Below are positions 1-64,000 of a stretch of 64,000 bases of DNA, one piece after another (the first letter of the stretch is position 1; each line of letters starts with the position of its first letter). Position numbers and translations under genes: made by a program. The stretch is from Cladochytrium replicatum (taxonomy: Eukaryota > Chytridiomycota > Chytridiomycetes > Cladochytriales > Cladochytriaceae): positions 124,001-188,000 of the forward strand of contig JAHLKD010000058.1 of NCBI GenBank assembly GCA_025526935.1, in the 5' to 3' direction. The notes beneath the pieces were generated by a model. It was not told the DNA's origin. It saw only the letters and a list, made by a program, of their open reading frames with translations, and did not search any database.

Positions 1-34
1 TAAGAATGGGAATACTGAATCTGATTTTGATTAG

Positions 35-441
35 AATTGGACCGTGCGGAAGCCGGCGACAACGCGGGTCTCCTCCTGCGCGGTCTCAAACGCGAACAAC
101 TCCGTCGCGGGCAGGTCATCGCCATCCCGGGCACGATCAAACCCCACAAGCGCTTCATGACACAGATGTACATCCTCACCAAGGAGGAAGGGGGTCGGCA
201 CACGGGCTTTGTGGAGAACTACAAGCCGCAAATGTACGCTCGCACCATGGACATTACGTGCACGCTGCTGTGGCCTGACACGCCCGATGGGAACAAGGCC
301 CGCGAGGAGGGACGGATGATCATCCCGGGTGACAACCTCGAGATGGTGCTTGAGACGGCATTGCCGGTTGCTATTGATGAGGGATTGAGGTTTACTGTGC
401 GCGAAGGTGGAAGGACTGTTGGAACTGGTAGGTTTCATTAG
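35..441 (+). CDS. TUF1: Mitochondrial elongation factor Tu, 3' part
   Basis: C-terminal part of EF-Tu, the GTPase that brings aminoacyl-tRNA to the mitochondrial ribosome. The visible exon starts after a splice acceptor ending in AG at 34 and runs to a stop at 439-441 (about 134 residues). It opens in domain II with [16 protein letters not shown] and continues into domain III ([15 protein letters not shown], then the DITCTL and MIIPGDN segments). The GTPase domain lies upstream of the window. Domains II and III match the family without gaps, and the bacterial-type sequence marks it as organellar EF-Tu rather than cytosolic eEF1A. TACO1, also a mitochondrial translation factor, lies next door in convergent orientation. 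Confidence 0.95.
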
Positions 442-840
442 TGTACATTCTTTGTTAGAGGTACTTGAGGTCTAATGCTTACGATTTTCATTTAGGGGTT
501 GTCACCAAGACGCTGGAGTAAAGACATTAGAGACTCTTTCGCATTCGACTTTTTTGGCGGTACTCCCGCTCGGTAGCTGTTTATTGGTGCTCCATCCACC
601 ATGCTTCCGACAAGACGCAAATACATTACCTTATTGAAAGAAAACGAACTAACCAGTCCTGTTCTCCGGGAGACAAAAAAGCTGACCAGTCCTTTCTCCT
701 GCATGCCTTGCCATTTTTCCATATCCGAATTATCCTGTTGGCAGTGTGCATTATGCATTTTATTCCTTTTGATGTCCACGCATACGAAAAATTATTCTGC
801 CTCTTCTTTGGTCATAAAAACTGTGTTCTTCTCTGACCTA
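442..840. other. Intergenic stretch between convergent genes
   Basis: This is the space between the stop codons of TUF1 (+) and TACO1 (-). The overlapping short ORFs on both strands show no family resemblance. It presumably holds both 3' UTRs. I see no RNA gene. Confidence 0.6.
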
Positions 841-1860
841 TTAGTCTTTGATGGTCAGTTGGACCCATCTTGCGTTGTGATGTACTGCGACGACGTCTTC
901 TAGATCTTCCAGCTCTCGTATGACGTTGCTGAGCGCCTTTCCCTCCAATTCAGTAGCAAACTCTGCGATCAGTGTGTGATGTTCCTTCTGTGTTACTTCC
1001 AGTTCTTCAACCGAGCCGCTGTCTTCCATCTCGTTGACCAATACAGGTACCTTATCCTGGTCAGTCAAGTACACTTTCGACATTTCCCGCACTTTAAACC
1101 CCATCTCCTCGATCCCCGCCTTCACTTTCGCCATATCTTCAAACTCGCAAAAAACTTCCGCGGTCGGCACCTCCTCCCCATTCTCGTCTCTCGCAAACCC
1201 TTCCGCACCAAGATCCTCGACCCCATCCACCGAAACCACCCTCAGATAATCCCAATCCGCATGCCCACCCACCTTCTCCGCCTCCGAAAACACAAGCTTC
1301 CCCCTCCTCTTGAACAAATACGCCGATTTGCCTGCGAGCCCCGGACACCCCTCCCCGAATTTCGAAAACACCGTCCGCATATCCCCGATCGTTCTGTTCC
1401 TGTTCGCGCTCATCGCCTCGATTAGCATCCCGACGCGTCCAGGCCCGATCGCCTCGTACACAACCTCGACGGAGTTTCCCTCCGCGTCGTTGTCCTTCCC
1501 GCTCCCCTTGGCGATAGCTTTCTCCATCGTTACTTTGGGCATCTGGTTCTGCTTCGCGAGGGCGAGGGCCGCGGCGAGGTATAGGTTGCTTCGGGGGTCG
1601 GAGCCATCCCCACTTGAGCGGATGGCGGCGATGATTTGCTTGCTTATGCGGGCGAAGAGTCGGCCACGTTCAGCGTCGGTTGCCCCTGCAAACGAGATTC
1701 TTTAGTGTGCGTGGGTTGAAATGTGTAACCAAATACCTTTGTCCCGCTTTATTTTGCTCCACTTGTTGTGTCCTGCATTGCGGATCTGGTTGACCCCCCG
1801 AGCGAGGAGTGTCAGCGATTTTGTTTGTGCGGCTCGATGGACAATTTCCCGGAGGATCAT
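841..1860 (-). CDS. TACO1: TACO1/YebC-family translational activator
   Basis: YebC/PmpR-family protein; the mitochondrial members (TACO1) help translate COX1. Two exons, 1737-1860 and 841-1685, are joined by a 51-nt GT-AG intron and give 322 residues. The first ~30 residues are basic and hydroxylated, like a mitochondrial targeting peptide. The family signature AGHNKWSKIK follows, with the intron splitting the next Gly codon. The second exon then reads RGRLFARISKQIIAAI and IGPGRVGMLIEAMS, both diagnostic. The C-terminal third has the usual alternating domain 2/3 pattern. The first in-frame ATG after an upstream stop was taken as start; it overlaps the stop codon of the upstream gene as ATGA. 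Confidence 0.93.
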
Positions 1861-2847
1861 CGTGTGGCGGAGTGGGAAAACCAGAACACAATGTTCGGAA
1901 AAACTGCTCTAAATGGGGGCCGATAAATTGAGTTCTTGACTTTCCAGTCCTCGTAGATGCAGAATTCAGTTCGATCTTCTTGGCTCTTTCCTCGCTTATT
2001 GTGGTTTATCGAGTCCGTTACATAGCTACTGGACGGATAATCGTATTCTTGCTTCTCACTGCATTCATTATCATCGGGATGAGACGTGTCAACAGATAGA
2101 CGGTACACTTCGTGCTCATCACTTGCAAAAGCAACAGAAAGCTCTTTTCGGGATGCGACATGCCAGGGAGAACCAGGAATTCCATGGCCAGAATGGTAAC
2201 ATAAATCACAGTAACTTGATGTTCCATATCGAACAAAGTTAAATGATATCCACAAATGTTAACACTTTCAAATCATGCACATTCTCATCAGCGGCAGGAA
2301 TCCCAGCTCCAACACGGCAGATCCCCAAGTTTCATCCAGTCTCAGGAACTTTCTCTCCAAATGAATTTCCTGGATGAACCCAAAGAATACGTTGTCAACC
2401 AGAATCATGTTAGATCTGCAAAAGCCTGTTTGAGACGGTGTCACACTTTGTTCAACAGCCAATGGATCCACTTTACAAACACTCTTTGAAGCAACCCAAT
2501 AGGTCCCGTGATTAAAGGTTGAAATGCTCTCCGCCATGTTCATACTAACATTTGTATATTGAAGCTGCGGAGAGCAACCCATCCTTCGACAATGGCACAG
2601 TGACCCAGACTCAAAAGTTTCCCAATCAGAACACCCATGCCTGCAAACATCTCGACTACCTATTTAGGATCGCTTTGTTCTCGCCCATGTGCTGCAGATC
2701 CTCCAGGAGCTCATGGGTTGATAGCTGATCACGATCTCATCTACGTCAATTGAAATTGGTTTGAGCACATTTCTTGAGGGCACTACACAACGATAAAATG
2801 GATGGGCTAATTAGGACTGCGGAAGACATGAAACAACCGCCATGCAT
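1857..2847 (-). CDS. Putative secreted protein with EGF-like segment and filamin-type repeat
   Basis: Tentative three-exon model (2769-2847, 2281-2659, 1857-2214; 271 residues, frames consistent). The first exon starts at an ATG and encodes a hydrophobic stretch that could be a signal peptide. The second exon begins with a cysteine-rich EGF-like run (CRHGCSDWE, then GSLCHCRRMGC) and continues into a beta-strand pattern. Across the intron the frame yields the ending of a filamin/ABP280 Ig-like repeat, HSGHGIPGSPWHV, where GSPF/W-x-V is the family hallmark. The tail is polar and unrecognised. The family call rests on the filamin ending; the start and last 60 residues are uncertain. The reading frame overlaps the TACO1 start by four bases. 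Confidence 0.45.
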
Positions 2848-2973
2848 CTTTATGTACTTGTGCTGGTCGAATACAACTCAACTTGGATGTTGGGATAACT
2901 TGACCTTCGTCCAGTGTCTTGCCAAACTTGGATATGGAGACTTAACTATCCCCTACATCGTGCTTTGTCATTC

Positions 2974-4572
2974 TCACAAGGAAGCACCATAGGCACCCAC
3001 GACGCCCCCAACAACTCCACCAAAAATCAGCACCCAATCAAGGATAGTCTCCCACAATGTCACACAGCTCCCCGTCCTCCCCCCACCTTCCTCCCACTCC
3101 TCTCTATGCAGCACAGCCCCTCCCTCCGCGCACAGTTTCAAGTGACACGCGGCCGGGAACACCATCGCGATCGAGAACGAGCACAGTGCCCCGACGGATG
3201 CCACGACGGTCGTGAAGCGCGGGAATGCGATCGCGGTGGCGAGGACAAGGAGTCCAAGAGATGTCCGGATGAACACTCGGAAGACAGGTATCTGGGGAAG
3301 GCGGACCTCGAGGAGGTGTGCTAGTGGGTTCATGACGAGGGAGTATTTTGACGTTGGGATGATAATGAGGAGGTAAAGGAGGAGGTGGTGGAGCGGGATG
3401 AGGATCCAGTGGCCGCCCTTGGATTCCCACAGGTTCAGCGAGAACTTTTTCCCAGAAAGAAATCAGACTCATTGAAATTCAAGAATGACAGATTTTTCGT
3501 TTGTTACCTCCTCTTTGAGACCGTCTCCGTACATGATATAACAACACACGGGGATCCCAAGGAACCAAAGCAGCGAAAAAAGATACGACACCAGCATCAT
3601 AGACATGAACTGCTTCCGATCCCGCATCTCGCTATAAATGCTTGGAAACACAGAGTGGCCACTATACGTATACAGCACAATCCCTGAAACCAGAATCAGA
3701 AAAACAACGCTTTCTTCAATAGAACTCACCCAAATTAATCCAAACCTGTTCCCACTCCACCGGCCACGCCCTCGTCCTCTCAGGCATCCACAAGCTCCCA
3801 GGCCCCTCAACCCTCACCAAGCCCTCCACAACCGTCCCAACCAACAACACCGCGCTCGCACCGACCCCAACAGCGCTCCCAAAGCTCATCCGCGCCATCG
3901 AATCCCCGCCCGCAACGCTCATCCAAACCATCACACACGCGACAAGCACCTTCACCCACATTCCGCCCAATCCCGCCGAGCCCAACGTGTCCGAAACAAC
4001 GATGACGTACGAAACGCCGCACGCAAAGAGCTCAAAGACGTAAGCGAAGGTGATCAGAAACCGTACGTTGGGGCCGAAGAGGTGCGTCGCGAGGTCGCCG
4101 AGGGAGCGGGGGGCGCGGTGGTGGTGCACGGCGTCGAGGGCGAGACGGAGGAGGTGAGTTGTGTAGAGGGTCGCTATGGCACCGAGGAGGATTAAAGCGA
4201 GTCCGGGGATCCAGCCGGCGGTTTTGAGGGTGTAGGGGAGTGAGAGCAGTGAAGTTCCAACCTAGCAAGACCGTGAGAAAGTAGTTGACGACAGATTGGT
4301 TCTGTTTTACCAGTAGGTTGACGGTGTTGAGAACGGACTTGAAAATCTTTTTTCAGGTGCTATGGTTGATTGATTGGAGAATGTATATTTACCTGCCAAA
4401 AGCTTGCTTTCGAGGAAGCATGATCTGGATCCTTCTTCCCGTGTCTTGCGATGATCAATGGCTGTAATTCGTCTTCTGGGTCTGAGATAACCGATACTGC
4501 TGAGGTCCGCTTGTACACTCCCAGAGCGGGAGCGCCCTCAGCTAGGGTCACCTGGGAAATGGAAGGTTGCAT
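2974..4572 (-). CDS. AAAP-family (AVT/VIAAT-like) amino-acid transporter
   Basis: Multipass transporter of the amino acid/auxin permease family, related to fungal vacuolar AVT proteins. Five exons (4393-4572, 4311-4346, 3730-4261, 3508-3683, 2974-3444) give 464 residues. The first 60 residues are hydrophilic and cytosolic. The 12-residue second exon leads into the first membrane helix, whose VGTSLLSLPYTLKTAGW is the AAAP hallmark (GxGxLSLPYAxxxxGW). About ten further hydrophobic segments follow, including IVLYTYSGHSVFPSIYSEM, matching the conserved helix-6 region. Very GC-rich third positions in exon 3 create long spurious antisense ORFs. Substrate cannot be read from sequence; neutral amino acids at the vacuole are the family norm. 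Confidence 0.85.
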
Positions 4573-4946
4573 TTGTGCAGTACTGCTTACACACGGCGTG
4601 TGGCGTAGTTCGCGTTGGTGTCAAAAATCACCGACAGGAACTCTGCGAAGGTTGTGGCACGTTTGGGTTGGGCAAGAGCCATGAGGGGTCTTCAGTGATC
4701 AGACGAGCAACATGCTAGGGATACTCGCCATCGTCACGCTCCGCCTCCCAACAGCCAAGCCACGGGTGCCACCAAAGTTGGCACGCCAACACACGAATCT
4801 CAAATTTCAATTTCACACATCTTCGCCATTTCTTTTCTTTTTCTTGCAATAAAATTGCTTGCAATCTGCTGGGCGTGCGGCTACGTGCTAGAACACTCCC
4901 TTAGAATACTCTCACACCTCATAGAAAAACACCGCTAACACTTGCA
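4573..4946. promoter_or_regulatory. Bidirectional upstream region
   Basis: Head-to-head gap of 374 bp between the transporter start (4572, -) and the methyltransferase start (4947, +). It must hold both promoters and 5' UTRs. No TATA box or repeated operator stands out. Confidence 0.4.
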
Positions 4947-6448
4947 ATGGGCAACTGTGGTTCGTGTATCACATCCCCACATGACGATCCGGAACCACGG
5001 CCGAGCTCGCGAACTCGAGAGCTGCCGCCGAAACCGATCGAGAGCATAGCGGTGCCTCGACGGGTGTATTCGACCGAGACGCTGAGGAGGCAGAGCGTGG
5101 CGACGACGTTGGTGGAAGGGAACGACGAGCGCGAGGACTTGGATGATCCGAATGTGTATGTGCCCATGATGCAGGTGAGGCAGTAATGAATGATGTGGTT
5201 ATGAATGGGTGGTTGACAGGTTTTTTATGGGGGATGTTTAGAAATCAAAGTTCAAGATCACGGTGAGTGAAAGGAGTTGGATGTGGTTATTTGACCACTT
5301 ATTACGTGTTGACAGGCACAATCGGATTCGAAAGACCTTTCGCACCAACTCATATGCCATCTGTTTGGTTAGAGAACCGTGTCCTCGTTTTGAGAATGTA
5401 TATCAATTGAATGACATCTTGATAGATGGCCACAACGCACCGTTTGTACCGGAAGCACTGCTTAGACGTGGACTCAAGGTCTTGGATGTGGGGTAGGAAT
5501 AGTTATATGTGTCTCTGGAAAAGATTCTCATCTTTTGATTTCAGGTGCGGAAGTGGGAACTGGGTTATGGAGATGGCGGATGCGTATCCCTTGGGAGAGT
5601 TTGTGGGATTAGATGTACGGACAGGAGATTGGGATTCCGAAAGAGAAGAATCGTTGAGTAATCTGAAGTTTGTAAGAGGGAACGTACTCAAGCGATTACC
5701 TTGTGAGTATTCTACCCACACAATCATTGCACCCAACAGCTCACGTATCCTCTTTATCATTCCAGTTGAAGACAATACTTTCGATTATGGTACTTGAGTC
5801 TTAATCCATTAGCGGCAACATCCAGGCACTTAATCTTCTACAGTTCACCAACAGCACCTCCTCTCTTGGGTCCCCGAAGGACTCTGCCCCTACGTTATCG
5901 CCGAGCTCACCCGCGTTCTCAAACCAGGGGGCTACATCGACCTCATCGAGGTAAAATCCATTCCAACTCCCCTTTCTCATCCAACTCACCAAAGTAATTT
6001 AGACACCGATCCTCCCTACCCTCCCCACCTCCTCTACAACCCGCCGCACCGACCGCCTCACCGCCCTCATCGGCCTCCTCTTCTCCGCCCGGCGCGCAAA
6101 CCCCCGCATCGCCCTCGACCTCGCCGAACTCGCGTCCGAAGACGACGGCCTGTTTGATGTGCGCGGCACAAGACGCTGCGCGGCGGTCGGGTGGGCTGGG
6201 AGCGACGGGGACCAGGCGGTGGCGGACCTGTGGAAGGCCGAGGTGAAGAAGGGGTTGTGGGATCTCGGCAAAGTCGCGGCGGAGCGGGTTGGCGTGAAGG
6301 AGGTGGAGTGGAAGCGGTGGTGCGAAGAGGCTTTGGGAGACTGTGAACAGGGTGCCGGGTTCATGAATGCGGTAAGTGCACTGTTTGGGAGGTGTTTAGA
6401 CATTCACATCTTTTGTAGTACCGGGTATCTGCACGGAAGCGTTTGTGA
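4947..6448 (+). CDS. Class I SAM-dependent methyltransferase with N-myristoylation motif
   Basis: Nine exons (4947-5174, 5242-5262, 5316-5367, 5426-5492, 5545-5702, 5766-5789, 5844-5950, 6003-6371, 6419-6448) join in frame to 351 residues. The product begins MGNCGSC, a textbook N-myristoylation signal followed by palmitoylatable cysteines, so membrane anchoring is likely. The next ~70 residues are disordered. The methyltransferase core then follows: motif I VLDVGCGSGNWVMEMA (about 118-133, itself split by an intron), the acidic strand-2 end VGLD, NTFDYVHQQHLL (motif II), and LKPGGYIDLIE (post-II). The layout matches the fungal LaeA/TAM-like methyltransferases. Substrate is unknown. Confidence 0.85.
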
Positions 6449-6723
6449 TTTTGTCACATCAGAAGAATGGATTGTTTCTCGCGGAAGAAGAAAGAATTGC
6501 AGTATTGCGGCGGTGAATGGGGGAGCCAAATTTATCTTTGTTTATACTTCTTAAAGCGGTCATTTGTTTATTTTTCATTGCTTCTTTTATTTCTTGGGGT
6601 GACAACAGTTTGCACATATGATACCCTACCCTACATAGATGTACTGTCTGGATTACTTTGCATGTGAAAGAAAAGACGTTTATCTGAAATATTTTAGGAC
6701 GCGATCACGACTCCCTACGTATC

Positions 6724-9700
6724 ATGCTCCATTGTGCGGAATCATCGATTGCTTTGTTCACGCTGTTGACGCTATCTTTGCTGTCGATCAGTCAAGCCGA
6801 ACTCCAACAGCCTGCAAACGGTGTTGTCACAAACGCAGATCACCCGTATGTCAATCCATACAATTTCCGACTCTCAAATCCTCCTCCAGTTGAAGAAAAG
6901 CCAGTTCATGGCTTGCGCTGGATCAGTCCTGATGACATCTCCGTACAAAGGCCATTGATGGATGATGATCAACCTGCTCATCAAAGTATTGAGGACATTG
7001 GTGGATCTGGTGACGTTGTGGAGGATAATGGTGGAGACCATCTGGATGTGCCGAACGTGAGGGGGTCCTTTTTGCATCTTTCTTCTGATCAACTAGAGCA
7101 TGCCGATCAACAAAAAGGTAGGATGCTCAAATGATCAACGTACCTGATTGCTCTCAAACTCGTTAGATTTGCCACATGGAGCAGCTGAATCAACTGTGGA
7201 GCCGTTTGATTTGCCACAAGATGAACAAACTGTTGAGCTATTACACTCGCCACAAGAAGCAACCAAACTAAAGGTAGAGCATGATGTAATACCGAGACAA
7301 ATGGACAGCCAAGGCCAGGGCAGCATGATCACTTTAGTTCATGATCACAAGGACAACCGGGGACCTGGACGAGATGATACTGCAGTTGATGAAGACAGGC
7401 ACCAACAGGACAAAGCGGATACTGCGGAATCGTCTGATACAGCTCGGCAGGGCGAAGATGTGCCAGCGCAATTGACCAAATCCGATGTAGTTGGCGACGA
7501 CGAACGTGTACCAGCGCAGATAGAAAAATCCGATGCAGCTGAGGATGGTGATAACGATCGTGTGCCTTCACAATTAACAAAATCCGATACAGCTGACGAC
7601 GACGAAGATGTACCAGCACAAATAGCGAAATCCGATGCAGCTGGGGACGATGAAGCTGTGCAGGCGCTCTTAGCAAAGTTTATATATTCTGATGCTGAGC
7701 CGCTGGATATCAATCCGGATAACGGGAATAAAGGCGCCCAGGATCACTTTGCAACAAATGCAGACGTCCTTTACCAACAAGATCAACCAAAAGGAAGACC
7801 CGATTCGCATGAAGCAGATTCGCCAACAGGATCCGATAATTTTGTGCCAGATGCTGTCAGGAAACGACTTTGGCACAATGGAATCTTTTGCAAAGCTGGT
7901 AGATCGCGAACTCACATCAACACTGCGGAGTTTGAGCTTCAGTATGCGCGCTATGTGAACTCGCTAGCCACTTTGAACGACGCCGTCAAAAATCTAGAGG
8001 GGTACGTTGAAGTGTCGTTTGCACCTAGGTCCATCCATGGTTCGACAGTGGAAGCTTCTCTCGTGAGCCCAAAATTGAAATCTATCGATCCAATCGTTCT
8101 CAATATGATCGTAGACGGAAGTCCTATTGATGGATACAAGATCCTTGGGAGCAGAATTCCTGCTGTGGTCACTGGGATAGTCCTGGCAATGCAGCACAAT
8201 CGCTCTCTGTATCTCAATGGTTTTGACGGGTTTGGTGAGATCTTCAACACTGGAATGAATCTAATTCCGAGCTCTAGTATCAGAGACTTTTCACAGACTT
8301 TTGCAAACCATGCTCAAGTAGATAAATTCTCAATTCTTTGGCATAGAGACCGCGGCCAGAATATATCTTTTATGCCGTCAACAATGGAGTCAGTAGACGT
8401 TCTTAAGACCCTCCAAGTCTTCCCGCTGCTCCCTGCAAACATGCAACCAGAAGATCGGGACAAACTTTTCTCCGCCTGGATTCAGAGCCGCATCGACAAT
8501 GAAATCACAGAGAAGATCCCAGTATGGAAATTAGAAACACTCGATTATCCACTTCCACTTCTGCATGCAAATCCAAAATACCGTGGGTGGTTCACAAAGA
8601 CGTTCCCACCAACCGTCGCACCTATTCCTGGGGAGTCAAACACACATCGAGCTCGCGCCATGGCGACACTAAGGAGTACCGGTGCTTCAATACACAGCTT
8701 TCATACTGTAGCACGATCACTTTTGAAGTTGCAGCGGGAACTGGAAAAGTCTGTGATGAAGTTTATGAAGACTATGTTTGCACCACAGATTAGAGAAATC
8801 GGTGAATCGCATTTGGAAATAATTCGAGAAGCCACTCAAGGGATGAGTCGCTCAAAGAAAAGCAGCAAGCAGGGATGGTTCGCAAACTTTTTCTCGTTCA
8901 CGAAAAAATCAAGGTCCGATTCGAGCTCAAAACGTAGTGGTGAGGAGGTCGAGAAGCTCGGAAATGTCCGTGGGGCGTTCAAATGCTTCGTTGCAAAGTT
9001 TCAAAAGTGGAACGACGAGGCCATTGATGACGCTATTCAGCGTTTTACACCTCAGCTTGGACTTACAATCGGCATTGTTCTCCCGACTTCGACCGAGCGA
9101 AGATTCAGAACTTTCTCGCAGAAGAAGAGTCAAGGATCACAAGTCAATATTGATGTGCTTGAAGAGTATGCGAGCATGGCGAATATGATTGCGATGAGTT
9201 CCGGGGTCCAGCCTTCGCTCATCCGATACTTTGTTGTTTCAGATAATCCACGGGCAGTTTCTCTCCTTTCAGAGCTTTTGGAGGCTGTTGAAGTTAAGAT
9301 ACCTCTCAATCCTGCTACGGATAGTCATCTTATTCCATCGAGCATGCGAAACTCCAACTTGGATACGCGAAAGAGCAGGAGTTCAAGCAGCAGCTGGACA
9401 AGGTGGTTCCATGATCAGGATACGGAAGTCACTCGACCAGAGGATCTACTCGAAGGGGCATATACTGCAGGCCAATCTGTCGTTATATCGCGTGACACTT
9501 CGTTGGTCATGTCCGCACTGCAGAATGCAACAATCGATGTAGCGTACAAAATTAAAGCACGGAAGACAGTGAAGCTCGGAATAGGTCGCGCTGTGAATAC
9601 ATTCAATGAAGCTCTTTCAGCTGTTGTAGCCAATGCAGCGGTGGACTTGCACCTTCTTTCCATGTGCGAGGAACTGATCTACCCTTCGGAATCTCAGTTT

Positions 9701-9956
9701 GGGGCAGTCGCTGCTGGATTGGGAGGAGTCTACGCACATATCGTAACACAAAACAGGTCAGGAACTTAAAAATATAACATTTTTTTAATCAGCTTTATTT
9801 GATTCATCTTACAGCCCTCTTAAATTCACTCGCTCAATGAGCACCGAACCATGCTTTACAGAGCTTGCAGACTTTTATATGCGAGGAGACAAGAGCGTGA
9901 GGTACCTTCTACAGGCAGACCCACAGCTGCTCCCTCACATGCATTGCAGCCCGTGA
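6724..9956 (+). CDS. Secreted/Golgi protein, putative fucosyltransferase-like glycosyltransferase
   Basis: Three exons (6724-7117, 7167-9756, 9815-9956; two ~50-nt introns) give 1041 residues. The N-terminus has a clear signal sequence or anchor (ALFTLLTLSLLSISQA). Residues ~235-310 form an acidic low-complexity region with four imperfect 16-18-residue repeats built on VPAQ(L/I)xKSD. The C-terminal 600 residues show features of fucosyltransferase-type GT-B folds: a GIVLAMQHNRSLYL segment (nucleotide-handling strand), RYFVVSDNPRAVSLL (resembling the xTDDP strand) and DLHLLSMCEELIYPSES (resembling the DLxLLSxCdxxVgtxsS acceptor). The usual HxRRxD-type loop is not obvious. A Ser/Lys-rich insert of about 60 residues interrupts the domain. 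The fold call is by motif pattern only. Confidence 0.6.
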
Positions 9957-10584
9957 TTAAATAAAATTACTTGTCTAAAAAAAATTAGCTCATGTGACCT
10001 TTAAAGGTCAAAACTATGACCATACAATGGCCCATATGACAGCCCAAATCAGTTTCTGTATCTGGTTCATTTCGCAAAGTCCCATTCCCCACTAGTTATG
10101 TCCTTTGCCAAACCGGTCCTGATGAATCAATCGATGTCGTCATTTGAAAGCTTGAAATCCTTGGCCAAAACAAAACCTGCCTTCCAAGGTTTCCAATCCA
10201 CCTCAGGGAGCGTTATGGACGACAGATGTTGAATAGTGTGGTGAATATGCGTAGTCAGAGTACAGTATACTCTGTTCCAACGTGATTGAGTTGAGTCGAT
10301 CCTGAGACTCGTGCACAACCATTCAATCATAGCGGCAGGCTTGATTACAAAACTACTGTTCCCAATAAGTAAATATTCCTGTGATTACTAAATAGTGCTT
10401 CAATCAGAGGGAACAAAGAATAACCTGGTGCTGTATGCGAGAATATTTGCTGAATATGATAGATCCGGTCTAGTCTTCATTGCAAAGTACAATTTTCATG
10501 AGTTCGAAACGACATTGAGTTGCGGCTTCATCAGTGAGGAGCAGCAAATTGTCATCTCGTTTGAAAGAAGATGACATTGGAGTG
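9957..10584. other. AT-rich gene-free stretch
   Basis: The only ORFs are short and unrecognised. It separates the glycosyltransferase-like gene from the transposon graveyard. Confidence 0.6.
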
Positions 10585-11015
10585 TTGAAATCTAGCATAT
10601 TAGACTGTTCGCTATATGGGTTATCCATTGGGTTGTCTTTTTTCTCTTTGATATGAGAGTTTTTTTGTCAATCCCTCTTCATTCTTATTTATGGACTTGT
10701 TATTCATGTATTTATTTCCATGTTTGGCAGGTTCTGTGTGGAGTGATTGTGGCACTTAGTGGGGGAATGTGCAGTGGCTTGGTCCTTTGAGTTGATGTGA
10801 CCACAGGTATGCCTACACTCACTGTTCACTTGAATATAGGAGTTGATGTGACCAATGTCTTTGACCACAACATTCCCTGGTTGCCTGACCAGCTTGGATG
10901 GTGTACACTGCCTGATTATTAGGCATATACATACACCTGGGAGAACAGGTACTGAGCCAAGAGACGGAACCTGGAGCTGTTGTGCTAGCTACAACACAGC
11001 TAAAACCGCCCTACC
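10585..11015. repeat. Left arm of a large imperfect inverted repeat
   Basis: The reverse complement of this segment matches 11892-12270 over nearly its whole length, with scattered substitutions. Shared landmarks include the AAGCTGGTCAGGCAACCAGG core and the adjoining GACATTGGTCACATCAACTC. This arm carries an extra ~50 bp (about 10797-10850) that partly duplicates the GTCACATCAACTC motif. Confidence 0.85.
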
Positions 11016-11660
11016 GCTTCTACAAGAAGCCTTTGGTTTTAAACATGGAGTTTTGGCAGGTTTAGTATTTGTACCCCATAGCTTTACAGCTTCCAAAATC
11101 TTTTGTGCGTAAAGGCTGTTACCTAAGAAGTATCCTTCTTCAGTTTTCACTACTTCTATTTTCAAAATCCACTTTGCCTTATCATCACTTCCAACAGTAA
11201 AAGATGAATTCAAATCATCCTTAAAAATACTACATTGAGATGGATCAGGTGTGAAGAGCAGAATGTCATCAAAATGTACTGTTGTATGTTCTCTTAATCT
11301 GTCTCTACCAGGAATTGTTTGCCAAAAATGACAGACATCTGACAAATTTCGTATGTAATCCATAGTTGTGTGTATTTTTCCCATAAAGTGATTTACCATT
11401 CTTGGGCGGCTTGATGCAAACCATACAAGCTCTTGATTAGTTTGAAAACAATCTCTTGGAGGTGTTTGTTAAACTTTTTGAACCGATGGGGCATTTCAAG
11501 ATAGTTTGTTTCGCAAAGTGTTCCGTCAAGGAAAGCTACTTTGACATCATACTGATGTACGTACAGCATAACTATCATTGATAATGCAATAAGTATACAG
11601 ATAGAAGTAGTCTTAGTCATTGGAGAATAGACTTCGTTGAAGTTTTGTGCATTTAGCCTC
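10989..11660 (-). mobile_element. Ty1/copia reverse-transcriptase remnant
   Basis: Two minus-strand frames cover a degraded copia RT. 11393-11620 encodes QYDVKVAFLDGTLCE (motif A, normally Q-x-D-V-K-T-A-F-L-N-G), then KLIKSLYGLHQA (normally LKKSLYGLKQAPRxW). 10989-11399, in another frame, encodes HFDDILLFTPD (the YVDDILI polymerase motif) and the downstream FxVxDDxKWIL segment. The frame change near 11395 and the lack of gag, integrase and RNase H show it is dead. It lies between two inverted arms instead of direct LTRs. Confidence 0.85.
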
Positions 11661-11891
11661 GGTGTGGTGGTACAGTCAGAACTGGTCGGGTCGCATTTGA
11701 CCAGACAAATTTTTCAAGAACGGAGGTGTCATTAATAAAATTTCCCCTTTACACTAGATTCTTGTTATAACAGATCCGGACGCAACTAATGGGGCCAAAC
11801 CTTCTGGGTTTTCCTGGATAGTCTGGACATAAATCCTTATTGGTCCTTGAAACAAGCAAAATATTAAAAACCAAGGGCCTCTCCTAGCATT

Positions 11892-12270
11892 GGTAGGGCG
11901 TTTTTAGCTGTGTTGTAGCAAGAACAACAGCTCCAGATTCCGTCTATTGACCCAGCACCTGTTCTCCCAGGTGTTTGTATGCCTTTTCACCACTCAGGCT
12001 GTCCACCACCAAGCTGGTCAGGCAACCAGGGAATGCTGTGGTCAAAGACATTGGTCACATCAACTCAAAGGACCAAGCAGCTGCATATTCCCCCACCAAG
12101 TGCCACACGCACTCCACACAGAACCTGCCAAACATGGAAATAAATACATGAATAACAAGTCCATAAATAAGAACGAATAGGGATTGACACAAAAACTCTC
12201 ATATCCAAGAGAAAAAAGACAACCTAAAGGATAAGCCATGCAGCGAACAGTCTGATCTGCTAGCATTTGG
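11892..12270. repeat. Right arm of the large inverted repeat
   Basis: This is the inverted counterpart of 10585-11015. It is about 380 bp long and lacks the ~50-bp internal duplication of the left arm. With the left arm it brackets the copia fragment, so the whole ~1.7-kb unit could form a hairpin. Confidence 0.85.
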
Positions 12271-12569
12271 CACAAAATACCAAGCCAAAATCACCAAAAA
12301 TGGCAGAGAAGTCAGCAGAGAAAAGAATCGGAAGCAGTACACTCTAGAGGAAAGTACAATTGGTGCGAATGAAGTATCAAACACTTGTTGATTGCTCAGA
12401 TCAGTGAGAAGTAAGGATCCTTTTTTTTTGTTCCTTTCCTTTGCTAATGTTTGCTAACTGCTTAGATTTGGTGTCCCCAAGCAAATCGTCAGCTATGTTT
12501 TGCGCACAAATAACAATTCTACGTGAAGCCTGACCACTGAGCCAGGAAACGGCAGCGGGTGCAGGAAGG

Positions 12570-12918
12570 AAAGTGGCCAGAACTTGAGAAGGTTCTTCTT
12601 GCCTGGTTCCACAATGCCAGCAAACTGCACAAAAAGATCAACATGTAAGATGTTGTGCAGTTTGTTTCTCAAGCTTGGAAGGATGCTTCGCCAGGCACAA
12701 TTCAGAACTGGTGGCGCCATGTGCAAATTCTACCCACTGCTACTCCCCCAGGTCCTGCTCTGCGAGACGGAGCTTTGGAGGCAGTCGCTCTGCATTTGAT
12801 TGGGTTGGTACCGCTTTATGGGTCGGACTTGAAGACAGCTGCGGAAATTGGGGCCATGGATGACTCCGAGATAATGTCAGCAATGCCCATGATTGCAGAT
12901 CTTGTGATGCGCATCTGA
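12570..12918 (+). mobile_element. pogo/Tigger-type DDE transposase 3' remnant
   Basis: A frame across about 12580-12650 reads KVLLAWFHNASKLHKKINM. After a frame change near 12650 it continues VVQFVSQAWKDASPGTIQNWW, followed by RHVQILP. This is the C-terminal end of CENP-B/pogo-family transposases, where FxxxAWxxVxxxTIxNCWxHTGILP is conserved. The DDE catalytic core is absent upstream, and the frame is broken, so it is a fossil. Confidence 0.65.
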
Positions 12919-14221
12919 GAAGAGACAGCGGAAGAGGGCAATGACGATGACGACATAGTTGAAGCAGTGACAAATGTGCTGGTTGTCACGCTCAGGGAGA
13001 CCATCTCTCTTCTTAAAAAGGCTCTGAAACAGTTTTTGCATATCCCGAACAAATTGGACGTTTTAAATAAGATCAAAGGCGAATTGAAGGTTTCTGAAGG
13101 AGCTTCTTGCTGAGGGCATGGTGCAGCAGAACATTGATGATATGTTCCAGTGGGTTTAGCAATAAATTTATTTTTGAAATTTTCCGGACAAACTTGACGC
13201 CAGACAGCCCTTACAACGGACACATTTGTACTTGTGCTGCACAGATGGGTCCGGTGTAACCAGGTCTGACTGTAGAGATCTTGTTCTAACGGTAAAGAAG
13301 GGTACATATAGGAATAGCATGCTACCCGCAGCCCCACCTACACACAAGCCTGGAATCACAATCCTCCACAGTTCTAACATAGCAAGAAAACCCAAAAGTT
13401 GAAACCAAGCACTCTGAGTCTCATTTCCCTACTCGTCCTACCACCCATGTTTGACCAGAAAGAAAACCTACCTCCAAGCCCAACGGTGTGGGAAGAACCT
13501 GGAAAGAGCACAGAAATCCGAAAACAAAACAAAATTTCCAAAATGTCTGAGATGCTCAGATACGCAACAAGGAACCACTCATTGAAAGGTTCCCCACAAC
13601 AACCCATCTGCCAAACAGCGCACCCCATGCCCCATCACTTACTGCGAATTCTGATGCTGTTGTCGCTAAGAGTAGCACCTCTGCATCACCAACATGCCGG
13701 TTGGCAAAAAGTGCTGATAGATAACCTTTCTTTTCCAGAGGTCAGGGAGAGAGTGCTATCTGCTGTCCACGCAGATATCTGCCAGCACTGCTCTTCATGC
13801 AGCCTACTCCACTATTCTTGCTACCAAAGCATTTGCAAGTCTGTCCAATTCTCAACAAAGAATGTATTGTACTGATCCAATGAGTGGAGCCCTTGCTCCC
13901 AATCGGTCACTCCTCCAGCCTCTGAATCTTGACGTGTCCAGCCACAGCATCGCAGAACCAGTGGATATGGAATGTCGTACTCATACTGATGGTTGAAACA
14001 AATTGTTTGCATGCCCTGAAAGACAGGGAAGGATTCTGATCGTTCATCTTCACGTCGCTCCCAAATTCTTCAATTCTAACTCGTCGTTGCAGTAAGCTAT
14101 ACGTTCTTTCAGGCTCGTGTTCATTGCCAATTAACTCCATCTAATCAATCTTCTTATATGCCCAGCTTCTCGTGCAGTCCCAGCCATGTAACTCCCAAAC
14201 TCTACCCACCGGCCATAGAAT
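12919..14221. other. Gene-poor transposon-derived stretch
   Basis: No recognisable gene. The longest plus-strand ORF (13399-13875, 158 codons) has no family motif, no clear splice context and sits among transposon debris, so it is not called. Confidence 0.5.
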
Positions 14222-14830
14222 GTCAACATTTCTCATTAGGTGTGATTGAAAAGGTGAACACAAGATGCCAGGTCCGTCTTCCCGGCAGAGGCAGCAAGCA
14301 TACGTCCCAGACTCCTATCGGAAACTCAAGCCCCCACACAATTCATAGAAAATAGCAATAGCAGCCAAAGGTTGGTGTACTGTGCCCAGCTGCCCAGGAA
14401 TGCCACAAAATCCAAACACTAAGTTGCTTTGTCAAGGAGGAAAAAAAAGAAATTTGGCCTCATCCTTCATGCTGTGAACCAAGCCTGTTGAGCCACTCAT
14501 GTACCAAAACAGATTGCGCAAATCGATTGCCGTTGTCTCCGAATCTCTACAGTGTCTCGTTTACGTGATACTGGCGATCAAAATTGCGGGGAAGGTCGAA
14601 ACTTTCTCACCAGTTTTTGGGCAACTGAGGTGATTCCGGGTCGAAAACAATGTAACTCAACGCTACAAATTGCTTCCGGGGTCGAAAACAATGTAACTCA
14701 ATGCTGCAAATTGATTGCCGGTACCCGCACTGCGCTACGATGCGTATTGACCAAGTAACTGCAGGTCGACATAGAAATAAGGTTGAAATTTTCTCAGGCC
14801 AGTTTTTGGGCAACGGTGATCCTGGGGTTG
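14222..14830 (+). repeat. Dispersed repeat, copy 1
   Basis: This sequence matches, in reverse orientation, 31540-32040. Shared landmarks are the CAGAGGCAGCAA motif near 14287, TGCCCAGCTGCCCAGGAATG near 14383, and CCAAGCCTGTTGAGCCACTC near 14480. Inside are two copies of a short module (TTTTCTCAxCCAGTTTTTGGGCAAC-type) and a short direct duplication at about 14632-14710 containing GTCGAAAACAATGTAACTCA twice. It does not encode a recognisable protein. Confidence 0.8.
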
Positions 14831-14977
14831 AAAACCCGATGGGTTCTTTTTTTAGCAAAATTGAGCACATATGCAACCCAAAATCTATCTTAAGAGGAGC
14901 TGAAAAGAAAGACAGCAAAGAGGAACGTAAATCCATCACATTGAGCAGCACAAGAAAAGTGCTTGCCCTGAGCCAAA

Positions 14978-16371
14978 CTAAGCCAAACCAGCTTTCTCCA
15001 TTTCTTGCCTCATGAAGAAGCCCAGCTTTGCGGGAGATGGGGTCACATATGCACCAGCAGCTTCAAGAGCCTTAACCTTGTCTTCAGCCTTGCCTTTACC
15101 ACCAGCGATAATGGCACCAGCGTGACCTGAGTAACAGAGCGTGAATCATGTCGTCGGAGTTAAGGACGGAGCAAGTATCATACCCATGCGACGGCCCGGA
15201 GGAGCGGTGCGGCCAGCAATGAAAGATACGACCGGTTTTGGCTTGTCACGGGTGAGGTTATACGTTTTCAGGAATTCGGCAGCTTCCTCCTCCGCAGATC
15301 CACCGATCTCACCGATAAGAATGATTCCTGACATAATGCTAAAGTTAATTATTGTTTTGTAAATCGATTCCACGCTTCCAACCTTCGGTTTCCGGGTCCG
15401 AAAGGAAAACACGCAAGCAGTCGATAAAGTTTGTGCCGTTAAAGGGGTCACCTCCAATTCCGACACACAAGGTCTGACCCAAACCAACTTCGGTAGTCTG
15501 ATTGACGGCCTCGTAAGTGAGAGTACCAGAGCGAGACACAATACCTTAAGATTAGAGCCTGTTAGCAATTTCTGGCATAGCATGGAGTTGAGCTCACCGA
15601 TCTTTCCCTTCTTGTGAATGTGGCCAGGCATGATACCGATCTTGCATTCCTCCGGCTTGATGACACCTGGGCAGTTGGGACCGACCAAACGAGACTTGGA
15701 TTGGCTTAAAAGAGCTTGCTTGACCTTAAAATATGCTCAGCAGGGTCACGTCACAAGAAAAATGATATAACATACCCGAACCATGTCCTGGGCCGGAATA
15801 CCTTCGGTAATCGCCACGATAAGGGGAACTTCGGCCTCGATTGCCTCCAAAATGGCGGCGGCAGCAGCAGGAGGAGGCACGTAAACGACAGAGGCATCGG
15901 GCTTAACCTTGTCAACCGCCTTTCATTGCATTAGCAAAATGCGGTTCGGAATAAACCGAAATGTAAGCACCTCTTTGACCGACCCGAAGACGGGGAGACC
16001 GAGATGAAGGCTCCCGGCTTTCTTTGCATTCACACCCCCCACCATGTTGGTTCCGTAAGCAATTGCTTGCTCCGAATGAAATGTTCCCTTTGCAATTGTG
16101 TTTAAAGAACAGGAACAAACCGATCTATTTTCTCTGCGCACCTGTTTTCCCGTGAATCCTTGGCAGAGAACCTTCGTGTTCTTGTTAACCAACAAGTTGG
16201 GGAAGGTGGAATCGTAACCAGTGGTTCCGAATGCCCTTTTCTGCGACACTGTCGTGGTGGAGTTCATGTGTTAATGATAGGGGTCAAATCAAGGCATGTA
16301 ATTCAGTTTTTATTACCATTGATCTGGGAGCGCAGAGCCTTTCCCAACACGGTGCTCGTCCTGGATGCCAT
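14978..16371 (-). CDS. LSC1: Succinyl-CoA ligase alpha subunit, mitochondrial
   Basis: TCA-cycle enzyme subunit that carries the phosphohistidine and binds CoA, converting succinyl-CoA to succinate with substrate-level phosphorylation. Eight exons (16317-16371, 16142-16248, 15971-16087, 15776-15919, 15598-15724, 15383-15544, 15184-15327, 14978-15126) join to 334 residues, the usual family length. Visible landmarks are a short targeting peptide, [15 protein letters not shown] (CoA-binding fold), [53 protein letters not shown] and the active-site loop [12 protein letters not shown] with its catalytic histidine. Seven short introns in a 1-kb coding region typify this genome. Confidence 0.97.
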
Positions 16372-16727
16372 TATTACGACAGCGAAAGTATTCTGGGTGT
16401 AAGATGAACCGAGTTTTTTTTTGGCGCGTTCCAGAGTTTGAGTGTGGGAATTTGACTGAAGGGATGAGATTGTGAAGCATTTTAAGTTGATGTTCAATGA
16501 CTTAGATCTGCCACTAGATACACACAGAGTGTGCCTTTTCAGATCAATTGCTTTTCGAAAAGAGGGCTGAAACCTCGGCAAAACTGCTAAAGGACTGCGG
16601 GATGGGGACTATTGTTGACTGATTGACCACTTTATTCTGTCACCCACTCCCCTGCAAAGGGAAGTCAAGCGCTTCGCTTCGAACAGATTTTATACCCTAA
16701 ATATGCGCCATGCGATGTCACAATAGC

Positions 16728-17060
16728 TGATTTAAAGTCAAAGGGATCGTCCAACTGGCAAGCTCCAGGCGATTACCTCCTTGCCTGAGGAATCCAACGC
16801 GGAAACGATTAGAGTACTCCGGGCTTTGCCTTTTACCAAGATACTGTCTTGGCTGTTTCGATTCCGCACACCACGTAAATTGCAGTGATTACGCTTGCAA
16901 TTATACCAGGAAGTTCAAGTATGCGACGAGTGCATACAAGAGCGAATTCGAGGCAGCACGGGACGTTCCTGTCAAAGACAAAGAAGATTGGAACTTTCCG
17001 GATCATGATCTTGAGGTTGTTGAGGGCATCGAGGAGGACGAATGCGACGAAGACGCGTAG
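16728..17060 (+). CDS. Open stretch without ATG, possible 3' exon of an unknown gene
   Basis: After a TGA at 16728-16730 this frame stays open to a TAG at 17058-17060 without any ATG. The translation looks coding: a cysteine-rich part (YCLGCFDSAHHVNCSDYAC) and then an acidic tail (KDKEDWNFPDHDLEVVEGIE) ending at the stop. No family is recognised. It may be the last exon of a gene whose first exon lies between 16400 and 16700, or a fragment. LSC1 starts on the opposite strand 360 bp away. Confidence 0.3.
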
Positions 17061-19741
17061 GAAAATAATGACCGTGAAGAAGGTGAGGAGTAAGAGTTCA
17101 AAAGTTTGAAGCTCACCATTTGCTTGCAGAGGGAATTCGCATTCATGACCGGACTAGCAGCAAATAGCGCTGCATTCGAAAACTCAATAGCGCTGTTTAT
17201 GGGTCAATGTACTGCTGAATTTGTGGAACAGAGATGTAAACACAGCTCGTTATATCGCTCTTCAAGTTTCGGCGGATTGCATGATGTGAGGCACCAGGAT
17301 TCAGCAATAAACGTTTTCTGATCTGATCTTAAAACTAATTTTGAAATATTTTGTCGAGAAAAGCGTGAAAACTGTAATTTTGCTTGAAAGGAACAATAAT
17401 GCGTGCACTTTCTCCTGTATATTCGAACAAACCTGGCATGCAAGAAAAGGTCTCCAACCAACTAGTGCATGCCTTTGCCAACACTGCTGTTGTATCGGAT
17501 TGTCAGGATACTCGTATCTGAACAGCATGGCAGACTTTCCTGATTGTGGTGGTCCATGCAGAATGATAAGAGGGTACATAAATACTTGCAGATGGTATCA
17601 AGCAGCTCCTCTCTACGGATTGTTCACGCAAAAATTGTTAATATATGAACACAATAGTCAGATGTTGGTCAGATCACGGAAACCATTGAATCTAATAATA
17701 AGCATAGATTCGTCCAATCAGTAAATTCTTTGCTTCCACCTTCATAATATTTGAAGACGTCAATGTCTTCTCTCCAACTCACTTTGATACTCTCCAGTCT
17801 GACTCCTCATTGGCGGTTCTCTATGAACAAAAGCCGAAAGCGTGGGCGAAAGAGTTACTCCTCCGCTGCACAAACAACAACTCGCAGATCCTGATGCAAT
17901 CACAGGTCAACCTCAATAACAAAGTCAAAAAGCCATTCAATCATTTCACCCTGTTCATTTTCTTAATAGTACCCCAGTGGGGCCAGACAGATTCCATACC
18001 CAACCCCGGTTAGTCTTGAACAATCCCCCTTCCACCGGAGTCCCATCATGTGAAACCCGCAAGGTACCTGCCACCAACTATAAAAGGAAAATTCCAACAC
18101 ACCAGCCTCCCCTTAGGCTTCCACTTCACCATTCCCACTATGCCCTGTTGTGGGTTGTCAGAAGTGCCTCCACAACTACCTTTACAGACTCTGATAGCCG
18201 CCTGACCCCCTTCCACCAGCTCATTGTTGTCCGCTCCTCCCAGCCACCAGCTTCCGCCTCTTGATTCCCATAGAAACGTCCTATAGCATGTTGTCGATTG
18301 CAATCACGTTGCCACTTTCCAGTACTGTGTCCATCCTTGACAATTCTGTTCACCAGCACTTTCCCAAATTGCCCTCCACGGCTGACAATTCCCCATTTCA
18401 TGCACCCTCAAATCTCCCACTCTATTAGTCTGAGGGTTTAGCTGCTAGGTAGCAATCCTCTCTGCCGCGATGCCACTTTCGTTGGTGATTCCACAAAGCT
18501 CTGTTGACACTGAGATTACGCGGCCCATCAGAACTGCATCTCCCACCAGCTCTTCCTCGCCTTCTGAATCATACTCCACACTCTCAATTCCACTTGAGGC
18601 TGACCCAGCATTCCCCGGGTCTTGTAGAACCAATTTCCGCGCAACATCTGCATGCGCCGCATCCGCAGGATCTTGCTGATCTCGTGATTATAAGTCAATA
18701 CTCCAAATTATTTCCAAGATTGCCTAGCTAGACTTCCCTTCCTGCCACGAAGTGTCACGACTGCAGTACGCTTTGTCTATCAATTCACGAGGTTGCTGGG
18801 TCTCGATCCCAAACGAGATTTAAAGACTGCAAGACCCCTGCAGGAAGGTTCTGATCCAGCTGAGCGCGCCACTCTGGCCTGCTTGAGGTTTGAGTGATCT
18901 GAGGGCAGATCTGGTGACATGCTTGTGACACAAAATTTTGATTGCAGAGAGATCAGACCTTCTTCCATAATCGTCGCAGAGGGGAAAGTAAGGGAAAGCG
19001 ACATCATGGACGGTATTGTGGATCTATCTGCCCTTCCACAAATCATCTCTAAAGTGACAAAAAAGTCGAGAGTATCATCGGAGGCACTGAAACAACATCT
19101 CGACGAGGAAGAAGGTGTTTGGATGGATTGCGAATCGAGGGTTTTTTCGGGAGTCTGGAGTCATCTGATCACACGGTATGACCAATGAGTTGATAATGAA
19201 AATAACGCCTAACTTTATCAGCATGCTGTACTTCTTGATGTACTTGATCACCAGGGGACATGCAAGTACATATAATTGTTGCCCATTTTGGACGTTTATT
19301 TTATGACGATAACTCAGCTTTTAAGAATGAACACCTACCAGTTCCGCTTGGAATATCATACTCTTCACGCCACATTCGGGAAACCCTTGCACACCAAATA
19401 TTTAACACCTACCTCTCGAGAAACTCAGCCAAGCAGGTAATATGATCAAAGAGATATGGAGTCTTTTTCTCATCTAAAAATAACCAAAGCACACCAGTAA
19501 AACAAAGAGTATGTCGGCCCTAGATCATAGGAACGCGCTAGACAACCCTGACGACTCCCAAGCCCCTGCTGTCGTGGTGTGCGTCGCGAATGTGTCATAA
19601 ACAGAGATTTGGGGAAACAGTTGGGTGAATGGGACCTCCTTTCTTTTATTTAAAATTAATTCTTTATAGAGAGTTTAATTATTTTGATTTGTTCAGAATT
19701 TTGTTTTAATAGAATCACGTGACCAAAGATCTAAGAACACA
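17061..19741. other. Long gene-poor stretch
   Basis: About 2.7 kb without a supportable gene. It contains a 92-codon minus ORF with a Walker-A-like string (17301-17579), a 89-codon plus ORF (18919-19188) and proline/threonine-rich frames around 18000-18700. None shows a family signature or consistent splice structure. It separates LSC1 from the hAT element and is probably decayed repeat DNA. Confidence 0.5.
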
Positions 19742-19821
19742 TTGCAAACATCACAGATCATCCTGTACAAACTACTGAGTGATCTGAAGACTATCTCACG
19801 TTCCAGCCACACCACAGCAAA

Positions 19822-21921
19822 AATGGACGCCGCCTTTGTTAAACCAAAGCGTAAGGCAGCGTCCGACGCAAGCCAAAGACTGGTGGACAGTCATCCGCTT
19901 GACACACGGAAGCGAAGTCTGCCAGTCCCCAAATTTCAGAGGCGTCCAGCGAGGGGAACAGCATGCAGGACAAACGCAGATGTGTATCAGGACACGGTGG
20001 CAACAAAAGCGCTCGAGAGCCGAGCTCCACATCTTCTTCCAATGACTCCAGCGAGTTGGGCCTGGCTTCTCAGCGTGCACCAGAGCTTCCTGCCGACGTT
20101 AGTTTTGCTGACTCTTCAGTGCGACAGGAGCCTGCAGCTGGATCAGTTCAACCATCAATGCTTTCATCAGACGCAGATGTTGATAGCATGTCGGACTGTA
20201 GAGGTAGTCGAGGCGGCATAGCGAAGGATTACTTTTAGGTTGAAATGGTCTGAGAACATGTTTGGTTGCGAAATGCAAGTGGAGCCAGAAGGTCGATAAG
20301 ACGGGATCAACAAAAAACTTCCTCCGGCATCTGAAAAACCACCAAGGACATATTGCCAGGTCGCTTGGACTGTTGGACATCGTCCCCAAGGGACAACAGA
20401 CATTGAATTTTGGCTCGCAAGAGAAGGAGCAAAACTTTGTGTTCAATCCAGACGTAGCGTGGCGGTCGATTTTGGACTGGATTGCTGCAGACAATCAGGC
20501 CTTTACTGTTGTGGAGAACGAGTGCTTTGTCAGCATGCTGAAGACTTTTCAGCCAAACTATACACCAAAGACGGCAAAAGCAGTGAAGCAAAAGGAGATG
20601 GATCTTTACGATAGGCAGAAGGAGCTCGTTAAAGGTCTGATTGTTGGTTCGCCTTCAAAAGTATCAATAACAGCTGACTGTTGGACATTGAAGAACCAGA
20701 TTTCTTTTCTTGGAATTACTGCCCACTTCATCACGAAAGAATGGGAGCCGCAGGAATTGATGATTCCGATGGTTGGAAAGCATGAAGGCGTCGCCATGGC
20801 TAAGCAGCTTGTCAAGTGTCTGGATGAATTTGGCATGCTATCGGGTGAACGCTTATTGTGCATTACAACCGACAACGGTTCAAACAACTTTACCATGAGT
20901 GCTAAGCTGGAGACGCTATTGGAAGATAGGGATATTGCGTGGTCTGCAGAAACTCAACACATGCGGTGTATGGCACACATTGTCAATCTTGCAGCAAAGG
21001 ATTTTATCGATACATTCGCGCCCCCAGGGGACACAGTCGCAAATGACGATAACTCCAGCGTTAATGTCATAAACCTTCTTCGACGGCTAGTCAGAGGAAT
21101 CTGGTCTTCCCCAAAACGACGAAGCTCATTTATTGATTCGTGCCAATTTGTGAAACTGGTTCCTCTATTACCAATTATCGATGTGACAACTCGCTGGAAT
21201 AGCACGTTCTGTATGGTCAAACGAGCCTTACAGCTACGAGAGGCAATAGACAAAATATGCTGGATTGAAGATTCTTTGAATGATTGGTCAATAACTCCAA
21301 AGCAATGGGAGGTCCTACAGAAGATCCGGGATGGTTTGAGTGTTTTCGAGGTTATATCAAAGGCAATCGAGGGGTCTAGATATCCAACACTTCCGCTTGT
21401 TATTCCATTTTACAACGATCTTATCGATCAACTGGAGGACCTAGAGGAGGCAGAATTGGATGAAACTTTCACCAAAGCATTTCGAAATGCACTAGATAAG
21501 CTGAGAATATATTACTCAATTGCTAAGAGCCCGTATTTAGCAGTTGCTACGGTACTCGATCCTCGTTTTAAGGATCAATATATCGATTTTCAAAGGCTTG
21601 GGAGAAAGATGTAGGAAGGGATCAGGTCACCCTAGTGCGGAAAGACTGGGAGGAATCGTGTAAGTCATGGAAAATCAAGAACAGTGGTGCCGATGTTTTT
21701 GGGAACACGCCAGAACGTCGACACGATTCGAGTGGAGCTTCTGGTGATAGACAGAAAAAAACGGACGCTGAACGCTTGAGAGCCATTAGATCCGTTTTCA
21801 TCTGGCAAGAAGAGATTCCTGAGGAAAAAGATGAGCTGGATCGCTATCTTGGCGATCAGGTACTCCGCGGTATTGATTCTGATGGGAAGCCAATCAATAT
21901 TATGTTAGTGAGGATTTTGTA
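19822..21921 (+). mobile_element. hAT-family transposase, frameshifted
   Basis: hAT (Activator/RICESLEEPER-like) DNA transposase remnant. The main frame 20262-21614 starts in a worn BED zinc finger (KNFLRHLKNH kept, the second Cys of the CxxC replaced) and runs through the RNase-H-like core: ITADCWTLKNQISFLGITAH, CITTDNGSNN (catalytic DxxGSN region), MRCMAHIVNLAAKDFI, DVTTRWNSTF and LAVATVLDPRFK. After LDPRFK a one-base frame change at about 21600-21610 meets a TAG. The continuation is in another frame (21635-21921, VRKDWEE to ELDRYLGD). The final hATC dimerisation block is cut short. N-terminal frames at 19822-20260 are also broken. I found no confident terminal inverted repeats or target duplication. 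Confidence 0.9.
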
Positions 21922-22027
21922 AAGGTGCATAATTTTGGCGAGGATTTTGATGTGGTATTAGAGTTGGAAGCAAATGATGATAACCTACTCTTTTAAATAT
22001 ATATTGTTGTTTAGATTGTTCATCTGT

Positions 22028-22318
22028 TGAAGTACCGTCCAGGAGTTGAGAAAGTGACCCCCTGGAGTATTTGTATTTGTAGAGAGGTTGGTTTTACTTG
22101 ATCGAGATCAGTGAAGTACCGTCAATGAGTTGAGAAAGTGTCCGGGTGGACAGAATCCTATTGCTAGTAGTATTTGTAGAGAGTTTAGCTGTACCTGATA
22201 GAGATTACTGAAGTACTGTCAATGAGTTGAGAAAGTGTGCAGGCGGACAGAATCTTATTGCTAGTAACATTGATAGAGATGTTAGTTGTACTTGATAGAG
22301 ATCACTCAAGTACCGACC
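22028..22318. repeat. Tandem repeat array, unit about 84-97 bp
   Basis: Three full units and the start of a fourth. Unit starts marked by TGAAGTACCGTC or TGAAGTACTGTC are at about 22028, 22112 and 22209, with a worn fourth start near 22304. Each unit also carries GAGTTGAGAAAGTG, and the second and third share GGACAGAATC and TATTGCTAGTA. It lies between the hAT remnant and the RhoGEF-like gene. Confidence 0.85.
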
Positions 22319-22386
22319 TTCGCATGATTACTGACGAAATGCAGGCAGTCAAGGGTGAATCGAGATAGAAAGGAATCTGAGATGGG

Positions 22387-24440
22387 TTGGAAAGAATTAC
22401 GCGTGCAGAACCAGCTTTTGCAAAGCCAAAGATATCAATCACCTTTGGGACAAGTTCAAAGTCATTGTCACCCCCACATAGCCGACCTCTGTCGGGCACG
22501 AAGAAGCAGCCTAAATTGAGCGCGGCAGAGCAGGATATTCTTATAGAGATTGAGAAGTCAAACCAAAAACTTGATGTTTTGAAAACTGAGCTACAGAGAA
22601 GCCAGGTGCAATTCAGTGCCTTCGATACCGCATCTGTGGCTTCTCAAGAGGAGCTGAACCTGACACGTTCAACTCAAAAGCCGATGGGGTAAAGAATCCA
22701 GTTCTTGTGCATTCCTTCCAATCACTCGTTTTACTCAGCTGGATGGAATTGCGAAAGAACAGGGAAGTGGTCAAAGTTGTATATGTCAATCCAATACAGA
22801 AATCGCAATCAACAAAGTCATGTTTGTAGTCCCTGAGACAACGGTCAAATAATTGTTCAATGTGGCTTGCCAAAAGTTTCTAATCACATCCGAAGATGAA
22901 CTGATTTTAACAAAACTCAAAAACAATTTACTGTTTGAAGATCGAATCCAGCCCTGAAATCCAAAAGCAAATAGCAGTGCCATCTGAGATTATCGAAACC
23001 GAAGCGTCATACGTTGAAGATTTGCGCAATCTCATTGCGATACTGCTTAAGCACACAAACTTTTCGACACTTATTATTGTATCTTTCCAAGCTATTTATG
23101 AAGCCAATGATAATTAACAGTATGCTTGGCATGGAAAAAGCAATGGGTTCAGCACTTTCAAGCAGATTACAGAGTTGTATGAGCTTATGCTGAATTAAAG
23201 GAGACGTCAAGCGATAAGCCAGGCTTCGTATTAAATGTTTTTCATTCTCAAGTTTGTAATTGAGCTTCTTTCATCTTTTTTGTGTGACGAGCTCATTTTC
23301 CTTCCTTGGCAGGTTGAGGAATTCCCATGCCAAGACAAATACTGTGGGAACCAAAATCATTCATGAAGGTGCTGGGTAAACCCAAAGCTGATCCAGTGTT
23401 CTCGAAGTTTGTTGCAGTAAGATCATCTACCACATTTTCAACCTTTTCTTATCTTCCGAAGCAATGTGAGGCGGACCTTTTGGTTAACCCAATACACCGA
23501 ATCACTCGCTACCCAATTCTTCTGAAACGGCTGTTATCACACACGTTGGACCAGAGAACATCAGAGGCGAATAACAACCTTATCAACAAACTGGAAAAGC
23601 ATGTCAACGAAGTGAATTTGATCTTGGGAAAAACGAGTTGAGCTACCGGATAAGGTAAATCGATGAAAATCTCGATTTTAACAACGTCATGGATGTGAGA
23701 ATGTCGTTAATTGAATAAAGTGATTAATTGTGATTTATTTAAATTACTGGGCTTCTTTCCAGAGGTTTCGGCTGGCAAATGGAGAGTGAGAGCTTTTTTT
23801 ATCCGAGAAGTCGTTTACTTAACGTTAAACAGAACTTAAACACAGTGGACGTAGTAGTGATGCTGTTTACGGACCTTGTGCTCATCACCAGACCGAAGCG
23901 GGCGCAACCATTTGTCCTGTTCAAATTTCCTATCCCTCTCGAATCGGCACTTTTCATGGACTTTCCGGACACGGAAGGTATCGACACTTAGTGATCGGAG
24001 CAAAAGCAGAGAAGAGAACGAAAACTTTCAAAGGGCATCTCGCCGATGATGCATCCCCTCTGAGCATAAGCTACCAAAAAGATCCCCCAATGTCTGCACT
24101 TTCGGACCCCGTATACTATCCCACGGGAGATGAAAATGGCGATTCTGATCGATTGTACTTTGCAAGTGTGAGTTTACCTGCCGCAGCAGAAGACCTTTAT
24201 AGACCAATTGAGTCGACGCCTGGACCAACAGGGAGACTGGGCGACAAAATTGACGTATCGAACAGAGAACAGGAACCGAATGAGGCAAAAATACCGGGGA
24301 GAAAGTCGGACAAATCCGACAGTGGGCGAGGGGAAAAAGAAAAACAAGGGTTCGATGCATGGAACAATGTTTTTTGTTCATCAGCGGCGGATCTTCATCC
24401 GGCCACACAACAAGTGCTCGCTCCCTTGACAAGTTGCTGA
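22387..24440 (+). CDS. RhoGEF-like protein (DH and possible PH parts), gene model uncertain or decayed
   Basis: Dbl-homology exchange factors activate Rho-family GTPases. Recognisable parts on the plus strand are a Ser-rich N-terminal exon ending at a donor near 22690, the DH CR1 segment (EIIETEASYVEDLRNLI, about 22987-23030), and the CR3 block at 23327-23641 (DLLVNPIHRITRYPILLKRL, then a helix to VNEVNLIL). A segment at 23779-23991 has the strand pattern of a PH domain. I could not connect CR1 to CR3 in one clean frame. After CR3 the expected continuation RVELPDK is in another frame behind a TGA. Either several introns are unresolved or the gene is decaying. Confidence 0.55.
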
Positions 24441-24610
24441 GCGCGCCAAGAAAGTCTTCAAGCCCACAGCCAACTCTAGATTGACAGAGAATGAGATGCG
24501 ATTTGCTGCAATACGTGTATATTGTATAGCGAAGTTTTTGTCTTTGAAAATAATCACAAATCGTATTTTTGTCTCAAAGTAGCAAGCAGCCGTTTTCCTT
24601 CCGCAAAAGT

Positions 24611-27600
24611 CTAGTCCTCTTCAGCGATAACCTTAACGGTGATCCCTGGGCTTGAAGGACGAAGAACGATGTCATTCAAAGAGTCCTTATTGGAATTGCT
24701 CGGAGACTTTTGGTTCTTCGGCTTCCCACCTTGAGGAGCTGGGGATGAAGGTCGCTGGGTGTAGCTACCTCCTGCATAGAATATCGAACTGTCAACGAAC
24801 ATGCTCCAAACTCCTTCTTGTCCCCCACGAGAGAAGTCCATGCTATTGCGACGACTTCCACCCATGTTTGGTTTCCCATCCTCAGAACGTCTACGGAAGA
24901 TACTTGACGCTGAGAGAAGCTTCTTTTGTCCCTCTGAACTTCGTCGAGAGGTCGGGACAGAGTCAACTGACAGCAGTCCACTGCCAAAGTCAAAGCTTTT
25001 ACGGCGATCTTTGCTGGAGCTGGAAATGGTTCTGACCAATGCATGACCGTCCTCAGTGGTGAAGCTTCGCTGACGCAGGTGTGGGCTCATTACGGAACTT
25101 GTCCTGTTCAAACTTGCGACGCCATCTCCTGCGTCAACCGCGACGCTTCCGCTCCTATGCACCGGCTGGACTGTGAATGGATCAAACTGTGGACGTCCCA
25201 TGGTGAACGGATGTTCAGTATTGTTTTGGTCCCATCTCCGGCTCGTTGAGTTTTGCCTGACCAAATCTCCTCGATTGCTCGTTGAATTTTGGCGAATTAG
25301 TCCCTCGCCATACCGACTGCTGACTGAGCTCTGACGGATAAATCCCTCTCCATACCTGCTGCTGACTGAATTCTGACGGCTGACTGTCGAGCCTTGACAG
25401 GGAACTCCTTCTCCCGATCGGCTGATCACCGAACTTTGCCTTCTCCGTCGATTTGTAGAATTTTTGTCCCCATCATCGGATGATCGGGTAGTTGCGCCGA
25501 AATCAAAGCGTTGTATAAAGCTTGAATTCGATGCAGATCGCTCCACCGCCATCGAAGGGTTCCACTCCGTCGCTGCTGTCACACTGCCTCGGCGCTTGTG
25601 GGTGCTCAAAATGGAACTTGTGCGTGGTAAGAGCTCACTTCGCGTTTCCGTTACCGCGATACTCTTTCTTCGTTGTCTAGTATTGGCATTCGAAGAAATG
25701 CTTGGCTCTGTTTCGTGAGTGATGACGATGGAAGCTACGCTCTTTCGTCTTTCACGAGGACTAACAACCGAAACCGCACGAGCAAGTTCGTTCCCTCGTC
25801 CAAAGTCGAAGCTCGCTCTGGATTCTCTGCTCAGCTGCCGAGCTTCAGAGTTGATGGTGATCTGTGGAACTCCACTTGGAACAAAATCATTCTCGGCACC
25901 AGAACGAATGGAGTTACCGCGCGCGGTTGCGTAGTAGATAGAATAGGTAGATGGGGCATGAGCAGCACCCAACTGTGTGACGTTTTGCATCGAACCAGCG
26001 TCGTTTCGACGAGTAAGTTGATTTCCTCCGGGAGCAACCACCGATGAAGATCGGAATGTGCGTTGGACATCTACACTTAATCTCGCACCTCGATCCTGAA
26101 ACTTATGAAGTAGTTCACGACTTTTGCGAACGACGGAAATCGAGCGGGATTCAGGTTGCGCTTCGTCAAGCGTTATCTTTGGAATGGCCTCGAAGCTGAA
26201 GATAGACTTTGATTTTGACAACATTTTTAAACCAGATGCGGCGACAGAAAGTAGATTTCCGGATTTCACTGACTGCACATTGGTATCACTGGTTTCTAAT
26301 AACGGATTGAACTTGTTTGAATCACTGTTTCTGATCCGAGAGAACAACTTTGATTTTGATTTTGACTTTTGCACCGCAGTCGAATGCTGTCGGGGATTGG
26401 CTAACGCGGCGTTGCGACTGTTCAAGTTAATTGTGAGGATGAGCGTCTAGATCATCTATTAGTGAGATATGACGATGAAAAAAAAAGAGCTGAGCAAACC
26501 TCAAAGTTTGTTTGAGTGAATGTGCAGACTTCGCCGTCAGTCAATGCTCTCGCAGTGCTTGATCTCACACCACCGGCAAGTACAGCAACTTCGCCTATAA
26601 AGAAAAGATCTGTTACAAACCAGTGCTCACGATTTCGTGGACATTTACCAAAATAGTTTCCTGGTCCAAGAACCCTCAAGACCACCCCACCTTTGGAAAT
26701 CTCAACTGCCCCAGACCTGATTATGTACATTGAGTCGCCCTCATCACCTTCATTGAAAATGGTCATCCCTTTCAGGATAGGGACACTTGCGATTGATCGC
26801 ACTGCTAATTTTGGAGCTTCCGGTCCTAGATTTTTGAACAAAGGTATCTCGCCGATCAGATCTAAATACAGAGCATCTGTTTTTCAAATTTTAGAAGTAC
26901 GTATCAATCTTTATCGTGCTCAACTTACAGCTGATTTCTTGCTGCAGAAACTTTGGAAGGTCAGAGAAAATCCTTTTTTCATCAATGCCTTTGAAGAATA
27001 AACCTTTACATGCTCAACGGCAATTTCAATGATTACCTGCTGTTCGGAAGAAGAGCCAGGATATATAGGACTTTACTTCTCTTTGTACATGTTCAGGGAT
27101 ACGATATCGCTTCAGGTAGGTTTCAACTTGATCAAATCTATCTGCAATCAGTAGCAGCCGAAGAGCAGAATACTACAGTATTCACCTGTGTAAAAATTCC
27201 ATTTCTGCAATTATACAGAATATTTGTTTTATCAAAAACCACAGAGAATAGAACTGTAGTTCTTACCAAGATCGTGTTCCGCTTCTGCCCGCAAAGCTTG
27301 TTTTGCGTAGCTGTAAATGACCGCAAACATGCTACAGTAAACGTTGACAGCTATAAGCGTTTCCAAGCAACTATACAGGAGCTCCGCGACCGTGGTAAGG
27401 TCGCCTCTAGGTTCAAACATCATAGCTTTTTGCGTGCTGACAATGCTGGTCATGTACTGAGAAAACAGATCTCCACCACTTGCGCTCAGGAGCTTGACCT
27501 TCTTGTGGACCCAACTATTTCCAATTTGCGCGGCTGAGACGGTCCAGAACAGGCAAGCTGACAGGTGGACGAGCGAGAGCATGAGAATCAGGACTTTTCC

Positions 27601-28189
27601 TAGGCGTGTCACTGCAGCTGCCACGTTCGGAAGAGAAAAATCAAGGAACGCTATGAGAAAGTCCATAGCTGGCAAGAAGTGAAGAAGTCTGAGGATTGAT
27701 CCAGCCATGAATAAATCTACCGACCTACAACAAGCCAGTTTCTTTTACCAATAACTCAATACCTGACAGAGCTGTGTCTTACATTGGTTGGCACTGATCG
27801 CTCTTGCTGAAGGCTATAGCAACTGGTATTGCATCCCATGGGAGTGCAGCCAAGATCTTTATGATGTCTATAATGAACCGCAGCGCTTTACGCCGACGTT
27901 CCATCTCTGGGGTGAGATCCAGATCGTGAGTTTCCGGAAGCCAGCATTGTCTAATGTTGGCCCAGGGACCCTTCCATCTTGCGATCATCCCTGATGCGAG
28001 GAGCGCAACTAAAGTTATATCCATCCCGATGTTCACCCAGAAGATTGGGGTCACTCCGTAAAAACTGCATGGCCATGCCATCAGAACGGGACTGAATAAC
28101 AAGTTGAAGAGATGAATGAGAGATACTGAAGGAAATATCAGGCGTAGTATATGCATTTTGCTTTTGGCTGCAGCTTGCAGAGTCCCCAT
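24611..28189 (-). CDS. HCN/CNG-like channel with cyclic-nucleotide-binding domain
   Basis: Seven exons (27783-28189, 27267-27724, 27037-27141, 26929-27003, 26649-26876, 26500-26594, 24611-26446) join to 1067 residues. Exon 1 encodes S1-S3-like helices. Exon 2 has an S4-like helix with few charges (SILRLLHFLPAMDFLIAFLD), S5, a pore loop, and S6. Residues ~290-340 form the C-linker (RFDQVETYLKRYRIPEHVQ). Residues ~350-455 form a CNBD: IPLFKNLG, then FNEGDEGDSMYIIRSG and FGEVAVLAGGVRSSTARA, which is close to the phosphate-binding cassette FGEIxLLxxxxRxAxV. A 610-residue Ser/Arg-rich tail with RYGEG- and RRKS-type repeats follows. The pore loop lacks a canonical GYG. The start is the first ATG after an upstream stop; a further 5' exon is possible. 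Confidence 0.85.
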
Positions 28190-28351
28190 CACATGATTCT
28201 GATTCGCATTTGATCGAACACCCAGCTGCAGTTGGGATGCAAGTGAACCAAAAAATAATCGAACAGATAAGTTGGCAATTGTTACATCGTGAACACTTCG
28301 GAATTAGAGGGGTTCAACTTGACTGTCAGGATGCGTGATGGGGATTAGAAG

Positions 28352-28910
28352 ATGGACACCGGTGCACAGTTGACTTCCTCCCGCAATTGTAACTTCAATC
28401 GGGAGCTCGACACGAGCAGGTATCCCACCTCGCTCCATACAGTTATGCTCTTGCACTCTACGTTGACATCAACTTTGGCAACCGAATCAGTCAGTGGAGT
28501 AAAATGAGTGAGAGGCCTAGCGATAAATGTCACATACGCTGAACAAATCAGGAAAGGTTGGCCAAGGCTCGAAAAGAATTGACTGAGCTGCTCCAAAATC
28601 TTGAGGTACGTCCGAAGAAGACTGCGAGCATTGCCTTATGACAAAGTATTTCTTACCAGGAGAAAAGGAGACGCTTCCATCTTGAAGACGCCGCCAAGAA
28701 GGTGCTCGATTTGGTCGAATCTCAACTCAACATAGATTGGAACATGCCGTGGCATAAAAGCAGACCGCTCCAACCATTGTTGATATGTACAACCAAATTG
28801 CCCTACAGGTCCACCGGATCACCATTCGCTACCCCAATTTACATTCGCTGCTGGACTTCGAATTCAGCCAGCAACTCCGACATTGGTGTCAGCTCCTTCT
28901 TGTCCAATAA
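28352..28910 (+). CDS. Small coiled-coil protein, unknown function
   Basis: Four exons (28352-28489, 28552-28605, 28660-28701, 28764-28910) join in frame to 126 residues. The N-terminal 46 residues are Ser/Thr-rich. A short amphipathic coiled coil follows (ERLAKARKELTELLQNLE, then EEKRRRFHLEDAAKK). The C-terminal helical segment is APTIVDMYNQIALQVHRITI. I do not recognise the family. It is divergent from the channel gene (163 bp apart), and its last 72 coding bases overlap the end of MOB1 on the other strand. Splice phases all fit, which supports the model. An alternative splice after CTACAG would change the tail. Confidence 0.55.
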
Positions 28911-29757
28911 ATCAAACTCTCTCGCAAAGCACACGAAATGGGCAAACAGAGTGTTCAGATGTCCCTCCGCATTCAGGCATACGATTTTGTCGAAATGGGA
29001 ATAGAAGATGTGCGCAAACACCCGGAAGAGCTGCTTGTAAATGACCCGAATGTGACTAATGAAGTCCCTTGGGAAATCGATACCTGTGTGTTGAAGATTC
29101 GGAAAATGGTCTTTGATGAGAACCCCCTGCAATGAGCTCAAACTCGTGCACGTACCTGACTTGGTTGGAAACACAGACTCGTCGTTCAAGATATTCTGAA
29201 TTCCGCTCATCACGTAGTCAACATACTGGGGTGCTGAAACTTTGGTGACCTTACGATTGCTGTCGACCCAGCTGTATTCAACTCTGCGTGGAAGAGGATT
29301 TTGAATTACTCATCTCGAATCGAATCTCGTGTACATACTGTCCAGCGCACATCACAGGACATTCGCGCGGATCGCAGAACTCTGAGACCGATCCATAAAA
29401 ATGGTTTGTGTGGTTGAAGAAATCAAATGCTAAGAAATGGCGTTCATGTGAAGCCGCAAAAAGCGTGTAACTGATCTTTCGTACTGTTAACGGCAAGCCT
29501 TTCGAGTTTAAGTTTGAGAACCAGAAAAGATGTCAAAATCAATTGCATGAATCTCACCATTCGTTGAGGTCGACGTATCTGGGATGTGCCACGAGCTTTC
29601 GCAGACTCCCATTCACAAGAGTTGCTTCGACAAAAGGTGTGGTCAAGAACAAAGGCTTGTATGACGATTTCGACTTGCTTCGCCCAAGTTTTCTATCATT
29701 TTTAGTTAGAATATTTCCCGACCGCATCACTGGACATTCGTACCCCAAGAAACTCAT
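28839..29757 (-). CDS. MOB1: MOB kinase activator (MOB1 family)
   Basis: MOB1 is the regulatory subunit of NDR/LATS-type kinases, acting in mitotic exit and polarity. Five exons (29558-29757, 29485-29498, 29339-29429, 29156-29283, 28839-29083) join to 225 residues, the typical family size. Exon 2 is only 14 nt. Landmarks are ATLVNGSLRKLVAHP, DLNEWLAVNTFDFFN, EFCDPRECPVMCAG (zinc ligands Cys-x4-Cys), FPRDFISHIRVIYKQLFRV, HIFYSHF (His-x4-His ligands), EGHLNTLFAHFV, and FDLLDKKELTPMSELL. All zinc ligands are present. Confidence 0.95.
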
Positions 29758-29913
29758 GCTTGCGAGGGTGTTACTGTCGGTGGCTTGTTAAGGGTAACCC
29801 ATTTTGAGTGGACCCTCAAAATATTAAATGAAGAGACGCAAACGCAAGCAAAGCAGTCGGAGTGGAAGCGTTTGGCAGCTATGCGGAAGTTATATTGAAC
29901 GAGAAAGAAGAAA

Positions 29914-30780
29914 ATGGTTGTACGCAGACCCACGATGAACAGCGACCAAATAGATGCTTCTGTTCACCCGGAGACCAACGTGGAAACCGCATCTGAAGCT
30001 GATGGCCAAGTGCAGCTGCAGGCAAGTTCTAAGAACGATGAAATTCTACGTTTGTTATCGGAGGAGCAACATGCCAGGACGCCACGGGACATTAACCGGA
30101 TGTATCGATTCCTGAGAAAGATGAAAGATCTGTCATCCCTTTCCGAGTTTGTTTTTACGCAGCTCTGTGGCGTCGTTCACCTACATGAATAAGATGCGAA
30201 TCGTGTTGTGTTCCGGCAGGGGGAAGTCGGAATGTCGTGGTACATCACCTTTTCTGGAAACGTCAATGTTTTGGTATCGGCTTGTGGGAAAAAACGGAGG
30301 ATAGCATTGTGGTCGCAACCAAGGTTGCTGGGATGGATTTGGTGAACTTGCTTTGCTGAACGACGCTCCGCGCGCAGCATCGATTCTGACTGCTATCCCA
30401 TTTCACTGCTTCGTGTTGAAAAGGTCCATTTTGAGGTAGCACATGCAGCACACGTAAGCATCCGAGCTTGAGTAATCTTGTTCTCCGAAGGTCTGTCCAA
30501 ATAAAGAGCAAAAGGAGAAGGTGTTCTTCCTAAGAAAAGTTCCAATTTTCGCGCATTTCACATCCGACCCCCCTCACCGCCATCGCCAACGTGATGACTG
30601 TGCGCTCTCTTACTCTGCTGGTGACTATGTGATCTCCAAAGGTACCGCAATCAAAGAAAATGCACATTGTTTCGTCCGGAAAATTCGAAATACTGACGGC
30701 ACCACGCCTACCCAACTGCGTAACTGTCCAGGTGCCTTTCGCTAATCCGTTTGCTGCTGACAATTATATCATCTATAGTC
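29914..30780 (+). pseudogene. EPAC/RapGEF-type cyclic-nucleotide-binding protein, broken
   Basis: Start 29914, then an acidic N-terminus and RDINRMYRFLRKMKDLSSLS, as in EPAC N-termini. In the cNMP fold an in-frame TAA at about 30190 interrupts VVHLHE-DANRVVFRQGEVGMS (the last part is typical of EPAC cNMP domains). WYITFSGNVNVL follows, then a frame change to DGFGELALLNDAPRAASIL (the phosphate-binding cassette, intact). A second cNMP-like start, FLRKVPIFAHFTSD, appears after about 30520. It needs two further frame changes to continue through YSAGDYVISKGT and IVSSGKFEIL. One stop and several shifts make this a pseudogene. A short intron could explain one shift but not all. Confidence 0.75.
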
Positions 30781-30822
30781 ACAGGTTAATTATAAAAGCC
30801 AAAACAACAGTATATTTGAATT

Positions 30823-30889
30823 GTTTGCACAATTCAAAGAGCCTGTGGAGATATGAGATTTGGGGTTTGCACAATTCAAAGAGCCTGTG
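30823..30889. repeat. 25-bp direct repeat, two copies
   Basis: The 25-bp unit starting GTTTGCACAATTCAAAGAGC occurs at 30823-30847 and 30865-30889, starts 42 bp apart and identical. It lies just downstream of the EPAC-like pseudogene. Confidence 0.8.
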
Positions 30890-31539
30890 ATTTCGGGAGT
30901 GGCTGTGGCAGTAGAGCGTGATTGGAGAAACACAAAACTCTGCACATACACACACCATCCTGAGGAGTGAGGACTATTTCTAGCGCAAGTCCCAGATCAG
31001 TGGCACACAAACTGATCAAATCACATCGCCCTCAAACCAAACTTCGACAGAACTGCAATTTCGGATTCACGGCATGATACAAACTTCCTTTTCCAATAGA
31101 CCTTGCCAGCTCATCTTTCGTCAAGCGCACCGCAATGAAAACATCAATTCAACATTGTTAGTCTTCACCTTTTCTTGCCAAGTTTGTAGGTACGCACGAT
31201 CTCAAGATGAACTTTATTTTCTCAATATCCTGCTGGGGCTAGGTTGACGCGTGACGTCTCCCGGAGAATTTTTCCCTAAATGCCTGCAGTGAAACAAGAT
31301 CAAGACATGCTAGAGACGAGAGTTGCTGGTGAGTGCCCCACAGATCCAGTGAGGTGGCTTCTTTTGTGCCCCGACGATGGTGAAGAGTTAGTTGACATGT
31401 TGCATTTGCAGAGAAGCGTAAACACAAGTGAAGGGGAGAGGCCTCAACAGCAGAGACTTTTGGAAGGGCTGCTTTCGGAGGAGGAGGTGCTCGGTGTTTT
31501 GAACAAGAAAGGCGTCGAGTGGATTATCCACTTGCCAAT
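30890..31539. other. Gene-free stretch
   Basis: No recognised gene. A 101-codon ORF at 31280-31585 has no family signature and its 3' end runs into the dispersed repeat, so it is not called. Confidence 0.5.
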
Positions 31540-32040
31540 AAACTGGCTGAGAAAATTTCGACCTTCTCGCAATTTCAACCTGTGACTTGGTCAATACGGA
31601 TTTTAGCGCAGTGCGGACGCCCTGGGATCACCTCAGTTGAAAACTGGCTGAGAAAATTTCGACCTTCCCACAATTTTTGATCGCGAGTGTCATGTAAACG
31701 AACACTGTAGAGCTTTGGAGATAACAGCAATCAATTTGCGCAATCTGTTTTGGTATTTGAGTGGCTCAACAGGCTTGGTTCACCGCATGAAGGATGAGGC
31801 CAAATTTCGGTTTTCTCCCTGGCAGAGTCAATGCCCTTTACCCCACGACAAAGGCACTGAGTGTTTGGATTTTGTGGCATTCCTGGGCAGCTGGGCACAG
31901 TACAGCAACCTTTGGCTGGCTATTGCTATTTTCTATGGATTGTGTGGGGGCTTGAGTTTCTGATAGCTCAGTTGGGATGACCGACTTGGAGTCTGGGGCT
32001 TATGTTTGCTGCCTCTGCAGTGAAGACGGACCTTGCATCT
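31540..32040 (-). repeat. Dispersed repeat, copy 2 (inverted relative to copy 1)
   Basis: The reverse complement corresponds to 14222-14830. Shared landmarks include the internal module AACTGGCTGAGAAAATTTCG twice (about 31543 and 31641) and GAGTGGCTCAACAGGCTTGG near 31760. Both copies keep the same internal order, so they are two insertions of one repeat family. Confidence 0.8.
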
Positions 32041-32044
32041 AGGA

Positions 32045-32183
32045 CTTATGCTCGCTTCAGCATGCAGAAACGGGCACGTCGATGTGTTGCAATGGTCAAT
32101 GGTGGAAGTAGTCAAAGCTCCTGTACCACACACCTCGGTGGTATTGCCTGCGAGAAGGGACACCTCAATGTGCTCGAGTGGTA
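32045..32183 (+). pseudogene. Ankyrin-repeat remnant
   Basis: One frame reads NGHVDVLQW (about 32067-32094), the conserved end of an ankyrin helix (xGHxxVLxWL). After a frame change a second unit reads ACEKGHLNVLEW (about 32148-32180), immediately followed by a stop. Two repeat ends 33 residues apart, in different frames, indicate a decayed ankyrin gene fragment. Confidence 0.55.
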
Positions 32184-32408
32184 ACTACCCCTGAAGATAA
32201 TGCATTGCTACGATCGCAATCTGGACGGCACTTGTAAGTACAGATACTTGCATGTGCTGGAAAAATCTAGGATTGTCGTCGACAGAACAAGGGATTGAAC
32301 TTGTAATAATAATGATGCAGCAATTTGATAGAATCTGTATCGACTAGAGCCTTCTTATCATGTTCCTTCGAACAGGAGATTTACAATGATGAAAAGCTGT
32401 TTACCAAA

Positions 32409-33085
32409 CTACTCCCGCTTTATCGCAGCTTTAACCAACTCATCTGCCTCGGCTGGTTTTGTGAGGATGAGAATCTGAACATCCGTTTTCAAGTGCAGTG
32501 ATCGCCGTTCGACCAAAAATTCCTGATACCGTCGTTGAAGCTTCCCGAAAGACGCAATGTACCATCGCAATATAGAATCCCAGCTAAACAATTTGCTCCA
32601 GGTCTCAACGCAGTTCGTCCCAAACAATGGCTCCTTTGAAATGATCCTTCGGATCGACCTTTTAAGCAATCTCCAGAACCCGGTTAACCATGGGTAATTG
32701 AGCCAGATCACCATATCCGTATTCGGGCCGACGATGTCGATGTACTTTGGCCTTGACAGACAATTTGCACTTAGAAACTTTTAGCCGGATGAGCGGACTT
32801 ACCCAAGGTTTCCAGCGTAAACCCATCCGTCACTAGCTCCCTGCAGCGCATGGGTCACTCTTGCACGCACTTCCTCGAATGAAGATTCAACCCAGTCGTC
32901 GTTCCAGAGAAGGTCATCGCATTCGATAAGTGGGAGACCTAGTGCCTTGGATAGATTTCTGGCCAGCTTTATTTTTGTGTATTAATTAATACTGTAAAAC
33001 CTACGGGCTTTGAATGTGGCCGTACCGTTGACTTTCCTGACCCGGTTGTGCCAACCACGACAATGCGCTTTGGAAAAGAAACCAT
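32409..33085 (-). CDS. P-loop kinase-like protein (adenylate kinase/FlaR-type)
   Basis: Three exons (33026-33085, 32803-32966, 32409-32751) join to 188 residues. The first exon ends inside a Walker A loop, VVVGTTGSGKST, near the N-terminus. Next come LIECDDLLW (catalytic-acid region) and DGWVYAGNLG, then DMVIWLNYPWLTGFWRLLKR. This last block matches the D-xxIWLDxP-xxxxxxRxxxR pattern of the small 'topology modulation' P-loop kinases common in bacteria and scattered in fungi. The lid arginines are RRIISKEP. Substrate unknown; a nucleotide or small molecule is the family expectation. Confidence 0.8.
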
Positions 33086-33752
33086 GACAAGCAACTTGGC
33101 CACTCTTGCGGTATTAATATTCAAAACAACTGTTGGCTGGGTTGCTCACCCACAATTAACCCAGTGTTGGTCTAGTGTTTCTTGACTAATATAGTAAGAT
33201 TGCAGCAATTTGACGACCATACACTTTATTCACACCAAAAAAGTGAAAACTTGTAGTTTTCGAGACTTCATTCTAGCTACACCTATTACCTGAATTGAAA
33301 GTGTATTGAATTGAGATAGTGTCCTTGTGGGTCCTTCTCATCCCTTGTCTAAGGCAACCAGCAAATGGCAGACTGGCAATCTTTCCGTTTCAGAGCCTTC
33401 AAGTACAGGCATGGAAGGCGACTACCACTATATTTCTCGCCAGATGGCAGCTTTTTGGCGTTTGAGCTTGCTGCATCTTTTACAAGCTTATCTCCAGCAA
33501 TTTTGTGAGGTTTTCCGATTCCGCTTCGCGAAAGCACTGCTACCACCTCCTTCCGAATGCTCGTCAATCAATCCTCGACCTGGTTGCTGAATTTGAAATT
33601 GGCCGAACAGCAACAGATAAACTTCAGAAGGCATTTTGCACAAGGAACGAACGCAGCTTTGTTAATCATAGGATTAACCCTTAAAACTTCATCTTCCGAT
33701 CATTCCGATTACACAGTTGTTCAACATTACTGTATTTTAATATCACCATTTA
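33086..33752. other. Intergenic stretch with possible short exon
   Basis: From about 33365 a plus-strand ATG opens a 48-codon frame containing FKYRHGRRLPLYFSPDGSFL, ending at a stop that overlaps a GTGAGG donor. It could be a first exon, but I found no convincing second exon, so it is not called. Confidence 0.35.
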
Positions 33753-36700
33753 TCAAATATTCCTTCTCCGAGAATGATCGCGCTGGAAAGATCCATCCTT
33801 GAAGAGAATACGTGAGATGGTAGAATACCGGAAGATGATTGGGTTTCTTACTCCCCGTGAGAAACTAGCTTTTTCTCCATGAACGTCAGTGTCTCGTCGA
33901 ATTCTCGGAACTCTGTCCTGATCATCTCTCGATCTAAAGTCATCTGACGCATCTTGCCTTCCCCTCTGTTTAAAATTTGTGCTCCCGGCGTTAAATGATG
34001 TCACTGTCCTCGTCTGCTCCTCAGTTCCCCTTCCTTGCATCCTGCCATCGTATGCAACCTGTTCATCTCTCGACCGCCTCTCCGTACTGGGTTGTGAAGG
34101 GGACACAAAGTTTCGTCCCCGGCTGTCTCCTACCCCTGCACTTCGCCGCCTGTCAAGATAAACTCCACGGTGATGTTGGAAAGAGTCGTTTGGTGGTGGA
34201 GCACGACTGTTGTTCTCGTCCCTTGCGAGTTGTAGAGTGTCCGAGGTTCGTAAATCCGTGGCATAAACCTCCCCGGTTGGTGATTTAATGGACGAACGCG
34301 GTAGCTAGTCCAGATGTTTCAATAACATAAACAAACCTATGTCGTTGATGTCGACATACCATTGAGCCTTCTTTTCCGGCCGAAGCGACGTTCAAGCCGG
34401 TCAAACAGCTAAACACGTCGATTTTACTGTTTTCGTGCCGCCCGAACGCATCGCGAATCCATTGTTTAACAATATCACCATCAATTTCCACGATAGGTCC
34501 ATCACTTTCTGTCTGAAGAGATCTTGTTGCCGGTTCGGGTAAAGCGGGTTCGAAAGCATTATGCAGAATGAAGGCTACTTCGCTTTCGACCTTCCGAGAA
34601 GTACGTCCATTCTTAAGTCTCACCATTCGAGGGCATAGCACTCTCCAACGGGATGGCCAGACAGAAGAAGTTCCCCCATCGTTCGGAAGGCCAAAATCTC
34701 TAATGACGCTTTCGATTGATCGCAAAAATGTGAAAGAAATCGACAAAGGTGACCAGCTATCCTTCAAAAAAATATTTCCGGCCCGCACTTGTACAGGACG
34801 AGTCTGGCCCACCACTTCGGAATCACATCCGAGCAAGAATAATTCCAATCCTGCTGAAACCCTCCGATCGTCGTTGGATTCTTCAAGCTGAACAAGTGTG
34901 TTGAGAACAAACTCCCGCGAAGGCTTCAAGAGGTGGCCGGGATTAGTTATTCTTCGAAGATCATGGATAAACCGTGAAGCGACGTCGAAATAGTTGAGGT
35001 GGAACGCAGCGCTCAAGAATTGTCCGACATGCCACCCTTCAAACGTCTGTGGCGAGGAGAGCATTTCCCTTTCCGAAAGCTTCGATATCCGTTCGGCGAA
35101 AACCTGCAACTGGGATGATGCAGTCAACATGGCCCTCTGATACACCATCAAAGCAAGGTCGTAATGACTGGTGTCAAATAGTGCTTCCATGAGAATGCGA
35201 GGGGGGAATGTTCTCATCCAGACATCAATTTCACGCTGTCCAACAATAGGGGTACCGGCTCCACTTGAACTAACAATGCCCACAACGTCTTCCAAAAATT
35301 CGTAGATAGCATCCCGATTCGCACTTTGGAAAAGTGCTTCAAGAACACTCGTCGTCTCTTCGCTTGTTGGGCGATATCCATTTCGTACGGCATCCAGGTA
35401 AAGTACACGAACCCCTTCTGCATTTCGCAATATGTCCGGAGTTGGAAGAGAGCACCTCTCAAAAATCTTGCGGAGTCCAACAAACAAGTTCCGGTAAATG
35501 GCCGTGGTTCGAGGGATTGCTTTTGCACGCATGTACGTCAAAAACCAGAATGCATGATCGAACAGTCCTGCGTCTACGCAGTGGCGTATAAGCCCACTTA
35601 AGAATGTCTGATCCAGAGGCTGATCACATCCCTCGGGTATAACTAACTGACAAAGAACTTCAACAAATTGTCGCAGTTTCCCGTATCGAACGGAGAGTGT
35701 CAGAACTGGGTTAAACGCTGAGTGATCCTTCAGCCTATATCCACTGACTCTCAAGTCCCGAATCACCCTTAGTGTGCCTTCAACATCGCCTGACGAGGAA
35801 TATGCGTAAAGCATGTTCTCAAAGAAAGATGCATCCCGGAATGAGGGTTTCAGCTTATCTCTGATTCCTTCATACATCTGAGGTTATGAATTAGGATGAA
35901 GAATTTAAAAAGGAGTCTTTTCTATACCTTCAGAACGATTGCTGGACTCAATCCATCAGATGGGCCAGATGCGGTTTCTGAGAATAGCTCAAGGACAAGC
36001 TCGTCATTCAAATGATTAGATGGGATCCCCATCCCTTTGTCAAAAACAGCGAAAACGACATCGTAAGCTCGAGCGTACTCCTTTTCTCTCATTAAAGACC
36101 GCAAAAGTTCATCCACAGTTCTACGACTCCACCTTAATGGTTCGAAAGTATTGACTTCGGAATTCTGAGACTTCAATGCACTGTGTTGTTGAGTGATATT
36201 ATTCTTGAATTCGGAAGCTGAGGGGTAATCTGGTGCGTTTTCGGGGTACATGCACAATTTGAAAAGTGCAAACACCTCTGCAAATTGCCGTGCATGAATC
36301 ATCTCTTGGCCGACTCGTTCGATTAATTCTCTTGACTTTGGCTGAAGCCAGCTCTCCCAGAGGTTGGCGGTAAACGGTGCGGACTGATCATCCGTTCCGA
36401 AAGCTTTCACGGCGGCGGAAACAATGTCATAATGGATTGCACCATGAAGGGCATCTGCGATCTCACGGGCGTGCGGCTTCATCATCCATAAGCCATAGTA
36501 GTCTTCAGGAGAAAGTGATTGCCTGTCATCGCGCAGCTTCTGCAACAGTTGCCGCACCTTCTCTCCGGAAGCCAGTTGAACATAACCCCTCAACATTGGC
36601 AAGAAGTCAGCTCGCACAGAGAACTGCGGTAAGTTGCCTGGTTTCATTGAGTCGGCCACGAGCTTCCCTGTATCGAGAAGCATGCTAAAAGCTTCCTGCA

Positions 36701-39700
36701 TGGCATCGAGATCGTTCCGGTAGGTCGCTTCCACGATCACTCTTCGACAGGATTTCCGGAATGATGATATTTCCTCCTTTCCTTCATAAGAGACACCGCC
36801 CGTGCCTTTCCATGGCGCCTCGGTCAGCTTTGATCGCAAAATTTTGATGGCCGAGCTCAGGGGCGAGGTTGAATAGCACAAACGCGCGACATCTGTTGCG
36901 TAATTTCGAGCGCTGATGATTCCATTGTCGACATTAAGTTCGGGAGCCTTCGGTTGCACCGGAATCTTATCGACGACAATCGAATCTTCAAGATGTCGCC
37001 TTTTTGTCCGCTCGTTCGCAGGTTCTTCTGGAGCGCTTCGCTTAGAACTGTATGCTGGTTGATTGGACTGATAAGTAAACGCCTCGAAAGATAAAGATAC
37101 TTACTTTGCTTGCTATGATCCTCTTTTGCGTTCACCACCCGTTCTCCTTTCGCATCTGTCGATATCCTTAAATTTGGACGTGGACTTTCAAACCTATCCG
37201 AATCAAATCCCGCAAGAGCTGCTCGCTCTGGGTGAACCTTCTGAAGAGACTGTGTGGATCTGACAGCCACAGACGTGGTATCGCTAGCCACCTCAGCATT
37301 CGAACGTTTCTCCACCCTGCTCGGTGAATTTGCAGCCTTACCAACAGCAGGAGATCGTGTTTCAGCATCCTCAAACTGCTTGGGTTTTGCGGCCAATGAA
37401 ACCATTTCAATGTCTCTGTTGCTATCCCTTCGAGTATTTTCATCTACTTCAGATCGCCGCTGAAATTCATCTACCGTTCTTGCCCTCGAGCCAGCTCGTG
37501 CGGAAACGTCACTTGAGAATCGACGATCGTCCCCACTCTGTTTTGCGTTTTCTTGATGACCATTGTTGGAGGTTCGTCGTGTGTCCCTTTGACCATCGTG
37601 CGAAACATCACGTTGCATCTCTCGGTTGGCTCTCATTTGCGAGTGCGACACAGGGCGCTGATCGTAACGCTTCGAGTCCGCGTCCTGCCGCGCCTGGTCA
37701 CGCGACGATGCCTCGTTGTGCTCGTGTTTAGAATGCCTGAGCGTATGCTCCGATTGTCGATCCCTCCCAGAACGGTGCCCTGGACTCTCTCTTGTGTCAT
37801 ATAACGGGTTACGCAAACCACTTAATTCCCTCGTCCGTCGACCTCCCTCAGCACGCGACCCGTGCACAATGGGAGAATTCTTGTGCGAATGCTCGGTATC
37901 GTCATCTAATAACAACCTCAGAAACTGAAAACATCCTTTTTACAATCCTCTCGTACCTGTATCAAACTGCATCATGACTTCACCTTCGAGCGATTTCCTA
38001 GACTGAGGTGGCTTTGGGGTTTGCCGAAGTACTTGTGCATCAGACACATCAACACTGGTTGTAACGTTTTCCACAATTGCCCCGTTTGAACTAAGTTTGT
38101 CTAAATTTCGGTCACGTCCATCGTCTGATTCATCGTCATATATAACAGGATAGTCTGGAATGCGTGAGTGAGTTTGGCGTCTTCAAATGGAAAGGTACGA
38201 ACCTTCATCTCCGAAATTTCCAGAAAACTTAGAGGTCGAGTTAAACTGATCATCGCCAGACACATCTCGCATGAGAACATCATTACTGGCTCCCAAATTC
38301 CCCTCCCGTGTTCCCATTTGGCTTGGATTCGGTAAAATGTTTTCCTAAAAGATTCGATCCTGATTAGCACCACAGGGCCAGGTGATTTGCTGACTCCATA
38401 CCGCTTCAACTGTACTCTCACGGCAATTGCTCTCGGGAAGCCGGCTGGCAAATTTATTTTCGGCTCTCGTAACTGAATCACCATGTGTGGTACACGACAT
38501 CTGACTTTCTCCACTTTCTTTCGGTAAACCTTGGGGAGAATTGGATGGTCGTGCAGGGGTGCTATGCGAAAGCTCACTGCTTGTTTGCATCAGTTGCGCT
38601 GTTGATTCACGGTGCTCTGCCGATTCGGCACTCAAAGGCAACGAAGTTGGAAGTGCTCCGCTTTCTGAACCCACTTCAGATTCCGAATTTTTCCGGTCAT
38701 CATTTAGTTTTCCAACTCTCCGCAAACTATCTTCGAAGCTCGGAACTTGAAATGTTGGTGATGTTGTTCCAGAGCTCTTAGCATCGGATTGGCCTACTTC
38801 CAGTGTGAGATTGTCTCAGTTACCAGAGCTGCACCGAAGCTCACCGTTCCCGAAAGTCATTCGGTCTGCAGACCTTATTCCACGATCTCCACGGCCGTCT
38901 TGTTTGTTGTAACGTCCACGTCCGTTCCCGCGAAAATAATCGCGACCACGCGAAGTTCCGTACTCATTTCTCTTTCCCCGACCTCCGTCACTGTTGTATC
39001 TCGGTTTCTAGGATTTCAAAAAAATTGATCCCAAATTGAACCGAACGTTTTAGTTGCAGAACTCAACGACGCAACGAGGTTTGAAGAAAAAAAACACAAA
39101 AAATGTTGCTGTTGGGAATTAAGCAGAGGCTTCAAATGATGATGATCTTCAGATAGATAGCTCCATCGGCATTGTGATAATCTTCAGTTGGTAAGTCATG
39201 CATCCAATTCGAGCGCGAGCAGCAATCAAAAGTCGCGAATCTTCTAACACGGACATTTCCACCAAGTCAACAATTCGCTGGTTCCGCTTACGGATATGGA
39301 GGCAATCACGCACTCAAGGTTGTCGAATGAGAACTAAAATTAGACAGGCCTGGGTTGATCGACAACTCGCCAGCATATAAGCTTGGTCAATCTTCATATA
39401 CTATCAGGTCGCTGCACAAGACGTTCTCAGGTGATTTAATCGACGCCTCCATAATCCTAATCAGTGATAATACATCCAATCTTCTTGCTCTTTCCATCGA
39501 CCGATGTCCACCGCAGTTACAGAACAGAAAGCGGGTAGAAATAGGGTGTGCTGAATGCACGTCGCATAAGTTCTAAGACAATCACCTGGAATCCACTATT
39601 ATTAAAATCCTCATCTCCCCCATACGTCGAACTATGAAGATGGTTCTCATTGTGAGATCGCTTCGATGGATAATTTAATGAGAAGCTCGAATACCGCTTG

Positions 39701-39843
39701 TCCGCAGATCCAAAATCTCCACGTCGGTAATCGCCGGTGTCACTATTGGAGCCATGGGATTGTGAGAATCCCCGAGCGTTCTGCTGATCTGAGCGGTTGG
39801 GGGTCGTCACCACGTTGTTCCTAACGACTCTGCGCGTGCTCAT
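33753..39843 (-). CDS. Large protein: disordered RG/SR-rich N-terminus plus PPR-like helical-repeat region
   Basis: Nine exons (39586-39843, 38845-39007, 38402-38793, 38203-38344, 37957-38154, 37105-37905, 35928-37054, 34337-35877, 33753-34221) join in frame to 1696 residues. The first ~630 residues are disordered, with an RGG-rich patch (GRDYFRGNGRGRYN) and many SR/RD runs, as in RNA-binding proteins. Residues ~690-1540 are alpha-helical with pairs resembling PPR/TPR units (for example FFENMLYAYSSSGDVEGTL, then FWFLTYMRAKAIPRTTAIY). The tail is again RD/RG-rich. No named family is recognised; RNA binding is an inference. The first intron (~580 bp) is unusually long and may hide another exon. 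The last splice is the least certain. Confidence 0.7.
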
Positions 39844-40393
39844 TTGGGAAGGGCTGAGTAGAAGAATTGCAAAACGAGGCTTTGCCTGAAAACACAAATA
39901 AAAGAGAAAGATCAAAACGAGAAATATGTTTCGGCAATCAAACCAATAAATATACTTCATTGGCTTCACCGAGGATTGAAAAAACCAATGGAGCTGTTTT
40001 CAAATATATCAGCTCTTGGGATATATCACCTCTTGGGAGAAAACAAACAAACAGATAAGCCTCCGCAAGGCATATCCTGTCCGTACATGCTTTAAGCGAT
40101 CAGCTTTTTGCACTAAACGTTCTTCGAAGGCGGGTGCAGGTTACTTAATATCAACTGCTAGCACTTATTAGCACTTGTGAAAACAACACAGCAACACAAT
40201 CCCACATCATTGACTTCCTCAACAGTAATTAAAGAGCTGAAGATCAGTGAGCTGCAGTTTATTTTTGATACCAGATCTGTTAGACGCACAACTCAGTCGT
40301 GTGATATCAAAGTTTTCTGCGCAGCCTCGTGCCGCAGTGCGGCGTTCACTTCCATTTAAGGTGGTGCTGGCCCAGATCCACTTCGAAGGAAGA
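39844..40393. promoter_or_regulatory. Divergent upstream region
   Basis: A 550-bp head-to-head gap between the 1696-residue protein (-) and the rvt reverse transcriptase (+). The rvt frame is open upstream of its chosen ATG to about 40247, so the rvt start could be earlier. No clear motif stands out. Confidence 0.4.
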
Positions 40394-43300
40394 ATGGTTT
40401 CGTATGCTGAACTGCGTGATTTGGCTGTGCTCAAGCTAAAAGAGCTCGAGAGACAACGTGAGAAGCTCGAGAAAAGCTACTCTGCGACCTTGGAGTCTGC
40501 GGATGCTGCTTCGTAAGTGTATTGAGTATCATCTGCAATGTACTAAATCGCTTTACTCAATAGGAATCCTCGAGAGAAATTGAAAGCGTTATACAGGGGT
40601 ATTCAAGCGACAACCTTTGCCGACAGCCCCCTCCACCCTGATGTCGATAACTTGGAGAATTTGTTGGCAATATTAGAAGCTACCAGTGCGAACGGCAATT
40701 CGAGCACTCTTGGCCGTCACCAAGGGGTTGTCGTTCAAGGATGGATCGAGAAACTCATCTTGGAGATAAACAGAGGCAAGACTCGAACCAAATATGTAAG
40801 ATCACTTATGTAAAGTTGTCTCAATGTCTGCTAAATGATGAACTAGGCTTGGCTCTTCGGGAAAATCCTTGAGGAATGGTTCGAAGCCTACGGTTCAGGT
40901 CAAATCAGCGCTGCTCGCTCTTTGGATGATGATGATGAAGAGGACGATGACTACGTCAGGGTCCGATCGTCTCAGCCCAACGCACCGGCAAGGCCTACCT
41001 CGAACCCAGAACGCGAGCAATTCTTCAAAAAGCTCTCAGGGCTCTCAACAGCTGTCCCAGAATCTGATTACGACATTTCTGTCATCGACGATGTGCTGAA
41101 AGGGAAAGAAGAATGGATTGCTCCCGTTCGCAAGACCGTCAGAGAGTATGCAAAAAAAGGCATCAGCAAGAAAGTCACCGCGAACGAAGTTCGCGCCGCC
41201 GTGGACTCCATCTGCCGTGATAATCTAGTCGATCAGACTGCCAAGCAACAGCTTCGCGATCTTGTTTCGGGAAGCGATATGCTTGTCAACGAGTACGTCG
41301 GTGTACTTACAGTGATGCTCAACAATGTGGACGAGTGGGACTGGCCCGCAGGGTCCGGTGAATCAGCTACGGCGAACAAATCAGACGCTTTAAAACAAGG
41401 CGAAAAGAAAGAACCTCCCACCATGCGAGTTCGACGTAACCGCTCTTACAAGTACAGGGCATTCATCGACGAGGACATCCTTACCGCTGTATTCCTGCAA
41501 ATTGTAGGTGTTCGTTGGTCGGTTAAGCTTAAGGCTCATCTTCTTTCTTTCATGAGTAATTATGAAAGTAAGTTTAACCGTAATTTCGAACCCATGTTGC
41601 TCATTGGAACAAATTCCTTAAGATCGAGTTCTGGGCGATGCCTACAAACTGGCAAAGAAGATCAGGGGCGCTCCGGAGCCGCAGCATGACGGTGGTTTCC
41701 AAAGCAGCTGGCAGTCGATGTTGAAAAAGCGCCAAGCAGCTCACCAAAATATATTTTGCTGCTCCCTCCCTGATACTGCGGAGACGCAAAGTACTTCCTC
41801 TGCTTACGGGGGTGGTGGACATTCGGCAGAAGGTGGTGCACCTGCTCACCCCACGAAAAAGCAGCAGTGCCTGAACATCATAACTGCTGAAGTTCAACTG
41901 GCCAAAAACGTCGACGTTGATGGAAGCGTCACCGTTGTCGGGATCGACATTGAGAACTTTTATCCGTCGCTCCCTCATTCTTTGTTGATAAAAGGTTAGT
42001 TGCTCGACTTGTCATATCAGCTTGTAACTAACATCATGCTTCATTAGTACTTGAGACGTTCGGGTTTCCCAAGGTGTGGATTTCATTCTTTCACCGCTAT
42101 TTGACCCCAATCGTGCACTTGGATCCTTCGCAATATGCAGACGCATCCAAGGCAAAACCGATTGGACGAGGTATTCTTTTGGCCCATGCACTTTCGCGGA
42201 TGCTGTCCGAGATGCTTTTGTTCTTGATGGACATTCATGTGCTGGAGCAATCCCGCGGCGCTATTAAGCTAATGCGTGTGGTGGACGATATCTTCTTTTT
42301 GCACACGGTTGGTTTTCTCTTCTCATTCGGTTTTCTCTGATTCAGCTGACTTGGTTTCCAGGAACAAAAATTGGTTGTGTCCGCGTACAACAACTTGATC
42401 AGCTTCCTCAAGCGATGCGGCCTTCGTCCCAATGCGAAGAAGTCTGGCTCCGTTGTCATACCGTGCTACGAGGTGACTGACGGATCCAAGACCGTTGCAC
42501 CAAAACCCGCTGGTGACATTCGTGGACCAAAACCTCTCCCTCAAAACCCTGTTTGCTGGGGTTTACTGGAGCTCTGCTCCACCGGGTTCTGGGAGGTGAA
42601 GAAGGACGCCTTCGCGACTATCCTCACATCCATGCGCAATGATCTGGTCGGGTCGCCTTGGCAGCCAAACCAGTCCATGCCGCTAACGGCCTACCCGATT
42701 CTTACGTTTATCAACATCTACAACTCGTACAATCGGTATCTTATGAAAATGCTGTCAGCATATCCAACTAGCTATGCGCTCGGTGCTCGCCACATCAAAA
42801 ACGTCGTTTTGCCTGCACTCATTGAAGTACAGGACACCGTCGTTGAGGGCGGCGTGGTGGCGTACTTGCAGCGTGTGATCAAAGAGCGCTTCGAGTTCCG
42901 CGCTGGTGATGGCAATGATGAAGAGCAGCTCGCCGAAGCTTGGTTCTATTGGCCCATGTAATTGAAATTCGCCGTCTAGAAGCTAATTTTTGCAATGTTT
43001 AACTTTCTTCGCCCAGTACCGCAGGCGGCCTTGCAATTACTCACCCTCTCATCACGCTCAACGCCATCTCAGAGGGAATCAAACGCGAAAGCTTGACGAG
43101 GGTGATTCGTTTCGAGGACATGAAGCGCGATCCGTTCGGAAGAGCGCGAGCGGTGCGAGACGGAGTTGTGTACTATGGATCTGAAGTCACGTCTCGTACA
43201 GCCAAGAAAGATAACAACAACCAGGATGACCAAGATAACGAAGAAGGAGGTGACGAAGATGCGGATGTGGCAGTGGAGGAGTCGTCGGATGACGAGGACG

Positions 43301-43994
43301 AAAACAAGGTTGAGGACGAAGATGACGACGACGAAGAAGACTATGACGACGACAACGACGTTGATGTTTACCAAGAGAGCGATGACGAGGAGACCATTGC
43401 GAGAGCACAGGCTAACCGTGACAAAGAGGAGCAGTGGTGGTTTGTAGTCGACCCGGACACACTGAAACCGCTCAGGGAGAACGAAAGCTCTGCGGGGACT
43501 TCTCCATCTACTCCGCAGAAAGAGCCCATGTTGCTTTGGGTTCCCCGGAAGTGGGAGACAGAAACCGCTAACTATTGGGGGAGCCAGTATTCGACTCTAA
43601 CCGATACGGCCGACCCAATGCAGCCAAAGAAGACTGGACAGGTGCGTGGGTCGTGTTCATATTTACGTTGAGTGCCTAATAGAGGTGCAACTCAGCTCGA
43701 GCTACTGATCGAAGAGTTTGTTGACCGAGGCAGCGATGTCCGCGGGAGCAGCTCGAAGAAGTCTGCTCCGATCACCAAAAGCAGCTGGGGTCGTCTTGGG
43801 AACTACTGGAAGTGGATTATTTGCACTTACAGGTAAATCTCCTTTTTCTTGGCATACAGAATCATATATTCACAGCATTTCCTTAAAGCGAGCAAGTTCT
43901 CCAAATGTTCGGATCGCTTGGGTTGACGAGTGCCCAATTGATACCTTTGGCTCTCATCAGCGAAATCCGTAAGCAAAGCACAATGGACTTATGA
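40394..43994 (+). CDS. rvt: Cellular (non-mobile) reverse transcriptase, rvt type
   Basis: Nine exons (40394-40512, 40564-40795, 40847-41567, 41623-41994, 42048-42307, 42362-42957, 43017-43641, 43696-43832, 43889-43994) join to 1055 residues with every phase consistent. Residues 1-40 form a coiled coil (LKLKELERQREKLEKSYS). RT motif A is GIDIENFYPSLP with Asp466. Motif B-like is IGRGILLAHALSRMLSEM. Motif C is RVVDDIFFLH with Asp561-Asp562. Downstream is the rvt-type thumb/C-terminal block WFYWP...AGGLAITHPLI, an acidic insert (about 820-890), then WKWIICTY and QMFGSLGL. There are no integrase, endonuclease, gag or terminal repeats. Intact frames and eight introns argue for a host gene. In the known rvt class, single-copy fungal members make nucleic acid but have no settled role. 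Confidence 0.85.
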
Positions 43995-44147
43995 TGGAAC
44001 AAAGCTCCAAACAGAGGAAAGTGATATATACTTTTGGTTTCAACCGCAGTAGCGGTATTCAGAGTGAAGGGTCAATGTATTTTGTCGCAGTTGAAAAACA
44101 AACCTCTGAAACCTCAAGCTAAATCAGGTGTCCTGCCGAAAGCACGA

Positions 44148-46673
44148 TTAGGTTATAATGAAGTTCAGAAACTGTGTTGTCAAACCTCGGAGTGGTGCCG
44201 CAACTGCCGCAGTGTCGTCAACTTCTACTTCATGCAGGCGTCCCTGGAAGCGATAAGTGATAAGAAGTCGTTTGTTCTCTCCCAAACATGGATCATAGAA
44301 CCCAATAATGTAAGCCTAGCAAAAAGCGGGTAAGTATGATGACTATTCAAGGGGAAAAGCGCAACCTTTGAGTGACCACCACTGATGTGCAGCTGAGACT
44401 GATTCACCAAAGCCTGAACGGGAATGGTGACATCAATCCAGCTTTCTCCGGAGGTATTTTCTTCGCCGCTCAACACGAAACTTGGCAGGAATGAATATTC
44501 AGATGCCCTGTTTCGGCGTGTTGGCGGAATTTTTCCGTAAATAGCCTCAACAATAACCAGGCCTGGTTTTCAATGTCAGCTTGCGCCTTTTCACATTTCT
44601 TGTGCCGATCCTACCATTACGACTTTCCTCTGCTTCGAATTTTCTTGCCACAGACTCGCGCATAAGCCGTACCGCGTCTTCCGCCTCATTCTTCCGTTGT
44701 TGGAGTATCGCCGCATTCTGCTCACGAACTTCCCGCAATTTCTTAGCAAGCCAATTTCGACGCTGTGGAGCCACAACAAGCCTGTCGAACGCGAAAGAAA
44801 TGCAAAGTGGCACCGCCGTCGCCCAAATGGCAACTTGAACATCGAGCTGTGGCGACAGTAGCACTGGTACAGCAAAGCGTTGCCCGAGTCTGGTGAGCCT
44901 AAGCTTCAGTGTGACGCCCCCGACAGTTCCGCAATCAACTCCGACACCAACGCGGATGTGCTTGGACACCCTTCGATCAACAGCGACCGCACCAGTCACA
45001 CCACTTCCAGTAGACAAACCAACCGATACTCGTCCGCGGACCCGTCCTTTTGCGAACGGTCGGAAAAATGAAACTTGGATGTGACTCTCCTCAAGCCCAG
45101 CCTGCACCTCCAAACTCATTTGCTGCGAGGATTCGGGATTGCGCCGCACGAGGCCAATCGAGCACGCTGATGATTCATTGGCTTGCTCTGACGCTCCCCA
45201 TGGTCCAAGAGAGTATTCACCCGTACGATACGTAAGGTATCCGGTGATCATGGATGTCAAACGTCGTCCTGTGACAATGACCAACGGTGGAGGAATAGAG
45301 GTGGTCGCAAAGGTCGCATTTACTGTGACAAAACTTCCTTTGGGCGATACCCGCAATATCAGCTCCTCCGAACCATTTATGGGTCTCTGTTTACTCACCT
45401 ATCTCCAGTAAAGTTCTTCACCACCTTCGCTTGCAGGAAGCTTGCTTGGCCAACAGAAGCTGCGAGCTGAAGGGTGTCAACTGAATCCTTCGCTTATTCT
45501 GTTTCGGTGTTGTACCTCGCCCCATAACAATGGTGAATGAACATGCCTAAGCGTTCCCATCACGTTCGCGACTCCAACCCCATTTCTCACAATTGCCGTG
45601 CCCTGAACGCCAAAGTCTGTTTGTTGGCTGATTTTCGTCTAACGGAAAGAGTCAGTGGAATGGTGAAGAATAAAACAGCAAGCAAACGGACATCCCAAGA
45701 ATGCTTAATTGTCGCCTGCTTCATTTCAGGAAGCGCACGCAAATAGTCTCCATCTGAAAACCATCCCCCTCTGGTAGTCGGTGGAAGGGCAAACCCAGCT
45801 ATCGTTCTGCCTGCTGCTCGCCTCCGCCGGGGTAGTCGATCGTATGGATCAAAAAGTCGTGTGGCATCAAATGCAACTTGGATCTCGCCCTATTACACAT
45901 AATTAAAAACTAATTTAGAATATTGTGGAATTCTAGTTCACCTTTGATTTCACCAGATTTTCTGCATCCAGCGACTGTCTGTTCAGGGATCAGCGGAAAT
46001 TCTGCGTTTACCGAACAACTGCCTTACCTATCCTTTTTCATTCGCTCAAACTCGGCACGAATCTGATGAATTTTTATACCCAATTCAATCCAACTAATTG
46101 CAAATCCTTACATCATTCGGGTTTGATCTGTTTGCCGAGACATCCCATGAGCTTGAGAGGCCTTCGAGACCGTACAAATCGTAAATATGCCTCTTTACAG
46201 GATCGCTGAGGACTAAAAATGGTGTGAGCACCTTACCGAATCACCGTACGCACATGTTCTTACCATCGTATGCACGTTGCAAAGCCTGAAAGCGACCTTG
46301 TGCAGCTTCCTAAGAGAAATTCACAACAGCAAGTGAGCATGGGGTTCCGGTGTGAGAAAGATGCGTGGAATCACACCTTGTCCGCAGGTGTAAGATGTTT
46401 GTCGGGGTGAAAAGTGACACATAATCGGCGATATGAAACCTTTATTTCGTCTTCACTTGCATTTCGATCCAAGTTCAATACAGCGTAGTAGTCGAACGGC
46501 TTTGGGACTTCCTCTCTTTCCCGTTCCAGCCTGTCCTCCAACTCATCTTCGAGATCGAGATTGCTCCCTAGGGAAGGAAAGTTGGGCACCGCATCTCCAT
46601 TTAATGGATATGGCGATGCGAACGGCTGTTCCTGTTCCTGTTCCTGCCTCTGTGGTTCTGGCTCTGCGCTCAT
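44148..46673 (-). CDS. DNAJC11: DNAJC11-like J-domain protein
   Basis: Mitochondrial J-protein linked in animals to the MICOS/MIB cristae machinery. Eleven exons (46377-46673, 46264-46309, 46112-46212, 46028-46062, 45942-45978, 45692-45889, 45516-45602, 45399-45466, 44615-45333, 44366-44562, 44148-44315) give 650 residues in frame. The J domain starts at about residue 75 with FDYYAVLNLDRNASEDEIK; HPD is intact and YDVLSDPVKRHIYDLYG follows. The central beta-rich part has LFDPYDRLP and NVMGTLRHVHSP. The C-terminal DUF3395 domain has LVIVEAIYGK, IDVTIPVQALVNQSQLHI, GFYDPCLGENKRLLITYRF and the final HEVEVDD. It is convergent with rvt (153 bp between stops). Confidence 0.92.
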
Positions 46674-47440
46674 TTCTTCCACGACTCCAATGTGAACACG
46701 TGTGCAATTGGGCGTGTGAAAAAACACAGTTTGAGTTGAGCGGCTGGTTAGAGAGAATGGGGGTGCAGTGCTATAAAGTTATGTGGCTTCTACTACATCT
46801 TGCACATACACTGAAATAGCCGGTGTGTAGCAATCGACAAATCCAAAAACCTCATCATCGGTCATCCGTCCTCCACTCGTAGCCCTTCCATTCTGCTCGT
46901 GTCCAGTACGCCAAGCATAGAAGCCCATGTCTTTTGGGATAAAGTGAATAAGGTCAAGAGAACATTGGATACCACTGCTGTTCGTAACTTCTCAGGAAGC
47001 GTTCACTCCCGCAATACTCTCGGGCTGCGAGTATAAATATTCCGGCTATTTGGTGTAATTTAACGATGTGTATCGCTGAGGGTTTGATCGATCCTTTCTT
47101 TCATTGATTGAGCTTTTCCGGTATTGCAAATTATTGCTGACCCAAATCCAACATCGTGAGTTCCGGGCTGACCCCGCACTTTCAAAAGATCGTTTTGTTT
47201 GTATCGGCGCCACCAGCTCAGCACGAGTAAGGTAGAAGTCGTTATGGAAGAGTGCAAGAACCCTCCGTGAGTATGGCGGATCGCCGAGACGAGAGATCAC
47301 AGAAGCAGTAAGGGTGGACTTTCGTAAGTTAACATATTTAATCACAGCTGGCAATAAATCTTTGTGAACACACCAGCACTCTTGTCTATTGCGACCACCA
47401 CTGGCTATGTGGAGTTGAGCTCTCTCCATTCATACCATTC
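46674..47440. other. Intergenic stretch with one unassigned ORF
   Basis: The upstream region of DNAJC11. A minus-strand ORF (47046-47429, 127 codons, starting MERAQLHIASGGRNRQ) has coding-like composition but no known motif, and its 5' end abuts the 88-bp duplication. It is kept as a possibility, not called. Confidence 0.4.
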
Positions 47441-47616
47441 GGCGAGCTCTAAAGAGCCACTTTACTTTACCTTACGATTTTGTTATTAGCGGAAACAGAA
47501 TTGATCGCTGTGACCAAGAATTGGATGCGGCGAGCTCTAAAGAGCCACTTTACTTTACCTTACGATTTTGTTATTAGCGGAAACAGAATTGATCGCTGTG
47601 ACCAAGAATTGGATGA
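47441..47616. repeat. Perfect 88-bp tandem duplication
   Basis: Two head-to-tail copies, 47441-47528 and 47529-47616, beginning GGCGAGCTCTAAAGAGCCAC. I see no difference between them. The repeat is just 3' of the SEL1-MYND gene. Confidence 0.9.
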
Positions 47617-47695
47617 TATAAAACGACAGGAAAAGAAAAACGAAGGAGTTGCAGGAAAAGTAAGACAAACAACGCAGTTTACAAAAGTTCGACAC

Positions 47696-50600
47696 CTATT
47701 TTGCTGGTGTTTGAGTTTCAGCCCGACAACAATTTGAATGACCTCGAAGCCAGTGTGCTATCTTCATTAACAAGCATTTTAGTTTGAAAGTTGTTCTTGC
47801 TAAAAGTAACGAACCTGGCAATTTTTCCCGCAGTACCGCGTGGATTTGCACCCTGCACATGCGAATGTTTTCCCAGTAGATCCACATGCAGTACATTCGC
47901 GCGCAAGTGCAAGTACACTCGGTCCCGCGCTGCCTCCACTGCTGCTCAAATCATATTGTGTCCCGGACTTGGGTTGGCCATTCGATTGCGATCGAGCAGT
48001 CGGATTCGGAGCAAGTAAACCATGACTCAAGTTCATGTCTCGAAGTGGGCCTTGTCGTACTGGGTCAAGCCCGTCGATCTGCCTTAAAATGCTGCTGGGG
48101 ACCATAGACCACGGTTGTTTTCGTACATCCCGGTCCCCAGTAACAAGTAAATACTTGACTTCAGCGCTTATAAGGCTCTTTAGACGGGAGTTAACGACTA
48201 CAGACCGGTCAAAAGGCAACCAATTTGTAATCTTTACATGGCAACTTACTGGGCGGGTAGACCGGACACCGTAATGCTTCGACTTCCAGAGCTTTACTGA
48301 AATGCTCGACGAGCTTTCTCACGCTGTCAAGGGCTAAATAACATCCAGCAATGGATACGTGCGCATCTGCGGCCCTCTTCATGAAAAAGACGGTCAGATA
48401 CGATGGATTAAAAGTAGCTGGTGACGACTCACCCGCCCATCTGCTCCCGCGATACTGATGTATTTCTGAAAGCAAGAGATAGCTTTGGTTTGGTTATCAT
48501 CGCCCTCCATGTTGCTTAGAACAACCCCTTTCTGATACCAGCACTCTGCCATCAGCGCGCTTCGAGGAGTCGCCGGTGGAAATCGGAGCTGATGTGTTTG
48601 AGAGGTTGCTGGTCCAGCGGATGCGACGGCTGCACCGTCGTTGGGGGACCCAAACGAGGAAGGATTGTTCGTGCTATTTTTGCCGTTGTTCTTTTTGGAA
48701 TTGCTCACAGCATTACTTGTTGTATCCAATTCAATCGCAAGATCCAGATCGAGAATCGCTTCATTAAACCTCCCTAATTTCGCCCACTGTGATGCTCTCA
48801 CCACATATGCAGCAATCGAAACGCCAGCAAGATCAGGCATCTCAGTGAGTGAAAGTAAAGCGGGAATCGATTCATGATGTTCATTGGTCACGCTCCGCTT
48901 CGGTTCTTTCCCAGATCTCTGGTTTTCTGAAGTCGTCTTCGTCAGATCAGAGGCGGCGTTATGTGATGGTGGGTAGTGTGCTTCCCATTCTGCTACGGCC
49001 ACGATTACATTGGTGAGATAGACAATGGATATCTCGGGAGGTCTTGAAATCATGTTGATGAAGCAATCGAGTAGTAGAGCGTTTGGGGCTTTACGATTGT
49101 TTGTAAGTACAGCTTGTGCGGCAATTTCTGCGAGCAAGCGAATGCGATAACTTCGAGTGACAGTACTAAGCTGCTGGTTGGATGGAGTGCTGCATGAGTT
49201 TTGTTGCTGCTGTTCTGAGCGGTCCATTTGGGCTCCCTGGGCTGTGGCTGACCTTTCGGGCGAGAATTTGGACGAACCTTCCTGTTGTTTGTTTGATATG
49301 GGTACTCCGATGTCCAGCATACCTTCAAAAGACATGAAACCGAAAAGAAACGCGTTGACAGCCTCATAAAAACGACCAGTGACTGCAAAAGATTCCGCAT
49401 TCAGGAACCAAGCTTTTGAACAATAAAGGCGCACGAATGTGGTTGGATGAGATTTCCGGAAACGCTCTAACTCTGACAAACTAGGAAAAATTGGGTATGT
49501 ACCATGGAACTTTGCAGGCTGAGACGAGATTGAATGTAATTGTTGCGTTTGGGAAGAACTGACACTTGGAGCCGAAGGGTTTGTTTGGGTCGATCCTTTG
49601 TTTTTTGAGACAGTTGACCTTGATTCGCCAGTATTAGCTGACTGTACTGCCGTTTTCAGTTTCTGTGCGGATATCGACTCTCTTTGATCTGTAGTTAAAG
49701 TTTGAGGCAATGCACTCGATGGCGTTGAGTACTGCAGCGATTTGTTCATCTTGTGATGCATGGACGAGAGTAGACTGCGCAAATCCTTGAACGGTTTGAA
49801 CCCTAGATCAAGCTCGTCCCCTGCAAGTCCGGCACAGAACGAATCATAGATCGCCTCTTCCCATTTTCGCGTGATCAGCACCATTGATGGCGGTGGTGAA
49901 CCGCATCCATTACTTTCCGTCACTATCCGAAGGCCGGAAGCCGATTGCTGGAAAATTTTTCCCGATTTCAACAAGTTTGAAAGATCGTGTTCACCAGAAT
50001 TATTGCTTTTATGTTCAACTGATTCTCCTCTAAGCTCTGTCTCCGGCGCATCAAAATGTTTCGAAGCCCTCGACCTGGATCGATATCGAAGAATGTCAAT
50101 ATCTTGTTTTCCAAACCTTGGAATGTCTCCAGCTCCTATGGATGTAGCTGTCAACATTGATGCTTTTCCACAGAGGTCATCAAGGCTCGAGGGAAACTCT
50201 TTTGAATTGATCAGCTCTGCAGTTGATAATATGGCTTTCCAATAGAGCGGGCTAACGATTGTCCTACAAAATACCAACCCCTCCCCAAAAAGTACGGTCA
50301 AAGCTTCCAGTTCCGACACTGGTGCGACTGCCCTACCAAGAACAGCAGGTTCGACCAGGGAGTCATGTAGTGGGGTGGATATATTGAATGGTCGAAGCTC
50401 GCTTTCAACAGAGTTCCAAACCGGCTGTGATTGCTGATTTATGCTGAAAATGGTTGGACATCCAACATCGATGATGTTTTGCTTCATGCGCTGGCAGCTA
50501 CACCGATTAGCCGCGCGACGCCAATGCTCTGCAAGCCCGTGATCTTTCTGGGTTCCAATTCCTTTCTGGTACATGTTGCTCACCGCTAACTGGGCAATTT

Positions 50601-52324
50601 GCAACCCTTGCAAAGCGGCTTGATGAAGCCAGTAAAATGCTCGCTGCATATCTGGGGGAGAGAGGTTTGGTAACTGTGCTTCGAAGCGTGACTTGTTGAA
50701 ATTCTCTTTGGTGGGAGACGCACTTGAACACGTTGAAATCTCCGAGGAGTTGAAAGCATCTGCCTCGCTGTCTCCACTTATGTCGGTATTTTTGGAACTC
50801 AAAGTAATATCATTCCCTTCGGTCAGTCCAAGAATCAGGTATCCATCCGCGTACATTCTTCCTAAAATAAACTGCGCCCGCACATTTCCGGCCTTAGCAG
50901 CGCTCGTAAGCCAAAACTTCATCGACTTAGGATCGACTTCCAACCCGTGTCGGGTAGTTGAATATGCTAACGCCATATCGTGAAATGATTGCGGTGTTCG
51001 CACTTGATTCGCAGCAGCCTCAAGAACTGGAAACGTTTCAAATGCGGAATCCAGAGAGAGGATAGACAGCCGCACAACTGAAGGAAAGTGCCCTTGACAG
51101 GCAGCTATCTTATACCAACTCTTTGCTCGGTGATAGTCAACGTGGATACCTTTTGAAAAGGATTAGGAGGATGAACGCCGGAGGTTCCGAACGCTAACCT
51201 TTTCCCATTTCGTACATTTGTCCGACTTTGAACTGAGCGGCTAGAGAACCCATTTCAGCGGCCTCGTAGTATAGTTCAAAGGCAGCTTCTTCGTCTCTCA
51301 GCACACCAGCCCCAGTTTCGTACATATAAGCCAGCAAAAGCAAGCAGTGACGGTTTCCACGATAGATCTCGATCGACCTTCGTAAATGTTGGAACGCATT
51401 CTTGTAACAAGCATTCGTACCGACTCCTCGTCTATACCAGTCACCCAACACAAATAGAACTTGGCCGAAGTGTCGAGCTACAAACCGCTCTTCAAACACT
51501 ATTGAATCCTTTTCTTCCGCTCTTTCCGAGATTCCACTTCGCGCTTTTTGTGTACTTCGCGAAGCTTGGATTCCCTCCGGCGATTTTTCATCAGTCCGAT
51601 TAACTCCGACATCCCCTGACGAATTCTGACGGTCGCTTTTTGAGTTCACACATGTCTCGATATCAGATAAATCTTCAGCCATCTCTGCCGCACGCAGAAG
51701 CATCGAAAACGCTTCCCTGTCGTTTCTTTCTACAAAACTACCGGTGTGAAGACACATAGCAAATATCGCCATAGCTCGGTATTTCTTCGTCTTAATTGCT
51801 GTGTTTGCCAACGAAGCGAGGAAAGACGTGAGTGGGAGCTCTGCATAATTCGTTGGGGCGGGTGATCTTGTTGGATCGTGTTTACGGCCGTTTGCACTTT
51901 CTTTCGTTGACACCTTCTGTTTCTCCGCCGAATCTGATGGTACATCAATAGGTGCGGTATAGCATAACGACCGAGCCATAGGAAAATCAAGAAGTTCTGC
52001 GAGTTCGAGGACTTTCGCATGGAACTTTGGGTTGCTCACGACCGCTGGTGCCGAGCCTTTTCCCATTATTAGCTCACGAAGAACCCTGTTGCAAGGATCA
52101 ATCCAAACGTCTATACTAGAAACAGAGTGAGTGAGTGATCCGCAAGGAAAAAGAAGTTTATCAAGAAAGAGGATGTCCACAACAACATGCAGTTCAGACG
52201 TTGATCTTATCAAGGAATACAATGCGACCACATGCCTTTCATAAGAGCGATTGAATGTTTATCGAAAAGGCATTAACTTGATTCACCAGCTCATCCGATC
52301 CAGCCATGCAAGAATGTTCTCCAT
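47696..52324 (-). CDS. SEL1-repeat protein with C-terminal MYND zinc finger
   Basis: Six exons (52287-52324, 51199-52235, 48433-51149, 48250-48376, 47815-48197, 47696-47761) join to 1455 residues in frame. The protein carries SEL1-type helical repeats: GRYRRGVGTNA-like (about 260), YMYETGAGVLRDEEAAFELY, AAQFKVGQMYEMGKGIH, AQFILGRMYADGY, and SNMYQKGIGTQKDHGLAEHW. Long Ser-rich linkers lie in residues ~480-1000. The MYND finger is at about 1405-1450: CTACGSTGKTFACAGCKS, RYCGKNCQ, then across the last intron AHWLRGHSNCC, giving the full Cys/His set. SEL1 plus MYND suggests a scaffold with a protein-interaction finger; targets unknown. Confidence 0.85.
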
Positions 52325-52811
52325 TGCAAAAATGCTCTTCTGCGGGGTTGATTCACATGCAAAAGACTGCTACTTGGAGATTGTTTCATCCCACTTTTTC
52401 CGCTTGGAATTGTGCAGGGACGTTCAACTTTCTTCAATCGCCAAAAACGACAACCTTTCTCCTGACAAAGCTCTTCACTAAATTTGTACTCACAAACTTT
52501 CAGTAGAATCAGCAGCTCGGAAGCAGGATCGATTGCAGTTTTGCCGCCAGTGCTATTCCCGGAGAAAGTAGGGAAGTTTGCGTGTGTGAAATCTCAACAA
52601 ACACGTGAGACCAGCCACACGATCGGAAAAATAAGAGAAGGACGTGAGTGAGAGGACTTGAAGAAAGTAACATTCCATGCTATTCACGCATGCTTGTTAA
52701 CTTCAGCGATATGTGATTTGTGACAGCTTGTTTATTGGGCAGGTTACAATCTCTCTTTCGCTCCCAGGTTAAAATCGGCACGTGAGACCGCGTTTTCTGA
52801 AAGCCACCCCA
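52325..52811. other. Intergenic stretch
   Basis: Between the ERG2 stop (-) and the SEL1-MYND start (-). No feature is recognised; it must hold the SEL1-MYND promoter and the ERG2 3' end. Confidence 0.5.
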
Positions 52812-53700
52812 TCAGATCTTCCCATTCAGCAGATTGCCAGCCATCTGAATGGCGGATATTTTAGCAGTCAAATAGAACGAATGGAAGTCGAGTGTTGAGG
52901 AAAGAACATCAGCAAGACCAAACGGCAGCATCAGCACGATGTTTCCTGTAGTGTATTTTGAGGACTAATGATAATCCAAACAAACACTCACTTTGCTCTC
53001 ACCTCTTGCATATTCGAGTGCCCAGCATCCTGTATCTGGGCATTTGTATTGCTTTGCGCTTCCTCGCGGTAAGAAGTGGAGATCTCCTGGACGGTAAATC
53101 TTGACTGAAATCAGCAAGAAAACGATTGGGAAACTTGGGATAAACTTTTCTCTCACCTCTTTAGTCAGTCCACCAGGACTGAAAGCCCATTGCTCTCCGG
53201 TAAGAATCATAAAGTAATCGTCTGAAGGGTGGACTCCCGAATGACCTTCTGTTCCGAGCGGAGTTCCAAAGATGATGAGGTACTCTGTAATCGATGCCTG
53301 TGCAGATGGTTAATGACCGGCCATCTACCACTAACATGAGCTACTCACGTGAATGACGTACATCGCTCCCATAGCACCACTGATTCAAACGATTCCAAGT
53401 TAACAGAGCAAATGAGGGTTTCTCTGTTTTGTTTACATACCCGGCATTGTTGAATACCCATTCTTCATTCCGATTCACCAACGATGGCCCGAACTGCGTT
53501 TCGACATTATCAACAATGTAGTTGACGATGCTCCGTGTATCATTTCCATGCAGCTTAACGGCATGCTGAGCAATCGAATGAAGCTTCTCTGGATCAAAGC
53601 GGAACAAACTGTGGCGGTTAATGTCGATTGCGAGGAAAGCCGCAAGAACTGCAGCGACGAACGCTCCAAAAGAAAGAAGGAATCGAGCCATTGGGATCAT
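52812..53700 (-). CDS. ERG2: C-8 sterol isomerase (ERG2 / sigma-1 receptor family)
   Basis: ER enzyme that moves the C8 double bond to C7 in ergosterol synthesis. Five exons (53441-53700, 53349-53379, 53157-53297, 53003-53099, 52812-52945) give 220 residues, the family length. There is one N-terminal membrane helix ([18 protein letters not shown]), then [11 protein letters not shown]. The ligand pocket follows: [48 protein letters not shown], then [12 protein letters not shown] with the conserved acidic residue, and a C-terminal amphipathic part ([20 protein letters not shown]). A 31-nt exon is present. The pathway role marks the genome as fungal. Confidence 0.95.
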
Positions 53701-53803
53701 GCGGTTGCCAAATAAGGACAGGCTTTAAACAAAGCATTTGTGGCTTTTGCAGGGAATTGCATGATTTTCACCCAACCCACAGACTTCCCATAGAAGTGCT
53801 TAT

Positions 53804-54823
53804 CTAAATATATTGCTTAGTGTTGCGGAAGCTCGACGCATCAGAGAGCGAGCTTTTATGCGCCTTATACTCTACAATACAGTTTGGAGGCAAGCTCAAC
53901 ACTCGCTTTAACGTGTCGCTGTAAAATCACAATACAATCCACGAGGATATGTTGGTCAAACAACAATTCTCACTTGTTGAAGAGGGCATGTTACCGAATT
54001 TTCATGTTGATCCGTATCGCCTCCGCATTCTGATTCCATACCGACAGTATGTCTTCGGAGTGTCGCACCGAAATCACCGCACCGGATATTTCTGCGCCAA
54101 CATCAAACTGATCGCCAACCAAAGCCATAATCTGGAACACAAAGAGACAGTGAGCCCGAACGCAAAGTTAAAATTCAGGGAACATACCAGGTTTTCCCAG
54201 TATCTCGACGCGAGACCTTTCCTAAGTCGAACCTACATGATCAAGCAATTTTGCCTTAAATGGGAGTTTCCCAAACGCATTGAGAAACAACATACAATCC
54301 ACTTTCCACCGTTGATATTATCCTTTTTAAAAAATTCAGAATGATGCCAGACTTAGTACCGCTACCTACCTCCCAAATTGGTCTGATCCCCTCTTTGAAC
54401 ATGTGAAAGTCGCTGACGTTTGGAACTTCGTGAGGACGCTTCAGTCTGCTATAGACGCTCCAAAACTGCTCAGCTGAAGTGACCGTAGCGATGCGGTGAA
54501 TTTCAGTACTGTAATCATCAATTTTTGCCCCCGGTTGTCGATGCATGTACCTGTGCATCACAGAATTAGAATGAGATCTTTGACCAGGCGATCATAGCAT
54601 ATCCATCGTGTTCCCTCCACGCACTTTCAGCCCGGCATGAGGCTCCGCCTCTGCTCATATGCCTCCCCAAAGTCCACTGTTATCCCCATCCGTACCAAAA
54701 TGTCCACGAATGTCGGAGTAGGTGACTATCGAGACTCGGCGAAGCATACTTCTGCACCTCTGTTCCATCTTCGTTTCCATTCTCCATTGTGTCAGCATTT
54801 GAATCATGAGATGCGGATCCCAT
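53804..54823 (-). CDS. Class II eIF4E (4EHP-like) cap-binding protein
   Basis: Six exons (54696-54823, 54370-54550, 54296-54322, 54188-54232, 53995-54131, 53804-53918) join in frame to 210 residues. Landmarks are HSWTFWYMHRQPG (class II has WxxFWY/W instead of WxLWF), AEQFWSVYSRLKRPHEVP, DFHMFKEGIRPIWED, NGGKWIVRLRKGLASRYWEN, GDQFDVGAEISGAVISVR, SVWNQNAE and RDTLKRVLSLPPN. Class II proteins bind the cap weakly and usually repress translation; that role here is by homology. The N-terminal frame is open upstream of the chosen ATG to about 54985, so a longer start via another exon is possible. Confidence 0.9.
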
Positions 54824-55248
54824 GGCCGCACTGAGGTAATTTTTTTCAGATGTTGGAGGATTTCCAGAAGCAGAGATCGGCGCTGACTTCCGATGTAGGT
54901 TGATGCTCGAAAGAGGAAGTGAGTGGTTGGACCTGTTTTGGTGAAATCGTTGAACCAATTGGACATTTTGAGATTCCGTATTCACCGTACCATGCTGTTG
55001 TCATTGTATTAAGCGTTTGGTAATCGCGATGGTGAGTGGTTGTGTTGCTTGCTCAGGATTCGTGCTCGTGATGAAAAGGGTGGCGCAGAGTTGATGTGAA
55101 CGACGTTCAAAATTTTCTCCAGTTATATGCTCTCCTTTCGTGCACCGGAACTTCAACCACAGGAAGGAAAATATATCCATAGTTAAAAATCATCCTTGCG
55201 TGCACCGCAACTTCTACCACACGAAGGGAAACCCTTTGCTCGGTGATG
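54824..55248. other. Intergenic stretch with a short imperfect direct repeat
   Basis: Two imperfect ~33-bp units near 55138 and 55198 (starts 60 bp apart) encode VHRNFNHRKEN and VHRNFYHTKGN in one plus frame. The frame has no family match and overlaps the RAD16 remnant's 3' end, so no gene is called. Confidence 0.45.
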
Positions 55249-58200
55249 ACCTAACAAATTTCAAAAACGAAAAGAAATTTGAGATCATCCTCAGAAAGCT
55301 GGACGAACAAAACAAATATTAGGCATGTTGAATGATCCCAACACTCCAAAGTTACCTTCGTTCAGCGCGTCCATGTCCTTTCCAACAGTCGAGGTGATCA
55401 AAGCCTTCTTCCTTTCTTGCAACTGCAAGATACGCGACTCAATCCTTAATACATATTCTCAATAATCAATCTAGTGATCTTGATAGGTCTATGACCCAAT
55501 CTGGAACATTTCAGTGAAATCCAGATATGCACATGGTAGACTCCCTGTTGAACCGAACACATACCGATGAATGCGATCAAACGCTTGGTCCTCTAAATAT
55601 GACATTTCTTAGTTTACGAACAAAGCTTGACTGAGCAATTTACCTCTACACTACCATTCCACCATGAATCACACACTTGAGGTGAAAATGTGAGACATCC
55701 AACTTGGGTCCTAAATTTTCCTACCAAAAACTTTGGATGCTTCTGTGAGGTTCAAAGAAAGCAACACCTCCAGCCTTTAAAGACACGAGAAAGACGGTTG
55801 CATTCGGATCTTTCATGAACGAATCGATCACCTTTTTCAAACAACTAAGTGAATGCCAAACATGCAATATCATAATCTTACTTACAGCTTGTCTCTGTTC
55901 TGGGCCCATTCTTCCGTCTAGCTTGACCGCAACAATGACCGCCCGAGAAAGCCGCCATGCGACCAAGTCTAGGAATGACACAAACTGGGAAAAGACGATA
56001 CTCTTGATCGTTGCACCTCCTCGTTCCTCATTGCGCTGACCCTTCTCCAGCTCTTCCACTAGACTTTAGATCTTGGTGCTGCTCCTCCACCGTAACATGT
56101 CAATGCGATTAACAATGCTGGCTTGCGAGTTTGCTGCGATTAACGATTCCACCATCGGCTGCGAAAGATCAATCTGAGTTTGCTGCGCTTAACCATTCCA
56201 CCATCGGCTGCGAAAGATCGATCGTAAGTGCCCTGAAACAAGTAGGGCATTTCTGCTGTGCGTCTGGATCCGATTGTAGGTCTTGGCGAATATCTTCTCG
56301 GCAGAAAATCTGCGACTTGTTAGCATTCACCGATAGATTAAACATGAACAAAATACGCACATGTTTGCACTTGCTGACCACTGCGTATTCCGCCATTGCT
56401 TTGCAGATTCCGCACACGAGCGTTTCTTTTGCTGTATTGCTTGCAATAGCCAGCTTTGTAACGACTAGGTCTGATCGAAGAATGAGATTTGGTATAACGG
56501 TATCCATTTGCAACTTACCAGGATGATTCGCAGCTAATCTCATGCGGCCTAACAGTGAGAAAATGGAGGCATAGTTGTTCAAAACTGTATTGGAGGCAAT
56601 GTAAGTGTCGAACTCCCTGCAGAAACGACAAGACACATCATTACAATAAAATGCGTCCACCCCTCCACCTTGGCCTTGCCCTTCGATTCTTTCTCGCCCC
56701 TTTCGTCATTGTAATCTTCATCGCTTTCGCTATCCTCTTCCTTCGCCTTCTTCGCGGTTTTGATCTTCGTATTTGTTCCGTAACTGTGCCTCCGGAAAGC
56801 GTTCTCAAGAGTAGCGTACGTTGTAAGAACAACGTCGTAATCATTAAAATTGACGTCGCATACAACTAACTCATTTCAGACGTGCTAAATTATGCAAGAG
56901 TGCAATTATGCAGTGGCAGGAGGATCCGACTGAAAGAAGCAAGCCTGGGACTTTCACATGGATAAATCAAAGGACAATAGCGGAAAGCAGCAGCCATCTG
57001 CTAATACCTAATATACCACCATTTTACTACAATAAATCATTTGATTATCTCATAATCTGAGAACAGATACCTCAGATTCTTCCTATTTACGCAACCAACC
57101 CACTCCTTTCACTTGAAAAGGGAGTAACTTCACGAGTACATTCTCCGGCTGTTCTGCTTCTTTCATTTCAGTGGTAGCCACAGATTTTTCGAGCTCATCC
57201 CAGGTCGATTCTAGTCGAGGATGCGAGTAAATCTCTTCCCATTCCTTTAGCCTGATAAGTGTAAGATCAAAGCAAGAATTCAAATGACATACTCTTCGTG
57301 TGCGCGCAGCCAATCTTTGACCCTTTAAGGCTACTCTGTCGGGGTCCCTCTGCGACCGATTCATGCCTGCACGACTGGTTCTTGCTCGAGCCGTCCTTCC
57401 AATAATTCGAGAAGGCCCCGCTCCAGTGCTCGCATCTGTGACACTACACCTAAATCCGATCCATCGTTGTACTCGTCATCGCCGATGTCATCGAACTCAC
57501 TGGCGACCTCTTCATTAGAACCCTTCACTTTCGATTTCCGCCGCTTTTGTTGGGCTTTTGCTCTCGACCCAGCGCCATCAGGTCTAGCAGGGAGCTCCTC
57601 GTCTGCGCTCTCCCCAATCATATTTGAATAAGCTCTTGCTTTTTTGGCGGCTGGCTGGTTTCACGCAGATTGTCGATCCACCGAACGAGATGCCCGTGCT
57701 CCCTCACTTCCAGCTCGGGCTCTTCGATTTCATCGTCATCAGACCCGTCGACTTTCGCTTTTCGTGATCTGACACTAGATGTCGTCGTTGTTTTCTTTAA
57801 ACGAGGCGATGAGCTTGGGTCGACTGAAAGTTTTCGTTTGCGATCGTTGGCCAGATGACCTTTCGGAGTCGCTGTACTTCAGTTAGATGACCGTTGAGAG
57901 AGTGGGGCTCTCCGGCTGTTCACAATCAACGGGGCATTCTCATCACTTTCGACTTGATCAAATCCGCTGTTTTCTGTTTCCGCGATACGTTCCTCATCAT
58001 TATGTGCTTCCCTGAAGTTGTCTCTGCTATATGATTCGTCATCAGACTCTTGCTCAATATAATCGGACCTCTTCCATGTCGTCAACATTGCGGCTTGGAG
58101 TTGAGGTTCTACTGGCAATCCGAGCAGATCGGCGTTGTGTAGAAGCTGCACGCCTTGAGATTGAGCTTGTCCCTGATCCGCTCGTTGAAGGATTCTTGGA

Positions 58201-58275
58201 AGTGACTTCTACCGTTTGAGCATGCGCTACGCGAACCATCAGAGCGCTTGTGCTCACCGTTGCTTTCCATGTCAA
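55249..58275 (-). pseudogene. RAD16: RAD16-like SNF2/RING DNA-repair ATPase, decayed
   Basis: RAD16 works in global-genome nucleotide-excision repair. The order is right: a disordered acidic/basic N-terminus (QRRSARIASR, about 58160), WDELEKSV to LLPFQVKGVGWLRK (57364-57083), DVVLTTYATLENAFRRHSYG (about 56840), FDTYIASNTVLNNYASIF with the RING finger (CGICKAM, then CPTCFRA), [27 protein letters not shown] and [11 protein letters not shown]. Lesions: after WLRK a stop and ~250 nt of noncoding sequence replace Walker A. DEAH and SGTPLQN are also absent between DVVLTTY and FDTYIAS. There is a 49-bp duplication after the RING, an in-frame TAA in STKI-SLVEEL, a frameshift before [10 protein letters not shown], and another after LIIEN. 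Confidence 0.8.
56127..56220. repeat. 49-bp tandem duplication inside the RAD16 remnant
   Basis: Two adjacent units starting GAGTTTGCTGCG at 56127 and 56176, differing by a few bases. The duplicate carries the segment encoding IDLSQPMVEW of the RAD16 RING-helicase linker and throws the downstream reading frame off. Confidence 0.8.
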
Positions 58276-58437
58276 CCGAAGATGTCAGAGTCAGACAGAT
58301 CTCCTTCGGCCAGCACGTTACACAATTTGACTCGTAACCCCCGTAGGAAAACACGCCCTTATACTTGTCGCAGTCTGAGACGAGCGGCGCATAATTAAAC
58401 TGTTGCAAAATATGATGAAGATGCTTTTGTCCAAAAT

Positions 58438-61400
58438 TTACTCTTGATCGATCGATTCTTCATCAGGCACAACAAACGAAAGATCTTCCTCGCTTGATTC
58501 ATCATCATCATCATCCTCTTCAACACCCAAATCGTCTCCTCCGTAAGTTGGAGGTACAGCATCTTTCGCTGTTTGCAACCCTTCCCTCCCTGCAATCCAG
58601 GATGATTTAACCTCCTTCCATTCGTCACTCAAAATTCGCATGACTTCTTTGTGAGGTAATCCAGGAAATATTTCCTTCGTTGGCTTCAGCCTCTCCTGCA
58701 AAATAGAAACGATTTTGTTCAGTTCCCGCTTTTCAGTAGTCAACAGTAAAACTACCTTCAAGAAAGCCTGAAACAAGTTTTCCTTTCTTGGTTTTCCATC
58801 CTTGCAATTTCGATCAAGATAGCGCAGTTTGCCTCCACATATTCCGCATCGTTGGCTCTGCACATCAATGGACTTGCTGAACCGTCCATACCTTTTCAGT
58901 GCTAACATCAGGTAATTTTCCCCAAATCACTTCAAGCTGGACAAACCGTCTTCCGCAAAACATGTTCTCACACTCATACCAATGTGTGTAAGCGATCTCG
59001 TAGGAGTGACACGTAGTCACTTCGATGTCACTGTAACATCTCATCACCTTCTGCCCCCACTTCTTGAATACTGCTCCATGTGGCGGCTTCGTAATGCCAT
59101 CAATCCAAAACGCCGCGATATGGCACATTTCATGGGCCAAAGTTGATCTCAGTCGCTCTGGTTAAATGGGCATAAGGTGGGACTTATTACAGTATATCAA
59201 TAGATGTCACCTTTGGTATCCAGCACTTTATTGGATAGCTCAATCGTTGCTTTTCTGGTCACTGTCCCAGTCTTTGTGTTCTTCCTCCTGCATATTTATG
59301 GAGTTCAGCGTTCAATTGTCCTGATGAACCGAACCATTTCTTACGTTACTAATCTACTGATCCCTGCAGTGGCAACCAGTTTCGCGGACCTATTCAATAA
59401 TAAGCGCGACGTCAGAATATTTGTGAAATCGCCCGGCTCACCAAGATATCTCCAAATCGTCCGGCAACAACGATCCGAATACAATTTCATTGAACTCTTT
59501 ATACAGCTGGATAGCGATGGTCTCGCGTTCCTTTTTATACGAGAGATGTTCACGATTAGCGGTTCCTTCAAAACTGGTCAACAAAAAATTATCATGTAAA
59601 TTGTCCACGGCCACCTGTCGTTGCAGTACTGCTGACAAACAGCTTCCGCTTCACCGTTTTTGGGGTAGATGGAACGGCTGCAGGTCTATCTTCCGGCGAC
59701 CACACGCTTTTTGGCGGATTTCTAACTGGGACAGGCGTTGTACTATTTAACTCCTGATCCGAAATCTTCGGTCGACCCTTTCTGGCAGGAGGCACCGCAG
59801 GATCTCTAAAAAAAATAGTCAACATCCGTTTGCTTACTTAAGAATTCTTACAAGAGAATGTTGTGCGGAGTAGAGACAGTGGGATGGGATGAAACCGCTG
59901 GATGATGTATATTCTTCGCTGCATCAACTCGCTTTTGAACCGAAGAAGGCTGAAGCTTTGGTCGATCCACTCCTGTTTGAATAATCAGGACACTTGTAGG
60001 CCACATTTCTCCAGCAAAATTACGTTTGACAGGGGATAATTCATCGTCGCTCGAAACGTAGATTGCACGAAGTCGGCGTTTACCCTCGATTGATTTAGTA
60101 TTGTGCATGCCCTTGTCGGACGTTTGGTCAGAGGTAATCTGAATGGAAGCATTTTCAGATGTTTGTGGCCTGGCCTGCTTTGACCAATCCTCCCCGCCGC
60201 CTGGACATCAAAGGTAATTTAGATCGTTATGCTAAGAAAGACGCTCCTCACCTTCAGCTGAAGAGTCGTCCTCATCACTGTGGATTACCAACCGCCGTCT
60301 CACTTTCCCGTTAACTTTCGCTGTTTGTGCTTTCGCTCTTACAGTATCTGGATGACGTTCGGCCGACTCAGCTGCCTTTTGAATTACGCCATGTTCATCC
60401 TTCGAAAATTTTTTTGGTTCCATCGTCTCCCCTTTGCCGACGTCTAGCTGATTGAAGGCACCGATGAAATCATCCATAAGGTAATCTTTGTGTTTTTGCT
60501 GCCTTTCTACTGCATCGCTTTCGTTTGATCGACAATCTGTGCCAAGAGGTTCACCCAAACCAAGAGAATCCTCATGAGCGTTGTTTTCTGCCCTTTTTGT
60601 CATGATCGATCCGTTGGTCGTTCGTTCGATCCACATCTTTGCGCTAGCTAAATATGGTGAGATTATCTCGAGATTTCTGATTGAGTTTATTCACCTTCAT
60701 TACGCCTATCTGCCAATGGCTTGTCTCCCCGTCCCCTTTGTCCATACTGCTTGGTGATTTCGGGCTTCAAGGTTGAAGTACTGTCATTAGTCGGCACTTT
60801 GGTCTTCGTGGAGATCGATAAATTGCTGAACGAGTCGAGAACATGATCAATGTTGTACAATGGCTTTTCATGATTTTCTTTGGCTCTGTTCACACTGGAA
60901 GGTACAACGAAAGGGTTGGCGTCCTGCTTCGAATTATTTCTATGGTCCAAACTTTGGCACGTATGACTCTCATCAATCAACCGATTTGATACAAATATGC
61001 TTCCTTTGCGAGTCTGATCGTCAAAAATGGGATTTGTGTCGCCAGCAATGATCGATTTCGAGCCAGTTCCAATGTGGGCATCCATAATTCTGGATGGCGT
61101 TCGAGCTTTGAGAGATTCCTCTCTCTGAACCAGCAATTTTTGTAACAAATTTGGTGGGCGAGCCGTCTTTTTCCGTTCAGGTCGAGGATTCTGGATTGGA
61201 TCTCTTTCTTTGTGAGCCGGAGGAAGGCTCGACAATACTTCCATTGGGTTCTGTTCCGTTCCGCTCGCTGGTGGAACGTCTCCACCTCGGCTAGCAGCAC
61301 CGTCAATTGCTGGAGAGTCCAAATCACCTTCCTTGAAATGTAGAATTCGATTGCGCCGCCTTGTCGTAACCAAAAACTCTATTAATTACATCGATCAGAC

Positions 61401-62239
61401 AAATCGGGAGTGCAATGTTTTTGAAGTCTATTACCAATATTCTTGTCTCTTAGTTCAAGCGCACGGGGTGGAGAAATGAAAACGCTGGGGGCACGTTGTG
61501 ATGGTGCATTCTCTTCATCCGAGCTCGAACTTGAATCCGGTACAGTTTGAGACTCCACAGTCCTACGATTGTTAGCATTCTTTTGCGGTTCTTTCTCGAC
61601 TTTAGAAGGAATATCATTTGTGCAGGATTGAAGCGAAGATCCGAGGCCAAATGTTGCATTTGGCGGTTTATCGTTCGCAGCTCTGGCCTCACACCCCGAC
61701 GCCTTTGAGGAGATTCTAGCCCCTGTTACTGCAGAATTTCGGTCGCCTTTCCTTCCCGTTGAATCATCCTCGCTGCTCGAATCTAACACAATCAACAGCG
61801 CACCTTCTCCATTGGTGTTGTCTTTCGATTCCTTTTCTCTGCGGACTTTTTCCACTAATTTTATGTTTTTGGGTTCTGATTCAATCCTTTGGCGGCCTGA
61901 TTTGGGTCTCCGAACATCAGCATCCACTCTGGGCTTGATTGTAGCCCGGCTCTCTTCAAAACTTCCAGAGTCGACAATGATAGGGTTAGCAGATGGCGTA
62001 AATTCTTTTCGGTCGGCTTCAATCGTATTCGCTTCGTCCACTGCTGATTTTGATTTTGTGGGTCCACATTTGTTGTTCGCGGCGATTTGAGCCGACTTCG
62101 TGCCTCTTCGCACCCGTGTAGGCTGCAGGTTTGGCACAGCAATTTTTTTCGGTGCATGTGCTATCACTGCATCACAATCCTCGACATCCAACTGCTCGTC
62201 GACCTTGTGACAGTCATCTCTGCGTTTGGTTGGGGCCAT
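58438..62239 (-). CDS. GCNA: GCNA-type SprT metalloprotease with long acidic disordered N-terminus
   Basis: GCNA proteins clear DNA-protein crosslinks and protect genome stability. Eleven exons (61435-62239, 60695-61378, 60252-60647, 59852-60200, 59615-59805, 59442-59565, 59345-59389, 59211-59254, 58947-59157, 58756-58891, 58438-58695) sum to 1080 residues with all phases consistent. Residues 1-~820 are disordered, with acidic patches such as LDSSSEDD, HSDEDDSSAEG and VSSDDELSP. The SprT domain starts at LYKEFNEIVFGSLLP and LEISWSAKLVATAG. The zinc/catalytic motif HEMCH is at about 888-892, with the third His in PPHGAVFKKWG. The zinc ribbon is C...CGRRYGRFSKSID...CGICGG. The tail looks HMG-box-like (FPGLPHKEVMRILSDEWKE) and ends acidic. 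Confidence 0.93.
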
Positions 62240-62719
62240 TCAAGATGTGCCCACACAATTCACAATAATTAAGCCCGTTATGGGATGAGCGCGTTCACAC
62301 ATGGCACAATGACTTGAACCCAAGAATTCCAAGCGTCGAGTGCCGTTCTCCCGAAACAGAAGAATGAAAAGATGAATTTTTTCATCTTCATTCCTACCAG
62401 TGTTTCCGTCCCTCAAGTTCGGGAAAGCATACAACTATCACCAGAAACACTAGCCGGGAACATTTCCTAGTCTTTCGGCTGATGGACACAACATGGACGA
62501 CATTGGGTTACCAACTGATGGGCCAACTTCACTTTGTGGGAAAAACATTGACCCCTACGTTGACGCTCCAAACCAGATGGGAATACTCTTCATGCTGAAA
62601 ATGAAGGCATTTGTTTTCACTACTGTTCTTCTAGGAGAAAAGGCAACAGATCACTCCCAAAAACTTTCCTAAGGAATAAACCGGCCCACAGAACATTTCA
62701 AAACACCAAAAGTTGATGA
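62240..62719. other. Intergenic stretch with one small ORF
   Basis: Contains a 58-codon plus ORF from about 62493 (MDDIGLPTDGPTSLCGKNID...) that ends near 62669. It could be the first exon of the coiled-coil remnant downstream, but no splice connection is convincing. Confidence 0.4.
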
Positions 62720-62833
62720 AAGTGCACAAAGAGTGCAATCTTGGCTCAACCACAACGAAAGAAACATTGGAGCCCCTGGCACACTCTATGGAATCGAACC
62801 AACAGATTGCTTTTGTTCCATTCAACCTCCTGT

Positions 62834-63379
62834 TCTCTTGAGTCCCTCTCGGCTGCCGAAGACGAGTAGAAGGCTAAGGTGGTTGAAATAGAATCTCTCG
62901 CTGCTCGGAAAACCACGAAACGTAACCACGATCGCAAGCAATTCCCATTTCGCGAATGAGAAAATCAGAACCTTGAAGCCGCTCGCATCGAAATTAATGC
63001 GCTGAAAGCCAAGTTCGCCGAAAAGAACCGGGAACTGTCGAATCATTCAAATCAAAGATCCGTGACCTCGAGCAAGTTGGAGAAACTTGACCCATGGACA
63101 AGAGCGAGAATATTGCCACAAGGATTTGCACTATGGTACTGCAGATCACGTCAAGTGGTGGTAAGAGAACTGGAGGTGTTGCTGGATGAGGCAAGGAAAG
63201 CTCAAGCGAAAGACAACGAGAATGAGCATCTTACGCGAATGTGGATGATGGCAGTAGAGATGGTGGATGCCACAAAGAACAAATTGAACGGACTGTCCGA
63301 GAAAGTCAAAAGGATCCCTCGACAACGGAAAAATGTTACCCCACAACTGAAAATGACTGGTCGAGAGTGGAACCAGTAG
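62834..63379 (+). pseudogene. Coiled-coil protein remnant with in-frame stops
   Basis: One plus frame reads SLESLSAAEDE, an in-frame TAG at 62867-62869, KAKVVEIESLAARKTTKRN, an in-frame TGA at 62957-62959, then ENQNLEAARIEINALKAKFA and EKNRELSNHS. Heptads continue smoothly across both stops. After a frame change near 63060 a second coil follows (VVVRELEVLLDEARKAQAK, then LTRMWMMAVEMVDATKNKL) to a stop at 63379. Conserved heptads on both sides of the stops fit a recently inactivated gene or gene fragment. Confidence 0.5.
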
Positions 63380-63479
63380 AACAACAATTAATAAACCGCA
63401 TCAGTAGTCGGGCAAAGTACTACATTTTTCAAATTAAAAAATACATGGCACGTCAGCTGCCATACGCATTTGTCGTCCC

Positions 63480-64000
63480 TTATTGATCGATATCGGCCGC
63501 TTCCCTCCCTTTCGAGTCTGTCGCTTTCATGTCTTCTGCTAACAGCTCCATGATCATGTTAAACACAGGCTCTGGTACCGCTGGCTGCAACATCATCATC
63601 ATTTGCATCGGGTTCCCGTGCACCTTCAGGCCACGGAAGAAACATGCTGCTGCTGCTGGGAAGTAAGACTCGCCTGGAATTTGCAAAAAGGTGTAAACGA
63701 AGACGGAAGATTGCTCATGATTCTCCGCTATTCACCTCTCATCATCAAATCTTCTCCAAGCTGCAAGTGTTTCAGGAAGTATTTCTCACGTCCTTCAGGT
63801 GTGGGGGGAACTGGCTCGTCTTCTGACAACCCTGCCGCCTTCAAACCTTCGGCTACAGCAATTGATTTTGTCTGGTCTATGGACAAGCTGTATTTCTTTT
63901 CTGCCCTCAGCCTCCTCCGTCCTAAAAGACAACAGAAAGTCGACCTGTCAACAGCAGTCCGAATTTGCATCATGTGTAGCCACGTACGAAGCTCCTTTCT
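63480..64000 (-). CDS. TOM20: TOM20 mitochondrial import receptor, 3' part
   Basis: Outer-membrane receptor that recognises presequences. Exons 63480-63673 and 63736-63921 are complete; a third (63988-64000, encoding RKEL) runs off the window. Across the splice the basic linker RRRRLRAEKKY is rebuilt. It is followed by the family blocks PPTPEGREKYFLKHLQLGE, AAAACFFRGLKVHGNPMQ and LQPAVPEPVFNMIMELL, the presequence-binding TPR-like helices. The N-terminal membrane anchor lies beyond the window. Confidence 0.93.

Follow-up and report, generated by a model that had tools for sequence, protein, structure and literature searches.

The rvt class of reverse transcriptases (RTs) was reportedly described in 2011. 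Its members carry an N-terminal coiled coil that mediates multimerisation, and protein priming of a bacterial rvt has been assigned to conserved C-terminal tyrosines. The Neurospora crassa enzyme, RVT, is reported to prefer NTPs, and dNTPs to be the substrate of a bacterial rvt; in ascomycete rvt proteins a small residue lies five positions beyond the motif A aspartate (Asp+5). In one account, rvt is the only RT group common to bacteria and eukaryotes, is single-copy and has a large loop 2a (PMC5718144). Another describes a single-copy RT class, a stress-response gene with non-templated polymerisation, and reports that rvt genes aid bacteria, fungi and rotifers in amino-acid starvation and against certain antibiotics, the catalytic residues being needed (PMC10680173). 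Within the accessible portions of this literature, no explanation was found for the cellular role of the products of any rvt, and no description of the gene reported here; in PMC4920403 and PMC8934634, 'RVT' carries another meaning.

The window analysed here is a stretch of 64,000 nucleotides of Cladochytrium replicatum DNA, in which the original prediction had placed a cellular rvt gene with nine exons separated by eight clean introns. The genome gives 22 matches to chitin synthase and four, all at one place, to the flagellar protein RIB43A; taken with the short introns, these point to a probable zoosporic fungus, though another flagellated organism that makes chitin might show the same. That model was reproduced at the predicted coordinates (Table 1). 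Spliced in frame by hand, the nine exons on the + strand, from an ATG at 40394 to a stop codon ending at 43994, give a protein of 1055 residues without an internal stop, hereafter the window protein. All eight introns have GT-AG borders and lengths of 51–59 bp. When they were scanned for the branch-like motif YTRAY, five were found to contain it, although in intron 3 it occurs only close to the 5' end; the other three lack it. The start codon aligns within two residues of the bacterial starts. For the 20 residues beside each of the 16 exon edges, the score against the best-scoring of 12 bacterial homologues exceeds the 99% level of shuffled sequences. This control is lenient, since the alignment had been optimised for the real sequence and each shuffle was scored without being aligned anew. 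The lowest score, on the 5' side of intron 3, was 16 at best as against 12 for the control, with a mean of −2.8 over the 12 homologues. An alternative donor for this intron, at 41508, also keeps the frame (1035 residues); it was set aside because residues matching the bacterial proteins would be lost. Protein homology at all exon edges thus argues for the splice sites as predicted. Seven neighbouring reading frames have GC3 values of 0.425–0.672, and that of the gene, 0.575, falls between these limits. The introns, together with a eukaryotic neighbour, DNAJC11, rule out a bacterial contaminant. Judged from its sequence, the gene is intact and is not a transposon.

Table 1. Positions of the rvt gene, its parts and its flanks in the window
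Feature	Position	Strand	Evidence or remark
Intergenic stretch, 550 bp, from putative start of upstream gene to rvt gene	39844..40393	.	upstream ATGs at 39926, 39988, 40087
Whole rvt gene	40394..43994	+	in-frame join; 365.6 bits to bacterial profile; homology at every exon edge
rvt gene, exons 1-5	40394-40512, 40564-40795, 40847-41567, 41623-41994, 42048-42307	+	in-frame join
rvt gene, exons 6-9	42362-42957, 43017-43641, 43696-43832, 43889-43994	+	in-frame join
Exons 1-2 with the beginning of exon 3: probably helical N-terminal rvt domain (aa 1-140)	40394..40915	+	profile piece
Exon 4 (aa 358-481): motif A (VVGIDIENFYPSL, D466, Y471), preceded by a poorly aligned stretch ahead of the palm	41623..41994	+	
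Exon 5 (aa 482-568): motif B region (G523), motif C (RVVDDIFFL, D561-D562)	42048..42307	+	
Exon 6 (aa 569-766): motif D (GLRPNAKKSG, K595), thumb-like region	42362..42957	+	
Exon 7: GGLAITHPLI block, then 136-residue insertion (aa 793-928) with acidic core	43017..43641	+	
Exons 8-9: C-terminal rvt domain with YWKWIICTY (Y1012, Y1020)	43696..43994	+	profile piece, invariant tyrosine columns
DNAJC11-like gene, approximate limits	44225..46673	-	PF22774 160.1 bits (beta-barrel), PF00226 43.1 bits (J domain)

The DNAJC11 flank that had been claimed was found downstream on the − strand, with the two domain matches given in Table 1; a PF11875 match of 23.1 bits falls below its cut-off of 27.1. Upstream, a putative divergent gene at 33753–39843 (−), with a putative start at 39843, begins with an RG- and D/R-rich, disordered-looking stretch. 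Its composition and one sub-threshold match of the ORF at 34285–35883 to PPR_long (18.1 bits, cut-off 27) make it a putative RNA-binding protein. Elsewhere in the window there is a hAT-like transposase remnant or gene at 20244–21614 (+), with an RNase-H fold match of 26.3 bits, just below the cut-off of 27, and at 47800–52258 (−) lie Sel1/TPR-repeat coding stretches (48394–52258) followed by a MYND finger at 47800–48318.

Relatives were found in bacteria. A contig scan with the 346-residue RT core gave 31 pattern matches, two of which encode relatives: one, from Dictyobacter vulcani, is a full-length protein of 810 residues, and the other, a fragment, lies in a Ktedonobacteraceae contig. The D. 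vulcani protein matches the window protein from N- to C-terminus (BLASTP 225 bits, 25% identity, 808 columns; C-terminal piece 50 bits). At least seven of the 47 genomes of the Dictyobacter class match at E ≤ 1e-6 (four full-length open frames, three fragments) and at least 26 match at E ≤ 1e-10 in a 400-genome sample of its phylum, Chloroflexota, counts that are lower bounds because no genome contributed more than two scored candidates to the 46 listed. Those 26 divide into 12 that match near the whole profile, three fragments and 11 that match in the RT core only (≤48.5 bits). One of the 12 bacterial proteins used below (L039) was read to a stop, a single TAG, inside the profile match near its end. 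In three bacterial genomes only pieces of an rvt-type gene were seen, at L021/L046 (genome G026), L022/L047 (G028) and L023/L048 (G004), either broken copies or contig ends. Among six close bacterial homologues dN/dS was 0.066–0.153 in all 15 pairs; three distant pairs, whose dS was close to 1, gave 0.58–0.64, and the remaining 48 of the 66 pairs were too saturated.

RVT_1 is the sole Pfam family that the window protein matches above the cut-off (32.2 bits as against 29.6; residues 441–597, profile 52–190). Membership was assessed with a profile built from 12 full-length bacterial homologues taken as rvt, the window protein being left out. Against this profile it scored 365.6 bits (E 6e-111), the match consisting of three collinear pieces that together span positions 10–790 of 806, while 11 other bacterial RTs, matching in the RT core only, scored 40.9–54.3 bits, and neither the ORFs of eight RT loci of the same genome nor 20 shuffles of the window protein gave a match at E 10. 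Both family-specific domains outside the RT core were matched: the N-terminal one with 71.8 bits (residues 11–140, profile 10–127) and the C-terminal one with 48.3 bits (residues 944–1047, starting in exon 7; profile 699–790). Among PADLOC families, RT_UG37 matched with 356.5 bits (profile 10–669 of 778), the next family scoring 44. A core tree of 30 rows, which also holds the 11 other bacterial RTs and six elements of the same genome, split the window protein and the 12 bacterial homologues from other RTs with support of 98/99. A reduced tree of 20 rows, from which two bacterial RTs, five near-identical own-genome elements and three near-identical bacterial homologues had been dropped, gave the same branch 100/100. 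The tree program flagged the window protein as a long branch in all trees.

Profile, RT_UG37 match and tree therefore agree with the cellular rvt membership originally proposed, and the best matches are full-length bacterial proteins of one family rather than LINE, retron or group II RTs. The comparison was with bacterial homologues and not with named rvt sequences, and the bacterial family is equated with rvt by published descriptions and by features attributed to the class. On that footing the comparisons support a new member of a known, poorly understood class.

The same trees bear on how the gene came to be in a fungus. In the core trees the window protein and two proteins from the class of Dictyobacter form one group (99/96; 98/96), as would be expected had the gene passed horizontally between Ktedonobacteria and the fungus. 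We nevertheless consider such a transfer unlikely and do not claim it, because bacterial monophyly with the window protein outside was not rejected in the 20-row core set (AU p 0.105) and an unrooted full-length tree fits equally well with the window protein as outgroup. The eight introns, a GC3 like that of the neighbours and the long branch also speak against it.

An alternative to rvt is a domesticated or decayed retroelement RT (LINE, LTR, group II or retron): the genome is retroelement-rich, with at least 150 ordinary RVT_1 matches, and the RT core of the window protein is matched by RVT_1 and, at a weak level, by models of group II, Drt3a and retron RTs. With NCBIfam models, however, the scores were 31.1 bits for group II (300 needed) and 17.8 for retron St85 (235 needed), and a Pfam scan of the window protein at E up to 5 found no maturase, endonuclease, RNase H or integrase. 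There are introns, and a search of 39844–44150 for flanking repeats of at least 16 nt found none, so that the predicted lack of mobile-element parts and flanking repeats was borne out. Profile and tree both separate the window protein from 11 bacterial and six own-genome RTs (98/99; 100/100). Profile, tree and domain content lead us to reject a retroelement origin, to which we attach next to no probability.

Copy number agrees with a cellular gene as predicted: with 831 residues of the window protein as query, the 50.5-Mb genome yielded a single locus, with no near-identical copies, the next matches having E values of 0.66 and 0.78. A search with the Dictyobacter protein returned the rvt locus alone at E ≤ 1, a weak search that a distant paralogue could escape because its best score was only 25.8 bits. 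Elsewhere in the genome, for example at loci L002–L008, there are near-identical LINE-like RT copies, with many matches at 110.4 and 84.1 bits; six were compared in the 30-row core tree. They suggest that one element family at least, and perhaps a second, has spread recently. A mobile form of rvt was also considered. Phages gave no relative at E 1e-3. None of 27 matching plasmid records spans 80% of the query, the 12 listed covering at most 20%, in the RT core; with the window protein as query, six plasmid records matched at 17% coverage each. A single scan of viral contigs with two patterns gave 33 pattern matches and no relative. Mobile rvt was rejected, there being no full-length relative in the phages, plasmids and viral contigs searched.

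The catalytic residues claimed for the protein, motif A Asp466 and VVDD at 559–562, are present exactly as described. In the 12 bacterial homologues the columns of D466, D561 and D562 all hold aspartate, and those of G523, R558, G588, N592, K595 and Y471 are invariant. The alignment is poor over residues 365–440, the stretch that bears on loop 2a, and RVT_1 has no match in its fingers part. The two conserved blocks of the prediction were also recovered, WPITAGGL from residue 765 and YWKWI from 1012. Y1012 and Y1020 are invariant in a 5-row alignment, and the matching Y759 and Y767 of the Dictyobacter protein are invariant in all 12. The long acidic insert likewise lies where it had been placed: 36 of the 71 residues at 820–890 are D/E, within a 136-residue insertion (793–928) in which every position is a gap in 11 or all 12 of the bacterial proteins, and in its core (832–895) D/E make up 37 of 64. 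Seven smaller insertions (9–31 residues), of which that at 137–167 carries another acidic run, and gaps of 11 and 5 residues further distinguish the protein from the bacterial ones.

A sequence search of the PDB found no solved structure covering an rvt protein, the best match to a 5-row profile (40.8 bits) being in the RT core only. A fold search was made with a model of the Dictyobacter protein, in which the C-terminus, 722–810, has pLDDT <50 and residues 4–37 are predicted to form a long helix. Among the Foldseek and VIA-align matches listed for this model no entry is named rvt, and structures of DRT9 appear among them. RT_UG37 is filed under DRT and was matched by all five members of alignment A2 (best E 0), so that this bacterial family appears to be the bacterial rvt family, although the accessible part of the literature on UG37 yielded no statement equating the two. 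The label raises the prospect that the enzyme serves host defence in the manner of bacterial DRTs, making DNA in response to viruses. DRT9 makes homopolymer DNA, protein-primed, on an RNA template, according to PMC12483538. PADLOC, however, mixes known and candidate systems, and no defence test of UG37 was found in the literature seen; published rvt work indicates nutritional or antibiotic stress (PMC10680173); and neither the phages nor the one two-pattern scan of viral contigs held a relative. We keep the defence role as a rival on account of the RT_UG37 label, and think it improbable.

We consider it very probable that the gene is a functional cellular rvt, its protein having a catalytic RT palm and the two flanking domains, and that it works as proposed for its class. 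From published class work, the likeliest mode of working would be untemplated, perhaps protein-primed, nucleotide addition in stress. The protein would multimerise via its N-terminal helical region and would need no external template; synthesis would begin on its own conserved C-terminal tyrosine or tyrosines or on free ends, and short nucleotide tracts would be added with Mn2+ at the D466/D561/D562 site. By the same analogy, amino-acid starvation or a block of translation would induce the gene, which would aid cell survival.

The substrate is where the window protein may depart from ascomycete members. Its motif C, VDD, is bacterial-like and Tyr471, kept in all 12 bacterial homologues, is at motif A Asp+5, which we take to be the steric-gate position of retroviral RT. 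From this residue we predict the use of dNTPs, the sharpest new point of the analysis. If ascomycete rvt proteins do carry a small residue there, and if N. crassa RVT favours NTPs and a bacterial rvt dNTPs, it is possible, though we propose it only tentatively, that the gene encodes a DNA-tailing eukaryotic rvt, that the class changed substrate within fungi, and that the acidic insert perhaps regulates the C-terminal priming domain.

N. crassa RVT would differ from the window protein at Tyr471, in whose place ascomycete motif A carries a small residue. The N. crassa protein is likewise the product of an rvt-class gene in a fungus (for its function, see PMC3520738). A member from a probable zoosporic fungus with a bacterial-like active site offers a point of comparison for substrate choice. 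Group II intron, R2 and LINE RTs have the palm fold and RT core in common with rvt, as seen with the profile or the bacterial homologue; unlike them, the window gene lacks a maturase, an endonuclease and element structure, and the sequence match is confined to the RT core. The Chloroflexota proteins, that of D. vulcani (L015) and 11 others, have the same collinear N-terminal, RT and C-terminal domains and share the catalytic and C-terminal tyrosine residues, while the introns, the 136-residue insertion, the seven smaller ones and the two gaps are found only in the window gene. RT_UG37 matches the window protein, yet was modelled on bacterial proteins and is listed under DRT, and the match ties a eukaryotic rvt gene to that bacterial family.
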